Of a stretch of 64,000 nucleotides of DNA, positions 1 to 64,000 are shown one piece after another; within the stretch, counting starts at the first letter, position 1, and every line of letters begins with the position of its first letter. The stretch comes from Colwellia sp. (GTDB lineage Bacteria; Pseudomonadota; Gammaproteobacteria; Enterobacterales; Alteromonadaceae), in the NCBI GenBank assembly GCA_013215385.1, contig JABSOY010000007.1, positions 310,001-374,000 on the forward strand, written 5' to 3'. Under the pieces are notes generated by a model, which worked only from the letters and a program-made list of their open reading frames with translations, was not told the origin of the DNA and searched no databases. A program made the translations under genes and the position numbers.

Positions 1-2043
1 CAACAAAAGGCTTTTGAAAAGCGTGTTGATTATGCCCAAATCGTTTATGGTATTTTTATTGGTATCATTTTATTAATGACAACCTACAACTTGGTTTTAT
101 ATTTTGCGATTAAAGACAAAGTTTACCTAGTCTACATAGGTTACTTACTGTCTGCTTTCATTGTGTTAGCTGGCTTGACAGGTTACGGTTATTTAATTTT
201 TTCTAAACAAGTTCAATATCTGATCCATGAATATTTACTTTTCATAGATTATTTTTTAATCTTTTTCTTATTATTATTCTCGCTCTACTTTCTCCGCTAT
301 GACCAAGTTAAAAATACTATTTATAAGATAGGCATAACATCCAGCATATTATTAATGGCCGTTGCTTTGTTTTCTTTAAGTCTTGATCAAATAACACAAA
401 CGAAGCTTTTCTTCTCTATTCAGCCGGCTTTTTATTTATTTTCGCTGTTTATTATTTTCAGGCGTCTTTCAAAAGACTTTGCTTGGGCCCGATTTTATTT
501 TATTTCTTGGTTACCTTTTCTCGCGGGTGCAGCTATACAACCACTTGTTTTACTGAATTATGTTGATTCAACATTTCTAACGAGAAATGCTTTCTTATTT
601 GCAGTGATGATAGAAGTTACGTTTATGGCTTTTGCTTTAGCTGAACGTATGCGGAGAAATGATCAAGACAGAATTCATGACATCAGTTATCACCCGTTAA
701 CTAAACTACCTCGTAAATTAGTGTTAGAAAGCACCATGAATAACCTACAGCTATTAGGTGAACATAACTTTAGTGTTATGGTGATTAAACCTGAACATAT
801 CGAAAAAATTTCATTATATATTGACGATAAGACCAGTGCTGCCCTATTTACACGATTAAGTCAGCGTTTAGATTCGTTATTCATTTATAATGATGCCATT
901 GTGCCGTTAACGCCGAACAATGAAAAAATTTGTTTCTTAGAGAACAATTGCTTAGCAATCATTATTAATAAAAAAACCAATCAGCAAAACCTGTCAGTAT
1001 TAGTAAAGTCGATCCAACAGTTAGTTGCGGAAACGTTTCAAATTAATGAATTAAAACTGCCTCTTTCTGCTGTTATTGGTATTGCGAACTACCCCGAGCA
1101 TGGCAGTGCAAACTATCTGCTAATAAACAATGCGCTGTTAGCGACTAACGATGCCCAAAATATTTATGGCCGTTGGGGATATTACCAAAGTGAAAAATCA
1201 GAACAAGCGAACCATTTATTAATGCTTGCCGCTGATCTTAAAGAAGCCATTGAACAAAATTTATTAGAAATATATCATCAACCGCAAATAGATTTAAAAA
1301 CCTTACGGGTATGTAGTAGTGAGTGTCTAATACGTTGGGATCATAAATCAGAAGGTTATATTTCACCTGTGCTTTTCATTCCTCTTGCTGAAGATCTTGG
1401 CTTAATTAATCAATTAACGCTATGGGTTATTAAACGTTCGTTAGCACAACATCAACAGATATTAACTGACAATAAATATAATCATATGGTATCAATTAAT
1501 ATCAGTGGTAAAGACATCGCTGACGAGCATTTCTTTAATAAAGCATTAGCCATTATTGAAGAAAGCGGAATACCTGCTGAAAAAATAATTTTTGAATTAA
1601 CCGAGTCAGCTTCGATCACTCACAATCAACAGTCGCTTGACTTAATTAAAAAATTTAGCGAATTAGGCTTTACCATTAGTATTGATGACTTTGGTACAGG
1701 CTATTCATCTATGGAGCAAATTAGTCACTTACCTTTTCAAGAACTTAAAGTTGATAGACAATTTGTTGAAAATGTTAATGATGATCACAAGCGTAAAACG
1801 ATTGCTGAAGCCACGGTAAAAATGGCAAAAGGTTTAGGGTTAGAAGTTGTTGCTGAAGGCATAAATAGTCAAGAAGATGAAGACACGCTGCGCAGTTTTG
1901 GTTGCGATATTGGTCAAGGTTATTATTATGCTAAACCTATGCCTATTGAAAGTTATCTTAAGTGGCTCGAAAAACAAAACAATGGCCGAACACAGAAACG
2001 TGTCGACCTTGAAGGTGAGTTTATCCCCGCAGAAAAAGTCTAA
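1..2043 (+). CDS. 7TM membrane protein with degenerate GGDEF and active-looking EAL domain (5' truncated)
   Basis: The reading frame is open from the first base, so the gene starts upstream of the window; the first ATG at 76 is internal. The visible N-terminus holds several hydrophobic helices to about residue 215 that resemble the 7TMR-DISM sensory module, followed by a GGDEF-like region and an EAL domain. In the GGDEF region the signature is replaced by FLENN, so cyclase activity is unlikely. The EAL domain keeps ECLIR (EAL position), the NIS motif, FELTES, DDFGTGYSS, LKVDR and VVAEG, which are the metal-binding and catalytic positions of c-di-GMP phosphodiesterases. The likely role is an inner-membrane enzyme that hydrolyses c-di-GMP in response to a ligand or partner. 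The missing periplasmic domain hides the signal. It converges on the ABC transporter genes, overlapping the next gene by 4 bases at the 3' ends. Confidence 0.88.
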   Translation, partial: QQKAFEKRVDYAQIVYGIFIGIILLMTTYNLVLYFAIKDKVYLVYIGYLLSAFIVLAGLTGYGYLIFSKQVQYLIHEYLLFIDYFLIFFLLLFSLYFLRYDQVKNTIYKIGITSSILLMAVALFSLSLDQITQTKLFFSIQPAFYLFSLFIIFRRLSKDFAWARFYFISWLPFLAGAAIQPLVLLNYVDSTFLTRNAFLFAVMIEVTFMAFALAERMRRNDQDRIHDISYHPLTKLPRKLVLESTMNNLQLLGEHNFSVMVIKPEHIEKISLYIDDKTSAALFTRLSQRLDSLFIYNDAIVPLTPNNEKICFLENNCLAIIINKKTNQQNLSVLVKSIQQLVAETFQINELKLPLSAVIGIANYPEHGSANYLLINNALLATNDAQNIYGRWGYYQSEKSEQANHLLMLAADLKEAIEQNLLEIYHQPQIDLKTLRVCSSECLIRWDHKSEGYISPVLFIPLAEDLGLINQLTLWVIKRSLAQHQQILTDNKYNHMVSINISGKDIADEHFFNKALAIIEESGIPAEKIIFELTESASITHNQQSLDLIKKFSELGFTISIDDFGTGYSSMEQISHLPFQELKVDRQFVENVNDDHKRKTIAEATVKMAKGLGLEVVAEGINSQEDEDTLRSFGCDIGQGYYYAKPMPIESYLKWLEKQNNGRTQKRVDLEGEFIPAEKV

Positions 2044-2963
2044 AACAGTTGGTTTTCTAACGTTTTACCATTGGTTAATTGTGAGTATTGCCATTTTTGC
2101 TGATGACAAAGTTGTAATATTTGTAAGTCGATTGGAGGCTCGTCTGTTTGAGTTATAGCACTGGTGATCAAGAATTCATTACTTTGGGTTTGTTTGACAC
2201 TCACAACGCTAGAGACATTCTGAACTAACTCCAAAAAGTTATCATACGACTGCTTCATTCTTAATGTTATATACTGTTGAGAGTCTTCACTTTGTAAGTT
2301 TTGATGCTGCTGTAACTGTCCTTTTTCCAGATATAACACTTGGCTACATAAGCGTTCGAGCTCACTTAAATCATGAGAACTTAAAATAAAAGTAATATCT
2401 GATGATAACGAAGCAACAAGCTCACGTACTTCTCTAGCATTTATGGGGTCAAGACCCGCAGTTGCTTCATCTAACATAACAATTTCTGGTGAGCCAATTA
2501 ATGTTTGTGCTATCGCAACCCGTTTACGCATACCATGAGATAACTCGTTGGGTTTTGCTTGTAAAGTATCAGACAAGCCCACTAAGTCTAAAGTACGCTC
2601 GGCTTCTTTTATCGCATCTTTACGGGTAAAACCTTGTAACTGAGCATAGAACTTAAGTTGATGGCTTATGGTAAAACGAGGGTCAAACTGTGCATCTTGT
2701 GGCAATGCAGCTAAGCGACCAAATAGCTTCTCATTGCCGGCTTTTACCCCTGCAATTGAAATACTACCGCTACTAGGCAATAAATAACCACAAAGTAAAC
2801 TAAATAATGTTGTTTTTCCTGCACCGTTTGGCCCTACTAAGGCAATGGGCTGTCCTTTGTCTAACGAGAAAGAAATATTATTAAGTGCTAGGTGATCACC
2901 AAATGATTTTGAAAGGTTTTCAACATGAATTAACGAGCTAGAATTTTGTGGAGTAAAATTCAT
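2040..2963 (-). CDS. ABC transporter ATP-binding protein (NosF/CcmA-like)
   Basis: This is an ABC ATPase of 307 residues. Walker A is GPNGAGKTT near residue 44, the signature is LSHGMRKRVAIAQ, Walker B is IVMLDEATAGLDP, and the switch histidine lies in LSSHDLSELE. The N-terminal ABC domain is followed by about 80 residues of accessory tail. It resembles the ATPases of ABC-2 exporters such as NosF. Its start codon overlaps the stop of the upstream permease gene as ATGA, so the two are translationally coupled and almost certainly form one transporter. No nosD, nosL or nosZ is visible, so the substrate is unknown. Confidence 0.9.
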   Translation of the reverse strand: MNFTPQNSSSLIHVENLSKSFGDHLALNNISFSLDKGQPIALVGPNGAGKTTLFSLLCGYLLPSSGSISIAGVKAGNEKLFGRLAALPQDAQFDPRFTISHQLKFYAQLQGFTRKDAIKEAERTLDLVGLSDTLQAKPNELSHGMRKRVAIAQTLIGSPEIVMLDEATAGLDPINAREVRELVASLSSDITFILSSHDLSELERLCSQVLYLEKGQLQQHQNLQSEDSQQYITLRMKQSYDNFLELVQNVSSVVSVKQTQSNEFLITSAITQTDEPPIDLQILQLCHQQKWQYSQLTNGKTLENQLF

Positions 2964-3772
2964 AATGACGCCCTCTTTAATAATTTATCTGCTGCAAATA
3001 ATAGAATCACACTTTGTACTAAAGGTATAAGGTAATGCATAAAATCAAGATTCTGTAATGAAACTACGCGACTGATTTGTGTCCCAGGAAAAATATAATT
3101 AAGAAATTCGCCACTATTAAATTGCAACTGAATATAACCTATAAGTAAGGCGCCCACAGTATAAAATAAGATGCTCATCACAATGCTCATTTTAGCGGAA
3201 GATAATAGACTATTTAAAAATGACATTAAGGCGATAAAGGGTGTGATGATAATGATCAGTTCTAAAAAGAGTACCGCCGCCTGCTTTATTGAAGGGATAA
3301 ATAAAGCAGCCTCTCGCATTGTGGCCAGTACAACACATGCCACTAAAGTTAAAAAAATCAAAATCGCAATAATAATAAATTGTCCTAAAAATCGGCCAAG
3401 TAATATTTCACTGCGTGTTGCGCGTAAAGTAATAAATCTAAGCGTGCCACGCGCTTTATCTGAGCAGGTCTGATCGCTAGCCGCAAACAAAGTAAACAGC
3501 GGAAAAGAATAAACGGCAACCAGCCAATATATAGAAAACTCAGCGACCGGCCATTCAAGTAAGGCACTTAAACCTAGCGCACCAAACAAAGTAGTAGCGA
3601 CCATTTTAAAGCCATCAGAAAAAATAATTTCTGTTGCAGAACTGATCATATAATACAGAAGAACAAACCAAACTGCACAAAACGTAGCTAAAGCAATTAA
3701 GCCATTTTTAGTTTTAAAAATACGAATAAGTTCGAATTGAGTGAGAATAGATAACCGCTGAATATTTATCAA
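2960..3772 (-). CDS. ABC-2 type permease, partner of the adjacent ATPase
   Basis: The protein has 270 residues and about six hydrophobic segments. The cytoplasmic stretch with KARGTLRFITLRATRSEILLG is typical of ABC-2 permeases of the NosY/YhaP kind, which export small molecules or act on membrane and envelope components. It is the first gene of a two-gene leftward operon and ends in the ATGA that starts the ATPase. It is divergent from the AdoMetDC gene, and only about 100 bases separate the two probable starts, so their promoters must overlap. The substrate cannot be read from sequence. Confidence 0.85.
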   Translation of the reverse strand: MINIQRLSILTQFELIRIFKTKNGLIALATFCAVWFVLLYYMISSATEIIFSDGFKMVATTLFGALGLSALLEWPVAEFSIYWLVAVYSFPLFTLFAASDQTCSDKARGTLRFITLRATRSEILLGRFLGQFIIIAILIFLTLVACVVLATMREAALFIPSIKQAAVLFLELIIIITPFIALMSFLNSLLSSAKMSIVMSILFYTVGALLIGYIQLQFNSGEFLNYIFPGTQISRVVSLQNLDFMHYLIPLVQSVILLFAADKLLKRASL

Positions 3773-3874
3773 ATGTAAGCCTAGTTGTTATTTTTTCAAT
3801 ACCTTAGTCCGAGAATGAATAAATTGCGAGTGTTATTTTACCTTAAACAGGTACAATATCACTTGAAGATATCA

Positions 3875-4858
3875 ATGATGAAAAAGGATGACGGGTTGTT
3901 TTTTGAAGGTTCAGAAAAAAAAGCGCAAATAATCATTAATGCAGAGAAACTGTCTTTATTAACTGACATTGATAATAATTTTTGGGAAGCACTGGTTAAG
4001 AGCTGTGGCGCAAAAATACTGTCGAGCATGACTAATAACAGCTGCAAAGCCTTGTTATTATCTGAGTCTAGTTTATTTATTTGGCATCATAAATTACTGA
4101 TCATTACCTGTGGCACATCACAACTAGTTAAAGCTATTGAGTTTTTCATTGATAGTTACCCTATTAATACTATTAAGCAGATATCATACCAGCGCAAAAA
4201 CGAATACTTTTCTCATGCCCAGCCAAGTTGTTTTTCGCAAGATGTAAAAACGTTACGGCAATATATCTCAGGTAAGGCTTATCGTTTTGGCGACTTAGAT
4301 TCACATCACAATTACCTGTTTCACCAAGACAATAACTATCAAACTAACATTAACGATAAAAGTTATGAGATTGTTGCTTACCATATTAGTGAAGCCGCCA
4401 GTAAAATATTGACCGATACTAACTTAACCGCGTTAAATATACGCAATATGTTTAATATTGATAAGTTGTTTGCTCACTTCGATATCGATGATCATGTATT
4501 CCACCCATTTGGCTATTCCCTTAATGGTATTCATAATGAGCAATTTTTTACCATTCATATTACGCCACAAGCAGAGAGTAGTTATATCAGTATTAGTGCG
4601 AACTTTGATCTTATCAGCTTATTACCGCACTTAATCACCATATTAGCGCCAACCACTATTGATATTTTAACGAGTAATGAATTAAATTTTGAAGAGAAAA
4701 TAAAAAACAAATTACCCAAGCAATTTATTTGTACAAGTTTAGTTAAAGCGTCATTGAGTATTGGAGAAAAAATTGTATTTTCAAGTTATTCCCAAAACAC
4801 TCGACACAGTTGTGATGCAATAAATTTGAAGATGTACAATGAAGTTCATAGTTTGTAG
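3875..4858 (+). CDS. Eukaryotic-class S-adenosylmethionine decarboxylase proenzyme
   Basis: AdoMetDC makes decarboxylated AdoMet, the aminopropyl donor for spermidine synthesis. Most bacteria have the short SpeD class; this protein follows the plan of eukaryotic AMD1. Visible matches are FFEGSEK (human FFEGTEK, catalytic Glu8 and Glu11), LSESS (human Glu67-Ser68, the self-cleavage site that makes the pyruvoyl group), TCGT (Cys82), GYSLNG (Ser229) and TIHITP (His243). The length from ATG 3875 is 327 residues against 334 in human. I chose this start because FFEG then sits near the N-terminus as in the family; the frame is open from an upstream ATG at 3785. Oddities are Gln where human has Glu247, a substrate-ribose contact, Phe in place of Cys226, and no clear match to the putrescine-site Asp174. 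No speE is nearby. Function inferred; family assignment is firm. Confidence 0.88.
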   Translation: MMKKDDGLFFEGSEKKAQIIINAEKLSLLTDIDNNFWEALVKSCGAKILSSMTNNSCKALLLSESSLFIWHHKLLIITCGTSQLVKAIEFFIDSYPINTIKQISYQRKNEYFSHAQPSCFSQDVKTLRQYISGKAYRFGDLDSHHNYLFHQDNNYQTNINDKSYEIVAYHISEAASKILTDTNLTALNIRNMFNIDKLFAHFDIDDHVFHPFGYSLNGIHNEQFFTIHITPQAESSYISISANFDLISLLPHLITILAPTTIDILTSNELNFEEKIKNKLPKQFICTSLVKASLSIGEKIVFSSYSQNTRHSCDAINLKMYNEVHSL

Positions 4859-4900
4859 TTGCTGGTATTTCAAACGACTTATTGTTGAAATTCTGATAAT

Positions 4901-4941
4901 AAAAAACCAATCACTGTCAATAAAACACTTGATTGGTTTTT
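4901..4941. terminator. Bidirectional rho-independent terminator
   Basis: The inverted repeat AAAAACCAATCA / TGATTGGTTTTT encloses a 16-base loop. It has an A-run on the left and a T-run on the right, so it can stop both the rightward AdoMetDC transcript and the leftward aroG transcript. Confidence 0.85.
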
Positions 4942-4961
4942 ATATAAATTAAAAGGGTAAG

Positions 4962-6014
4962 CTATTTTCGACGAGTTATTACCGCATCACTAAGTTGTGC
5001 TAATAAATTCTCGGTATCAGCCCAGCCAATACAGGCATCAGTAATACTTTGCCCATAGGTTTCGACTTTGCCATCAATTAGATCCTGGCGCCCTTCAACT
5101 AAGTGACTCTCTACCATGACGCCAAAAATATTTTCATTACCACTACTAATTTGCTGACAAACATCTTCGCAAACTAACATTTGGTTCTCGAATTTTTTAC
5201 TACTGTTAGCATGACTAAAATCGATCATTATCTTGGTATTAAGTGATGATTTATTTAACTGTTCGGTAACCGTTTGCACACTGTCAGCATCAAAATTAGT
5301 TGTTTTACCGCCACGTAAAATAATATGACAGTCTTTATTACCTGTTGTTTGAACTATCGCAGAATGTCCATACTTAGTAACCGATAAAAAGTGATGTGAA
5401 GCACTCGCCGCGCCAATAGCATCTATTGCCACTTTGATGGTGCCATCTGTGCCGTTTTTAAAACCAACCGGGCAAGACAAACCTGAAGCTAATTCACGGT
5501 GAACTTGGCTTTCTGTGGTACGAGCACCAATGGCTCCCCAACACATAAAGTCAGCCATATATTGTGGGGTGATCATATCTAAAAACTCACCCGCTGTTGG
5601 CATACCCATATCGTTTAAATCAAGTAATAACTTGCGGCCAATACGTAGGCCGTCATTTAATTTAAAACTGTTATCCATGTAAGGGTCGTTGATAAGACCT
5701 TTCCAACCGACGGTTGTACGCGGTTTTTCAAAATAAACACGCATAACAATTTCAAGAGTATCTTTATATTTTTCACGAAGCTTTACCAAACGCTGACCAT
5801 ATTCTAGTGCTGCATCTACATCATGAATTGAACACGGGCCAATAACCACGAGTAAGCGATCATCTTGGTGATTAAATATTTTGCTAATGGCTGTGCGCGC
5901 TGCAAATACCGACTTAGACGCTTCTTGGGAAGCAGGAAATCGCTCAATAAGGGCGATTGGAGGTAATAATTCTTTAATTTTACTAATACGAACGTCGTCG
6001 GTTTGGTAGAACAT
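4962..6014 (-). CDS. aroG: 3-deoxy-7-phosphoheptulonate synthase (DAHP synthase), AroG type
   Basis: This enzyme condenses phosphoenolpyruvate with erythrose 4-phosphate, the first step of the shikimate pathway. It has 350 residues, the same as E. coli AroG, and is nearly collinear with it. Recognisable blocks are VVIGPCSIHD, MRVYFEKPRTTVGWKG, GARTTESQVHRELASG, PVGFKNGTDG, FSVTKYGHSA-type strand and DFSHANSSK, which contain the metal-binding Cys, His, Glu and Asp and the PEP-binding Arg and Lys. It is a single gene between a bidirectional terminator and a 500-base upstream region. Which aromatic amino acid inhibits it cannot be settled by eye, though the N-terminus (MFYQTDDVRI) is most like the Phe-sensitive form. 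Confidence 0.95.
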   Translation of the reverse strand: MFYQTDDVRISKIKELLPPIALIERFPASQEASKSVFAARTAISKIFNHQDDRLLVVIGPCSIHDVDAALEYGQRLVKLREKYKDTLEIVMRVYFEKPRTTVGWKGLINDPYMDNSFKLNDGLRIGRKLLLDLNDMGMPTAGEFLDMITPQYMADFMCWGAIGARTTESQVHRELASGLSCPVGFKNGTDGTIKVAIDAIGAASASHHFLSVTKYGHSAIVQTTGNKDCHIILRGGKTTNFDADSVQTVTEQLNKSSLNTKIMIDFSHANSSKKFENQMLVCEDVCQQISSGNENIFGVMVESHLVEGRQDLIDGKVETYGQSITDACIGWADTENLLAQLSDAVITRRK

Positions 6015-6514
6015 AGTCTTTTCTCTATTTACTGCTAATACTAAAGATGCCTAATTGTTTAACAATCATTGCACACTTTACTATTTCATTACTTTCATTG
6101 TTATGTCTAGCTCGAAGACTAGACTCCTAGATGGTTAACCCTCTGACAATTTAACAGTGTTATTCTCACAATACCAACATAAAGTGTACTAAAACGCAGA
6201 TAAATAAAAAGTTTGTTAGGCTGAAAGTTTTCACCTTCTATTTTATCCTTATATTCAAGCTGGCAAAGCAATGGCTAGGTCGTATACCAAAGCAATTTCG
6301 TCCTCTTTGTCTTACCAGAGTACAAATTCTATGAATAAGCTACCTGATACCTGATACCTGATATTTCGTTACCCAACTTTTTTCGATGGAATAAATGTAA
6401 TAACAAACACATAAATATGGTCGTTCATACAAGATCATCATTGAATTAATCAAAACATCCCATATATACTAGGTAATAATTATTTTCATTAAGTAAAACG
6501 GGCTTTATTCCAGC
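6015..6514. other. Gene-poor region upstream of aroG
   Basis: These 500 bases hold no convincing gene. They include a hairpin on the aroG leader side (GTCTAG at 6105-6110 and CTAGAC at 6119-6124, 8-base loop, no T-run) and a triple TACCTGA repeat at 6341-6361. The aroG promoter should lie in the first 150 bases and that of the small secreted-protein gene in the last 80. I could not identify a TyrR or TrpR operator with confidence. Confidence 0.6.
6341..6361. repeat. Three tandem copies of a 7-base unit
   Basis: TACCTGA occurs three times without interruption in noncoding DNA between aroG and the secreted-protein gene. The 7-base period would allow slipped-strand length changes. There is no reading frame around it, so any effect would be on spacing of regulatory DNA. 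Confidence 0.8.
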
Positions 6515-6946
6515 ATGTGGCGCAATGTAACGTTAGCATTTTTTTTATTTATATTAGCTCAAACGGCTAATGCTACGTCGAAGCTGAATTTTGATAATGA
6601 AACGTCAATTCAACCTAACCACCCCCTGCAAACTTCACCGACCAGCTTAGATTTTTCTTTCGCCAATTTAGATGACGACACCCCAGAAGAACACGCTAAT
6701 TTACCAAGATTAAACCGAGCTTGTTCCTCGTCATTCAGTAATGAAATACAATTAACCCCCAACTATCATCACGCTATAACATTTTTTGAAGTTAAGTTAA
6801 GTCCTGCCTTATTTAAAAATTTGACGAATCCAGGAATGCAAATACGCTGGTTCGAAAAAATAAGCCATCAATCTAACTCCTCCCGAATTTCGGGTTGGCA
6901 AGACAGCAACGCTTTATACGCATCTAACATTACCTACTACAGTTAA
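6515..6946 (+). CDS. Small secreted protein of unknown function
   Basis: I do not recognise this 143-residue protein. The N-terminus (MWRN, then a hydrophobic core ending in TANA-TS) is a clear Sec signal peptide with cleavage after about residue 21. The mature part is polar, begins with a low-complexity Asn/Pro/Thr-rich segment, has one cysteine, and ends in a region rich in aromatic residues (IRWFEK, GWQDSN). It lies 173 bases upstream of the secD paralog on the same strand, so it could be co-transcribed with it and even be a client of that SecDF, but this is only inference from position. No ribosome binding site is obvious before the ATG. Confidence 0.6.
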   Translation: MWRNVTLAFFLFILAQTANATSKLNFDNETSIQPNHPLQTSPTSLDFSFANLDDDTPEEHANLPRLNRACSSSFSNEIQLTPNYHHAITFFEVKLSPALFKNLTNPGMQIRWFEKISHQSNSSRISGWQDSNALYASNITYYS

Positions 6947-7119
6947 TTCCTGCATTTCCCTTAGTTAAAAGTTAGTAATAATTGTCGCTCACTCGCGATT
7001 AAATTATTCCTGAAACATTTTCCTTTTTCCAATACTGGTTTTATCCCAGTGACTTGTGGCCCTCGTTTATTTTTACTTAGGTAGATAACCGAATCAAGCG
7101 AGTTTTATGTAGAGATTTA

Positions 7120-8973
7120 ATGATGAACTCACCCAGAAAACCCCATAATAACCGTGCTAAATGGCGAAATATAATAATTTTACTTACCCTAGTTTTGCTT
7201 TTTATCAGTGCCCTGCCCAATTTATATAGTGATAAAGTCAAAATTGAACTAACGCCCATAAACATAAACACCCCAGCCATGACACTAGTACAACTTAAAA
7301 ATGTACTTGGCGATCATAAGCTTTCGATTGATGAAATTAGAATTTCAAAAGAAAGTTCCTCTATTTTACTTGCCAATAAAAGCGACGAAGTATCTCTGAA
7401 AAAGATACTCTTAAGCGAGTTTGAGCATAATTACTTAATAGATAGCGTTATTGAAAATAATACCCCAAGCTGGTTATCCGCATTATCAGCAAAGCCAATA
7501 AAATTGGGACTCGACTTAAGCGGCGGTGTACTATTTGTGCTTGATGTTGACACAAAGCAAGCCTTAACAGAGCGCTTGAAAAATATTGCAATAGATATAA
7601 AAAACATCGCGAGGGTAAATCATATCCGTGGCGTTAAGGTGATGCAAAGTACCACAGATGATGACGTGCAAAGTATGATGGTCAAGCTCCCTAATCTATC
7701 ACAACAACAAAAACAACAAAGCAAAATCTTATTTTCAGCAATAAAGAAAACTTATCCTGAACTTACTCAACAACAAAGTAATAATAATCAAGTAACCTTA
7801 AGCTACCCATCCCAACAAATCGTTAAGTTTCGTCAAGAAGCCATGCAGCAAACGCTTAAAACCATGCGCGGTAGAATAGAAGAACTGGGTATAACCGAAG
7901 CGGTGACAGTACAACAAGGTAAAAATAATATTCGCATAGAATTACCAGGGGTTCACGACCCTGAAGCAGCTAGACGCATTATTGGAGCAACAGCTACCCT
8001 GGATTTTTACCAGTTAGCAGAGAACTCAAATGCTAGCAGTATGTTTAGAATGCCAGATCAAAATGGCCGTAACTTAACGTTAAACAGTAAAGTTGTATTT
8101 TCTGGTAGTCATATTAAAAATGCCCGCGCCGGACAAGATGAAATGGGCATGCCTTTAGTCAACCTGACTTTAGATGCTATTGGCGGAGATAAAATGTCGG
8201 CATTTTCACGTCAAAATATAGGTAAGCCTATGGTGACGGTGTTTTCAGAATTTTATAGAAATGCCGATAACAAAACTGTAAAAAAGAGCAATGTTATTAA
8301 TGTGGCTACCATACAGCAACATTTGGGTGCTCAATTTAGTATTACCAATATGTCTAGCCAACAAGCTGCGCAAGACTTGTCATTATTATTGCGTGCCGGC
8401 TCACTCACTGCGCCAGTAACCATAGTAAAACAACGTACCATTGAAGCAACACTTGGGGAAACCAACATTGCTAATGGCATAAAAGCGCTGTGCGTAGGTA
8501 TTGCTTTCACCTTAATATTTATGGCACTTTGGTATCGTTCTTTAGGTGTTATAGCGAACATTGCTTTAGCCCTCAATTTGGTGAGTTTACTCGGGTTAAT
8601 GTCATTACTGCCAGGTGCTGTACTTACCCTGCCGGGGATTGCAGGCTTAGTATTAACCATAGGTATGGCCGTTGATACAAATGTTATTATTTTCGAGCGG
8701 ATAAAAGAAGAATTGAAACGCGGACGTACAGTGTTGTCGGCTATTGAGTCCGGTTACCAAAGTGCATTTTCAACCATTCTCGATGCGAACATCACCACTA
8801 TGATCACTGGCATTATTTTATATTCCATAGGTTATGGCCCGGTAAAAGGCTTTGCACTTATTTTGTGCCTTGGCATATTAACCAGTATGTTTACCGGTGT
8901 TTTTGTTTCAAAAGCACTGACCAATTTAACCTTCAGAACAAATACAACTCAATTATTAGGAGTTAAGCTATGA
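7120..8973 (+). CDS. secD: SecD-family preprotein translocase subunit (divergent paralog)
   Basis: SecD works with SecF at SecYEG, using the proton gradient to help pull proteins through the inner membrane. The protein has 617 residues, the normal length: TM1 at about 18-37, a large periplasmic P1 region to about residue 450, then five more helices. GLDLSGGVLFVL matches the family GLDLRGGVHFLL block but with Ser in place of Arg. The C-terminal block GLVLTIGMAVDTNVIIFERIKEE has the conserved membrane Asp needed for proton coupling. The gene overlaps secF by 4 bases (ATGA). It is not next to yajC, tgt or queA, which accompany the main secDF operon, so it is probably an additional, divergent copy; that needs the rest of the genome to confirm. 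Confidence 0.88.
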   Translation: MMNSPRKPHNNRAKWRNIIILLTLVLLFISALPNLYSDKVKIELTPININTPAMTLVQLKNVLGDHKLSIDEIRISKESSSILLANKSDEVSLKKILLSEFEHNYLIDSVIENNTPSWLSALSAKPIKLGLDLSGGVLFVLDVDTKQALTERLKNIAIDIKNIARVNHIRGVKVMQSTTDDDVQSMMVKLPNLSQQQKQQSKILFSAIKKTYPELTQQQSNNNQVTLSYPSQQIVKFRQEAMQQTLKTMRGRIEELGITEAVTVQQGKNNIRIELPGVHDPEAARRIIGATATLDFYQLAENSNASSMFRMPDQNGRNLTLNSKVVFSGSHIKNARAGQDEMGMPLVNLTLDAIGGDKMSAFSRQNIGKPMVTVFSEFYRNADNKTVKKSNVINVATIQQHLGAQFSITNMSSQQAAQDLSLLLRAGSLTAPVTIVKQRTIEATLGETNIANGIKALCVGIAFTLIFMALWYRSLGVIANIALALNLVSLLGLMSLLPGAVLTLPGIAGLVLTIGMAVDTNVIIFERIKEELKRGRTVLSAIESGYQSAFSTILDANITTMITGIILYSIGYGPVKGFALILCLGILTSMFTGVFVSKALTNLTFRTNTTQLLGVKL

Positions 8974-9896
8974 ACAATAGTCCTTTAGAAAATGAAAAAA
9001 ATCAATCGTTGACTAAGCTTCGAATCGCTAGTTTTTACTTTGCCATAGTATTAGTTGTCATTGCTCTATTGGGTTTATTTACCCGTGGAATTGAGCTGGG
9101 TCTGGACTTTACTGGTGGATATTTAACTGAGTTTTCAACAGAGCAATCAATCAGCCAAGACAATATGTCGACATTATTAAGCGCCTATTTACCTGATTCC
9201 TTTACAGTAACATCTGCAGATAAAGGAACACATTGGAGTGTCCGACAAGCCGATAAAGGTATTAGCTTACCAGGTAAAGTATGGCTCACCGATTTCGCTC
9301 AGCAAAACGCTTTAAATATAAGCCCGCAGGATGCTATCTATATTGGCAGTCAAGTCGGTGAAGAGCTTATAAATCAAGGAGGTTTAGCATTATTAGCCGC
9401 TATTATTACGGTATTACTGTATTTATCTTTAAGGTTTGAATGGCGATTAGCCGCGGGCGCGGTTGTGGCCCTTTTCCATGATGTTATTGTGGTACTGGGG
9501 GTATTTGCTTGGTTAGGCCTTTCGTTTGACTTAACCATACTCGCAAGTTTACTCGCTATTATCGGTTATTCATTAAATGACTCCATTATCGTTGGCGACA
9601 AAATAAGAGAGTTAATGAAAATCAGTAAAGACGAAAATATCGATCAATTAATTAATAAAGCGATTAGGCTGACATTAGTGAGAACTTTGATCACTTCAGG
9701 TACCACGCTAGTGACAATATTAGCGATATGGTTTTTTGCAGGTGAGTCATTAAGTGGTTTTTCAATTGCTCTATTTACCGGGATTCTTGTTGGGACATTT
9801 TCATCCATTGCCATATCAGTAACCATACCGCAGCTACTTGGATTAACCGCTGATTATTACCAACGAAAAGAGGAAGATGTTTGTCTGTTACCTTAA
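8970..9896 (+). CDS. secF: SecF-family preprotein translocase subunit (divergent paralog)
   Basis: This is the partner of the preceding SecD, translated from an overlapping ATGA. It has 308 residues and six predicted helices. GLDFTGGYLTEF after TM1 and ASLLAIIGYSLNDSIIVGDKIRE are the SecF signatures, the latter carrying the conserved Asn-Asp pair in TM4. The usual family form reads IVVFDRIRE; here the Phe is Gly (IIVGDKIRE). The pair most likely forms a SecDF complex in the inner membrane. A hairpin at 9953-9977 lies downstream. Confidence 0.88.
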   Translation: MNNSPLENEKNQSLTKLRIASFYFAIVLVVIALLGLFTRGIELGLDFTGGYLTEFSTEQSISQDNMSTLLSAYLPDSFTVTSADKGTHWSVRQADKGISLPGKVWLTDFAQQNALNISPQDAIYIGSQVGEELINQGGLALLAAIITVLLYLSLRFEWRLAAGAVVALFHDVIVVLGVFAWLGLSFDLTILASLLAIIGYSLNDSIIVGDKIRELMKISKDENIDQLINKAIRLTLVRTLITSGTTLVTILAIWFFAGESLSGFSIALFTGILVGTFSSIAISVTIPQLLGLTADYYQRKEEDVCLLP

Positions 9897-9952
9897 CTTA
9901 TTAATGAAACAAAGCGTTTAAATTAGCTTTTAAGAGGCGATTAAATTATTAA

Positions 9953-9977
9953 GGTATTTACCGCAACAGTAAATACC
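9953..9977. terminator. Hairpin between convergent secF and metC
   Basis: GGTATTTAC and its exact complement GTAAATACC are separated by 7 bases. Neither strand has a strong T-run, so it may be a weak terminator or an end-stabilising hairpin for either convergent gene. Confidence 0.5.
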
Positions 9978-10063
9978 CTAACGGTTTAACTCATGAGACT
10001 GTAATCAAATTTAGCTGTTATCCGCTAAATTGTCCGCAATGTCTGCAACACATCATTGATATA

Positions 10064-11242
10064 TTATTTTTTCAAAGCGGCATTCAAGCGCTCAAAACCC
10101 TTTTCTAAATCAGCAATTAAGTCATCAACATCTTCTAGACCTATGTGCAAACGAATCAATGGGTATTCATAATTCCATGGTGTCGCGGTGCGCAAACGCC
10201 CAATATTGGTATTACCCAAAATTAAACTTTCAAATCCGCCCCACGAATAGCCCATTTTAAAATGCGTCATTCCGTCAAGTAAGGCATTTAATGATTGTTT
10301 ATCACCACGGGTCAGCACAAAAGAAAATAACCCGTTAGAGCCAGTAAAGTCACGTGCAAAATATTCATGCCCTGGGCACGACTCAAATGCAGGATGAAGA
10401 ATAACGTCAACTTCCTCACGTGTTGCTAACCAGTTAGCTACTTTTAATGCACTTGCTTGATGTTGCTTTAAACGCACACCTAAAGTGCGAATACCGCGCA
10501 TCGCCAGATACAAATCGTCAGGCGAAGTACATTGCCCCATTAAATAACTGTTTTCGCGCAGTTGTGGCCAATGTTCTTCAGTGGCGATTGCCGTGCCTAA
10601 CATCACATCTGAATGACCAACAATATATTTAGTGGCCGCTTGAATCGAAATATCAACACCGTGATCAAATGGTTGAAAGTTAACGCCCGCCGCCCAGGTG
10701 TTATCTAACATCACCAGACAATTATGTTGGTGAGCAACTTCTGAAATACCGGGAACATCTTGTACTTCCATGGTAATAGAACCTGGAGACTCTAAGAAAA
10801 TAATACGGGTATTTTCTTTAATCAACGCTTCAATGCCCTTGCCAATGGTGGGGTCGTAATAAGTAGTTTCAACGCCAATATTCACTAATATTTTATCGCA
10901 AAAATCGCGGGTCGGCTCATAGGCGGTATCGACCATTAAAAGATGGTCACCGGTTTTTACAAACGAAAGAATGGCATTAGTTATTGCTGCGGTGCCCGAC
11001 GGGTAAATAGCACAGCCTGCACCACCTTCTAAGTCTGTCATCGCATCAGCGAAAGCGAAAGAGGTTGATGTACCTCTACGACCATAGAAAAGCACTTGGT
11101 TAGCACGGTTAGCCGTAGCATGATTCATTTCTTTAACAGAATTAAAAACAACCGTAGAAGCTCGTTCTACGGGAGGATTAACAACACCGCGTGTCCATTT
11201 AGACTTTCGCCCAGCGTTTATTATTTTTGTATCGTTGATCAT
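10064..11242 (-). CDS. metC: Cystathionine beta-lyase
   Basis: MetC cleaves cystathionine to homocysteine, pyruvate and ammonia in methionine synthesis. This is a 392-residue PLP enzyme of the Cys/Met metabolism family. The PLP lysine is in AATKYIVGHSDVMLG, and YGRRGTST, YPSGTAAI, LMVDTAYEPTRDFCD and LDNTWAAG are family blocks that favour MetC over MetB. It is a single gene with about 295 bases of untranslated DNA upstream, where I see no clear AGACGTCT-type MetJ box. The end near EYPLIRLHIGLEDVDDLI is the normal C-terminus. Confidence 0.93.
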   Translation of the reverse strand: MINDTKIINAGRKSKWTRGVVNPPVERASTVVFNSVKEMNHATANRANQVLFYGRRGTSTSFAFADAMTDLEGGAGCAIYPSGTAAITNAILSFVKTGDHLLMVDTAYEPTRDFCDKILVNIGVETTYYDPTIGKGIEALIKENTRIIFLESPGSITMEVQDVPGISEVAHQHNCLVMLDNTWAAGVNFQPFDHGVDISIQAATKYIVGHSDVMLGTAIATEEHWPQLRENSYLMGQCTSPDDLYLAMRGIRTLGVRLKQHQASALKVANWLATREEVDVILHPAFESCPGHEYFARDFTGSNGLFSFVLTRGDKQSLNALLDGMTHFKMGYSWGGFESLILGNTNIGRLRTATPWNYEYPLIRLHIGLEDVDDLIADLEKGFERLNAALKK

Positions 11243-11537
11243 GACTTTTCATCCTTAGCATCAAAATTCATTTAGCCATCTATATAGCTAACTCAATAAA
11301 GTTACTTTATGATCTTTCTAAACATGATGCACTCTTTATTTACAAAAAATTGGATTAGGCTGAAGCAATAAATAATTGTAAATATCAATATACAAATAGT
11401 GATGAATATAAAGTATTGATTAACCATTAGCAGATTTAATTTTAACCGTACTGATTGAATTAATGAATGTCTTTGATTTACCCGAGGTCATCGTTATGAA
11501 CGTATGCATATATTTATGTAACTCAAAGCATTTGACT

Positions 11538-14054
11538 TCAAAACAACCCCAGCTGGTTACTGGTAATTGCATCAAAATCTTTACCTATAAAAGGTAATAT
11601 ATCATTAGCAATGGGTTTTATTTGTTTCTCTACATAAAAGTCATAATCAAGCTTGCTCTCGTTATATTCTAAAGGCTGAACACCATCGAGAGTGATAACA
11701 TATTTAATGGTTCTTCTGTTGGTGTATTTGGGCTCTTTACCCTCTTCCTTGAGCTTAGCGTTGGCAATTAAAGCCGCTTTAACATGTGGCGGAGTATTTA
11801 CGTAATCTGGCAAGCTACGTCTTATTTTTTTCTTATAGATTAACTTGTCATCGTGAAGCCCTTGCTTTAGTTCATCGACTATATTTTTAATATATTCTTC
11901 TACGGGTTCTTCGTTGAATATTAGCCGGTAAAGTTCTTGTTGAAACACCTTACTCAGCTCTGTCCAATCACTTCTCACCGTTTCTAAGCCTTTGAACAGT
12001 AGCTTTCCGTTGACAACACCCGCATAGCGTTTCTTAGTACCTACTTTATTTTGTTCCTTAACGACTTCTTGGCCACGAATAGTTGGCATTAAAAATTTGC
12101 TAAAATGGGTTTCAAACTCAATTTCTAATTCGCTTTCTATGGCGAACTCTTCTTTGAGTGTTGCTTGCCATCTGACATTAATTCTATCTTGTAACGCTTT
12201 GCCTAACGCTTGACATTGCTCCGGCGTTTTATCTTCATCAACATGGACAAAAATTGAATCGGTATCGCCATAAATCACCTGATAACCATCATTTTCTAAC
12301 CATTGTGAAGTCGTCTTTAATAATTCATGGCTACGTTTGGTAATAGAGCCTGATAAGCGCGGATCAAAGAACCGACAACCTGTGGAACCAAGTACGCCAT
12401 AAAATGAATTCATGATAATTTTTATTGCTTGCGACAATGCCGCATTTTTATCTTTTTTAGCAATATCACGCTCTAACCAAAGGTCGTTAATAATATCAGG
12501 TAAAAAGTGTTTATCTCTTGAAAAGTAGGCGCCATCAAAACCTTTAATACTGTGCTCAGGTGATTTTAGTCCTTCAATTAAACCCATAGGGTCAATATTA
12601 AAACTTCGAATAATAGACGGATAAAGACTTTTAAAATCAAGTACTAGTACGTTTTTATATAAACCAGGAATGGAGTCCATCACATAACCGCCAGGAGAAA
12701 CTAACCCTTGCAAGCCATCGCCCATATTAGGTGCAACATAACCACTGCGATGAAGCTTAGGTAAATATAAATTAGTGAATGCAGCAACAGAGCCGCCAAT
12801 ACGATCTATTGCTAAACCGGTTAATTTGGCGCGTAAACGAGTGAATTCAAGTAATAAGGTGTGTTCAAAAATGAGCGTAACTAAACGACAATCTTCTAAG
12901 TTATAAGCCGCCAGTGCGAGTTTGTCATGATTAAAGTTGTCGACTATTTCTTGAATTCTATTGTCAACATCATCAACTTTTTTGCCTTTGCCTAATAATG
13001 TATTGGCAACAAAGTCGAGGGAAAAACTAGCGAAGCTATAAGTGGCATTTTTTAATAAATCAATGCCATCGAGTACCACTCGGCCAGCGATATCAATAAA
13101 TTTTTGTTCATTTTGGGTTCCACCCGCAGAGCGTGTCCGCCAGCGTGGCGCTTTACCATTGCGGCCAATGTTAAAAGCAATCTTATAAATATCACAGCGT
13201 TTTTGTAACAGATTAAAATCAAAGTTAATCACGTTCCAACCGATTAGAATGTCTGGGTCGTGTTGTTTTATCCACTGTATTAGGGTCATTAAAAGTTGCT
13301 GTTCATTTTCAAGCCAAATTATGTATTCAGTAATTTCTGCGGCTTCTTCCGCGTTAAGTTTAGAGTTATCGGCTTTCGCTGAAGCCTTATTTTGATCACC
13401 GATCATCAAAACACACTTGATTGGTTTTCCATCAGACATTTTATGAGATTGTAAGCCGATAGAATAAAGTTCTCCTTGCATTGAACATTCAATATCAAGT
13501 GAGACCATGGTTAAAACAATATCATCAAGTAACTGAGCTTTATCTGTTGCTCGACACTTATCACTATGGAAAACAGGAAAGTTATTTTGCTCAGCTTCTA
13601 TGATGGTTTTAGATAGCTTTTGAGCTGGCATTTGCGTGATAAATTCTATCCCTGAAGTAATAAAGCGCTCCATAAGAAAACGCTCATCAGGGCGAAAGTC
13701 GTCTTCATAGCATTTAATTTCATGATGTTTTAACACATCACGGGCGCGATAAAAGTCGCGCATCGTTGAAAAGTAAAAGCCACTGACCACTTGCTGATTA
13801 AACGTTTTAAGCGCCAGCGGTGTAACTTTAGCGGTAGCTATTCTTTGCGCGGCTAATAATTTTTGCGCCTGTTTTTGCTGAGTTTGCTCAACAAAAAATA
13901 AAGCTTGTTGCTGCTGCACAATAACATTAACGGCACCTTGCAAGGTTTTCACCCACAAAGACAATTCAATTCCTTGTTTAGTATCATAGGCTTGGCGTGT
14001 TAATAAAAAGCCATAATTTGAGTTGGATGTTAGTTTTTCAGCAGTTAGTGACAT
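11538..14054 (-). CDS. polB: DNA polymerase II
   Basis: Pol II is a family B polymerase that acts in SOS-induced repair and replication restart. The protein has 838 residues (E. coli 783). The exonuclease domain shows SLDIECS (Exo I) and WNVINFDFNLL (Exo II). The polymerase domain shows DFKSLYPSIIRSFNIDP (motif A), IKIIMNSFYGVLGS (motif B) and YGDTDSIFV (motif C), so both catalytic Asp sets are present. The C-terminus LGLF resembles the clamp-binding tail of E. coli Pol II. It is divergent from dinG, and a LexA box at 14088-14103 lies 34 bases before its start. Confidence 0.96.
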   Translation of the reverse strand: MSLTAEKLTSNSNYGFLLTRQAYDTKQGIELSLWVKTLQGAVNVIVQQQQALFFVEQTQQKQAQKLLAAQRIATAKVTPLALKTFNQQVVSGFYFSTMRDFYRARDVLKHHEIKCYEDDFRPDERFLMERFITSGIEFITQMPAQKLSKTIIEAEQNNFPVFHSDKCRATDKAQLLDDIVLTMVSLDIECSMQGELYSIGLQSHKMSDGKPIKCVLMIGDQNKASAKADNSKLNAEEAAEITEYIIWLENEQQLLMTLIQWIKQHDPDILIGWNVINFDFNLLQKRCDIYKIAFNIGRNGKAPRWRTRSAGGTQNEQKFIDIAGRVVLDGIDLLKNATYSFASFSLDFVANTLLGKGKKVDDVDNRIQEIVDNFNHDKLALAAYNLEDCRLVTLIFEHTLLLEFTRLRAKLTGLAIDRIGGSVAAFTNLYLPKLHRSGYVAPNMGDGLQGLVSPGGYVMDSIPGLYKNVLVLDFKSLYPSIIRSFNIDPMGLIEGLKSPEHSIKGFDGAYFSRDKHFLPDIINDLWLERDIAKKDKNAALSQAIKIIMNSFYGVLGSTGCRFFDPRLSGSITKRSHELLKTTSQWLENDGYQVIYGDTDSIFVHVDEDKTPEQCQALGKALQDRINVRWQATLKEEFAIESELEIEFETHFSKFLMPTIRGQEVVKEQNKVGTKKRYAGVVNGKLLFKGLETVRSDWTELSKVFQQELYRLIFNEEPVEEYIKNIVDELKQGLHDDKLIYKKKIRRSLPDYVNTPPHVKAALIANAKLKEEGKEPKYTNRRTIKYVITLDGVQPLEYNESKLDYDFYVEKQIKPIANDILPFIGKDFDAITSNQLGLF

Positions 14055-14087
14055 TAAATATTTTAATTCGTGGCGGATAACGATAAA

Positions 14088-14103
14088 CTGTTAATATATA
14101 CAG
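14088..14103. promoter_or_regulatory. LexA (SOS) box shared by divergent polB and dinG
   Basis: CTGTTAATATATACAG fits the gammaproteobacterial LexA consensus CTGT-N8-ACAG exactly and has an AT-rich centre. It is 33 bases from the polB start and about 80 from the dinG start, in the only promoter region available to both. In E. coli both genes are SOS-regulated, at separate loci. Binding is inferred from sequence. Confidence 0.85.
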
Positions 14104-14182
14104 CAGTATATACTCATTCCACTTGAAGATATAGCTTTGGGCAAGTCAAGAAATGATGGATATATAAACAAATGAACCATAA

Positions 14183-16312
14183 ATGGCTACCAGCATGTTA
14201 AGCGATAAAATCAAAGAAGCGATCCGCACCTCGTATAAAAGCATTAGTGAAAACCTAGAAAATTTTCACCCAAGAAAACAGCAAACTTTTTTGATTGCCG
14301 AAATAGCTAAAACATTAGCCGGTGAATACGACAAAACCCGAAAGATTATTATTATAGAAGCAGGTACCGGCACGGGTAAATCTTTAGCTTATTCATTAGG
14401 TGCCATTCCATTAGCGATATCACGTTCCAAGAAAGTCTGCATATCTACTGCAACCGTTGCCTTGCAAGAGCAGTTGGTTGACAAAGACTTACCCTTTTTA
14501 AAAAAGCATTCTGGCTTAGACTTTAATTTTACCTTAGTTAAAGGTCGTCAGCGTTATGTTTGCCGACAGAAATTAGCACTTGCGGTTAGCAATGATGATT
14601 CACCGCAAGCAGGTTTTACCTTTGCACAAAAGCCCAATGCTATGGATATAAAATTGTTGCATCATTTGCATAAAGCACTAACGGATAATAAATGGCAAGG
14701 CGATCTTGATTCTTGGGCTGATCCTATCCCACATCATTTATGGCAACAAATTCAATGCGACAAACACAGTTGTTTGAAGAATCTAGCTGAACACACCCAT
14801 TGTCCTTTTCATAAAGCACGCGAAACAATGGACGCCGCCGATGTATTGGTTATTAACCACAGTTTATTACTCGCTGACTTAGAACTAGGTGGTGGCGTTA
14901 TTTTACCCTCTCCTGAAGATACGTTTTACATCATCGACGAAGCTCATCATTTACCCAAGGTAGCGCGTGACCATTCCAGTGCGAGTGTTACTATTAAAGG
15001 GGCAATTGACTGGCTGACCAAGTTAAAAGAAACCGGCGATAAAATGGCGAAATTGATCAAGTCGAATTCGGCAATTTCCCCTTCTTTAAAACTCGGTGAC
15101 GATTGCCAAGACTTATTAATGGAAATGCAAAAAGTAGCCAATTTTATAGAAAACAATCAGACCTTGTATTTTAATGAAAACTTAAAAGAAAAAAGCCGTT
15201 TTGCACGTGACGACGACGCGGCTCAATATCGCTTTGAAAATGGCATTATTCCGCAGCACTTAAAAAATTGGGCGGAAGATTTAGCCGAGCTCAGCAAAAA
15301 GTGTTTGGCTCATTGTAATAAGCTTTATAATTTACTGATGGAGTCGGTAAAAGACGGTGATAGCAAAATGTTTCTAGCAGAGCCGCTGTTGGCTGAAGCC
15401 GGCTTTATGATCCAGCGACTTGAGAATTTTAATGCACTGTGGAAAATGTACGCAAAAACTGACAGTGAAAAAGGCGCACCCATGGCCCGCTGGTTAGAGA
15501 AACTGACCGGAAAACGTAGCGACTTTTTATTGTCTGCGTCCCCAATTGAAGTAGGCTTTGCCTTAGAGGATATTTTATGGTCGAAATGTGAGGGAGCTGT
15601 TTTATGTTCAGCGACCATTTTAGCGCTAAATTCTTTCGAACATTTCCGTCGTCAAGTAGGTTTACAAACCAATGATGGCACGCAATATCAAAAAGTAGAC
15701 TCCCCCTTTGATTATCAAAACAATGCACAGCTTGTTATCGCCAAAATGAAAAATGAGCCTAGTAGTCCACAATTCACTGATGAATTAATTACTGAGTTAC
15801 CCGCGTTAATTAAACAAGGAAAAGCCTGTTTAGTGCTGTTTTCCTCATACTGGCAAATGGAGCAAGTTGCCAAAGCATTGCGAGAGCTGCACAAAATGGA
15901 TATTGAAGTACAAGGTGAACAATCACGTCAGCATATTATTGAAACGCATAAAAAACGTTGTGACGAAGATAAAGCCAGTATCATTTTTGGTACACAAAGT
16001 TTTTCTGAAGGTTTAGATTTACCGGGTAAGTACTTAACCAATTTGATCATCACTAAATTACCTTTTTCAGTGCCGACATCACCGGTTGAAGAAGCGCAGG
16101 CTGAATATATTACCACTAAAGGCGGTAACCCCTTTATGTCGATTTCAGTACCAGAAACATCTAAAAAGCTTATTCAATCTACCGGGCGCTTACTAAGAAA
16201 TGAGAAAGATACTGGCATTATTACGCTAATGGACAAACGCTTAGTGACTAAGCGGTATGGTCAGCAGTTGCTTGACTCTTTACCGCCATATCAAATAATT
16301 TCAAAGGGATAG
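14183..16312 (+). CDS. dinG: ATP-dependent iron-sulfur DNA helicase DinG
   Basis: DinG is an SOS-linked 5'-3' superfamily 2 helicase that unwinds D-loops, R-loops and forked DNA. It has 709 residues (E. coli 716). Walker A is EAGTGTGKS near residue 60, the Walker B DEAH box is in FYIIDEAHH, and motif VI is QSTGRLLRNEKD. Four cysteines between them (in YVCRQK, QCDKHSC and HCPF) can hold the 4Fe-4S cluster, so the XPD-like iron-sulfur domain looks intact. The annotated ATG at 14183 has no strong ribosome binding site. The last 15 codons are the start of a tandem duplication that continues into the next genes. Confidence 0.95.
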   Translation: MATSMLSDKIKEAIRTSYKSISENLENFHPRKQQTFLIAEIAKTLAGEYDKTRKIIIIEAGTGTGKSLAYSLGAIPLAISRSKKVCISTATVALQEQLVDKDLPFLKKHSGLDFNFTLVKGRQRYVCRQKLALAVSNDDSPQAGFTFAQKPNAMDIKLLHHLHKALTDNKWQGDLDSWADPIPHHLWQQIQCDKHSCLKNLAEHTHCPFHKARETMDAADVLVINHSLLLADLELGGGVILPSPEDTFYIIDEAHHLPKVARDHSSASVTIKGAIDWLTKLKETGDKMAKLIKSNSAISPSLKLGDDCQDLLMEMQKVANFIENNQTLYFNENLKEKSRFARDDDAAQYRFENGIIPQHLKNWAEDLAELSKKCLAHCNKLYNLLMESVKDGDSKMFLAEPLLAEAGFMIQRLENFNALWKMYAKTDSEKGAPMARWLEKLTGKRSDFLLSASPIEVGFALEDILWSKCEGAVLCSATILALNSFEHFRRQVGLQTNDGTQYQKVDSPFDYQNNAQLVIAKMKNEPSSPQFTDELITELPALIKQGKACLVLFSSYWQMEQVAKALRELHKMDIEVQGEQSRQHIIETHKKRCDEDKASIIFGTQSFSEGLDLPGKYLTNLIITKLPFSVPTSPVEEAQAEYITTKGGNPFMSISVPETSKKLIQSTGRLLRNEKDTGIITLMDKRLVTKRYGQQLLDSLPPYQIISKG

Positions 16313-16632
16313 CCTGTGACTAACCTAACTCAAGACGAAAAAAAAGCAAGAGAATATAAAAGCACAAAACTATCGAACTCGACGAATCACCGACGTTCTA
16401 AAAGCCGTACGATAAAAGAAACCAAACCACGCCTTGCTCCTGTGGTTCGTGTACGGCAGTTGCTTGATTCTTTATCCACTTTGCCAAATTATTTCAAAAG
16501 GATAGCCAGTGACTAACCTAATTCAAGACGAGAAAAGAGCAAAACGTGATAAAAACACAAAATCGTCAAATTCAACAAATCGCCGATTCTCGAAAAATCG
16601 TGCGATAAAAGAAACTAAACCACGCCCTGCTC
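16265..16632 (+). repeat. Diverged ~193-bp tandem duplication across the dinG-rluE junction
   Basis: The end of dinG plus the first ~40 codons of rluE (copy 1, about 16265-16440) is repeated with about 193-base offset (copy 2, about 16457-16632). Matching landmarks are CAGTTGCTTGA at 16265 and 16457, AAAGGATAGCC before each GTG start at 16316 and 16509, and ATAAAAGAAAC before ACCACGCC in both. The copies differ at many positions, so the event is not recent. Confidence 0.88.
16316..16516 (+). pseudogene. Truncated N-terminal copy of rluE fused to duplicated dinG tail
   Basis: This 66-codon frame starts with GTG and has an A/G-rich ribosome site, like rluE itself. Residues 1-42 are Lys/Arg/Ser/Thr-rich and match the N-terminal extension of the following RluE (TNL-QDEK, SNSTN, IKETKPR). 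The rest (QLLDSL...) is the duplicated dinG C-terminus read in the wrong context. It therefore arose from the tandem duplication and lacks the whole catalytic domain. It might still be translated as a basic peptide, but no function can be argued. Confidence 0.75.
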
Positions 16633-17180
16633 CAGCAGATCGTATTTTAGTGCTTTTTAATAAACCTTTTGATGTACTCTCGCAGTTTACCGACGACCAA
16701 CAGCGTAAGACTTTAAAAGATTTTATCTCGGTAAAAGACGTTTATGCCGCAGGTCGTTTAGACCGTGACAGTGAAGGTTTATTATTATTAACCAACGACG
16801 GAAAATTACAGCATAAGTTGGCTAACCCAAAAGAAAAAACTGAAAAAACTTATTGGGTGCAAGTTGAAGGTGCTCCGCAAAGCAGTGATTTACAAAAATT
16901 ATCTGACGGTGTTGAATTAAAAGATGGTCTAACGCTGCCGGCTAAAGTTACAGTTATCACCGAGCCTGAACTTTGGCCGCGCAATCCACCCATTCGCGAA
17001 CGCGCGAGTATTCCAACTACTTGGCTGAGTATTAGTATTAGTGAAGGACGAAATCGGCAAGTCCGTAGAATGACTGCCGCTATTGGCTTTCCGACACTAA
17101 GGCTAGTGCGTTACAGTATAGGAAAGTACAAGCTCGATGGCATTGAAAATGGTCATTACCAGCAATTAAAAGGCGAATAA
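16509..17180 (+). CDS. rluE: 23S rRNA pseudouridine(2457) synthase RluE
   Basis: This is an RsuA/RluB/E/F-family pseudouridine synthase of 223 residues. The catalytic Asp is in [31 protein letters not shown] and [14 protein letters not shown] are the other family blocks. There is no S4 domain, as in RluE. Residues 1-45 form a basic, low-complexity extension. I start it at GTG 16509, which follows AAAGGATAGCCA. It heads the conserved order rluE-nudJ-mnmA-hflD-purB; here nudJ is disrupted. Confidence 0.93.
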
Positions 17181-17184
17181 TACC

Positions 17185-17962
17185 ATGTCGGTAACCGCTA
17201 ATAGCATAAATGTTAATGCCATAAACAGTGACCATGGCGATGAGCAGTTTAAACCTAATGCCACCGTCGCTGCGGTTATTGTTCATCAAAATAAGTTTTT
17301 ACTGGTTGAAGAAATTGAAAACGGTAAAAATGTCTTTAACCAGCCTGCTGGACATGTATACCAATTCCATTAATTTTGTTCTCACTCAGAGCTTGCCAGC
17401 GGTTTGAGAACAAATAGAATTTTTTTAATATAGCTATTCTATATGAAAGAAATTCTGTGCGGTTATCTAATCGCTGGCAAACTCCCAAAGGGCGAGTTTA
17501 AAAGGCTGATAGACTGCGTTATTGAACTTGAGAAGGGAATAACCATTCTCTTCAATCAATGCCTTGCCTTTAAGCCTTTTAAATCTCGCTGAGTGGGAAC
17601 AAACTTAATGGACTTGGTATTAGGCTAACGAAAATTTAATGGCTGCGCTTGAACGTGAAGTACTTGAAGAGACAGGTTTAGCGCTTAGTCCCGATTACGT
17701 TTCGGGTATTTACTATTTTCACCGCTCAGATCTAAATCTTTTTTTCCTCCGTTTTTGTTTTGTTATCGAGCTTGATGCCTATTTACAAAGTGAGCCGAAA
17801 GACATTGAGATCATTGATACTCATTGGCTAACCTTAGAAGAAATAAAAGAAAAATCATCACAATTACGTAGCGCTATGGTTTTAGAATGTATTGAAGATT
17901 ACTTAACCGTTCAACAAACAGATAATAAAATTCCATTATCTTCATTAAAATCTAATCTTTAA
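17185..17962 (+). pseudogene. nudJ: nudJ (phosphatase NudJ) interrupted by a MITE
   Basis: The 5' part (17185-17356) encodes a Nudix hydrolase N-terminus through NQPAGHV. The 3' part resumes at about 17625 with ANENLMAALEREVLEETG and runs to 17962. Together they form the Nudix box GHxExxExxxxAALREVLEETG; the insertion falls exactly inside it, between GH and the first Glu. The upstream frame stops inside the element, and the downstream part lies in another frame; its first ATG (17639) lacks the GH half of the box. NudJ in E. coli hydrolyses thiamin pyrophosphate precursors and nucleotides. The gene should be inactive unless the element leaves precisely, and simple removal does not restore the frame in my reading. 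Confidence 0.9.
17357..17622 (+). mobile_element. MITE copy 1 (266 bp), inserted in nudJ
   Basis: A non-coding element bounded by imperfect inverted repeats: TATACCAATTCCATTAATTT at the left and the complement of AAACTTAATGGACTTGGTAT at the right, extending into CTCACTCAG / CTGAGTGGGA. Inside are nested inverted repeats (GCTTGCCAGCG with CGCTGGCAAA; GAGTTTAAAAGGC with GCCTTTTAAATCTC), giving two fold-back lobes. It carries no transposase frame. A second copy in opposite orientation lies at 62462-62728. The target duplication is unclear, with TA as a possibility. Confidence 0.9.
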
Positions 17963-18025
17963 TCTATGCCGCTAAATGTTGACATGATATAATTTTGCGC
18001 CATTTTCCCTAGATTTGTATTTTTA

Positions 18026-19177
18026 ATGTCATCACAAGTATCATCGAGCGCTGAAAACCAAAACTCTGCGCCTATAACGAAAGCACCACGCGACACCAAA
18101 GTAATTGTTGGCATGTCCGGCGGTGTCGACTCCTCTGTTTCTGCACACTTATTGATTGAACAAGGTTATCAAGTTGAAGGCTTGTTCATGAAAAACTGGG
18201 AAGAAGACGATACCGATGAATACTGCGCTGCGTCGCAAGACTTAGAAGATGCACAACTTGTTTGTGACAAGCTAGGGATAAAACTACATACCATCAATTT
18301 CGCGACCGAGTATTGGGATAATGTTTTCGAATACTTTCTGGCAGAATATAAAGCTGGACGAACGCCTAATCCAGATATTATGTGCAACAAAGAAATTAAA
18401 TTTAAAGCCTTTTTAGAATTTGCTTGTGAAGACTTAGGCGCAGATTACATTGCAACCGGTCATTATGTTCAACGTGAATTTATCGATGGTCAATGGGCGA
18501 TGTTACGCGGTTTAGATAGCAATAAAGATCAAAGCTACTTTTTATACACGCTTAGCGATGTACAAGTCGGTCGTACTTTATTTCCAGTGGGAAATATCGA
18601 AAAGCCTGCAGTACGCGTAATTGCCGAGCAAGCCGATTTAGTTACCCATAACAAAAAAGACAGCACCGGCATTTGTTTTATCGGTGAACGAAAATTTAAA
18701 GACTTCCTCGGTAAATATTTACCTGCACAACCGGGCAAAATAGAATCTGCCGAAGGTGAAGTGATTGGTGAGCACGACGGTTTGATGTATCACACCTTAG
18801 GTCAGCGTAAAGGTCTTCGTATCGGTGGTCTAGCCAATGCCGGTGAAGAGCCTTGGTATGTGGTAGAAAAAGACTTATTACGTAATGTATTAATTGTCGG
18901 TCAAGGGCATAATCATCCTCGCCTGTTTTCTAAAGGCTTAATTGGTAATCAGTTACATTTAGTTAATCGTAAGCCCCTTGCTGGCCCGATAAAATGTACC
19001 GTGAAAACGCGCTATCGCCAAGAGGATGTGCCTTGTCACTTATCTCCAATGAGCGACGGTGAATATTTAGTGATGTTTGATGAACCGCAAAGTTCAGTAA
19101 CACCAGGACAATCAGTGGTTTTCTATCTAGATAAACTTTGTTTAGGCGGCGGCATCATTAATAGTCTTATTCGTTAA
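18026..19177 (+). CDS. mnmA: tRNA-specific 2-thiouridylase MnmA
   Basis: MnmA adds sulfur to U34 of tRNA-Lys, -Glu and -Gln. It has 383 residues (E. coli 368). The PP-loop is [12 protein letters not shown] near residue 29, the first catalytic cysteine is in [12 protein letters not shown], and the persulfide-forming second cysteine is in [25 protein letters not shown] is also a family block. The first 23 residues are a polar extension before the conserved core, so the true start may be a little downstream. It is followed 46 bases later by hflD. Confidence 0.95.
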
Positions 19178-19223
19178 GCGATTGCCTTAAAAATATACCT
19201 AGTAATATAAGCAGTAAAAAATT

Positions 19224-19847
19224 ATGAACAGCATAAATGAACAAACCCTAACACTTGCGGCTGTTTGCCAAGTGGCTTATTGGGTGCAAAAAATATCACG
19301 CAGTGGCCAAATAGACGAAGAAGAACTCGCTTTGTTACTCAATAGTATAATGAACACTTCGCCTGAAAATACCATGGCGGTATACGGTGGTGAAATTAGC
19401 CATTTAAAAACAGGGTTAACAACGTTAATTAGTCACTTAGGTAATAAATCGACAACAAAAGACCCTGAAATTACTCGCTATGTCGTCAGTTTATTAGGGT
19501 TAGAGCGCCGTTTAAATAAACATAGTGAGAAGATGAATGCTCTTGGCGAGCGCATTACGCAAAGCCAGCGTCAACTAGCACATTACGATATTACCAGTGA
19601 AACCTTGATTTCAAGCTTAGCGTCGATTTATAGTGATTTGATCAGCCCATTAGGGACCCCTATTCAAGTGGCGGGTGATCCAACATTATTAAAGCAAACC
19701 GTTAACCAACATAAAATACGTGCGTTATTACTCGCAGGTATTCGCTCAAGTGTATTATGGCGACAAGTCGGCGGAAAGCGCCGCAATATTTTATTTTCAC
19801 GTTCAAAAATTGTTGAATGTGCAGAGCAAATGCTCAGAACTTGTTAA
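19224..19847 (+). CDS. hflD: High-frequency lysogenization protein HflD homolog
   Basis: The protein has 207 residues and is mostly helical, with the family pattern LAAVCQVAYWVQKI, YGGEISHLKTGL, RYVVSLLGLERRL and IRALLLAGIRSSVLWRQVGG. In E. coli HflD is a membrane-associated protein that binds phage lambda CII; its cellular role is not well defined. Its place between mnmA and purB is conserved in gammaproteobacteria and supports the call. Confidence 0.92.
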   Translation: MNSINEQTLTLAAVCQVAYWVQKISRSGQIDEEELALLLNSIMNTSPENTMAVYGGEISHLKTGLTTLISHLGNKSTTKDPEITRYVVSLLGLERRLNKHSEKMNALGERITQSQRQLAHYDITSETLISSLASIYSDLISPLGTPIQVAGDPTLLKQTVNQHKIRALLLAGIRSSVLWRQVGGKRRNILFSRSKIVECAEQMLRTC

Positions 19848-19889
19848 AAAATTCGAAAAATTAGTTTTTAACCTTACTTTAAACATTAG

Positions 19890-21269
<1,380 letters not shown>

Positions 21270-21291
21270 TTTCGTTTAAACTTATACTGAT

Positions 21292-21316
21292 AAAGGAACC
21301 TTATGGTTCCTTTTTT
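21292..21316 (+). terminator. Rho-independent terminator after purB
   Basis: AAAGGAACC, a 4-base loop and GGTTCC are followed by a run of six T. It sits 23 bases after the purB stop and ends the mnmA-hflD-purB transcript. Confidence 0.92.
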
Positions 21317-21349
21317 ATGTTCTAAATTAATACTAAGAGTAACCATACC

Positions 21350-22504
21350 ATGCAAACAATCCATTGGGGCGAACTAACGCCAGAGCAATTTTTAAAAGAG
21401 TATTGGCAGAAAAAACCTCTCTTGATCAAAGGAGCTTTTAAAGACTTTACCGATCCTATCGATGCTAATGAACTTGCTGGTTTAGCCATGGAAAGCGAAA
21501 TTGAATCGCGAATAATTGCCAATAAAAATAACCAATGGCAAGTAGAGCAAGGCCCGTTTGAGTCATTCGACAAATTTGGTGAAAACAATTGGACGTTATT
21601 AGTTCAAGCGGTAAACAATTGGTCTCGTGATACCCAAGCACTATTAACCGCCGTTAGTTTTATACCTCAATGGCGTATTGATGATGTTATGGTCAGTTTT
21701 TCAACGCCAAACGGTGGTGTTGGTGCTCATTTAGATCAATACGATGTTTTTATTATTCAAGGTGAAGGAAAACGTCGCTGGCAAGTAGGTGCCCCAGATA
21801 GTTCGCTCGAAGAGTTATTACCTCACCCTGACTTAAAACAAGTTTCAGACTTTGTAGCTGTTATCGATGAAATAACCGAAGCCGGTGATTTACTTTATAT
21901 TCCGCCTAATCATCCGCACAATGGTATATCAATAGAAAACTCCATCAATTTTTCGATTGGCTTTCAAGCACCCAATAATCAAGAGTTGTGGTCAAGCTTT
22001 GCTGATAAACTAATTGATGAAGATCTAGGTGAGCAACGATTCCCTGATAATGATCGTTCCTTAACAACACAACCTCAACTACTTGAACAAAGCGATATTG
22101 CAAAACTTAAACTTTTTATGCAACAGCAGTTAGAAGACGATAGTTTATTCACTCCTTTTATTGGTAAATACCTAACATTAAATCATCATGCTTTAGAGAT
22201 ATTAATGCCTGTTTCTCCTATTACTGAAGGACGACTTGACGATATATTGGCTGAGTCAGAAAATACCTTAGTACCGGTTTCTGGCATTAAAAGCTTAATT
22301 ATTGAAAATAAGCCACATCAGGCAAGTTTTTTATATATAAATGGCGAAAGTTTTTTAATCGATAAAGAAACAATGGAATTAGCCACTTACTTAACAAAGC
22401 CACATACATTGACAACAAAACAGGTAAAAAGTTTAATGACTTGTTTGAAAAATAAACAATTGTTAACTAATGTTCTAAATATGGGCTTTTGGTATGTAGC
22501 ATAG
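21350..22504 (+). CDS. roxA: Ribosomal protein uL16 arginine hydroxylase (YcfD/RoxA)
   Basis: RoxA is a 2-oxoglutarate and Fe(II)-dependent JmjC-type oxygenase that hydroxylates an arginine of ribosomal protein L16. The 384-residue length matches the family. The iron site is HLDQYDVF (His-x-Asp) and the distal His in YIPPNHPHNG. The N-terminal block YWQKKPLLIKGAF and VGAHLDQYDVFIIQGEGKRRW are diagnostic. The C-terminal half is the dimerisation and winged-helix part. The neighbouring GNAT gene starts 20 bases later and is probably co-transcribed. Confidence 0.93.
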   Translation: MQTIHWGELTPEQFLKEYWQKKPLLIKGAFKDFTDPIDANELAGLAMESEIESRIIANKNNQWQVEQGPFESFDKFGENNWTLLVQAVNNWSRDTQALLTAVSFIPQWRIDDVMVSFSTPNGGVGAHLDQYDVFIIQGEGKRRWQVGAPDSSLEELLPHPDLKQVSDFVAVIDEITEAGDLLYIPPNHPHNGISIENSINFSIGFQAPNNQELWSSFADKLIDEDLGEQRFPDNDRSLTTQPQLLEQSDIAKLKLFMQQQLEDDSLFTPFIGKYLTLNHHALEILMPVSPITEGRLDDILAESENTLVPVSGIKSLIIENKPHQASFLYINGESFLIDKETMELATYLTKPHTLTTKQVKSLMTCLKNKQLLTNVLNMGFWYVA

Positions 22505-22523
22505 AAATTCGTGGAAGTGGATA

Positions 22524-22988
22524 ATGTCGTTTAGTGTCAGTAGGGTAAAATGGGAGCAAGCATCATCCTTATTAAGAGATGTACGTGAAAAGGTTTTTAT
22601 TTGTGAGTGGCGTATTCCACGGAAAATAGAATTTGACCGAAAAGATCATTACGCCTTTCATGTGCTCGTCTGTGACGATATTACCCAAGAGCCCGTTGCT
22701 ACGGGCAGAATTTTATCTACCGGCGAAATATCTCGTATTGCGGTATTAATGTCTTTTAGAAAAAGAAACGTCGACCGTGAAGTTATGAAAGGATTACTTG
22801 CCATAGCAAAAGATCTTAAGCTTGATGAAGTCTTTATGTACAGCCCTCTTGATGATGTTGAATATTTTAAGGAATTTAACTTTATCAGTGCCGGTGCGGT
22901 TTTTATGGAAGCCGGTATGCCTAGGCAGCGAATGGTTTGTTCAGTTGAAAATATCAATAACGCCACCAATTTTGCTTTTAACCACTAA
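22524..22988 (+). CDS. GNAT-family N-acetyltransferase
   Basis: The 154-residue protein starts with SFSVSRVKWEQASSLLRDVREKVFICEWRIP, similar to the opening of ElaA/YjcF-like acetyltransferases, and has ATGRILSTGEISRIAVLMSFRKRN, where acetyl-CoA-binding motif A (normally with GxGxG/A) is recognisable but weak. The substrate is unknown. It follows roxA closely on the same strand. Confidence 0.8.
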   Translation: MSFSVSRVKWEQASSLLRDVREKVFICEWRIPRKIEFDRKDHYAFHVLVCDDITQEPVATGRILSTGEISRIAVLMSFRKRNVDREVMKGLLAIAKDLKLDEVFMYSPLDDVEYFKEFNFISAGAVFMEAGMPRQRMVCSVENINNATNFAFNH

Positions 22989-23222
22989 TCAGTCAACGAG
23001 ATTAATATCCAATAATAAACTTCCTGGCGATTATTTCTCGGCATGTTCATAAATCCTGTGTTTTTTTCCTTACATATACCGGTACAACATAATAATAATA
23101 TTTTGATCTCACAACTAGCGTAGCGCTAGGCTAAGTGGTATTGTGCGCTCCGAAACAATACAACTCTTATTACAAAAGTAGAAAGACAAATAACTAAAAA
23201 CTTTTTACACGGAGATTTAAAA

Positions 23223-24266
23223 GTGGCAATTTTTGATTTAGTAGATTTCGACAATCATGAACAAGTTGTTTATTGCAGCGACGATGCAACGGGCTTAAAA
23301 GCTATCATTGCTGTACATAGTACTGCCCTTGGACCAGCAGCTGGCGGTTGTCGTTTTTGGGATTACGTAAACGATGAAGCAGCATTAAAAGATGTTTTAC
23401 GTTTATCAAAAGGCATGACTTACAAAAATGCTATGGCCGGTTTAAAACTTGGCGGTGGTAAAGGCGTTATTATCGGTAACCCTAAAAACTTAAAATCGGA
23501 TGACTTGTTTAAAGCTTTCGGTAATGCAGTTAATAATTTAGGTGGTCGATATTACACAGCTGAAGACGTTAATATTACCACTGGTGATATGGCTGTTGTT
23601 AATCAAGTAACTGACTTTGTCTCAGGTCTTGAGGGAAAAAGTGGTAATCCAGGTCCTTTCACTGCGCTAGGTACTTTCTTGGGTATAAAAGCTGCGGTTA
23701 AGTTCAAATTAGGTACTGAGGATCTAAACGGCATAAAAGTCGCTGTTCAAGGACTAGGTAGTGTTGGTTATTCATTATGTGAAAAATTGCATGCCGCTGG
23801 TGCGAAGTTAACTGTTACTGATATCAATCAACAAATTTTAGATAAGGCGGCTACCGAGTTAAATGCCACCGTGGTAAGTCTTGATGACATATATTCGCAA
23901 GACGTTGATGTATATGCTCCATGTGCATTAGGTGCATCAATTAATGATGAAAGTATTGCTCAATTGAAAGCCGTAATCATTGCCGGTTGTGCAAATAATC
24001 AATTAGAAGAAGCTCGTCATGATCAAGCATTACTAGAAAAAGGGATTTTATATGCACCTGACTATGTGATTAACGCAGGTGGTATTATTAATGTTGCCTT
24101 AGAAATTTACCCTGAACCATACTGCGCAGAGAAAGCGACCGGTTTAGTAGAAAATATCTATCAGACACTGATGAGTGTCTTTGAGTCAGCAAAAGATAAG
24201 AAATTACCTACTGGGCAAGTAGCTGATGAAATGGCGAGAACAATTATCGCGAATGGCGGAAAATAG
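23223..24266 (+). CDS. Leucine/valine-type amino acid dehydrogenase (Glu/Leu/Phe/Val dehydrogenase family)
   Basis: This enzyme deaminates branched-chain amino acids oxidatively with NAD. It has 347 residues, close to bacterial leucine dehydrogenases. The N-terminal domain has GPAAGGCRFW and the catalytic lysines in GMTYKNAMAGLKLGGGKGVI. The NAD domain has VAVQGLGSVGYSLCEKL, and C-terminal NAGGIINVALE is typical. It starts with GTG at 23223, preceded by GGAG. The gene stands alone, with about 230 bases upstream and a terminator downstream. Leucine versus valine or phenylalanine preference cannot be fixed by eye. Confidence 0.9.
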   Translation: MAIFDLVDFDNHEQVVYCSDDATGLKAIIAVHSTALGPAAGGCRFWDYVNDEAALKDVLRLSKGMTYKNAMAGLKLGGGKGVIIGNPKNLKSDDLFKAFGNAVNNLGGRYYTAEDVNITTGDMAVVNQVTDFVSGLEGKSGNPGPFTALGTFLGIKAAVKFKLGTEDLNGIKVAVQGLGSVGYSLCEKLHAAGAKLTVTDINQQILDKAATELNATVVSLDDIYSQDVDVYAPCALGASINDESIAQLKAVIIAGCANNQLEEARHDQALLEKGILYAPDYVINAGGIINVALEIYPEPYCAEKATGLVENIYQTLMSVFESAKDKKLPTGQVADEMARTIIANGGK

Positions 24267-24310
24267 ATTTTAGTTAAACACTAAAACGTCGCCGTAAATA
24301 CCAAAGTAAA

Positions 24311-24342
24311 AAGCCGCACTATCTATAAAGTGCGGCTTTTTT
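24311..24342. terminator. Terminator after the amino acid dehydrogenase gene
   Basis: AAGCCGCACT and AGTGCGGCTT pair perfectly around an 8-base loop and are followed by TTTT. The A-run on the other side lets it also serve the leftward GAPDH-like gene. Confidence 0.92.
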
Positions 24343-24387
24343 ATGAATATAAATTGAGGAGCCGTTCAACTCCTACAATTTTAATGA

Positions 24388-25836
24388 CTAAACTACAGGT
24401 AAGGTTGGTACTTGAATTCCAGCCATTTCTAACATGACTCGTACAACTTGACAGCTATAACCAAATTCGTTGTCATACCAGACATAAAGTACAGCGCGAT
24501 CGCCATCAACGATAGTTGCTTGTGAATCAACAACACCCGCATAACGCGAACCGACTAAGTCACTAGAAACGATTTCAGTTGAAGCGGTGTAATCTACTTG
24601 ATTTTGTAGTGGCGAGTTCAATGATATGTTACGTAAGTAATCATTAAGTGCTTCTTTATCAGTAGCATTTTTCAAATTCAAGTTCATGATAGCCATTGAA
24701 ACATTTGCCGTAGGAACACGAATGGCATTACCCGTTAATAAACCTTTCAATTCAGGCAATGCCTTAGCAACAGCTTTTGCAGCGCCGGTAGTACTAATAA
24801 CCATGTTTAAAGGTGCACTACGACCACGACGAGGTGCTGGGTGGTAGTTATCAATTAAGTTTTGATCATTGGTGTAAGAATGGACAGTTTCTACATGACC
24901 ATTTTTAATACCAAACTTATCGTTAATTGCTTTTAATACTGGCGTAATAGCGTTAGTAGTACAACTAGCAGCAGAAATGATTTTGTCATCCGCTAAAATC
25001 ATATCTTGATTTACGCCATAAACGATATTTTTAATATCGCCTTTAGCCGGGGCGGTTAGTAATACTTTGGCAACACCTTTTGATTGTAAGTGTTGTCCTA
25101 AACCTTCTTCGTCACTCCATACACCGGTGTTATCAACAACTAAAGCATCATTAATACCATATTGGGTATAGTCGATATCGCTCGGGCTGTTTGCATAAAT
25201 GACTTGGATAAAGGCGCCGTTAGCTTTAATTACGCTATTTTCTTCATCGATAGTAATGCTACCGTTAAATGCACCATGTACAGAATCACGACGTAATAAA
25301 CTAGCACGCTTAGCTAAGTCGCCTTTACCGCTTGGGCGAATAACAATAGCACGTAGGTTTAATGTAGAGCTCGGTCCTGCACGTTCAATTAATAAACGCG
25401 CTAATAAGCGGCCAATACGACCAAAACCATAAAGAACAACATCTTTAGGTTTTTGTTTGTCTGAATTTTTATTAATTGATACTAATTCTTTTTGTAAAAA
25501 CTGTTCAATTGAAACACCGTTGGCTTCACCCTTGAACAAGTAACGGTAAGCTAATTTACCCACATCAATACGTGCTGGCGCTAAATTCATCTTGTTTAAG
25601 GCATCTATAAAAGGAAAGCTTTCACGTAAACGTAGTTTACTATCTTCATGTAAAGCAACAGATTTATGTGCTTTTATAATATCGATTGCAGAAGCATTAA
25701 CTAATGGACGACCATAGATAGATACTTCAAGACCTTTATTTCTGAAAAGTTGCCCTATAATAGGTTGCATATTTTCAGCAAATGTTTGGCGTTCTTGCCA
25801 GCTAGCTTGGTATTGTTCCTCAAGATGAGAAGTCAT
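24388..25836 (-). CDS. GAPDH-family dehydrogenase with ~130-residue N-terminal extension
   Basis: The core from about residue 128 (VVLYGFGRIGRLLARLL) is a glyceraldehyde-3-phosphate dehydrogenase: the catalytic cysteine is in SAASCTTNAITP, the active-site histidine in ETVHSYTNDQNLI, then TTGAAKAVAKALPELKG and YDNEFGYSCQVV. The N-terminal 130 residues are helical and not part of ordinary GapA. At 482 residues it matches the long GapB-like group of marine gammaproteobacteria, often placed near gapA. Cofactor use (NAD or NADP, glycolytic or gluconeogenic) cannot be read here. It is monocistronic and divergent from the DUF2989 lipoprotein gene. Catalytic activity is likely but substrate could also be erythrose 4-phosphate. 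Confidence 0.88.
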   Translation of the reverse strand: MTSHLEEQYQASWQERQTFAENMQPIIGQLFRNKGLEVSIYGRPLVNASAIDIIKAHKSVALHEDSKLRLRESFPFIDALNKMNLAPARIDVGKLAYRYLFKGEANGVSIEQFLQKELVSINKNSDKQKPKDVVLYGFGRIGRLLARLLIERAGPSSTLNLRAIVIRPSGKGDLAKRASLLRRDSVHGAFNGSITIDEENSVIKANGAFIQVIYANSPSDIDYTQYGINDALVVDNTGVWSDEEGLGQHLQSKGVAKVLLTAPAKGDIKNIVYGVNQDMILADDKIISAASCTTNAITPVLKAINDKFGIKNGHVETVHSYTNDQNLIDNYHPAPRRGRSAPLNMVISTTGAAKAVAKALPELKGLLTGNAIRVPTANVSMAIMNLNLKNATDKEALNDYLRNISLNSPLQNQVDYTASTEIVSSDLVGSRYAGVVDSQATIVDGDRAVLYVWYDNEFGYSCQVVRVMLEMAGIQVPTLPVV

Positions 25837-26004
25837 TGCGTAAACCTTTTTATTTCAGTCAATTGAACGATGGGTTATTATTAATGTTAGCTATAATCTT
25901 AGCAGTAAAAGTAATAATAATTAAATTCGGCGCCATTGTAATCGAACATGAAAACTTTCGCCACTAATTACAAAACTTTTTCCCCCTTAACAATGGAACA
26001 AAAA

Positions 26005-26805
26005 ATGAAGTTAATAACGGTATGTTTGACATTACTTTTCTTATTATCAGGGTGTGATAACAAACCTAATTTTGCAGAACTATGTGAAAGTAATAGTGAA
26101 ATTTGCAATGAATTTGAAAAAGATTCTTGGTGTAAACGTGAGCGTATAATGGTTGGTTTTGCCAATTTAGATCAAAAATTGCAAGCTTCTGGCTTACATC
26201 AATTTAACCAGTTAGTTGCTTATGAAAATTATGAAAAATGCATGGTTCATGCTTCAAAAATAGAACATATAAAATTAAAACAAAAACAAACTATGCGTGT
26301 AAACAATGCAATAAAAGCTAAAGTTCGTATTGCCGAAATTTCAAAAGCAACAGAAAAATCAGAACATCCTCACCTGCTTTATTATCATTGGTCACGCTAT
26401 ATTAATGAGGAATCACTAGCTAAGTTTTTAGCACAAGAAGGTACTGATGCACTAGAAAACCCACAGTCCCAATTTAACTTAGCGACTTATTACACAAAAA
26501 TTGACCCTAAGAAAACGCTAAGTTTACTTTATCGTTCGCTTGAGCTCTATGAGGAAGATGAAGTTATAAACCCAGAAATCTTTCAATCAATATCAACTAT
26601 ATTTGTCGAAAAAAAAAGTACTAAACAAGTTTATATCTGGTTGAGAGTGCTGCGCTTGTATTCACCTGAAAATGAAGAAGTTACCGAGCAATCTTTAAAT
26701 AATTATTTAAAAGGTTATAAGTTAAATAAGGAATTGCTCGATAAGGTCGCTGTATCGACGTTAGATAAGATTGAAGCTGGAACGTTTAAATCACCTAAAG
26801 TGTAA
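26005..26805 (+). CDS. Lipoprotein of the DUF2989 type
   Basis: I start at ATG 26005 because it gives a compact lipoprotein signal (MKLITVCLTLLFLLSGC, lipobox LLSGC) and has GGA eight bases upstream; the frame is open from 25948. The mature protein of about 250 residues is helical and charged, with paired cysteines near the N-terminus (LCESNSEICNEF, WCKRE) and repeat-like helical hairpins (QFNLATYYTKIDPKKTLSLLYRSLELY) suggesting Sel1/TPR-like folding. It looks like the DUF2989 family of Alteromonadales and Vibrio relatives. Function unknown; envelope location inferred from the lipobox. Confidence 0.75.
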   Translation: MKLITVCLTLLFLLSGCDNKPNFAELCESNSEICNEFEKDSWCKRERIMVGFANLDQKLQASGLHQFNQLVAYENYEKCMVHASKIEHIKLKQKQTMRVNNAIKAKVRIAEISKATEKSEHPHLLYYHWSRYINEESLAKFLAQEGTDALENPQSQFNLATYYTKIDPKKTLSLLYRSLELYEEDEVINPEIFQSISTIFVEKKSTKQVYIWLRVLRLYSPENEEVTEQSLNNYLKGYKLNKELLDKVAVSTLDKIEAGTFKSPKV

Positions 26806-26831
26806 GCTAACTATCATGTAAAAGTGAGTAA

Positions 26832-27206
26832 CTAAACTCCGGCAAACTGTAAACTGAGTGAGTTTACACAATAGCGTTTGCCGGTAGGTTGAGGACCATC
26901 GTCAAAAACATGCCCTAAGTGAGAGTCACAATGTGCACACGTTATTTCAGTACGTTCCATACCGTGGGTATTATCCTCAATATAATGCACATTAGGACTA
27001 TTTGCCTCATAAAAACTTGGCCAACCACAGCCTGATTGAAATTTAGCTTGTGATGAAAAAAGCAATTTTTCACAACAGGCACAGTGGTAATTTCCTTCTA
27101 ACCAATGATCATTATATTCGCCACTAAATGGCTGTTCAGTAGCCGCTAAACGACACACTTGGAATGCCGCCGCTGATAATTTATCTTGATAAGGATCATT
27201 GGACAT
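26832..27206 (-). CDS. msrB: Peptide-methionine (R)-S-oxide reductase
   Basis: MsrB repairs methionine-R-sulfoxide in proteins. The 124-residue length fits a single-domain MsrB. The zinc site is CACC and CAHC, and the catalytic cysteine is in RYCVNSLSL near the C-terminus, as expected. FQSGCGWPSFYE and GHVFDDGPQPTGKRYC are the family blocks. It lies 17 bases downstream of gnd on the same strand, so it is probably in the gnd transcript. The end of the gene holds a nested inverted repeat (26839-26884). Confidence 0.96.
   Translation of the reverse strand: MSNDPYQDKLSAAAFQVCRLAATEQPFSGEYNDHWLEGNYHCACCEKLLFSSQAKFQSGCGWPSFYEANSPNVHYIEDNTHGMERTEITCAHCDSHLGHVFDDGPQPTGKRYCVNSLSLQFAGV
26839..26884. 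repeat. Nested perfect inverted repeat in the 3' end of msrB
   Basis: CCGGCAAAC pairs with GTTTGCCGG, and inside it TGTAAACT pairs with AGTTTACA over a 5-base loop. The 46 bases cover the codons of the catalytic-cysteine segment and lie just past the end of the convergent lipoprotein gene. It could act as a transcript end for that gene despite lacking a T-run. Confidence 0.75.
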
Positions 27207-27222
27207 AAAGTTTACCTCAGAT

Positions 27223-28755
27223 TTAGTGACCTAATTCGATCATTTCACGCTCTTGACTTGACCATTCTACATGAAATTTCTTACCCGGCTCTTGATCCAA
27301 ACGTTCAAACGTATGTGCGCCGAAGAAATCTCGCTGTCCTTGTAATAAGTTTGCAGGTAAAACAGCAGTACGCATTGCATCATAATAAGTTAATGATGTA
27401 CTTAAGGCACTAGTTGGAATACCCATTAAAGCTGTTTCTGCAATGCTTTTTCGCCAATTTAATTGATGAGCATTTAATTGTTTAGCAAAAAATTCGTCTA
27501 ACATTAGATTCTCTAAATTTGCATCTCGTTCAAAAGCTTCTGTAATCGACTGTAAAAATGCAGCTCGAATGATACAACCCGCACGCCATATTTTCGCAAT
27601 GCTAGCAAAATCTAATTTCCAAGAATGCTCATTTTCCGCTTGTCTCATTAATTGAAAGCCTTGTGCATAAGCACAAATTTTAGAACAGTAAATAGCATCA
27701 TGTAAACGTGCAATAAACGCTATTTTTTCATCTGAACTTAATTCAGCAACTTCAGGACCATTCAATAGACTTGAACTTTGCACTCGTAAATCTTTAAATG
27801 ATGAGATTGAACGTGCATAAACTGCTTGGGTGATGGTGGGTGCCGGCGCACCTAACTCTAAACTGCTCATTGCAGTCCATAATCCTGTGCCTTTTTGTCC
27901 AGCTTTATCTAGAATTAAATCAACCAGTGGAATGTTGTCTTCTGTAACTTTATGACGAAGTACTTCAACAGAAATTTCCATTAAGTAACTATCTAATGGG
28001 CCTTTGTTCCACTGTTCAAAGATATCAGCAATTTCGTCAGTTGATAAACGCAGCCCTGCTCGTAAGGTATGGTAGGCCTCACAGATAATTTGCATATCGG
28101 CATATTCAATACCGTTGTGTACCATTTTCACATAATGACCCGCACCTGCAGGACCAATATAAGCAGCACATGGCTCGCCATTTTCAATAATATCACCAGG
28201 CTTTGTTCGTTCTAACGGCTTACCTGTTTTTGGATCAACTTTCGCCGAGATAGCTTCCCATATAGGTTTAATACGCGCCCAAGCATAAGGAGAACCACTT
28301 GGCATAAGTGCCGGTCCAAAACGAGCACCTACTTCACCACCAGATACCGCTGAAGAAAAGAGGATAAAGTTATTTTTGTATTTTTTCTCACGAGCGACTG
28401 TATCAACCCAAAGGCTATTCCCTGTATCTATAATAATATCGTCAGGTTGAATACCAGCTCCTATTAAGCTTTCAGAAACTTGATCCACAGGGGCGCCTGC
28501 CGGTACTGAAAGTACGATAAGATGAGGGGTTTTTAAACGTGATAATAATTCTGTGTATGAAGAGCATCCGTAAACACGTTGTTTATTTTCACCATTTTCT
28601 AATTTGTCTTGGGCAATGACACCATTAATCTTTTCATTGTCTAAATCAAATGCTGCAATGCTATAACCATTATCGGCTAGGTTTAGTACCAAGTTCTTAC
28701 CCATTACACCTAGGCCTATAAAGCCGATGTCACACAAATTATCATCTTGTGTCAT
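27223..28755 (-). CDS. gnd: 6-phosphogluconate dehydrogenase (decarboxylating)
   Basis: Gnd oxidises 6-phosphogluconate to ribulose 5-phosphate with NADP in the oxidative pentose phosphate pathway. The Rossmann motif is GFIGLGVMGKNL. SGGEVGARFGPALMPSG and the catalytic lysine in YVKMVHNGIEYADMQ follow, and the C-terminal QRDFFGAHTFER is conserved. At 510 residues it is about 40 longer than E. coli Gnd. It is divergent from gapA with 221 bases between the starts. The HexR-like box at 28939-28953 lies nearer gapA but could affect both. Confidence 0.95.
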   Translation of the reverse strand: MTQDDNLCDIGFIGLGVMGKNLVLNLADNGYSIAAFDLDNEKINGVIAQDKLENGENKQRVYGCSSYTELLSRLKTPHLIVLSVPAGAPVDQVSESLIGAGIQPDDIIIDTGNSLWVDTVAREKKYKNNFILFSSAVSGGEVGARFGPALMPSGSPYAWARIKPIWEAISAKVDPKTGKPLERTKPGDIIENGEPCAAYIGPAGAGHYVKMVHNGIEYADMQIICEAYHTLRAGLRLSTDEIADIFEQWNKGPLDSYLMEISVEVLRHKVTEDNIPLVDLILDKAGQKGTGLWTAMSSLELGAPAPTITQAVYARSISSFKDLRVQSSSLLNGPEVAELSSDEKIAFIARLHDAIYCSKICAYAQGFQLMRQAENEHSWKLDFASIAKIWRAGCIIRAAFLQSITEAFERDANLENLMLDEFFAKQLNAHQLNWRKSIAETALMGIPTSALSTSLTYYDAMRTAVLPANLLQGQRDFFGAHTFERLDQEPGKKFHVEWSSQEREMIELGH

Positions 28756-28938
28756 ATTAGAAAATCCATAAAAAAATGCGAAAAATAATGGCCATATATT
28801 ATCACGAACAAAACTAACCGCCTAGCGCTATACACTTATAATTCATCATAGCTCACAATTTAAATCCGTAATAAAACATCTTTTTATTCCATAAAACCAT
28901 ATATACCGAAAGTTTTGCTTGTAAAAATCTCAAAATGA

Positions 28939-28953
28939 TGTAATTTTACTACA
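28939..28953. promoter_or_regulatory. HexR-like operator upstream of gapA
   Basis: TGTAATTTTACTACA is a near-palindrome matching the HexR pattern TGTAATNNNATTACA, 23 bases before the gapA start. The same pattern occurs twice between zwf and hexR. In Shewanella and relatives HexR controls central carbon genes including gap genes. Site use is inferred. Confidence 0.75.
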
Positions 28954-28967
28954 TTATTGTTACTTAG

Positions 28968-29981
<1,014 letters not shown>

Positions 29982-30014
29982 TGAGCCTGTAACATATATT
30001 GTCTAACTGCCAGT

Positions 30015-30064
30015 TTTAAATAAAGTTCTTTAAACGGTCTTCGAAATCAATTCAAGGCCGTTTT
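30015..30064 (+). repeat. Hairpin repeat copy 1, 3' of gapA
   Basis: TTTAAATAAAGTTCT is followed by an imperfect stem formed by AACGGTCTTCGAA and TTCAAGGCCGTT, then T-rich DNA. The same block, including the mismatched positions of the stem, recurs 3' of the M28 aminopeptidase gene at 58372-58430. It is probably used as a terminator here and belongs to a dispersed repeat family. Confidence 0.75.
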
Positions 30065-30453
30065 CCTAATCTTTATTGGCATCGTCCATTTCATGTCTCA
30101 TCTATCGCAAGATAAACCACTTTCCTCGCTGAATCATCAAAGCAAAAGCTTACGTTTTTAATCGCTTTGCGAATAACACTGTAGAACGATTCTCTCGTAT
30201 TCTTGGTGTAAATAATTTTACGAATATCTACAGAATAATTAAATAGCGTATTTAGATTGGTTCAATGCGCATGTCACGAGCAACTACTTTGGAGATATTT
30301 ATCAAGCCAGCGCGTGCAAAAGTCATCTAGCTCGACTGATATTTCTCCTTACTGCTTGATATAGATGACTAAAAACAACCTATACTGCTTAGTACCATTT
30401 CTATAGCACATATTTCATTGAGTTACGCTCCATATGGACATTAGGACTGAGGG

Positions 30454-30608
30454 AGACCCATATTAATTGCATTATCCGTATACTGGAAGGGGGTAAGCTG
30501 GAGCAATAATAGACATATAAGGTTTACACTAGCTGCAGCCGTTGGAGGTATTTCCGGGTTTATTTCAGGTGTGTATAAAACTGTTCAGATGACACAACCT
30601 ATCTTGTA
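30454..30608 (+). other. Possible remnant of a small membrane-protein gene
   Basis: The 660 bases between gapA and the PstS-like gene have no intact gene. A frame without a start codon at 30454-30608 reads like the end of a membrane protein, with a Gly/Ala/Ile-rich helix (FTLAAAVGGISGFISG) and a stop at 30606. It could be a decayed fragment or chance. The rest of the gap (30065-30450) shows nothing I can identify. Confidence 0.3.
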
Positions 30609-30645
30609 GTACAGGTGTTATGAATATTGCTCTTGCAGCGACAAA

Positions 30646-31056
30646 CTATTCAATACTAAATAACACCTTAACCTGACTGGTAACTAAAGATTCATCAATA
30701 ATACCAATAGCATTTTCTTGCACTGATACTAAGCTTAAAATCTCGGCTGGGCTCTTGGGTATGGGGGCATGCCCTTGACCAGAAAACATCATTTGCACAA
30801 GTTTTCGTTGCAAGTTTTTTTCACTCATTTTAAGCACTTTTTCAATAAAGTTCTGACGGTGAATACCATCTTTAGGAATATATAAATGAGGGATAGTATC
30901 ATTGCTAAAAGATGTTTTTCGCAAGATGTAAAGATCGCGAATATCCTTAGATGTTAATGTAAGCGATAATGATTTATGTACTATCACTACGCTTTTTCCA
31001 TATGAGAATGGGATAAAAAATAATAAAATAGCGACTACTATTAATTTTATTTTCAT
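30646..31056 (-). CDS. Small periplasmic PstS-like substrate-binding protein
   Basis: The 136-residue protein has a Sec signal peptide (MKIKLIVVAILLFFIPFSYG-KS) and the core of phosphate-binding-like periplasmic domains: VVIVHKSL, LTSKDIRDLYILRKTSF, then QFIEKVL-type helix and PAEILSLVSVQENAIGII. Such short PstS-like proteins accompany porins and sensors in Alteromonadales. It is the last gene of the leftward sensory cluster, 5 bases after the receiver-kinase gene, so it probably takes part in sensing rather than in bulk phosphate uptake; no pstCAB is present. Confidence 0.75.
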   Translation of the reverse strand: MKIKLIVVAILLFFIPFSYGKSVVIVHKSLSLTLTSKDIRDLYILRKTSFSNDTIPHLYIPKDGIHRQNFIEKVLKMSEKNLQRKLVQMMFSGQGHAPIPKSPAEILSLVSVQENAIGIIDESLVTSQVKVLFSIE

Positions 31057-31061
31057 AATAT

Positions 31062-32390
31062 TTACTCGTTTATATTGAATGAGTTAACAACTTTTACTGG
31101 GAATAAAAGGTCAAAGCAAACGCCATTGGGCTCTCTCGAGGATAATTTTATTTCACCATCTAGTAATTGTGTCATGATATTATAAACTAAATGCATACCC
31201 AGACCACTGCCGCCTCTCCCTCTTTTTGTGGTGTAGAAAGGTTCGAAGATATGTTGAGAGACTTCTGTTGAACAACCTTTACCGTCATCTTGATATTTTA
31301 TTTTGATAATATTCGGCTTTTGTAAGGTGATTTCTATATCAATAATACCATTATCTTGTTTTTCAAAGCCGTGAATAATTGAATTCATAATTAAATTAAT
31401 CATCACTTGGTTAATTATGCCTACTCGACTATGTACGTTAAGCTGTTCATCACAAATAAGATTAACTTTATGTTTATTTTTATTTAATGTAGGGGTTAAC
31501 GAAGTGATAATTTCATTCATTACTTGATGAAAGCTGAAACTTCTTTCAGCTTCAGAGCTCTGATCAACGGCAACTTGCTTGAAGCTTGATATTAAGTCTG
31601 CTGCTCGTGCCAAATTTTGATAAATAATAGAAAATGTTTGCTCTGACTCGTTAATAAATTTTGCTAATTGAGCCGATTTTAATGTTTTATTTTCAAAATT
31701 ATTTTTTAGGACTTTTAGATTATCAACAATGGTCGTTGATGCTGTTACCCCTATACCTATAGGAGTATTTATTTCGTGCGCTACTCCTGCCACTAATTGA
31801 CCTAAAGAAGCCATTTTTTCTTGTTCAATTAACTTCACTTGCGATCGACTTAATTGTTCCACAGTTTTAGTTAACTGCTTATTCGCTTCTGTAAGTTCGT
31901 TGGAGATCTTATTGGTTTGTGCCCGTGCTAGCTTTTCTTTATTTAGTGATTCATTGGTTAAAGATACTTGCTGATTTAAGTCGCTTACTAAGTCAGCTAA
32001 TATCGCTCTACTTCGGTGAAGTTCTAAAAAGATGTTAACTTTAGATAGCAGTATGGTTTGATCAATGGGTTTCTCAATGTAATCAACCGCCCCTGCACTA
32101 TAACCTTTGAGTTTATTAGCATTATCTTTAAAGGCAGCAGTAACAAAAATTATCGGCGTATTTTGACAGTTTTCATCAGTTCTTAATATTTCTGCCATCT
32201 CGAAACCGTCCATGCCTGGCATATTAATATCTAATAATATCAGTGCGTATCGATGATCTATCGTTGCCATAAGACCTTCATTACCGGAATTAGCGGTAAT
32301 GACTTCGGCATCGACTTCAGCCAACAAGGTTTTCATGGCAAAAATATTCGCCGGTTGGTCATCAACAACTAAAATTTTAGGTTTATTCAT
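31062..32390 (-). CDS. Response regulator / histidine kinase fusion
   Basis: The 442-residue cytoplasmic protein begins with a receiver domain (ILVVDDQPANI; phospho-acceptor Asp in ALILLDINMPGMDG near residue 55; Lys in YIEKPID). A coiled coil at about 130-190 follows, then a HisKA helix with the phospho-His in LVAGVAHEINTPIG near residue 206, and an ATPase domain (NLIMNSIIHGFE N-box; DDGKG; GRGGSGLGMHLV). There is no membrane segment. The receiver at the front suggests that it receives phosphate from the hybrid kinase at the other end of the cluster and then acts as a kinase for an output not encoded here. Confidence 0.9.
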   Translation of the reverse strand: MNKPKILVVDDQPANIFAMKTLLAEVDAEVITANSGNEGLMATIDHRYALILLDINMPGMDGFEMAEILRTDENCQNTPIIFVTAAFKDNANKLKGYSAGAVDYIEKPIDQTILLSKVNIFLELHRSRAILADLVSDLNQQVSLTNESLNKEKLARAQTNKISNELTEANKQLTKTVEQLSRSQVKLIEQEKMASLGQLVAGVAHEINTPIGIGVTASTTIVDNLKVLKNNFENKTLKSAQLAKFINESEQTFSIIYQNLARAADLISSFKQVAVDQSSEAERSFSFHQVMNEIITSLTPTLNKNKHKVNLICDEQLNVHSRVGIINQVMINLIMNSIIHGFEKQDNGIIDIEITLQKPNIIKIKYQDDGKGCSTEVSQHIFEPFYTTKRGRGGSGLGMHLVYNIMTQLLDGEIKLSSREPNGVCFDLLFPVKVVNSFNINE

Positions 32391-32398
32391 ATATTAAC

Positions 32399-32968
32399 CT
32401 ACATCGCTTTAATTGAAGTATTAATTTGCATAAGGGTTAGCTCTTCTGCACATTTTGTCTGCTGGATTGCAGCTCTTGGCATAGCGGGAAAGCTAGCACT
32501 TTCTATGTTTTGAACAATTACTTGTCCACCATTATTTTCTACTGCTTCAGCTCCTTTTGCACCATCACTGTTATTACCGGTTAAGATAATGGCTAAAATA
32601 GCGCCTGAAAAAGCATCAATAGCGGATAAAAGTGTAATATCAATAGCTGGACGACATCCTAAAACACGTTCATCTAAAGACAAACTGAATGTTTGATTCT
32701 CTTCCATTAACAAATGAAAGCCGCCTGGAGCGATATAACACTTCCCTGATTTAATCTGCTCACCATCTTTAGCTTCTAAAAACGTTAAGTTTAACTTCTT
32801 ATTTAACACTTCTAATAGCATATTTTCAGCATTTAGTGCAAGGTGTTGAATGATAACGACAGGAAAACTAAAAGGTTTATCTATATTATCAAATATCTCA
32901 AATAATGCCTTCATGCCCCCTGAAGAGCAGCCGATAATTAACACCCCTGGTGTTAATGATTTAATCAT
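32399..32968 (-). CDS. Single-domain CheB-type methylesterase
   Basis: CheB removes methyl groups from glutamates of chemoreceptors. Only the methylesterase domain is present: catalytic Ser in IGCSSGGMKAL, His in IIQHLA, and Asp in LTGNNSDGAKGA; CRPAIDITLLSA is also a family block. It has no receiver domain, so it cannot be controlled by its own phosphorylation. I prefer the start at 32968 (MIKSLTPGVLIIG), which overlaps the end of cheR by 8 bases; ATG 32980 is an alternative. Its substrate is probably the hybrid kinase of the cluster, as no chemoreceptor gene is nearby. Confidence 0.88.
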   Translation of the reverse strand: MIKSLTPGVLIIGCSSGGMKALFEIFDNIDKPFSFPVVIIQHLALNAENMLLEVLNKKLNLTFLEAKDGEQIKSGKCYIAPGGFHLLMEENQTFSLSLDERVLGCRPAIDITLLSAIDAFSGAILAIILTGNNSDGAKGAEAVENNGGQVIVQNIESASFPAMPRAAIQQTKCAEELTLMQINTSIKAM

Positions 32969-33797
32969 GACAAAGACCATTATGCTTAGCTTTTTTGAAA
33001 ATAGCATTGACCGATGAAACACTTTGAAATTTTGATTCCATAAAGTGTTTCGGTTGATTATCTTTTAAGCCTAAACAGACAAAACCAGTGCGTTCTAAAC
33101 TGTTATGTATTAACGACATTAAGGTTTCTTTTAAGGTATGATTGAAATAAATCATCACATTGCGGCACATAATTAATTGAAATTCGCCAAAGACCCCATC
33201 GGTAGTAATGTTATGTGTCGAAAAGTATATTTTGTCTAAAATCTCTGAGTTTAATTTAGCAAAACCATAAACCATCGTAAGATACTTTGAAAGGTGCTGT
33301 TGTCCGCCTGCATTTTTGTACGCTGAATTTAAGCTATCTATGTCATCTGCTTTAAAGATACCTTGGGAAGCTTGCTCTAGGGCAACATCATTAATATCTG
33401 TGGCATATATGCGTACGCGTGACAGTAAATTAAGTTCTTCAAGCATAATCGCCATCGAAAATGCCTCTTGTCCGCCAGCACAACCGGCAATCCAAATGTT
33501 TATCTGCGGATATGAAGCAAGTTGAGGGACAATTTCTTCTTTTAGATATTTGAATACCTTCGGATCTCTAAATAATTCCGACACAGGCACTGAGATATGG
33601 CTGATCACCGAAGCAAGTAATTTGTTGTTTGCTAGTAAGTCGGGGAGCAAACTGATAATACTCGGGTACTGAAGTTCTTTTACGCAAGCAATTATTCTAC
33701 GTTTTAAAGATGCCTGTGCGTAATTACTGAAATCATAGCCATATTTTAGTTTAATGGCTTCGATAAATAGTTTGACTTCGATATCTTGATTATTCAT
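32961..33797 (-). CDS. CheR-type protein-glutamate O-methyltransferase
   Basis: CheR methylates receptor glutamates with AdoMet. Starting at ATG 33797 gives 278 residues with the N-terminal helical domain (YGYDFSNYAQASLKRRI) and the AdoMet domain: AGCAGGQEAFSMAI (family AGCSTGEEPYS), YATDIN with the adenosine-binding Asp, and LIMCRNVMIYFNHTLKE. The start lies 5 bases after the kinase stop codon; the longer open frame runs back into the kinase gene and is less likely. Placement between a kinase and CheB points to an adaptation loop for a non-chemotaxis sensor. Confidence 0.9.
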   Translation of the reverse strand: MNNQDIEVKLFIEAIKLKYGYDFSNYAQASLKRRIIACVKELQYPSIISLLPDLLANNKLLASVISHISVPVSELFRDPKVFKYLKEEIVPQLASYPQINIWIAGCAGGQEAFSMAIMLEELNLLSRVRIYATDINDVALEQASQGIFKADDIDSLNSAYKNAGGQQHLSKYLTMVYGFAKLNSEILDKIYFSTHNITTDGVFGEFQLIMCRNVMIYFNHTLKETLMSLIHNSLERTGFVCLGLKDNQPKHFMESKFQSVSSVNAIFKKAKHNGLCHD

Positions 33798-33801
33798 ATG
33801 A

Positions 33802-36800
33802 TTAACTTGAGCCAAGTAATTTATGTAAAGTATCAAGCAACAAATCAGTATCTACAGGTTTTGATATGTAATCATTAGCCCCAGCATTAATGCACCTTTC
33901 TCGATCGCCTTTCATCGCTTTTGCAGTCAGCGCTATAATAGGCAGTGTTTTATATTTACTTTGTTTTCGAATGGCTGCAATTGTTTCATAGCCGTCCATG
34001 CCCGGCATCATTATATCCATTAACACGGCATCAATTTCAGTATTTTCCTCTAATTGTTTTAACGATTTTTCGCCATCTTGCGCCATAATGACATGTACAC
34101 CGAATTCGCGCAGTACATGTGATAGAGCAAAGGTATTACGCATATCATCATCAACAACCAATATTTTCTTACCACTTAAAACAGCTTCATGATTAGCTGA
34201 TTGCATAGTTAGCTGCTTGTCGATTTTCGGTAAGTTTAGATTTTTCATACTGTGTAAAAATAAGCTTACTTCATCTTGCAAGCGCTCCGTTGCTCGAGAC
34301 CCTTTAATAACAATGCTATCGGTAAATTGTCTAATATATTGTATTTCCTGATCTGAAAGTTCCCGACCAGAATAAACAATAATAGGAGGTTTAACTCTTT
34401 GCTGGTATATGGTGTCTAGCTGAGCGAGAATATCTTGACCATCCATATCGGGCAGTGTTAAATCAAGAATAATGCAGCCAAAGTCTTTATTTTTCATACT
34501 CTCGATTGCTTTATTACCGGTGTCAACAAGTTCAATTTCTTTGCTTAAATTGGTGATAAGCGTTTTAATCGCGATGGCAGTCCCTTGATCGTCTTCGACG
34601 ACTAAAATACGGCTGTTTGGCGAAACACTGTGCTCAACTAATTTATCAATTATATTAGCGATTTCACCCGATGAACTTGTTTTTTGTAGATAACCTATAG
34701 CCCCTTCAAGTGATTGGCTTTTATCAAAATCACCTGCAGAAACTATATGAACAACAAGGTATTTAAGAGCGGGATCGTTTTTAATTTTATGTAGTACTTG
34801 CCAGCCATTCATATCTGGTAAACCGATATCTAACAATACCCCAGTAAAAGTGTGCTGTTTGAGAGCAACAAGAGCATTTTCACCACTATTAACGGCAATC
34901 GCTTTTATTGATTTCTGATGAATTTGTTCAAGTAGAAATTGCGCATAAATCGGATCATCTTCAACAATAAGTATCAACGCTTTTTGCTGACCAAGTGTTA
35001 ACCGGTCATCACTGATAAACGATGAAAAGTTTTTGTTATTAACAGGAGTAACAGAGGGTTCTTGGTGCAGCCCTGTATTTATCGGAAAAGTTGCTACAGT
35101 GGAAGCTCCTGTGAAATTACCTTCATCAATAGCGAGTTCACCCAGTACCAGCGAGAAACAACTGCCTTTACCTAATTCGCTTTCAACCGAAATTTTACCG
35201 TTAAGTAATTTAGCTAAGTTAAGACAAATAGATAAACCTAAACCCGTACCGCCAAAACGTCTATTGGTGGCTCCATCTGCTTGGTTAAATGCGCCAAAAA
35301 CATTATTTAATTGGTTTTTATCGATACCAATCCCCGTATCGGCAACACTCACTTGAACTTGCTTATCCTCACCCATAGAAGAAGACGTGAAAGAGATTTT
35401 CACTTGTCCCTGTTCGGTAAACTTAATCGCATTACCGATCAAGTTGGTAATAATTTGCTCGACTTTGCTGATATCAGTAATAAAGTTGCTTGGCATGTTT
35501 TCATCAAAGGACAAAACGAGCTCAATCCCCTTATCTTCCGCCATGTGCTCAAATTTTCTTTTTATTTGGCTGTGCAAATGAATAAAGTCAACATCGGCAC
35601 CAACCACATCCATTTTACCGGCTTCAATTTTAGACAAATCTAAAATATCATTAATCAATTCAAGCAATTGCCGCCCTGACCCATGTATGATTTCAGCCGC
35701 TTCAACACTGTCATCATTTAAGTCACCGGCTTTATTGTCAGCCAGGCTTTTTGCTAAAATAAGCAAGCTGTTCAGTGGTGTTCTAAGTTCATGACTCATA
35801 TTAGCTAAAAACTCAGATTTATAACGATTTGATTGTTCTAACTCTTCAGCCTTTGCAACGTTTTCTTGAGATATGGTTTCAAGATCATGCTGTTTTCGCT
35901 CTAATATCAGCGTTTTTTCGGTCAGTTCCTCATTAACAACTCTTGCCTCCTCTTCTGAAGCGAGTAACTCTTGTGTGCGCTCTTCCAGCATATTGGTTTT
36001 TTCAAATAACTCTTCATTTGATGCTTTCATTTCTTCTTCACTGGCGCGTAATTCTGCTTCACTTTTACGCAGAGCTTCTGTTTGTTGAGAGGTTTGAGTC
36101 AATAATAGTTCGGTGCGCTCACTACGTAAGACGTTTTCCATATTTAACGCAAGCATAGGAATTATACTCGTCAGCATGCGTTGCTTGGTCTCATCAATTT
36201 CTTCAAAGGTGGCTATTTCAATAACGCCGAGTAATTTGTCTTTATGGATAATAGGGGTAGCAATTATTGCTTTAGGCTTTGACTCTCCTAATGCAGAGGA
36301 AATCATAATATAGTCGTCAGGTAAGCTAGCAACAATGAGTTGTTGTTTTTCTAATGCAGCTTGACCAGAAAGACCTTGCCCTAAAGCTAATTCATTATTT
36401 AGGCACTTTCTATGTTGAAAGCCAAAACTGCCTTTTTGGCGCAGTACATTGTCGCCTTCTAATACATACAATGCGCCGTGACCACCATGCAATATTTTAC
36501 ATAACCGGCTGATGGCGTCACTGCAAAAATCAGTTATATTTTCAGCCGCCTGTAGGGATCTAAATATCTCTGAAGAACCCGTTTTCGCTTTAATGGCATT
36601 ATTTTTAAACACTTGGACCGTATTAGCCATACGTCCGATTTCATCTTTTCGGGTGAGAAAAGGAATATCAATACTGACTTTATCATTGGCTAACGATTCC
36701 ATCGCATTGGTCATTTCTCGTATAGGAATGGTTAAATGACGCCCCAAAAAAATGGCGATACTTAGGCCTGTTATCACAGCAAGTAAGGCTAACCAGAAGG

Positions 36801-37683
36801 TGGTATTTATTTCTTCATCAACAATATTGCTCATTTCTGGGCCAAGCAAATTTTGCTCAGCCATAACGTCAAATTTCATTTCCTCTATTTCGGCAACAAC
36901 TTTAGGACCTATGATATCTAAGGTCTTTTCGACTAAACGAGTTCTTTTGGTTATCAGTTCAAAGACCTGTTGATACAGTGTTTGATAATGGTTTGAGAGC
37001 CTAACGACATCTTGTACGTGTTTTATAATTTCATCTGTTTTCAGTGTGTCGATTAAATTTTGCTGCTGTTTGCCGAAGTCAGTCAGTTCAAACTGTATGC
37101 GTTGGTTTAGTGTCGTATTCTGACTGACTAAAAACTTATGAATATAAAGGCGGGCGAGTAAAAAAGCGCGTAATGCTTTTGTGGATATTAACGTTGAAGA
37201 TGACAGTTCCGTTTCGCCTATACTTTCATTTATGTTGGTAAGTTTAACTTCAATGTTTGGCCCAAAAAAATCTAACCCTTCTTCTATTAACGCCGTTATT
37301 TGTTCCTGTAAATTGGTAACTTCGATAAAAGTGCTGCGATATGTTTCTAAATCTGATTGCAGCCTTTCTACAGTGGCTAATTTTCGTTCAGAAGTAACAT
37401 TGTTTTTAAGGTTATTGATGTGCTTTAATGTCGCCGAAATTTTTTCATCTACACCTTTTATATTATTATCACTGGCATTAATTATGTAATTTTTGGCAAA
37501 AAGATGAGCGGATAACATATTGGCTTGAATACGACCAGAGGCATTGGTTTGTGATGCTAACTGGTGGTAACGTGAAATGTCTTTACCTAAACCGTTAACC
37601 GTATCAATGCCAACTACCGCTACAATGACTAGAAGTACAAGAATGCTAAATGAAGATAAAAATATTTTAGCTGTTATTTTCAT
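33802..37683 (-). CDS. Membrane hybrid histidine kinase: HAMP-GAF-HisKA-ATPase-three receivers
   Basis: Start at ATG 37683 is set by GGAGGTG seven bases upstream; the protein is about 1293 residues. In order: TM1 near 5-25, a helical periplasmic sensor of about 270 residues, TM2 near 297-318, HAMP, a GAF domain (~390-525), a Glu-rich coiled coil (~530-615), HisKA with the phospho-His in NMSHELRTPLNS near 631, an ATPase domain (NLIGNAIKFTEQG; GTGLGLSICLNL), and three receivers with Asp in LLDIGLPDMNG (~949), ILDLTLPDMDG (~1076) and LMDIMMPGMDG (~1222). The second receiver has YSGRE and VIKGSRA where most have a T/S-A and K-P pair, so it may be atypical. It resembles the architecture of sensors that borrow CheB and CheR. 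The four-helix-type periplasmic domain and HAMP are like chemoreceptors. Confidence 0.92.
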   Translation of the reverse strand: MKITAKIFLSSFSILVLLVIVAVVGIDTVNGLGKDISRYHQLASQTNASGRIQANMLSAHLFAKNYIINASDNNIKGVDEKISATLKHINNLKNNVTSERKLATVERLQSDLETYRSTFIEVTNLQEQITALIEEGLDFFGPNIEVKLTNINESIGETELSSSTLISTKALRAFLLARLYIHKFLVSQNTTLNQRIQFELTDFGKQQQNLIDTLKTDEIIKHVQDVVRLSNHYQTLYQQVFELITKRTRLVEKTLDIIGPKVVAEIEEMKFDVMAEQNLLGPEMSNIVDEEINTTFWLALLAVITGLSIAIFLGRHLTIPIREMTNAMESLANDKVSIDIPFLTRKDEIGRMANTVQVFKNNAIKAKTGSSEIFRSLQAAENITDFCSDAISRLCKILHGGHGALYVLEGDNVLRQKGSFGFQHRKCLNNELALGQGLSGQAALEKQQLIVASLPDDYIMISSALGESKPKAIIATPIIHKDKLLGVIEIATFEEIDETKQRMLTSIIPMLALNMENVLRSERTELLLTQTSQQTEALRKSEAELRASEEEMKASNEELFEKTNMLEERTQELLASEEEARVVNEELTEKTLILERKQHDLETISQENVAKAEELEQSNRYKSEFLANMSHELRTPLNSLLILAKSLADNKAGDLNDDSVEAAEIIHGSGRQLLELINDILDLSKIEAGKMDVVGADVDFIHLHSQIKRKFEHMAEDKGIELVLSFDENMPSNFITDISKVEQIITNLIGNAIKFTEQGQVKISFTSSSMGEDKQVQVSVADTGIGIDKNQLNNVFGAFNQADGATNRRFGGTGLGLSICLNLAKLLNGKISVESELGKGSCFSLVLGELAIDEGNFTGASTVATFPINTGLHQEPSVTPVNNKNFSSFISDDRLTLGQQKALILIVEDDPIYAQFLLEQIHQKSIKAIAVNSGENALVALKQHTFTGVLLDIGLPDMNGWQVLHKIKNDPALKYLVVHIVSAGDFDKSQSLEGAIGYLQKTSSSGEIANIIDKLVEHSVSPNSRILVVEDDQGTAIAIKTLITNLSKEIELVDTGNKAIESMKNKDFGCIILDLTLPDMDGQDILAQLDTIYQQRVKPPIIVYSGRELSDQEIQYIRQFTDSIVIKGSRATERLQDEVSLFLHSMKNLNLPKIDKQLTMQSANHEAVLSGKKILVVDDDMRNTFALSHVLREFGVHVIMAQDGEKSLKQLEENTEIDAVLMDIMMPGMDGYETIAAIRKQSKYKTLPIIALTAKAMKGDRERCINAGANDYISKPVDTDLLLDTLHKLLGSS

Positions 37684-37740
37684 AAAACACCTCCGGTACA
37701 ATAAAAGGATTGCTTCTGGTATCTTTGCAGGTTGCGTTTC

Positions 37741-38865
37741 CTAAAAGACATAGTCAATACCTACGGTTAATACTTTGCCGGTTTGGCCGTTAGTTTTATC
37801 GTAAGAATATTGTATTTTAAAGGCGGTATTAATATCTAAGTCATACTTAAGGCCGACACTATAAACTTCATTTTCTTTTTTTTGTGCAGCTAATAAAGCA
37901 AGGGCGCTATTTTTTATTGGGTCATCGTTAGGAATGGGATTAGCAAGTGAGTAATGTGGTTTGTTTTTATCTTTTTCATACGTAAGATGAATTAGCCAAT
38001 CACCAAAGTATTGACCTGCAGAAATATATTGTGAATATTGATCAGAAAAGTAGCCATCTAAATCAAATAGTGACCACTCGCCATGCAAGAGATACTTACT
38101 GTTATCAAAAAAGTACCCTAAGGCAATGATGTAACTTTGTTTGTCCACTACGGCAATATCATCGGCTACCTCAGCGTATCCAGCATCAGAGATTTCTTGT
38201 AAACCCGCGACCACATTCTCAGGCTCTAAAGTAAATTGTACAGAATGGACAGAGGCAAATAAACGGGTTGTTTCATTCGTTAAATTCCACGCTATAGAGT
38301 ACCAACTTTTGCCATCAAATAAAGTAGGAGGCAGAGTGGAACCTGATAAAACGTAGTTGGAGTTTTGGTAGTTTCCTGCGGTTAATGCTAGGTTTGAATG
38401 CCAGTTTGACATATCATATTGATAGCGTATTTTAATACCTTCGAAAGAATTAAAAGGGGCTGAATAAACACCTTGCGGAGCACGTGTCCAATGATACGTT
38501 TGTTTTACGTCAAGGTAGTCAGATTGTGCAAACCAAGGAATTCGAATACGACCGCCTTGTACCGACCAGTTGTTATCTATTTTATATTCAATAAAGGCCC
38601 ACTCTGCATTAATCTCAAATTCATCATTGGCTTTACCCACCAATTGAATGGTTGCAGACATTTTACTGCTGGTTCTAGCGGTTATTTGTATCCCTGCAAG
38701 CGTATCGGGTCGGTAGCGAATACTGTCATCATACCCGTAAGTGTCAGCATTACTTTCTAAGTTAGTGCCAGCATGAGCCGAAAGAAAACCGTTAATTTTT
38801 ACATCTGAAGCGTGAGAGTTTGTTACAAGGAAAAATAAAAATATAAGTCTACTGAAAATTTTCAA
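37741..38865 (-). CDS. Outer-membrane porin-like beta-barrel
   Basis: The mature protein is rich in alternating polar and aromatic residues and ends in GIDYVF, a terminal-Phe beta-signal used by BamA clients. The TTG at 38865 is preferred: it follows GGAG by 6 bases and gives a clean signal peptide (LKIFSRLIFLFFLVTNSHA-S). The frame is open from a GTG at 38889. The protein has about 374 residues and resembles short porins of Alteromonadales that sit next to PstS-like or sensory genes. It is the first gene of the cluster and would admit the sensed ligand to the periplasm; that role is inference. Confidence 0.8.
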   Translation of the reverse strand: MKIFSRLIFLFFLVTNSHASDVKINGFLSAHAGTNLESNADTYGYDDSIRYRPDTLAGIQITARTSSKMSATIQLVGKANDEFEINAEWAFIEYKIDNNWSVQGGRIRIPWFAQSDYLDVKQTYHWTRAPQGVYSAPFNSFEGIKIRYQYDMSNWHSNLALTAGNYQNSNYVLSGSTLPPTLFDGKSWYSIAWNLTNETTRLFASVHSVQFTLEPENVVAGLQEISDAGYAEVADDIAVVDKQSYIIALGYFFDNSKYLLHGEWSLFDLDGYFSDQYSQYISAGQYFGDWLIHLTYEKDKNKPHYSLANPIPNDDPIKNSALALLAAQKKENEVYSVGLKYDLDINTAFKIQYSYDKTNGQTGKVLTVGIDYVF

Positions 38866-38889
38866 GCTGCTCTCCAAAATACAACGCAC

Positions 38890-39254
38890 AAAGTTGTTAC
38901 GCTAACTAAATAACCTTAACAAACTAATACCCATTCAACAAACTTATGATTAAACTTATTGATTTTAACTGCTTTATTGTTAAAGTGATGTGAGTTTAGT
39001 TTTTTATTTGTTAGTTCAATATTAGTCAGAAAGCGCTTTTAGCACGCATTAATAACAAAGAAATTTAAATACTCCAGAATATGCACAGCACGAACATTGT
39101 TACAGGATCACTGCAAAGCAAACATCATGCTAACATTGGTTATTTACATATCTGTGTCATGATAATATATATTCCGTAAACGATTGTTCTTAATCAATAA
39201 CCACTCTCTTTACTCTTCTTCTTTTTTAATAGCTCTCTACACTGGTAATAACCA
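38890..39254. other. Gene-less region upstream of the sensory cluster
   Basis: About 365 AT-rich bases hold the promoter of the leftward porin-kinase cluster. I see no gene, terminator or convincing operator here. Confidence 0.5.
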
Positions 39255-40125
39255 GCACTAATATATAGATCTGAACCACTAAATATAGCTATTTCACTAT
39301 TTACCAATAATACAAACAATGCCGATGGTTTATTCCAAAAATCAGAACTGGCAATGTTTGATGCTAAAGACAATGGCAGAAGTTCATTCAGTTTTTTACA
39401 TCTCATATGGAAGAAAGTACGACTCGTATTTTAAAACCTTAGAAATGAATTTAATGAAGCGATTTATAATAATGCGCTTGACCTAGTATTTCTGCCAATC
39501 GTCTCATTAACAACAAGCGCAGTCGCTAAGTTTGAAGCGCTAGTCCGTTAGATTAATAAAGGTGCCTGGGTGTCCCCTATTGACTTTATTCCTCTCGCTA
39601 AAAACTTTAACTTACATAAGTAAAGTTGGAAAAATCGTTTAAAAAAAGTTTTTCATCTTTATTAAAGAGCTTTAAGAGCCGGGCTTTGTTGAGATTACTT
39701 TCAATATAAACCATTCTATTGATGAGTTTCCCCCGAGAGATGGCTAACAATAACTTGTCGCTTAATATTACAGAAGAATATGGATTAATACCGAGTGATC
39801 TCTGCTTCGAGTTAACCGAAAGTACAATAGCACTTGATGACTGTGACAGAGGTTATTCGTCATTAAGCTATTTACGCTGGCTTTCCATCGATATTATCAA
39901 GATAGACCTTAGTTTTATGGAATACATGCCCCCTTGTAAATAAAGAGAAAGTCATAGTGTCAGCAATAATAGCTATGGCTAAAGCATTGGGCATATTGGT
40001 TGTAGCAGAAGGCGTAGAACTGAAGAAAGAAGTTAATAGTTTAAGATTGTGACTTTATTAAGAATATTATTTTTCAACAAATTTATCCGCTGAAGCTCTA
40101 GTAAATCATTTCAGAAACTTCAGAC
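39255..40125 (+). pseudogene. Decayed GGDEF-EAL protein gene
   Basis: Pieces in several frames line up in order as one diguanylate cyclase/phosphodiesterase. From about 39255 the GGDEF end reads NIAISLF, then SELAMFDAKDNGR. From 39440 the EAL start reads NEAIYNNALDLVFLPI and FEALVR followed by a stop codon where Trp is expected. From 39719 come SPREMAN, LCFELTEST and GYSSLSYLRWLSIDIIKIDLSF, and from 39955 MAKALGILVVAEGVE. There are at least three in-frame stops and several frame changes, and the GGDEF signature itself is gone. The only open stretch is 74 codons (39719-39943). It is inactive. Confidence 0.8.
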
Positions 40126-40145
40126 TTAGAAATTCATCCTCTTTT

Positions 40146-40184
40146 AAAAAAAGCTTGAATTATCAATGATAATTCAAGCTTTCG
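40146..40184 (-). terminator. Terminator of the zwf-pgl-edd-glk-eda operon
   Basis: A long perfect stem (AAGCTTGAATTAT paired with ATAATTCAAGCTT) lies 22 bases past the eda stop. Read leftward it is followed by seven T, the orientation of the operon. Confidence 0.9.
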
Positions 40185-40203
40185 TCGTTCTTTTGTTCTT
40201 TGG

Positions 40204-40851
40204 CTATTTCACATGTGCTAAAGCTTGTTTTGCTAATTCTGTGATTTTTGACCAGTCTTTGTTTTTCACAATGTCATCTGTAACTAACCAAGATCCACCA
40301 CAACAAGCAACATTAGGTAAAGCCAGGTAATTGCCAATATTGCTTAAATTGATGCCTCCTGTAGGGCAAAAACGGATATCGGGGAATGGACCACCAATTG
40401 ACTGAATAGCTTTTACTCCACCAGAGGCTTCTGCAGGGAAAAACTTCAAATGGTCGTAACCATAGTCAATGCCATCCATCATCTCTGAAATAGATGAAAT
40501 ACCAGGAATAAGGGCTATATTACCTTCATTACCCGCTTGTAATAAGTCTTTAGTTAAACCTGGGCTGATAGCGAACTTAGCGCCAGCATCTTCGCACCGT
40601 TGTAACATTTCACGGTTAGTTACAGTGCCGGCACCAACACAAGCTTCCGGTAACTCTTTAGCGATAAGTTTAATCACATCAAGTGCTGCAGGTGTTCGCA
40701 GGGTAACTTCTAATACTTTTATACCAGCAGCAAGCAATGCCATCGCAATTGGCAATGCATCTTCAACATTTTTAATTACAAGTACAGGAACTATTGGTCC
40801 CATATCGAAAATATCTGCTGGCGATAACTGCCATTTTTTAGTTGAGGTCAT
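40204..40851 (-). CDS. eda: KDPG/KHG aldolase
   Basis: Eda cleaves 2-keto-3-deoxy-6-phosphogluconate to pyruvate and glyceraldehyde 3-phosphate, the last special step of the Entner-Doudoroff pathway. The 215-residue protein has the catalytic Glu in LEVTLRTPAAL, GAGTV, and the Schiff-base lysine in HLKFFPAEASGG, then CPTGGI. It is last in the five-gene operon, 3 bases after glk. Confidence 0.96.
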   Translation of the reverse strand: MTSTKKWQLSPADIFDMGPIVPVLVIKNVEDALPIAMALLAAGIKVLEVTLRTPAALDVIKLIAKELPEACVGAGTVTNREMLQRCEDAGAKFAISPGLTKDLLQAGNEGNIALIPGISSISEMMDGIDYGYDHLKFFPAEASGGVKAIQSIGGPFPDIRFCPTGGINLSNIGNYLALPNVACCGGSWLVTDDIVKNKDWSKITELAKQALAHVK

Positions 40852-40854
40852 TAT

Positions 40855-41841
40855 TTATATTTGTCCTTTCATAAAAGATAATTGTTGACGAATATAGGCT
40901 GATGCCCCTATCAAACCGGGTTGAGCTTCGGTGATCACATACGTCGGAATATTGTTAATAAAATCAGATAATCGGCCTTTTGCATCAAAGCGTTGTCTGA
41001 AGTCGCTGTTTTGTATGAAACTTACAAAGCGAGGGACAATGCCTCCAGCAATATAGACACCACCAAAACTACCGAGTGTTAAGGCTAAATTACCGGCAAA
41101 ACTGCCTAAAGTGTTACAAAATTGAGTTAACGATTTTTCACATAATGGACATGAACCCTCGATGGCTTTTGCCGAAATTTGTTCAGCAGACAAGTAATTT
41201 TCAGGGTGATTTCCAATCGATAGAAAAGCTTGATAAATTTGCTCTAAGCCTTTACCGCAAAGTAATTGTTCATATGAAATTCGATGCTGTTTACTTTCAA
41301 GTAAATAAGTTAATATTTTAATTTCATTAGTGTCAATGGGAGCAAAGTCTACATGGCCACCTTCGCCACCTAAGCAGCACCAACCATCAATAGTCGGCAC
41401 TAAATTGGCAACGCCTAAGCCTGTTCCTGGACCACAAATAGAAATGGGTTTACCTGAAAGAGCATCTCCTTCACCTATCTGTACTTTTTGTGTGTCATTT
41501 AGCAAAGGTACCGCATGAGCGATCGCGGTATAGTCATTAATTAAGAATAACTGATTAATATTTAGCTCATGTTTTAGAGCAGATTGAGAAAATGTCCACG
41601 GCAGATTTGTCATGGTTATTTGATCTGTTTCTACTGGACAAGCAATAGCCAAACAAGCGTTAACCGTTTTACCTGCACATTCATGCCTATCAAGATAAAC
41701 ACGTAAAACATCAGCTAAGCTATCATATTCTCCACATTGATAAGTTCGAATATCACCAGTGGTCCCATCGTTATTAACAAGACCTAGCCTGATATTAGTG
41801 CCACCAATGTCAGCAACTAAATTGAGTGTTGGCTTACTCAT
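40855..41841 (-). CDS. glk: Glucokinase
   Basis: Glk phosphorylates free glucose with ATP. This is a 328-residue Glk-family (not ROK) enzyme: ATP-binding block NLVADIGGTNIRLG, the glucose-binding TNLPW, catalytic Asp in FLINDYTAIAHAV, GPGTGLGVANLV, and GGEGGHVDFAP. Its start overlaps the edd stop by 4 bases (ATGA), so translation is coupled to dehydratase synthesis. Confidence 0.95.
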   Translation of the reverse strand: MSKPTLNLVADIGGTNIRLGLVNNDGTTGDIRTYQCGEYDSLADVLRVYLDRHECAGKTVNACLAIACPVETDQITMTNLPWTFSQSALKHELNINQLFLINDYTAIAHAVPLLNDTQKVQIGEGDALSGKPISICGPGTGLGVANLVPTIDGWCCLGGEGGHVDFAPIDTNEIKILTYLLESKQHRISYEQLLCGKGLEQIYQAFLSIGNHPENYLSAEQISAKAIEGSCPLCEKSLTQFCNTLGSFAGNLALTLGSFGGVYIAGGIVPRFVSFIQNSDFRQRFDAKGRLSDFINNIPTYVITEAQPGLIGASAYIRQQLSFMKGQI

Positions 41842-43703
41842 GAAGCTTTGCCATCAACAGCAAGTTCATCAACTTTCAATTCGTCAAACAGGGAACAAGC
41901 ACCTGTTTCAGCTGTACTTAAGTTACGGCGCATGAAACCAAATAGTTCTCGCCCCATACCTTGGTGGTGACCATTTACTTGGAAAATAGCGTTATCACGC
42001 TGTGCAAGTTCAGCCTCATCAACCAATAGCGTTAACTCTCCAGTTTCACCGTCAACTAAAATCATATCGCCGGTTTGTACTTTTGCGATCAAACCGCCAT
42101 CTAAAGCTTCAGGACATAAATGAATAGCCGCCGGTACTTTACCTGATGCGCCAGACATACGGCCATCAGTAACCATGGCAACTTTAAAACCTTTGTCTTG
42201 TAAAACGCCAAGTGGTGGCGTTAATTTATGTAGTTCAGGCATTCCCCGCGCTTTAGGGCCTTGAAATCGAACGACCGCGACAAAGTCTTTTTCTAATTCA
42301 CCGGCTTTAAATGCAGCTTCAAGTTCATGTTGATCTTCAAAAACAACAGCAGGTGCTTTAATAACAAAGCTTCCTTCACGTAATGACGACGTTTTTAATA
42401 CTGAAACACCTAAATTACCTTTAAGGACACGTAAACCACCATCGACCTTAAAAGGGCTCGCTACTGTGGCAATGATTTCTTTATCACCAGATTCTGTTAC
42501 GCCATCAATCCAGACTAATTTACCTTCTTGCATGACAGGTTTCTGGGTATAACGGGATAAACCATAGCCACATATAGTTTCAACATCTTCATGTACTAAG
42601 CCTCCTGCTATCAATTCTCTGAAAAGTAGTGCCATACCACCGGCTTCTTGGAATTGGTTAATATCAGCATGTCCGTTTGGATAGATCCGAGTAATGAGTG
42701 GCACAGCCGCAGAGAGGTCATTAAAGTCTTGAAAGTTTATAATGATGCCCGCAGCACGAGCAAAAGCAATAATATGCATGGTTAAGTTAGTAGAACCACC
42801 TGTCGCTAATAAAGCAACAATAGCGTTAACAATAGACTTTTCATTTACCATTTTACCTACAGGCATATAATTGCCTGACTGCTGCGTTAAGCGAGTTACT
42901 TGGCGTGCCGCTGCTTTAGTGAGTTCTTCGCGTAATACCGTATTAGGTGCAATAAATGAAGCCCCTGGAAGGTGCAAACCCATCACTTCAACGACTAGCT
43001 GATTTGAGTTCGCTGTCCCAAAGAAAGTACAGGTACCTGCACTATGATAAGAAGCTGATTCAGCTTCTAGTAATTCTTCTTCTCCGACTTCACCTTTTGC
43101 ATGCTGTTGACGAACACGTGCTTTTTCTTTATTAGGTAAACCTGAAGGCATTGGACCCGCAGGTACAAATACTGTTGGTAAATGACCAAAAGTCATACTA
43201 GCAATGAGTAAACCAGGCACTATTTTGTCACAAATGCCTAACATTAAGGCACCGTCAAACATGTTATGCGATAAACCTACGGCAGCAGACATAGCAATTA
43301 CATCGCGGCTCATTAGGCTTAAATCCATACCTGGTTGGCCTTGTGTCACACCATCACACATTGCAGGAACACCTGCTGCGAATTGTGCAATTCCACCTGC
43401 TTCTTTTACAGCCGCTTTTATAATAGCAGGGTAAGTTTCGTAAGGTTGATGGGCAGACAACATGTCATTGTAAGCTGAAACAATTGCCACATCAGAGTGA
43501 CTAATACCGGTTAATGTTTGTTTGTCTTCTTTACCACAAGCTGCAAAACCATGAGCCAAATTACCACAAGATAAACTTGCACGATGCACTGTTTGTGAAC
43601 TCTCTGCATCAATTTTAGCTAAATAGATAGCACGTGTTACTTTACTGCGCTCAATGATGTCTTGGGTAATAGCTAAAACTTTTTTATTCATTTCAATAGT
43701 CAT
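41838..43703 (-). CDS. edd: 6-phosphogluconate dehydratase
   Basis: Edd is the IlvD/Edd-family iron-sulfur dehydratase that makes KDPG from 6-phosphogluconate. It has 621 residues (E. coli 603). [52 protein letters not shown] and [18 protein letters not shown] are family blocks, and the conserved cysteines for the 4Fe-4S cluster are in the second and third. It lies 3 bases after pgl. Confidence 0.96.
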
Positions 43704-43706
43704 ATG

Positions 43707-44405
43707 TTACTCCGCCCAATACACTTGTGTATTGATATCTGGGTTTTGCAAAAATGCCCTAATAGGCATTTCTTGTTGATTGTCACTTGCTAATGCTTTT
43801 TCTAATACGACTTTTTTACCTTCGCCACAGAGATGTAAAATGATATTTTTACTTGCTGCTAAATGTGCGTAAGTAAACGTTATACGTTCGTGCGGTGCAG
43901 TTTGTGGAACAACTTTCATTAATGCGTCGCTGTTATTAATATCAAGTGCCACTGATATTTGTTCACTACATGGAAATAAAGAAGCCGTGTGGCCATCTTC
44001 ACCCATGCCTAAGATAAGCACATCGAGCGGTAATAAACTTTCTTTAGCATCACTGTTTAATTTAGCTAAAGTTGCTTGGTTAAATTCGCTTTCTTTTCTC
44101 AAATGAAAGAAGGTTGCGGCTGAAGCATTATTTTGTAATAAGTTTTCATGTACCAAGCGGGTATTACTATCTTTTGAGTCGAACTCAACCCAACGTTCAT
44201 CAGCTAGAGTAATTGTAACATTTTGCCAATCGATATCTTTATTAGATAACGCAGTAAAGAAACCTTTAGGTGTTGAACCGCCGGAAACGGCAATACTTGC
44301 GCTACCATTTTGGCTAATAGCTACTGACAGTAAATCAGCAACTTTACTCGCTAAGGCATTGTCTAAATCAGCTCGTTGAGCAAAATTATTTAATTGATAC
44401 ATCAT
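43707..44405 (-). CDS. pgl: 6-phosphogluconolactonase
   Basis: Pgl hydrolyses 6-phosphogluconolactone made by Zwf. It is a 232-residue protein of the NagB/DevB type: ISGGSTPKGFF-like ISVSGGSTPKGF, DERWVEFDSKDSN, LILGMGEDGHTASLFP and HERITFTY are visible. This is the DevB form, unrelated to E. coli YbhE. It is 26 bases after zwf. Confidence 0.95.
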   Translation of the reverse strand: MMYQLNNFAQRADLDNALASKVADLLSVAISQNGSASIAVSGGSTPKGFFTALSNKDIDWQNVTITLADERWVEFDSKDSNTRLVHENLLQNNASAATFFHLRKESEFNQATLAKLNSDAKESLLPLDVLILGMGEDGHTASLFPCSEQISVALDINNSDALMKVVPQTAPHERITFTYAHLAASKNIILHLCGEGKKVVLEKALASDNQQEMPIRAFLQNPDINTQVYWAE

Positions 44406-44431
44406 ATTTCCTTTTGATTAAAACCGTCGAG

Positions 44432-45901
44432 TTATTCAACCCACTGACGATCATCACGGGCGATCATAGAAAGTGAAGCTACTGGGCCCCAAGTTCCTGC
44501 CGGATATGCTTTAGGTGTTTCATTGCTTTCTTGCCAAGCTTCAATAATGCTGTCAGCCCATGTCCATGCAGCTTCAACTTCATCACGACTTACAAACAGC
44601 GATTGGTTGCCATTAATAACTTCAAGCATTAAGCGCTCGTAAGCATCAACAACACGTTGATTTTCATATGTTTTTGAAAAACTCAAATCAAGTTTATTTT
44701 CTTGGATACGCATTTGTGATGCGATACCCGGAATTTTGTTCATCATTTGTAATTCAACGCCTTCATCAGGCTGCAAACGAATGGTTAATTTATTGGCCGG
44801 TAAATCTACATGGCTATCTTTAAAGATATTGTGAGCTTGTTGCTTAAATTGAATAACTATTTCACTATGTTTAACTGGCATACGTTTACCGGTACGTAAG
44901 TAAAAAGGTACGCCTGCCCAACGCCAATTATCAATTTCTGCTTTTATCGCAACAAATGTTTCGGTATTACTTTTTTGATTAGCGCCATCTTCATTTAAAT
45001 ACCCAGGTACAGGTAGTCCATTTAAATAACCATCAGCATATTGACCTCGAACCGTTTTTTCTTTTACGTTCATCCGATTAATTGGTACAAGTGCTTTAAC
45101 CGCTTTTAGTTTTTCAGCACGAACACTGTCAGCACTTAAGTCTGCTGGCGGCTCCATTGCTAATAAAGACAGTATTTGCAATAAATGATTTTGGATCATG
45201 TCACGCATTTGGCCTGCATCATCATAAAATCCCCAACGACCTTCGATACCGACACTTTCAGCTACGGTGATCTGTACGTGATCAATGCTATTGCGATCCC
45301 AGTTATTGGTAAATAATGAATTAGCAAAACGTAATACCAATAAATTAAGCACGGTTTCTTTACCTAAGTAATGATCAATACGATAAATTTGATTTTCTTT
45401 AAAATGACGAGAAACTTGATCGTTGATTACTTTAGAGGAAGCTAAACAATTCCCTATTGGTTTTTCCATCACAACGCGGTCAGTATCGGTGATAAGTTTG
45501 GCTGAGTGCAAGCCGTCAGTTATGTCACCATAAATCGCTGGTGGTGTAGAGAAGTAATAAACACGTGTTTTATGGCCACCTTTTAGTGTTTGAGCTAAAT
45601 TAGTGTATGAAGCCGTGTCTTTAAAATCTAATACTTGATAAACCAAACGTGCAGTAAATCGCGCGAGTACATCTTTATCTAAACCTTCTTTAACAAACTC
45701 AGTAAGGTTTTCAACCACAAAGGCGGCGAACTCTTCAACAGTATATTCTTGGCGGGCAACACCTAATATTCGACTTTCTGCATTTAATAAATTCGCTTGC
45801 TCTAATTGATATAAAGCAGGTAATAATTTACGACGAGACAAGTCACCAAGAGCACCAAAAAGTACAATTTCACTGGCAGACTGAAGATCAGAATTTTTCA
45901 T
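44432..45901 (-). CDS. zwf: Glucose-6-phosphate 1-dehydrogenase
   Basis: Zwf oxidises glucose 6-phosphate with NAD(P). It has 489 residues. The coenzyme motif is FGALGDLSRRKLLPAL, and the substrate site is RIDHYLGKETV with the catalytic His and Lys. VMEKPIG and WRWAGVPFYLRTGKRM are family blocks. It is the first gene of the zwf-pgl-edd-glk-eda operon. Two HexR-like boxes lie within 170 bases of its start, in the region shared with hexR. Confidence 0.97.
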   Translation of the reverse strand: MKNSDLQSASEIVLFGALGDLSRRKLLPALYQLEQANLLNAESRILGVARQEYTVEEFAAFVVENLTEFVKEGLDKDVLARFTARLVYQVLDFKDTASYTNLAQTLKGGHKTRVYYFSTPPAIYGDITDGLHSAKLITDTDRVVMEKPIGNCLASSKVINDQVSRHFKENQIYRIDHYLGKETVLNLLVLRFANSLFTNNWDRNSIDHVQITVAESVGIEGRWGFYDDAGQMRDMIQNHLLQILSLLAMEPPADLSADSVRAEKLKAVKALVPINRMNVKEKTVRGQYADGYLNGLPVPGYLNEDGANQKSNTETFVAIKAEIDNWRWAGVPFYLRTGKRMPVKHSEIVIQFKQQAHNIFKDSHVDLPANKLTIRLQPDEGVELQMMNKIPGIASQMRIQENKLDLSFSKTYENQRVVDAYERLMLEVINGNQSLFVSRDEVEAAWTWADSIIEAWQESNETPKAYPAGTWGPVASLSMIARDDRQWVE

Positions 45902-45995
45902 ATAACATTATCTCTTATTTCGAGTGTCTTTGTAGATACATAATTATGAGTAAATAATAACAGTTTGTCGTTATATTGATAATTACAATCCATAT

Positions 45996-46010
45996 TGTAA
46001 CTAAACTACA
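45996..46010. promoter_or_regulatory. HexR-like operator 1 between zwf and hexR
   Basis: TGTAACTAAACTACA, an imperfect version of the HexR palindrome, lies 95 bases upstream of the zwf start. Its neighbour at 46057 is perfect. Two boxes in one divergent region would let HexR control both the operon and itself. Confidence 0.7.
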
Positions 46011-46056
46011 TTTAGGGTTAATTTAGCGGGTATATTCACTTCAGTAAAGAACTTTT

Positions 46057-46071
46057 TGTAATTAAATTACA
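46057..46071. promoter_or_regulatory. HexR operator 2 between zwf and hexR
   Basis: TGTAATTAAATTACA is a perfect 15-base palindrome matching the known HexR consensus, 61 bases from box 1 centre to centre, about six helical turns. It is about 155 bases from zwf and 213 from hexR. Confidence 0.88.
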
Positions 46072-46284
46072 TTTTATGTGTTAAGGTTAAACAACGAATT
46101 AAAGGTCAATATTCATTAAAAGCTTTTAATTGTTCTGTTGATTTAAGATAAACATCAATTAATTATTTGCTAAAAATTGCCATTTTGTTTTATATTAGCT
46201 GTAATTATGAAATAAATTTTCATTATTCTCGTCATTTAGACAGAAAACAAATTACACTTATCTTAAAAACTAGGGTTAACAGTC

Positions 46285-47133
46285 ATGAATGTATTAGAAA
46301 AAATAGCCAACGAATTAGATACTTTCAGTAAATCTGAACGTAAGGTGGCAGAAGTAATATTGTCATCACCTGGTACTGTAATTCATGCCAGTATCGCGGC
46401 ATTAGCTAAACAAGCAAATATCAGTGAGCCTACTGTGAATAGGTTTTGCCGACGTTTAGACACTAAAGGCTACCCGGACTTCAAGCTACATTTAGCACAA
46501 AGTTTGGCCAATGGTACGCCTTACGTTAATAGGCATGTAGATGAAAATGACACGGCAGAAGAATATACCGATAAAATATTTGAATCAACCATGGCTAGTC
46601 TTGAATTAGCACGTAAAAGTTTAGATGCTAATGTGATCAACCGGGCTGTAGATGTTTTAACACAAGCAAACAAAGTTTCATTTTTTGGTTTAGGAGCTTC
46701 CGCTGTAGTAGCCCATGATGCCTTAAATAAATTTTTCCGCTTCAATGTGCCCGTTGTTTATTTTGATGACATATTAATGCAACGTATGAGTGCTATTAAT
46801 AGTCGCCAAGGTGATGTAGTCGTTGTTATTTCACATACGGGCCGCACAAAGTCACTTGTTGAGGTCGCCACTTTAGCGAAAGAAAATGATGCAATTGTTA
46901 TAGGTATCACTACTGAAGGCAGCCCTTTATCTAAAGAATGTAATATTGTACTTTCTGTTGATGTTGCCGAAGATACTGATTTATATATGCCAATGTCTTC
47001 TCGTATTGCTCAACTCGCGCTTATAGATGTACTAGCAACTGGCTTTACGTTAAGGCGCGGCACCAAGTTTAGAGATAACTTAAAGAAAGTCAAAGACAGT
47101 TTACGCAGCTCACGTTTTGAGCGTAAAGATTAA
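46285..47133 (+). CDS. hexR: HexR, RpiR-family regulator of central carbon genes
   Basis: HexR binds DNA through an N-terminal helix-turn-helix and KDPG through a C-terminal SIS domain; KDPG release derepresses or deactivates its targets. It has 282 residues. The N-terminal block [17 protein letters not shown] and [28 protein letters not shown] is the RpiR-type HTH. The SIS domain has [14 protein letters not shown] and [15 protein letters not shown]. It faces zwf across a 383-base region with two HexR boxes, and pykA follows 74 bases later. Confidence 0.96.
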
Positions 47134-47207
47134 CCGTAATTTTTGATAGTACTAGAGCTTACTGTTTAGTATCCAACAATTATACAATTATAGAAGTAAG
47201 GATTAAG

Positions 47208-48659
47208 ATGCCTAGAAGAACGAAGATTGTAGCGACCCTTGGGCCAGCCACTGACGACAAAGCCATATTAAAAGAAATATTAGCCGCTGGTGTAAATGTG
47301 GTTAGATTGAACTTTTCTCATGGAATTCCACAAGATCATATTGATCGTGCAAACAACGTTCGCGAAATAGCCAAAGAGCTAGGTGTCTATGTCGGTATCT
47401 TAGGTGATTTACAAGGCCCTAAAATTCGCGTATCTACTTTTAAAAACGGTCCAATCAAACTCACTATTGGTGATAAGTTTGAACTTGATGCCGAATTAGC
47501 TAAAGGTGAAGGCTGCCAAGAAAAAGTAGGTATTGATTACAAAAAATTACCTCAAGATGTTATCCCAGGCGATATTCTTTTACTTGACGACGGTCGTGTA
47601 CAATTAAAAGTATTAAGCACTACAGGACAATCCGTTTTTACTGAAGTTACGGTTGGTGGACCTTTATCTAATAATAAAGGTATTAACCGTCAAGGCGGTG
47701 GCTTAACCGCTCCTGCGTTAACAGCTAAAGATAAAGAAGACATTAAATTAGCCGCAAAAATCAACGTAGATTTTTTAGCGGTATCTTTTCCTCGTGACGC
47801 CGCAGATATGCGTGAAGCACGTTTATTGGCGCAAGAAGCAGGTTGTGATGCTCGTTTAGTGTCTAAAATTGAACGTGCAGAAGCAGTAAATGATGACAAG
47901 ATTCTTGATGAGATTATTTTAGCATCAGACGTTGTTATGGTAGCACGTGGGGATTTAGGTGTTGAAATTGGTGACGCTGCATTAGTAGGAAAACAAAAGC
48001 ATATTATCACTCGTAGCCGTCAATTAAATCGTGTTGTGATCACCGCAACACAAATGATGGAAACCATGATTGAAAACCCTATGCCAACCCGTGCTGAAGT
48101 TATGGATGTTGCCAACGCGGTACTTGATGGTACAGATGCCGTGATGCTTAGTGCTGAAACAGCTGCAGGTAAATACCCTGTAGAAACAGTAAAAGCTATG
48201 GCATCAGTTTGTGTTGGCGCTGAAGAACATCGTTCAGTAAATATTTCGAATCACCGTATTGAACTCACTTTTTCTGAAATCTCAGAAACAATTGCTATGT
48301 CCGCAATGTACGCAGCAAACCATTTAGAAGGTGTGAAAGCAATTATTTCACTTACCGAATCAGGGCATACCAGTAAAATCATGTCCCGCATTACTTCTGG
48401 TTTACCGATTTACTCTTTATCTCGTCATAATAAAACATTAAATAAAACTGCGATTTATCGTGGTGTTTATCCTGTTAAATTTGATTCTACAGACTTTTCT
48501 GACGAAGAATTAACAAATGAAGTATTGAATGAAGTATTAAAAAAATCAGACTTAAAAGTTGATGATAAAGTTATCTTTACTCATGGTGATATGATGGAAA
48601 CAGTAGGTGCTACAAATACCTTGAAAGTATTAACAATAGCGAAAAAACACCTTAGTTAG
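47208..48659 (+). CDS. pykA: Pyruvate kinase II
   Basis: PykA converts phosphoenolpyruvate and ADP to pyruvate and ATP. It has 483 residues. [33 protein letters not shown], the catalytic Lys and metal site around [11 protein letters not shown] and [12 protein letters not shown], and TATQMMESM-type [13 protein letters not shown] are visible. It matches E. coli PykA (AMP/ribose 5-P activated) more closely than PykF. It is on the same strand as hexR and may be co-transcribed with it. A strong terminator follows. Confidence 0.97.
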
Positions 48660-48699
48660 CGAATCAGGCTAAGCTAGTTCAAAAGATTGCGATTAATAT

Positions 48700-48727
48700 A
48701 AGGCAGTGATTTATCACTGCCTTTTTT
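48700..48727. terminator. Terminator after pykA
   Basis: AAGGCAGTGA, a 4-base loop and TCACTGCC followed by TTTTTT, 40 bases past the pykA stop. It also separates pykA from the convergent kinase gene. Confidence 0.93.
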
Positions 48728-48765
48728 GTTGGAACTCTGTGATAGTTACTGAGCGAAAATTAACG

Positions 48766-49272
48766 TTATGATTGTAAGCTTGTTATATGTTTTTTTGTTC
48801 CTTGGAAATTTTCATAAAATTGTTGATGAGCATATTTTGAGAAAGTATCAATTCGCGTGTCGTAATCTTCAATCCAGGTTATTAACATCGTTAAATTATC
48901 ATCTTGAGCTTGCTTAGAGCTATATTTATGAGACTCCCAAGGCCTATTTTTCGCATTGGTAATACATTGCGATATCGGTAAATCTAAAAAGATAACATCC
49001 GTCGCAGACTCACCTGAGCCGTCTTTACTTTCACCGTTTAATAATTCAAGTAAATCGGTGTAACAACCTTCAATAACCCAACTATTATTTGCTTGGGTAA
49101 ACACCCTAATTAATTTAACTGAATCTGAAATGAGCATTCTTTCTGGTGGGTTAGTTGGTTGCCAAGCTAACGTATCAAGATCTAAGTGCGCCAATCCTTG
49201 CTCTTTCGCAAGCTTCTTAGCAAGTGTTGACTTTCCTGAACCAGAATTTCCAAAAATAAGTATTTTTTGCAT
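48766..49272 (-). CDS. Small P-loop NTPase, adenylate kinase / FlaR-like
   Basis: The 168-residue protein starts with the Walker A loop (MQKILIFGNSGSGKSTLAKKLA) followed by HLDLDTLAW, WVIEGCYTD and DVIFLDLP, the pattern of FlaR/AAA_17-like nucleotide kinases once called DNA topology modulation proteins. The C-terminal third is charged and has a YDTR motif. Substrate unknown. It converges on pykA and stands alone. Confidence 0.8.
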   Translation of the reverse strand: MQKILIFGNSGSGKSTLAKKLAKEQGLAHLDLDTLAWQPTNPPERMLISDSVKLIRVFTQANNSWVIEGCYTDLLELLNGESKDGSGESATDVIFLDLPISQCITNAKNRPWESHKYSSKQAQDDNLTMLITWIEDYDTRIDTFSKYAHQQFYENFQGTKKHITSLQS

Positions 49273-49652
49273 TAGTCCTCGCTTTGGTTAATGTTAATTT
49301 AAATATTCTTAGTGTACCCCAACTCACCATAAACACTCATTCTTAACGAATAAGTTTTATCCGTAATGATCTAAAACCAATCACTTTATGGGACGTTAGA
49401 TACGATAGTTAACTTGTAGAAATCCCTGAGATGTATCATGGAAAAATAGCTAGAATAAAACTGATGCCATTCTGGTTTATTTTATTGATAAGTATTTACG
49501 TTAACCTACATATTTAAAATAGATGAAGCACCAATCCTTAAGTCAATAGAGTTATCAGCAAACATCATCAAGTGTGATACAAAAGAACTTAAGCGCGTGT
49601 TATAACGTAACTTCATTGTAAATTAATAATACATAGTCGAATATTACTCCAA
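49273..49652. other. Gene-poor region between the P-loop NTPase and TonB receptor genes
   Basis: I find no intact gene in these 380 bases. A start-less frame near 49513-49606 reads coding-like (KIDEAPILKSIELSANIIKC) but is too short to assign. The promoter of the P-loop NTPase gene must lie at its left edge. Confidence 0.45.
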
Positions 49653-49685
49653 ATAAAAAAAGCGATACCTAGGTATCGCTTTTTA
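49653..49685 (-). terminator. Terminator after the TonB receptor gene
   Basis: AAAGCGATACCT joined to AGGTATCGCTTT is a perfect palindrome with no loop beyond the fold. Read leftward it ends in a seven-T run, 23 bases past the receptor stop. Confidence 0.9.
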
Positions 49686-49707
49686 GCTTTAGTTAAGTCA
49701 CTTTATC

Positions 49708-52700
49708 CTAAAAACGATAAGTCGCATTTAAGAAGAAGCTTCGGCCATAAAGGTCATAACCCGATGAAGTCACCATGTTGCCACGGTTCGAACCAGCGCT
49801 ATAATCTACCAATTCAGGTGCTTTATCGAAGATATTTTTCATACCCGCAGTAACCAAAAAGTCATCACCATTATAAGTAAGCGAAGTATTAAAATAAACG
49901 GCGCTGTCTGCTGAACAAACAGGAACAGTTTGTGGCTTACCTACTAGGTCTTCATTTTTGATGTACTCATCACATTTTGCCGTATCTCGTATATCATCAG
50001 CTGCATGAGTTCCTGACATGTAATTTGCCATAATCATCCAGTTCCATTCATCCATGTTAAAGTTCAATGATGATACTAAACGATGTTCAGGTGTGCCAAA
50101 GTCTTCTAACAAGTCTTCTGGAGTTTCACCTTTAAATATAGTGACGTCACGCTCAGTTTGTAAAGTATATTGATTATCCCACGTCATCGTTATATTACCG
50201 AAGTTCGTCACAAAGTGAGTATTAACATCAACACCCTTTGAGGTTTCTTCACCGATATTAATAAAAGAGGTATCAACTAAATTTGGAAAGTTAATTACTG
50301 GCGCATTACCACTATTACGTGAAATACGTGAACAGAATGGACTTTCCATATTAGGCGAGTCAAAACAACGTTTTAATATAGTCGCCGCACTTATCGAACG
50401 GATAGTATCTTCAACCACTAAACTAAAATAGGTAACACCTAAACTAAATTCATAATCACCTTCAAACTCAGGAGTCCATTTAAATGTCGCTGTAATGTTT
50501 TCCGATGTTTCAGGCTTTAACTCTTCAGCATTACCACTTGCAGACGTTGGAATACTCGGTACACCACTTAAACCAATTTTCGTATAATCTGCTCCTTGGG
50601 CAGTACAGTTAGCTAAAATAATGTCTGAACGATTTTCTTTAGCTGGATCATATTGGCTATCCGTTGTTAACGACTCAGAAACCATACATGGATCAGCGCT
50701 ACCACTTACACCACCAAATTGGTTCGCTAGGAACTGCTCTCGTAAATTTGGTGCACGAAATGACGTGCCGTACGAAGTACTAAATAATAATGATTCGATA
50801 GGTTTGTAAGTAACTCGAGCTCTATTGGTTAATTCGCTACCAAAGTTTGATTCATCGGTATAGCGAAATGCGGCCTCAACTTCGAATAGGCTTGCCCAAG
50901 CTTGATCAACAGCAATTGGTAATGAAATTTCGGCAAAAATATCACTAACATGACGAGAGCCTTTCGTTGCACCTTCCGTAAGAGGGTTTTCTGCAGCGAC
51001 TAAGCCCGTAGAACCTAACATATCTCCCGCGGAATCAATTCTATCTTTTCGGTATTCCATACCCAAAGCTACGGTTGATACACCGCCATTATCAAACTCG
51101 AATAAATCACCGGTAACAAAACCAGAGAACATTACCTGCTCAACCGTCGTCGTATTAATTCGTGTACCAATAAGGAAGTCTTTTTCTGCTTGCGTTGCAA
51201 AAGTTCCCCCTCCATATTCACCACCATTAAAGATAGACTCTGCAAAAAAGTTAATGGGTACACATTCATTGGGACTAATAAAGCCAATGCCCGCAGGAGC
51301 GGTAATTCCACAAATAGGAGTCCCCGAATTATCTAATCGCAATGTCCCCGTCGCTAAAGCTAAATTACTTTCATTCATAACTGGCTGAGTTTGATCACCA
51401 ACGCCACGGTCGTAAGAAGCAAACATTTCATATGTCCAACCTTGGTCTGATAGCCAGTCTTGCGTAAAGTCACCGCGTAAACCGGTAACAAAACGAAAGT
51501 GATTCAATTCAACTTCTCGTTTTTGTGGTAAGTCTTCTAAGGTCATAATATGAGAAACATCATAATCTGGAAATGGGTTCATTGGGTTATCAACCAAATG
51601 TAAAGAGCCATCGGGATTTGTGACTAAGTTACCATTTTCATCTTCATGCGGGATATTTGCAGCAATCGTTGGATATATTTGCTCGGTAGAAGCAAGGCTC
51701 GTTAAATGACGATGAAAATAATAAGCTTCATAGAATATTTCCTCCTCCCCTCCCCAGAAATTAGGAGAGTAACTGCCATTCGCAGCAAGCGTAAAACGAG
51801 TAACAGGCTGAATGAGATCGGCTTCCATACGATCTCTTGCATCGGAATGATCAGCAGAATAAATTCTTCGATTAAATTGATCTGAGCTTGTTATATCAAT
51901 ATTTGCATCACCTGGAACAGGTAAGCCAAAAGCCGAACTAAAACCCATAATACCAATATCAGTAGAACCTGGCGTGGTAAAAAAACCTATCCCTGAAGGA
52001 TGAGGATACGTCATTGGTGGTGCGTTTGGATCATCCGCATCATAGCCGGTGATATCTAAAATTGAGTTATCCCAAAAACGACTAGAACAAACAGATGTTT
52101 GCTTTCCTGTTTCATCTTCAAATATTTTACGAATACAATCTGTACGGTCTTTCACTGCAATGCGATCACGTTCATAATAGGAAGCAGAAATAGTGAATTT
52201 TGACTTTTCTCCTTCAAAACCGGTAATGAATGAAAAGTCTTTGGTAGCACCACCACCATTTTCTGTGTCAGAGATATTCGCTGAAACTTCAAAGCCATCA
52301 AAACTTTCTTTCAATATAATATTGATTACGCCGGCAACAGCATCTGCCCCGTAAATAGAAGATGCACCTTCGGTAATAACTTCGATGCGTTCTACCATAT
52401 TCACTGGGATTAAACTTAAATCAGGTTGTGATGGCGCACCACGCACACCTGATGAACCAAGTCGTCGACCGTTAATTAAAATAAGTGTTCTTTCTGGGCC
52501 TAGTCCGCGTAAACCAACATTAGATGAACCAACACCACCACTTGGCGGTGCTTCAGAAGCATTTGAACCACCTGAGTTTGAGTTATATGAACCATCAAAT
52601 TGTTGTCCGTTTGCCATTGATGTGTTTTGCAGTAATTCAGCAACGGTTCTAACTCCAGCTCTCATTGCATCATCTGCATTAATAACATGTATTGGTGAAG

Positions 52701-52869
52701 CGTTAGAGTACTCGGCTTTTTTTAGACGAGAGCCCGTAACTGAGATACGTTCAACAGCTTCTTCAGCTCCAGCTTCTTCAGCAAAAACAGGCATTGAGAG
52801 CATAGAAGTAGAGACACTGGCAAGTAGAGCATATTTGATAGCTTTCGCTATTGGGGATGCATTTATCAT
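49708..52869 (-). CDS. TonB-dependent outer-membrane receptor
   Basis: The 1053-residue protein has a signal peptide (to about VFA-EEAG near residue 31), a TonB-box-like stretch (ERISVTGSRL), and a plug domain (residues ~50-195: PIHVINADDAMRAG, NVGLRGLGPERTLILINGRRLG, IYGADAVAGVINIIL). A long barrel of the CirA/Omp superfamily ends in GRSFFLNATYRF with a terminal Phe. The plug resembles the Alteromonadales receptors of N-acetylglucosamine, peptide and large-substrate type. It contains many Cys in barrel loops. The substrate cannot be fixed, but nearby proteases make peptides a reasonable guess. There is no adjacent tonB or inner-membrane transporter. The leader has a two-copy 28-base repeat. 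Confidence 0.92.
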   Translation of the reverse strand: MINASPIAKAIKYALLASVSTSMLSMPVFAEEAGAEEAVERISVTGSRLKKAEYSNASPIHVINADDAMRAGVRTVAELLQNTSMANGQQFDGSYNSNSGGSNASEAPPSGGVGSSNVGLRGLGPERTLILINGRRLGSSGVRGAPSQPDLSLIPVNMVERIEVITEGASSIYGADAVAGVINIILKESFDGFEVSANISDTENGGGATKDFSFITGFEGEKSKFTISASYYERDRIAVKDRTDCIRKIFEDETGKQTSVCSSRFWDNSILDITGYDADDPNAPPMTYPHPSGIGFFTTPGSTDIGIMGFSSAFGLPVPGDANIDITSSDQFNRRIYSADHSDARDRMEADLIQPVTRFTLAANGSYSPNFWGGEEEIFYEAYYFHRHLTSLASTEQIYPTIAANIPHEDENGNLVTNPDGSLHLVDNPMNPFPDYDVSHIMTLEDLPQKREVELNHFRFVTGLRGDFTQDWLSDQGWTYEMFASYDRGVGDQTQPVMNESNLALATGTLRLDNSGTPICGITAPAGIGFISPNECVPINFFAESIFNGGEYGGGTFATQAEKDFLIGTRINTTTVEQVMFSGFVTGDLFEFDNGGVSTVALGMEYRKDRIDSAGDMLGSTGLVAAENPLTEGATKGSRHVSDIFAEISLPIAVDQAWASLFEVEAAFRYTDESNFGSELTNRARVTYKPIESLLFSTSYGTSFRAPNLREQFLANQFGGVSGSADPCMVSESLTTDSQYDPAKENRSDIILANCTAQGADYTKIGLSGVPSIPTSASGNAEELKPETSENITATFKWTPEFEGDYEFSLGVTYFSLVVEDTIRSISAATILKRCFDSPNMESPFCSRISRNSGNAPVINFPNLVDTSFINIGEETSKGVDVNTHFVTNFGNITMTWDNQYTLQTERDVTIFKGETPEDLLEDFGTPEHRLVSSLNFNMDEWNWMIMANYMSGTHAADDIRDTAKCDEYIKNEDLVGKPQTVPVCSADSAVYFNTSLTYNGDDFLVTAGMKNIFDKAPELVDYSAGSNRGNMVTSSGYDLYGRSFFLNATYRF

Positions 52870-52899
52870 TATATTTCCTTTATTAATTATATTATTTTT

Positions 52900-52945
52900 A
52901 GAACTTTATTTTTATAACTTTATTTTCAGAACTTTATTTTTATAA
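52900..52945. repeat. Two-copy 28-base repeat in the TonB-receptor leader
   Basis: AGAACTTTATTTTTATAA occurs at 52900-52917 and 52928-52945, with a 28-base period and a partial third unit (ACTTTATTTTC) between. It lies 30-75 bases upstream of the receptor start, in the region that should hold the 5' leader or core promoter. Confidence 0.75.
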
Positions 52946-56131
<3,186 letters not shown>

Positions 56132-56149
56132 TGTTTACCTAAATGCATT

Positions 56150-56171
56150 GAGGGGCTAAGCCCCTCTTTTT
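56150..56171 (+). terminator. Terminator after the M4 protease gene
   Basis: GAGGGGC and GCCCCTC pair across a 3-base loop, followed by TTTTT, 19 bases after the stop. Confidence 0.93.
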
Positions 56172-56360
56172 ATTTCACACAATAAATACCTTTACTCAAT
56201 AAAACTTTCCCATCTGATTTTTATCAACCTACTTTATTAACGTAAAAATTTACTTTCGTTAAAATACGACTTGGTTGTTCTAGGGTGACTGCTAAACATG
56301 ACGGTAATAAAATGAAAGTATGAAAAGGTATTTTTCGATAAACAATAAAATGAGAAATAC

Positions 56361-58325
56361 ATGAATAAAAAAATTGAAAAATTAATCCTGGTCAGTTTGC
56401 TCTCCACAATGAGTACTGCTTATGCGATTGAAAATATAAATCAACAAGATAATGAAAAAAAAGTTTGGATTTCTATTGGTAATGACGCAGTAACGGTCAT
56501 TAACAAGAGTTTTAGTAAACAGTTCGAACTAACAAATATTCAACCTAAACAGTCGGTACTTACCTTTACCGATTCACAAGCAATAACTGCACACAACCAT
56601 GCCATAAATATTGTCAGTATTGATGAAGCTCAATTAAATAATTTGAGCGAATTTATGCATGAAAACTTTAAACGCTGTGGCGGGTATATATTTCATGAAT
56701 CTCTAGCAGAGGCTCAGCAGTATACGGCAAACATAGCTTTAACCCCGCAGGTAATGGCGAGCTACACCATTGATAATCCCATTGGAGTTAATTCGCTATT
56801 AAATGAATTATCTTCGTCGAACTTAACATCAACTGTAGATAGCCTGAGTAACTACAATAATCGTTATTATACGAGTACAACTGGTGCAGAGTCGGCCAAT
56901 TGGTTGAAAAATCATTGGACTTCAATTAGCAGTGGACGCAGTGATATTAATGTTGAGTTATATAATCATAGTTGGCAGCAACCTTCTGTTATTGCAACAA
57001 TAACGGGAACATCCAATAGCAGTGAAGTGGTTATTGTTGGCGGGCATTTAGATTCAATAAATTTATCTAATCCAAGTACAGGTCGTGCTCCTGGAGCCGA
57101 TGATAATGCTTCAGGTATTGCAGTGGTTACTGAGACCTTACGCGCAATTGTAGCCAGTGGGTTTAAACCCAAACGTACCATCAAGTTCATTGGCTATGCT
57201 GCTGAAGAAGTTGGTTTAAGAGGTTCAAAAGCTATTGCTCAAGATTACAAAAATCAAGGGATGGATGTTGTCGGCGTGGCACAGTTTGACATGGTTGGCT
57301 ATAAAGGCACGGCTAATAAAGATATTGTTTTTATGACTGATTACACAAACAGTGGACAAAATACCTTCATGACTCAACTCATTGATACCTATTTATCTGA
57401 TATTAGTTATGGTTATGATCAATGCGGTTATGGCTGCTCAGATCATGCTTCATGGCACAATCAAGGCTATCCCGCTTCGATGCCATTTGAATCTAATATG
57501 TCTGATTATAACAGCAGTATCCATAGCGCGAGTGACAGCAGCTTTAATTCTGCCCATGCGCTAAAGTTTGCTCGCCTTTCTGCTACTTTTGTAGCCGAAT
57601 TAGCTAAAAGTGGTGATGTGGTTATTCCGCCAAACGACTCAGCACTAGAAAACAATGTAACTGTTACTGTCGCAGGAGCCTCTAAAGAGGAAATAATGTT
57701 CACCTTTGAAGTCCCTGCTGATGCAACATCGTTAAGCTTTACTACTCAAGGTGGTAGTGGCGATGCTGATTTGTATATTAGATTTGGCGCAGATCCTACA
57801 TTATCGGTTTATGACTGCAAAAGCACGAGTTCAAGCAGCAATGAAACCTGCGACATAACCTCGATAGAGACTGGTACTTATCACGTAATGGTACAGGCAT
57901 GGAATCAGATAAGTAACGTGAGTTTAACCGCAAGTTACGATTCAACGACAATCCCGCCAGATGATTCAAATGCCTTACAAAACAATGTATCAAAAACGAA
58001 CTTAACGGGTGCAAGATACGAGAATTTGGAATACACCATGGTAGTACCCGCTGGTGCTGCTAATATTAAATTTGTTATTAATGGTGGTAGTGGCGATGCA
58101 GATTTATTTGTTAAGTTTGGCAGTAAACCAACATCTTCAAGTTATGATTGTCGGCCATATATTGGCGGTAATAATGAATCATGTAACATGAGTAACGGTG
58201 GTGGTACTTATTACATTATGATTAATGGCTACGCAGCATTTTCTGGTTTAAGCTTAACAGGTAGTTATAACCCAGCAGTAACAGTGGGTAACACTGTTAT
58301 AAGTTCTAATGTGACAGTGCAATAA
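56361..58325 (+). CDS. Secreted M28 aminopeptidase with two PPC domains
   Basis: This 654-residue exopeptidase resembles Vibrio leucyl aminopeptidase. A signal peptide ends near residue 22 (STAYA-IEN); a propeptide reaches about residue 135. The M28 core has two zinc sites: His-Asp in VGGHLDS near residue 229, bridging Asp in GADDNASG, Glu-Glu in AAEEVGL, Asp in FDMVG, and the last His in SSIHSASDS. A Cys-x3-Cys (CGYGCSDHAS) forms the usual disulfide. Two PPC domains follow (~430-525 and ~540-640). It probably removes N-terminal residues from peptides released by the preceding M4 protease. It has its own upstream region of 190 bases. Confidence 0.95.
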   Translation: MNKKIEKLILVSLLSTMSTAYAIENINQQDNEKKVWISIGNDAVTVINKSFSKQFELTNIQPKQSVLTFTDSQAITAHNHAINIVSIDEAQLNNLSEFMHENFKRCGGYIFHESLAEAQQYTANIALTPQVMASYTIDNPIGVNSLLNELSSSNLTSTVDSLSNYNNRYYTSTTGAESANWLKNHWTSISSGRSDINVELYNHSWQQPSVIATITGTSNSSEVVIVGGHLDSINLSNPSTGRAPGADDNASGIAVVTETLRAIVASGFKPKRTIKFIGYAAEEVGLRGSKAIAQDYKNQGMDVVGVAQFDMVGYKGTANKDIVFMTDYTNSGQNTFMTQLIDTYLSDISYGYDQCGYGCSDHASWHNQGYPASMPFESNMSDYNSSIHSASDSSFNSAHALKFARLSATFVAELAKSGDVVIPPNDSALENNVTVTVAGASKEEIMFTFEVPADATSLSFTTQGGSGDADLYIRFGADPTLSVYDCKSTSSSSNETCDITSIETGTYHVMVQAWNQISNVSLTASYDSTTIPPDDSNALQNNVSKTNLTGARYENLEYTMVVPAGAANIKFVINGGSGDADLFVKFGSKPTSSSYDCRPYIGGNNESCNMSNGGGTYYIMINGYAAFSGLSLTGSYNPAVTVGNTVISSNVTVQ

Positions 58326-58371
58326 ATTCTAGGTAAGGAGTGCCCAACTACACTTTTAATCTAGCTGTCTA

Positions 58372-58430
58372 TTTAAATAAAGTTCTATAACGGTCTTCGA
58401 ATTCAAGCAAAATCGATTCAAGGCCGTTTA
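58372..58430 (+). repeat. Hairpin repeat copy 2, 3' of the M28 aminopeptidase gene
   Basis: TTTAAATAAAGTTCT followed by the imperfect stem AACGGTCTTCGAAT...ATTCAAGGCCGTT repeats the block 3' of gapA, with a 10-base longer loop (GCAAAATCG region). The rest of the 363-base gap to the next gene shows nothing further. Confidence 0.75.
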
Positions 58431-58688
58431 TCATTAAAATTTATAAAAAAGTCAATACATCCACAAACTTAGCAGTTAAATTCCAGCACCTATCATTAGC
58501 TAATTTACTGACAAATTAAAAAATATGGAAATAATAACTCCTGTGATTTTAAATTACCTGCGCTACGTAATCAATTCCTAACACTTTAGCTTAACATTTT
58601 AATAAATTATTCATCGATAACCTCAAACAAACTTGACTGATGATCCGCCAAGCGTTATTTATATAAAAACTTTTTAAAGAAAAATAAT

Positions 58689-60182
58689 ATGAAAAAAATC
58701 ATTCCCTTGCTGTTCTGGTTAACGGCTATTGCTAATTTTTCGCATGCGACATCAATTTTTAACAGTGATGTCGAAAATTTAATTGCTACCTTGAAAGCAC
58801 CAACGCCGATCATCGCCGATTTAAAGCAACTCACCGACGAAATTGGTAGCCGACTAACAGGTACACAAGCCAACAAAAATTCCGTTAACTGGGCGTTGAA
58901 TAAATTTCATCAAGCGAATGTTAGTGCTAAGAAAGAAAGCTTTACTATGCCAAAAGCCTGGTTAGAAAAAAGTGTCAGCGGCAAAGTTTTTAATGGCAAT
59001 TTCAGCTTTTCTCCTCAGATTGTTGCCATGCCTTTTACCAAAGGCACCGACTACCAAGGACTAACAGCAAGTATTATTAGTATCAATAAAGGTGATAGCC
59101 AGTCTTTTAAGCACGCCAATACTAATAATGCATTACAAGGTAAATGGTTATTGGTTGAAACAGCAGTACTTGATGATAAAAGTGGCATTCATGGTTTGTT
59201 CCAAGAATACCTCGATGCAGTTGGTATTGAAGAAAGAGCGCTAGCGGTTGAAGCAGCAGGAATAATATATATGTCTTCTCGGACTCAAAACTTATTATAT
59301 CGTCACCTCCCGAGTACCGGAGCTGATAATACATTAGCAATAGTGGTGATGGAGCGTGAAAGCGCATTACGTACACAACGTTTATTAAATGCCGGAAAGG
59401 CTTTAAAGTTAACAGCAAAAATTAATATCTTTGGTGAAAAAGCTTATCAAGCAGACAATGTTATTGCTGAAATTAAAGGTGATACTTTCCCCGATGAAAT
59501 TGTATTAATTGGTGCTCATATTGATTCTTTTGATTTAGGTACCGGAGCATTAGATAATGGGTCAAATGTTAGTTTAGTGATAGATATCGCCAGACAGATT
59601 AAAAAGCTTAATATCGTCCCTAAACGAACAATTCGCTTCGCTTTGTTCAATGGCGAAGAGCAAGGTATTTACGGTTCCTTCGGCTATACAAAAACCCATG
59701 CTAAAGAATTAGACAAACATGTGCTAGCAGCTACCATAGATATAGGTACCGGGGCTATCAATGGTTTTTTTGTTAATGGCAGGGAAGAAATTAAAGCAAT
59801 TATAAATCAAGTACTAACACCTGTTGCTGGTTTAGGTCCTTTTAATCTAATGAATGATCCTGTTGTTGGTACCGATAATTATGATTTTATGATGCAAGGC
59901 GTTGCTAACTTAGTAGCAAGTCAAGCGGATGCAAATTATGCATCAAATTACCATGCCCAATCTGACACGTTTGATAAGGTTGATCAAAAGCAATTAAAGC
60001 TAAATTCAGTGATTATCGCCGCTACTATCTTAGGTATAGCAAACTTGGATGAAATACCATGGCAGCGCCAAACGGCTAAACAAGTGGTAAACATGGTTGA
60101 TGAATATGATATTGAAGCGTCGATGAAAACCTTTGGTTTACATAAAAGTTGGACCGATAATTCCCGAGGTGTAAAACACTAA
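58689..60182 (+). CDS. Secreted M28-family carboxypeptidase/aminopeptidase (CPQ-like)
   Basis: The protein has 497 residues and a signal peptide (MKKIIPLLFWLTAIANFSHA-TS). An N-terminal half with a PA-like insertion (LQGKWLLVETAV) precedes the M28 zinc core: His-Asp in IGAHIDSFDLG, bridging Asp in GALDNGSN, Glu-Glu in NGEEQGIYGS, and the last His in SNYHAQSDT. This layout matches plasma glutamate carboxypeptidase (CPQ)-type dipeptidases of Alteromonadales. There is no PPC tail. It is likely periplasmic or secreted and would finish short peptides. A terminator follows. Confidence 0.92.
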   Translation: MKKIIPLLFWLTAIANFSHATSIFNSDVENLIATLKAPTPIIADLKQLTDEIGSRLTGTQANKNSVNWALNKFHQANVSAKKESFTMPKAWLEKSVSGKVFNGNFSFSPQIVAMPFTKGTDYQGLTASIISINKGDSQSFKHANTNNALQGKWLLVETAVLDDKSGIHGLFQEYLDAVGIEERALAVEAAGIIYMSSRTQNLLYRHLPSTGADNTLAIVVMERESALRTQRLLNAGKALKLTAKINIFGEKAYQADNVIAEIKGDTFPDEIVLIGAHIDSFDLGTGALDNGSNVSLVIDIARQIKKLNIVPKRTIRFALFNGEEQGIYGSFGYTKTHAKELDKHVLAATIDIGTGAINGFFVNGREEIKAIINQVLTPVAGLGPFNLMNDPVVGTDNYDFMMQGVANLVASQADANYASNYHAQSDTFDKVDQKQLKLNSVIIAATILGIANLDEIPWQRQTAKQVVNMVDEYDIEASMKTFGLHKSWTDNSRGVKH

Positions 60183-60195
60183 ATTACGATTAAAA

Positions 60196-60231
60196 ATAAA
60201 CCGCTATTTATACAGTAAATAGCGGTTTATT
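60196..60231 (+). terminator. Terminator after the CPQ-like peptidase gene
   Basis: AAACCGCTATTTA and TAAATAGCGGTTT pair perfectly over a 5-base loop with a T-rich tail, 15 bases past the stop. Confidence 0.88.
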
Positions 60232-60337
60232 TATCAGCTGAGTTAACACTGCAAAAATCCATATACCCCATATAATTCATATAAATAAAAAACAGTTACA
60301 AACGTATATTTTTCAATAGGAGTTTCTTGCCATCAAC

Positions 60338-60372
60338 AAAGTATTCAATCGGTTGTACAATGAATACTTTTT
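60338..60372 (-). terminator. Probable hairpin downstream of fdhD
   Basis: AAAGTATTCA and TGAATACTTT pair around a 13-base spacer, about 25 bases past the fdhD stop. The T-run is weak in the fdhD direction and stronger on the other strand, so orientation is uncertain. Confidence 0.5.
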
Positions 60373-60396
60373 ACGTTTTACCAAGCGATTTATATT

Positions 60397-61311
60397 TTAT
60401 ACCCCCTGCCCTAACAAGCGCCACTCACCGTGATAGACATTAAATCCGTCTTCAGAAGTAAAACCAATCAAGGTTAGATTAAAACGTTTCGCGGCGGTGA
60501 TCGCCAAATCAGAAGGCGCTCCGACCGCTATCAATAACGCAACACCTGCCATCACCGTTTTTTGTACTATTTCAAAACTTACTCGTCCGCTGACAACGCA
60601 AGCTAATACATCTGTATCAGCTTTATTATTTTTTAAACTTTTAGACTCTAATAAGGCGCCAAAAAGTTTATCTACCGCATTATGTCGTCCTATGTCTTCG
60701 CGCAGGTCAAGTAACTTATCTCCATGAAATAAAGCGGCAGCATGTGAGCCGCCAGTAAGCTTAAAAATTGATTGTTGCTTACGCATGATATTCGGCATCA
60801 ACAATATATCGTTTACCGACAAAGTTGATTTTTGTTCACTTAATACGGGCGGGTTTTTTAACTCTAAACTTTTTAATGATGTAGTACCACAAAGGCCACA
60901 ACTACTATAAGTCATTTGATAGCGATCTAACGATGAAAGTTCAGGAACAACACCACGTCTAAGGTTAACCTCCCATAAATTATCATTTGTTTCCGTGGAG
61001 TTAGCTGCGATTTCAACGATATCGGTAAGCGATTCAATAACGCCTTCAGACATTAACAGCCCGAGGATAAGCTGTTTATCATTTCCGGGCGTACGCATAG
61101 TAATAGAGAAAACTTGCGTATTAGTTTGCTGAGTTTTTTCTGGGTTGTCATACCATACCAGGGTAATTTGTAGTGGTTGCTCAACAATAACCGTGTCAGT
61201 AGTTAATTGACGAGATTGCTTTTTAAGCACCACTCTATTGATTTTTGCTGTTGAATGCTCTGTTACTTGCTCCGCAGAAAATTCAATAACACTTTGGCCA
61301 CTTTTATTCAT
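60397..61311 (-). CDS. fdhD: Formate dehydrogenase accessory sulfurtransferase FdhD
   Basis: FdhD moves sulfur from IscS to the molybdenum cofactor of formate dehydrogenase. It has 304 residues. The catalytic loop is SSCGLCGTTSL (CxxC). HAAALFHGDKLLDLREDIGRHNAVDKLFG and VSGRVSFEIVQKTVMAGV are family blocks. The normal ~275 core is preceded by ~30 extra residues. No formate dehydrogenase is in the window, so its client lies elsewhere. Confidence 0.94.
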   Translation of the reverse strand: MNKSGQSVIEFSAEQVTEHSTAKINRVVLKKQSRQLTTDTVIVEQPLQITLVWYDNPEKTQQTNTQVFSITMRTPGNDKQLILGLLMSEGVIESLTDIVEIAANSTETNDNLWEVNLRRGVVPELSSLDRYQMTYSSCGLCGTTSLKSLELKNPPVLSEQKSTLSVNDILLMPNIMRKQQSIFKLTGGSHAAALFHGDKLLDLREDIGRHNAVDKLFGALLESKSLKNNKADTDVLACVVSGRVSFEIVQKTVMAGVALLIAVGAPSDLAITAAKRFNLTLIGFTSEDGFNVYHGEWRLLGQGV

Positions 61312-61511
61312 ACAAAGATCATTTAATTTATTTAGATGAAATATTACCTGCTTAATGGCAAAGTAGAAAGATTCAAAGACAATCGGTTAAACGTCAAAAT
61401 CAACAAACTGTAAGGCTTTTACTGCAAATCAAGTTATTTCAGCTCAATTAACTATCGAATGCCCCTATAGATGCGGCTTACAAAGTTATATTCGGTAAGA
61501 TTATTATTCAA

Positions 61512-61628
61512 ATGAATTCGTTGAAATTTTTTAATTGCCGTACGGGAAAAGTTATCCCTAGGTCAGGCTTGCCTAAACATCCTGTGGAACTTGAATTAAT
61601 TAATTTGGAAGGACTTTACATAGCTTAA
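61512..61628 (+). CDS. Possible 38-residue peptide gene
   Basis: An ATG-started frame reads MNSLKFFNCRTGKVIPRSG and on to a stop 13 bases before a terminator-like hairpin. The frame stays open for about 20 codons upstream of the ATG without another start. The ribosome site is weak. It may be a real small gene or the tail of a decayed one; I do not recognise it. Confidence 0.3.
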   Translation: MNSLKFFNCRTGKVIPRSGLPKHPVELELINLEGLYIA

Positions 61629-61640
61629 TTTACCCGTTAA

Positions 61641-61681
61641 AAGCACTCTTGTTGTCTGCATAACTAACGATAAGAGTGCTT
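61641..61681 (+). terminator. Terminator-like hairpin
   Basis: AAGCACTCTT and AAGAGTGCTT pair over a 21-base loop. Only a modest run of A follows on the + strand. It marks a transcript end upstream of the small protein gene at 61766. Confidence 0.55.
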
Positions 61682-61765
61682 GATAAAAATTATATCTGAT
61701 AAAATTGAGTAATTTCATCGTCATTACCTATACTGAGTTTACGCATTATAAATGGACTATTGGTA

Positions 61766-61954
61766 ATGATGAAACGGATTCCTGCAGCATTAGTTAAAAC
61801 TTGGTTATTTCTTGTTAAAAGTAACGATCCAAAACTTGCTAAACAAAAACTCTATGCTTATCAAAAGATAAAAACGTTATTTGGTACTACCCAAGTCGCT
61901 GAAGTCTATATTGAGCAAGAAAATGATCATGATATTGAAATCGTTATTGTATAA
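61766..61954 (+). CDS. Small conserved-looking protein of unknown function
   Basis: About 62 residues starting MMKRIPAALVKTWLFL. It has a short hydrophobic N-terminus, a Lys/Tyr-rich middle (KQKLYAYQKIKTLFG) and an acidic C-terminus ending IEIVIV. Two adjacent ATGs (61766, 61769) and an upstream TTG are possible starts. The sequence looks like a folded alpha-beta peptide rather than random, but I cannot name a family. It converges on the glycine-zipper gene with 7 bases between. Confidence 0.5.
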   Translation: MMKRIPAALVKTWLFLVKSNDPKLAKQKLYAYQKIKTLFGTTQVAEVYIEQENDHDIEIVIV

Positions 61955-61961
61955 CGTTTCA

Positions 61962-62435
61962 CTACATTTGTTTGTCAATTCTTACTGAGCCATTTGCCAA
62001 ATACACCATACGTATCGCATCGTTACGCTGAAAAAGCATACGATTGTCAAAGTCTTGCACAACCATAAACTCTTTTCCTTGGTCTGTTTTAATCATCAAC
62101 TCGACCAAGTGCAGTGTTTTTTGACGATACTGTGGATGCTTGTTATCAGCGATAGCCCCGCCCAATATAGCTCCTAATACCGTGGCGACATCTCGACCGC
62201 TACCACTGCCAAACTGGTTTCCTATTGCGCCACCAATAAGTGCTCCGCCAAAAACTTTCCAACCTTTGCTTTTATCTTCTATCAGTTCTTGTTGGGTAAT
62301 ATTTCTAACCGAGTACACCTTGCCAAAAAGTACCTTTTCAACGGATACCGCTTTATTTCTTTCATAATCAGCACTGACTGCTGGGCTTATTATTATGGTA
62401 AACAAACATAAACAAGCAACAAATAATGTTTTCAT
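61962..62435 (-). CDS. Glycine-zipper outer-membrane-type protein (SlyB-like)
   Basis: A 157-residue exported protein with a signal peptide (ends PAVSA-DYE) and no lipobox cysteine at the cleavage site. The centre (FGGALIGGAIGNQFGSGSGRDVATVLGAILGGAIA) is a two-helix glycine zipper like that of SlyB and Rick_17kDa antigens. The C-terminal part is a small beta domain ending SVRIDKQM. It probably sits in the outer membrane. Function is unknown. A MITE lies just upstream of its promoter region. Confidence 0.8.
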   Translation of the reverse strand: MKTLFVACLCLFTIIISPAVSADYERNKAVSVEKVLFGKVYSVRNITQQELIEDKSKGWKVFGGALIGGAIGNQFGSGSGRDVATVLGAILGGAIADNKHPQYRQKTLHLVELMIKTDQGKEFMVVQDFDNRMLFQRNDAIRMVYLANGSVRIDKQM

Positions 62436-62461
62436 GGTGTACTCCTAAAAGGGGAAATGGT

Positions 62462-62728
62462 TATACCAACTCCAATAAGTTTCTTCCCACTCAGCGAGGT
62501 TTAAAAGGCTTAGAGGCAAGGCATTGATTGCAGAGAATGGTTATTCCCTTTTCAAAATCAATAACGCAGTCTGTATGCCTTTTAAACTCGCCCTTTGGGA
62601 GTTTGCCAGCGATTCGATAACCGCACATAATTTCTTTCATATAGAATAACTATATACAAAATAATTCTATTTGTTCTCAAACCCCTGGCAAGCTCTGAGT
62701 GGGAATAAACTTAATGGACTTGGTATTA
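62462..62728 (-). mobile_element. MITE copy 2 (267 bp), between the glycine-zipper gene and lpoB
   Basis: This is the reverse complement of the element in nudJ (17357-17622), with most positions identical by eye, including CGCTGGCAAACTCCC, GGGAATAACCATTCTC and both TACCAA-type ends. It lies 27 bases upstream of the glycine-zipper gene start and ends 2 bases from the lpoB stop codon, so it now forms the 3' end of lpoB and the leader side of its neighbour. No transposase is encoded. Confidence 0.9.
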
Positions 62729-62730
62729 AA

Positions 62731-63333
62731 CTACCAACCCACTGATTCTTTGGCCTTAGTTTTACGAATTTCGGTTTCATCTGCCCATTCTACTAGTCCA
62801 CTTTCTAAATCCATCAGACGTAAAGTGAATTTATAATAAACATCTGATTTATCTTTATTAGATTTTACAATACTAGATAAGTTGCCATATAACATATATT
62901 CGGCACCTATTTGCTTACCAAACTGAACGGCTTTATTGGTATCAACCATACCACCTTCTTGTTGGAATTTCATTTGCTCACGCGCCGCTTCAACTCGGCT
63001 CATATCAACAAAACGAAACTTTCCTGAACGTAATAATTTTGTAGAAATAGAATCAGTAATTGATTCTGTATCAATATGCTCGCTGGTTTTATTTTTAATG
63101 CGCTCAACAAACATAACCGGACGTTTATTTTGCGTTAAGGTACCAACAACTGGCGACAGTAATAAAGAGTCTGTCATTTCACCAGCAACTTTTTGTAAAT
63201 CAGTTGAACCAAAACTTATATCAGTAGTTTCTACAGCAGTCGCATCACCGTAACGTACCACAGATTTTTGCGCACAACCTGCGGCCATGGTAAGTGCTAA
63301 ACCAACGGTAGTAGCGAGCATTAATTTATTCAT
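62731..63333 (-). CDS. lpoB: Penicillin-binding protein activator LpoB
   Basis: LpoB is an outer-membrane lipoprotein that spans the periplasm to activate PBP1b. It has 200 residues, a lipobox (TMAAGC), and the conserved domain PVVGTLTQNKRPVMFVERIKN, ISTKLLRSGKFRFVD, FGKQIGAEYMLYGNLSS and YKFTLRLMDLESGLVEWADE. It lacks the long Pro-rich linker of E. coli LpoB, as expected for this group. It follows ycfL. Confidence 0.93.
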   Translation of the reverse strand: MNKLMLATTVGLALTMAAGCAQKSVVRYGDATAVETTDISFGSTDLQKVAGEMTDSLLLSPVVGTLTQNKRPVMFVERIKNKTSEHIDTESITDSISTKLLRSGKFRFVDMSRVEAAREQMKFQQEGGMVDTNKAVQFGKQIGAEYMLYGNLSSIVKSNKDKSDVYYKFTLRLMDLESGLVEWADETEIRKTKAKESVGW

Positions 63334-63402
63334 AATAATTCCTTAATATACATGTTAATAATTCTAAAATTTTTTATATTCGTTATAACCTAATACAGGT
63401 CT

Positions 63403-63849
63403 TTAATATTTATACGCCTTTTCAGGGATCTCTCGTACATAAACATTAAACGAAGCGACTTGCTCATTAGGGGCTAAACCACGTAATGTTGTCGATTGAA
63501 AGCCATGCAACTCAACGGGCTTCCACGGCGTTTTCCTTGATTCAACGACAAAACCTTGTGCGTCAAACCAGTTAAAATGGTATTGCAATTTCAATGATTT
63601 TTTAAAAGTACTTGCTAGCTGCAGGTTAATTTCTAATAAACCATTGGTTTTTCGTGATTTAACATTATCTATATTTAGCTTTAAAGCTAGTTTGGGGTTG
63701 TCTACTTTTAAATGCTTGGAAAAATCATCTCCTTGGGTCATTACACTTGTGCCCGTTCCTGACGTTGTTGGTGGTGTTGTATTAGAACAACCGATAACAA
63801 ATAATGAACTTAATACTGTAACGGCTGTGATCCCAATTAATTTTCTCAT
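63403..63849 (-). CDS. ycfL: YcfL-family lipoprotein
   Basis: A 148-residue lipoprotein with signal MRKLIGITAVTVLSSLFVIG and Cys at the lipobox. The domain reads LQYHFNWFDAQGFVV, WKPVELHGFQSTTLRGLAP and ASFNVYVRE, typical of the YcfL/DUF1425 family found next to lpoB. Function is unknown; it is thought to be envelope-linked. It lies between the COG3014 gene and lpoB. Confidence 0.9.
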   Translation of the reverse strand: MRKLIGITAVTVLSSLFVIGCSNTTPPTTSGTGTSVMTQGDDFSKHLKVDNPKLALKLNIDNVKSRKTNGLLEINLQLASTFKKSLKLQYHFNWFDAQGFVVESRKTPWKPVELHGFQSTTLRGLAPNEQVASFNVYVREIPEKAYKY

Positions 63850-63859
63850 CTAAAACTCC

Positions 63860-64000
63860 TTATAAATTTATTGATTGATAAGCGATATAACGGCCGATAG
63901 AAGTCACATAGATCAGGGTGACTCCGGTGTTTTTTATGTCGACATCAACCATTTTCTTTTTACCTGCTAATGAAAATGCTAACTGTTGTTTTCCTATAGG
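63860..64000 (-). CDS. C-terminal end of a COG3014-type protein (3' part only)
   Basis: The last 46 codons of a leftward gene are present, entering the window from its right edge and ending at TAA (63860-63862), 10 bases before the ycfL start. The end reads MVDVDIKNTGVTLIYVTSI and GRYIAYQSINL. Position upstream of ycfL-lpoB and this beta-rich end fit the COG3014 protein of marine gammaproteobacteria. The body lies outside the window. Confidence 0.75.
   Translation of the reverse strand, partial: PIGKQQLAFSLAGKKKMVDVDIKNTGVTLIYVTSIGRYIAYQSINL

Follow-up and report, generated by a model that had tools for sequence, protein, structure and literature searches.

What does a eukaryotic-type AdoMet decarboxylase do in a bacterium whose genome holds no speE ortholog? 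The question is raised by an ATG-started 327-aa frame in the window, the 64,000-nucleotide stretch analyzed here, which spans positions 310001-374000 of contig C39 in a 5.1 Mb Colwellia genome of 40 contigs (G000). Upstream of the ATG, the reading stays open as far as an in-frame TTG at 3785. The predicted protein matches the PF01536 profile over positions 3-342 of 343, scoring 168.4 bits where 22.2 would suffice (E 2.9e-49), and human AdoMetDC 1msv by sequence comparison (E 1.3e-21), and has no match to PF02675, the class 1 SpeD family, at E<=1. It falls short of the cut-off of the NCBIfam equivalog TIGR00535 SAM_DCase (117.1 vs 233.15 bits). An AlphaFold model made from a 26-row alignment has a mean pLDDT of 88.9, and human AdoMetDC tops the Foldseek matches of this model (1msv_B: E 2.7e-26, TM 0.77 by query, 25% identity). 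The protein thus belongs to the class 2 ('eukaryotic') AdoMet decarboxylases, and its catalytic residues are intact. The sequence-only reading had recognized a eukaryote-class enzyme from its motifs, and the profile search places the gene within PF01536; alignment also confirms that FFEGSEK, LSESS, TCGT, GYSLNG and TIHITPQ follow the human order.

The columns of Glu64 and Ser65, the predicted cleavage pair, are invariant in a 26-sequence alignment and again across all 113 bacterial sequences of a larger one, and Cys79, Ser215 and His228 stand at human positions 82, 229 and 243. Human E67, S68, C82, F223, S229 and H243 are unaltered throughout the 113 bacterial class 2 sequences, among which E8D occurs once and F7Y five times. 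With the cleavage pair and catalytic residues intact, self-cleavage and pyruvoyl formation are expected, as the sequence-only reading had also anticipated; the computed chain masses after cleavage are 7.1 and 30.3 kDa.

Table 1. Features of the window, in positions counted from its first nucleotide
Feature	Position	Strand	Basis
Class 2 AdoMet decarboxylase proenzyme, 327 aa	3875..4858	+	PF01536, human 1msv, predicted model
Gln18 at human putrescine residue Glu15	3926..3928	+	alignment
Predicted self-cleavage site Glu64-Ser65 (human Glu67-Ser68)	4064..4069	+	1msv alignment
Asp161, equivalent to human Asp174	4355..4357	+	1msv alignment
Ser163 at human putrescine residue Thr176	4361..4363	+	alignment
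Gln232 at human Glu247, common to most bacterial relatives	4568..4570	+	alignment
Ser241 at human Glu256	4595..4597	+	alignment
Flanking ABC transporter pair (ATPase 2040-2963; presumed membrane subunit 2960-3772)	2040..3772	-	membrane-subunit frame without Pfam match
Flanking DAHP synthase gene	4962..6014	-	PF00793, E 3.7e-98

The flanking ABC transporter pair and DAHP synthase gene are thought to lie outside the function of the gene; the ABC neighbors recur in two other genomes (L125 of G005 and L161 of G003). A promoter and terminator scan found no terminator-like sites; it gave 10 promoter-like sites, where shuffled sequences gave 7.1 +/- 2.6. A phage or plasmid carrier was rejected, since tblastn of the gene against 50,697 phage and 72,556 plasmid records gave no match; 17 viral-contig stretches matched a pattern, but none of them was confirmed.

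Congeners offer a different arrangement. In G001, G002 and G004 a speE gene overlaps the decarboxylase gene on its 3' side and a divergent agmatinase gene lies 5', while in many wider relatives speA adjoins the agmatinase gene. The window gene is related to the genes of these speB / amd-speE operons, often with speA, of congeners and other relatives. The agmatinase gene of the G002 operon (G002:C28:65909-66831, L137) is broken by stops, with amd and speE intact. In Colwellia sp. MB02u-6 (L134, G323) and MB3u-45 (L135, G312), stop-containing fragments of speE lie directly 3' of an intact class 2 decarboxylase gene: in these two genomes the spermidine operon is decaying in place. Among the best 80 of 314 matching stretches, in a collection with one genome per species, the gene occurs in Colwellia, Thalassotalea, Psychrosphaera, Kangiella, Shewanella, Ferrimonas, Marinomonas, relatives of Bacteriovorax and the alphaproteobacterium Kordiimonas, among others. 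Kordiimonas laminariae (L167) carries a complete speB / class 2 amd / speE set. Its SpeE shares 79% identity with the SpeE of a Colwellia congener, a level suggesting that the operon has moved from one class to another.

The genome under study has no such operon: speE is neither adjacent to the decarboxylase gene nor present elsewhere. With a congener's SpeE as the query, the genome yields no ortholog; the only matches are a 568-aa fusion protein at E 1.3e-15 and, weakly, a 303-aa frame at E 3.7e-5. The sequence-only reading had noted the lack of a nearby speE and left the polyamine product open; the absence proves genome-wide, and we agree on the product. The wider search that it had proposed also returns no class 1 SpeD (PF02675, E<=0.001) and no nspC over cut-off. 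Neither speA nor an operon-type agmatinase gene is found in the genome at E<=1e-20; putrescine may still be produced through ornithine decarboxylase. Three frames match PF01564, one of them, the fusion, strongly. The others were rejected as a hidden second SpeE, as they do not look like SpeE: a 300-aa frame with a weak PF01564 match (L030) passes the MFS_SpdSyn cut-off only, and a 258-aa frame (L031) passes none; both could be aminopropyltransferases. At L030 (G000:C13), overlapping frames of 220 and 300 aa both score above cut-off for NF037959 (fused MFS/spermidine synthase), each over a different part of that profile, as if split.

The putrescine pocket of the encoded enzyme is altered. Human Glu15, Asp174 and Thr176 hydrogen-bond putrescine, as listed in Table 3 of PMC3686867, and D174 and E15 are putrescine-site residues in T. 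brucei as well, according to PMC5201418. The human-type pocket E15/D174/T176/E178/E256 reads Q18/D161/S163/E165/S241 in the window protein, so that two of the five residues are kept. E178 and E256 matter for putrescine stimulation of the human enzyme, and PDB entries of the human D174N, E178Q and E256Q mutants have titles that mention putrescine. Altered putrescine regulation is expected from these changes. The sequence-only reading had predicted as much, and the direction of its prediction holds with Glu15, Thr176 and Glu256 changed; the residue it blamed, however, is present. It had found no clear equivalent of Asp174, and the supposed loss was rejected because Asp161 aligns with Asp174 of 1msv.

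Over the bacterial class 2 genes compared, the state of this pocket goes with the presence or absence of speE. In the pooled set of 108 bacterial class 2 genes, residues 15, 174, 176, 178 and 256 are altered in none of the 68 with speE and in 38 of the 40 without it; the two exceptions that keep all five are G026, whose change is E11V, and Shewanella frigidimarina (L181). Positions 15, 174 and 176 taken alone are altered in 0/68 and 36/40. The two genomes with speE fragments, G312 and G323, are counted as speE-less. The pooled count leaves out the human row, L164 (the same genome as G179), L202 (outside the speE search; five residues intact) and the broken copy G212b. In the first set of 75 genomes, scored at 11, 15, 174, 178 and 256, the pocket is altered in none of 41 speE-bearing and 32 of 34 speE-less genomes, with G063 and G220 differing at 176 instead. 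The second set was drawn separately, from the best 80 of the 314 stretches; its 35 named loci, minus L164 and L202, give 0/27 with speE against 5/6 without at 15, 174, 176, 178 and 256. Residues 174-178 of G039 lie in a gappy, uncertain stretch, which reads H/H/S in one alignment and is partly or wholly gaps in others.

Three genomes carry two class 2 genes each: G099 (L081/L112), G194 (L094/L095) and G212 (L092/L123). The copy adjacent to speE is pocket-intact, and the copy away from speE is altered in all three, that of G212 being broken; the second copies G099b and G194b, from speE-bearing genomes, are labelled speE-less on trees and stand outside the 68/40 count. The replacements vary by lineage: Asp174 is replaced by H, N, Y, A, T, E or Q, and Glu256 by Q, A, S or G. 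Some are natural counterparts of laboratory mutants, with the human D174N, E178Q and E256Q changes recurring at the same positions (D174N in G126, G188, G194b and L170; E178Q in G188 and L179; E256Q in six speE-less genomes).

The decarboxylase is accompanied by another candidate partner. Among 98 relatives, PF01536 occurs in 26 genomes and PF02675 in 26, with no genome carrying both, and a full-length fusion of a membrane region with an aminopropyltransferase domain is found in 38 of the 52 AdoMetDC-bearing genomes versus 1 of the 46 without AdoMetDC (G033, 81% complete). The 26 class 2 genomes comprise 9 with speE and the fusion, 4 with speE alone, 13 with the fusion alone and none with neither; at the thresholds used, a single AdoMetDC genome of the 52 has neither (G051, class 1). 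A wider draw from the same family found 66 class 2 genomes among 395. In the wider sets, where the fusion is recognized solely as a SpeE-query match in a fusion-sized frame, such a frame is present in 47 of 49 newly drawn class 2 genomes, the two without it (G119 and G211) bearing speE, and in all six speE-less members of the second set. Altogether, each of the 40 class 2 genomes without speE has a fusion-sized aminopropyltransferase frame.

Two other accounts were rejected. A carboxyspermidine route is not a general replacement, as nspC exceeds its cut-off in just 6 of the first set's 34 speE-less genomes (G050, G126, G068, G069, G092 and G093; G188 is below it) versus 1 of 41 speE-bearing ones; judging from gene content, it could provide a triamine or replace SpeE in those genomes. 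Nor is missing putrescine by itself a sufficient explanation for the altered pocket, because speA is kept over cut-off in 16 of the 34 speE-less genomes (40 of 41 with speE).

In the genome under study, the strong aminopropyltransferase (G000:C37) is a 568-aa fusion of this kind. It lies in a cluster (L124) in which PF03994, PF01564, PF09938 and PF04012 each exceed their cut-offs; its partners are a DUF350 protein, a DUF2170 protein, PspA, a DUF4178-like protein (23.6 bits, under the cut-off of 25) and an ion channel, together with frames of 325 aa (with a lipoprotein-like start) and 108 aa that have no Pfam match. The cluster of the proposed partner, as distinct from the window gene, thus has the composition of a PspA/DUF350/aminopropyltransferase-fusion operon. 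The partnership of decarboxylase and fusion rests on co-occurrence, since the two genes are on different contigs here. In G059 (L069) and G084 (L068), 107-aa class 1-type AdoMetDC frames adjoin the membrane fusion gene, a linked pairing of donor and transferase.

Taken as a whole, the likely explanation is that the window gene encodes an active class 2 enzyme that lost its putrescine pocket and feeds the membrane fusion after loss of the speE operon. The enzyme would cleave itself at Glu64-Ser65, gain the pyruvoyl cofactor and produce decarboxylated AdoMet. The operon is absent from its genome and the decarboxylase appears to have been left behind; we infer loss of speE rather than a later gain elsewhere. 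The decarboxylated AdoMet would go to the 568-aa aminopropyltransferase, which probably transfers aminopropyl groups to an acceptor other than putrescine at or in the membrane. The enzyme, freed from spermidine synthesis, would have lost the putrescine-activation pocket through the changes at Glu15, Thr176 and Glu256. Supply of the fusion by the decarboxylase is the simplest account because the enzyme is intact and under selection, the pocket is altered in 38 of 40 speE-less cases and a fusion-sized frame is present in all 40.

A rather unlikely alternative gives the role of spermidine synthase in this bacterium to the membrane fusion: decarboxylase and fusion would together make spermidine, and the pocket changes would retune regulation only. 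The fusion does retain GGGDG and, at the catalytic Asp, VDLPDP, and it passes NF002956, 'polyamine aminopropyltransferase' (585 bits, cut-off 472). Its VPSFGEWGW stretch, however, resembles IPSYADIWGW of thermospermine synthase 6bq2, whereas spermidine synthases have TYPSG.W. Nor are fusion and speE simply interchangeable, because 9 of the 26 class 2 genomes in the set of 98 relatives carry an ordinary speE as well as the fusion, and the pocket is altered where speE is absent despite the presence of the fusion. The abstract of the 2019 study by Li and co-workers also reportedly describes a fusion that did not complement a speE deletion, which we count against this alternative.

A change of substrate, to ornithine, arginine or a different amino acid, is more doubtful still. 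PMC10407285 documents changes of this kind for homologs of class 1 SpeD, and Gln232 is located at a substrate contact. The sequence-only reading was right that TIHITPQ stands where human AdoMetDC has TIHITPE, and it suggested a possibly altered substrate choice on that ground. The latter does not follow: Gln is found at 247 in 69 of the 75 primary sequences of the first set (the exceptions are G039, G068, G069, G090, G092 and G093) and in 34 of the 35 named loci of the second (the exception is L191), among them enzymes whose genes adjoin speB and an ordinary speE. Being clade-wide, speE operons included, the replacement was rejected as a signal of a new substrate. Further, of the AdoMet contacts listed in PMC3686867, Glu67 and Phe223 are unaltered in 113/113 sequences and Phe7 is Phe or Tyr in 112/113, wherever readable, and the fusion-sized aminopropyltransferase frame in 40 of 40 speE-less cases also argues against a switch.

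It is very improbable that the association between speE and the pocket is a by-product, arising from a handful of large clades and from which residues were chosen. Related genomes are indeed counted many times, and positions 178 and 256, like 11 and 80, were first chosen on general background. However, 15, 174 and 176 are the hydrogen-bond set printed in PMC3686867, and 174, 178 and 256 are the residues mutated in the PDB entries with putrescine titles; the first three separate the genomes 0/68 vs 36/40. The separately drawn second set agrees (0/27 vs 5/6), and the replacements differ among lineages.

The pocket columns were also compared with control columns, the 52 that are invariant in the 68 speE-bearing sequences, a filter that picks pocket and control columns alike. 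The four columns that deviate most in the speE-less sequences are 174 (20), 176 (19), 15 (12) and 256 (11), while 178 deviates in 6 and is matched by other columns; none of 200,000 random five-column sets was as extreme as the observed sum. Two candidate positions were discarded. Glu11 differs in 1 of 34 speE-less sequences and ranks 43 of 72 columns, and the column of human Lys80, which differs in 17 of 34 in the first set, level with 174, changes from Leu to Ile or Val only and varies within the larger speE-bearing set.

On a pooled tree made without the pocket columns, a quick tree with long branches that meet, independent speE contrasts (starred branches) over 200 pairings were 7-0 in 140, 6-0 with a tie in 59 and 5-0 with two ties in one, giving a median p of 0.016 (range 0.016-0.063). 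The first set alone has 5 starred contrasts, 4-0 with one tie or 3-0 with two, and is not significant (median p 0.125), which speaks for a by-product. Parsimony assigns 51 of 51 changes at the five columns to speE-less clades, counting three alignment gaps in G039. The direction of speE change is not settled by parsimony, which places eight changes from presence to absence and six from absence to presence.

Purifying selection on the genes away from speE is indicated by dN/dS values of 0.058-0.129 in seven of eight pairs, two of which, the window gene's own pair G000/G005 and G266/G290, have dS above 1.5; the eighth pair, G109/G141, has a dN/dS of 0.39 at a dS of just 0.01, and two speE-bearing pairs gave 0.036 and 0.096. 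A relic gene, with selection relaxed once spermidine synthesis was lost, is scarcely credible, even with several pocket residues variable and the second copy of G212 broken, against these values, unaltered catalytic residues and change concentrated in the pocket.

The reading in which the decarboxylase supplies the membrane fusion extends to a broader proposal, on which we lean neither way: in marine Gammaproteobacteria the class 2 enzyme might have been left repeatedly after dismantling of the spermidine operon, each time becoming a putrescine-blind, dedicated donor to a membrane transferase tied to a PspA-type envelope system, which would aminopropylate a membrane component and not polyamines. 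The role of AdoMet decarboxylase in bacteria that make no spermidine is reportedly a question raised by Li and co-workers. The pocket change adds independent evolutionary evidence of an enzyme that is kept by selection and would no longer answer to putrescine, and it implicates the DUF350/PspA cluster as the user of the enzyme's product. The state of the allosteric site could serve as a sequence readout that tells AdoMetDCs inside spermidine synthesis from those outside it.

Class 2 enzymes in bacteria are already published. That 2019 abstract is said to describe bacterial class 2 enzymes that are active, genomes that have an MFS/SpdSyn-like fusion and lack spermidine, DUF350 neighbors and a role outside polyamines. 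New here is the association of pocket and speE over 108 bacterial class 2 genes; the literature surveyed makes no mention of a pocket change with speE absence, and the full study by Li et al., outside that survey, may contain it. According to PMC10407285, which cites Li et al. 2019 (Biochem J 476:2579), class 2 AdoMetDC is present in some bacteria and was acquired from a eukaryotic source, and the gene described here is likewise a eukaryotic-type AdoMetDC gene in a bacterium.

Of the systems to which this locus can be compared, the second group of PspA operons in PMC11237479 (for example AAN56744.1), with a spermidine-synthase-like/7TM fusion, DUF350 and a DUF2170-type gene, matches the parts of the G000:C37 cluster. 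The authors propose there that such systems monitor polyamines or the aminopropylation of other substrates. The difference from that operon type is that the decarboxylase gene is absent from the L124 stretch and the proposed supplier is an unlinked class 2 gene. Human AdoMetDC (1msv, 1jl0, 3ep3-3epb) shares with the window protein the fold, the cleavage motif and Cys82, Ser229, His243, Phe7, Phe223, Asp174 and Glu178, whereas Glu247 is replaced by Gln, Glu15 by Gln, Thr176 by Ser, Glu256 by Ser and Lys80 by Ile. Plant AdoMetDC (potato, 1mhm) is not stimulated by putrescine and the site is absent, as stated in the introduction of PMC3686867, so a pocket-less enzyme can be active. Plants keep spermidine synthase, whereas here the change of the pocket accompanies the absence of speE.
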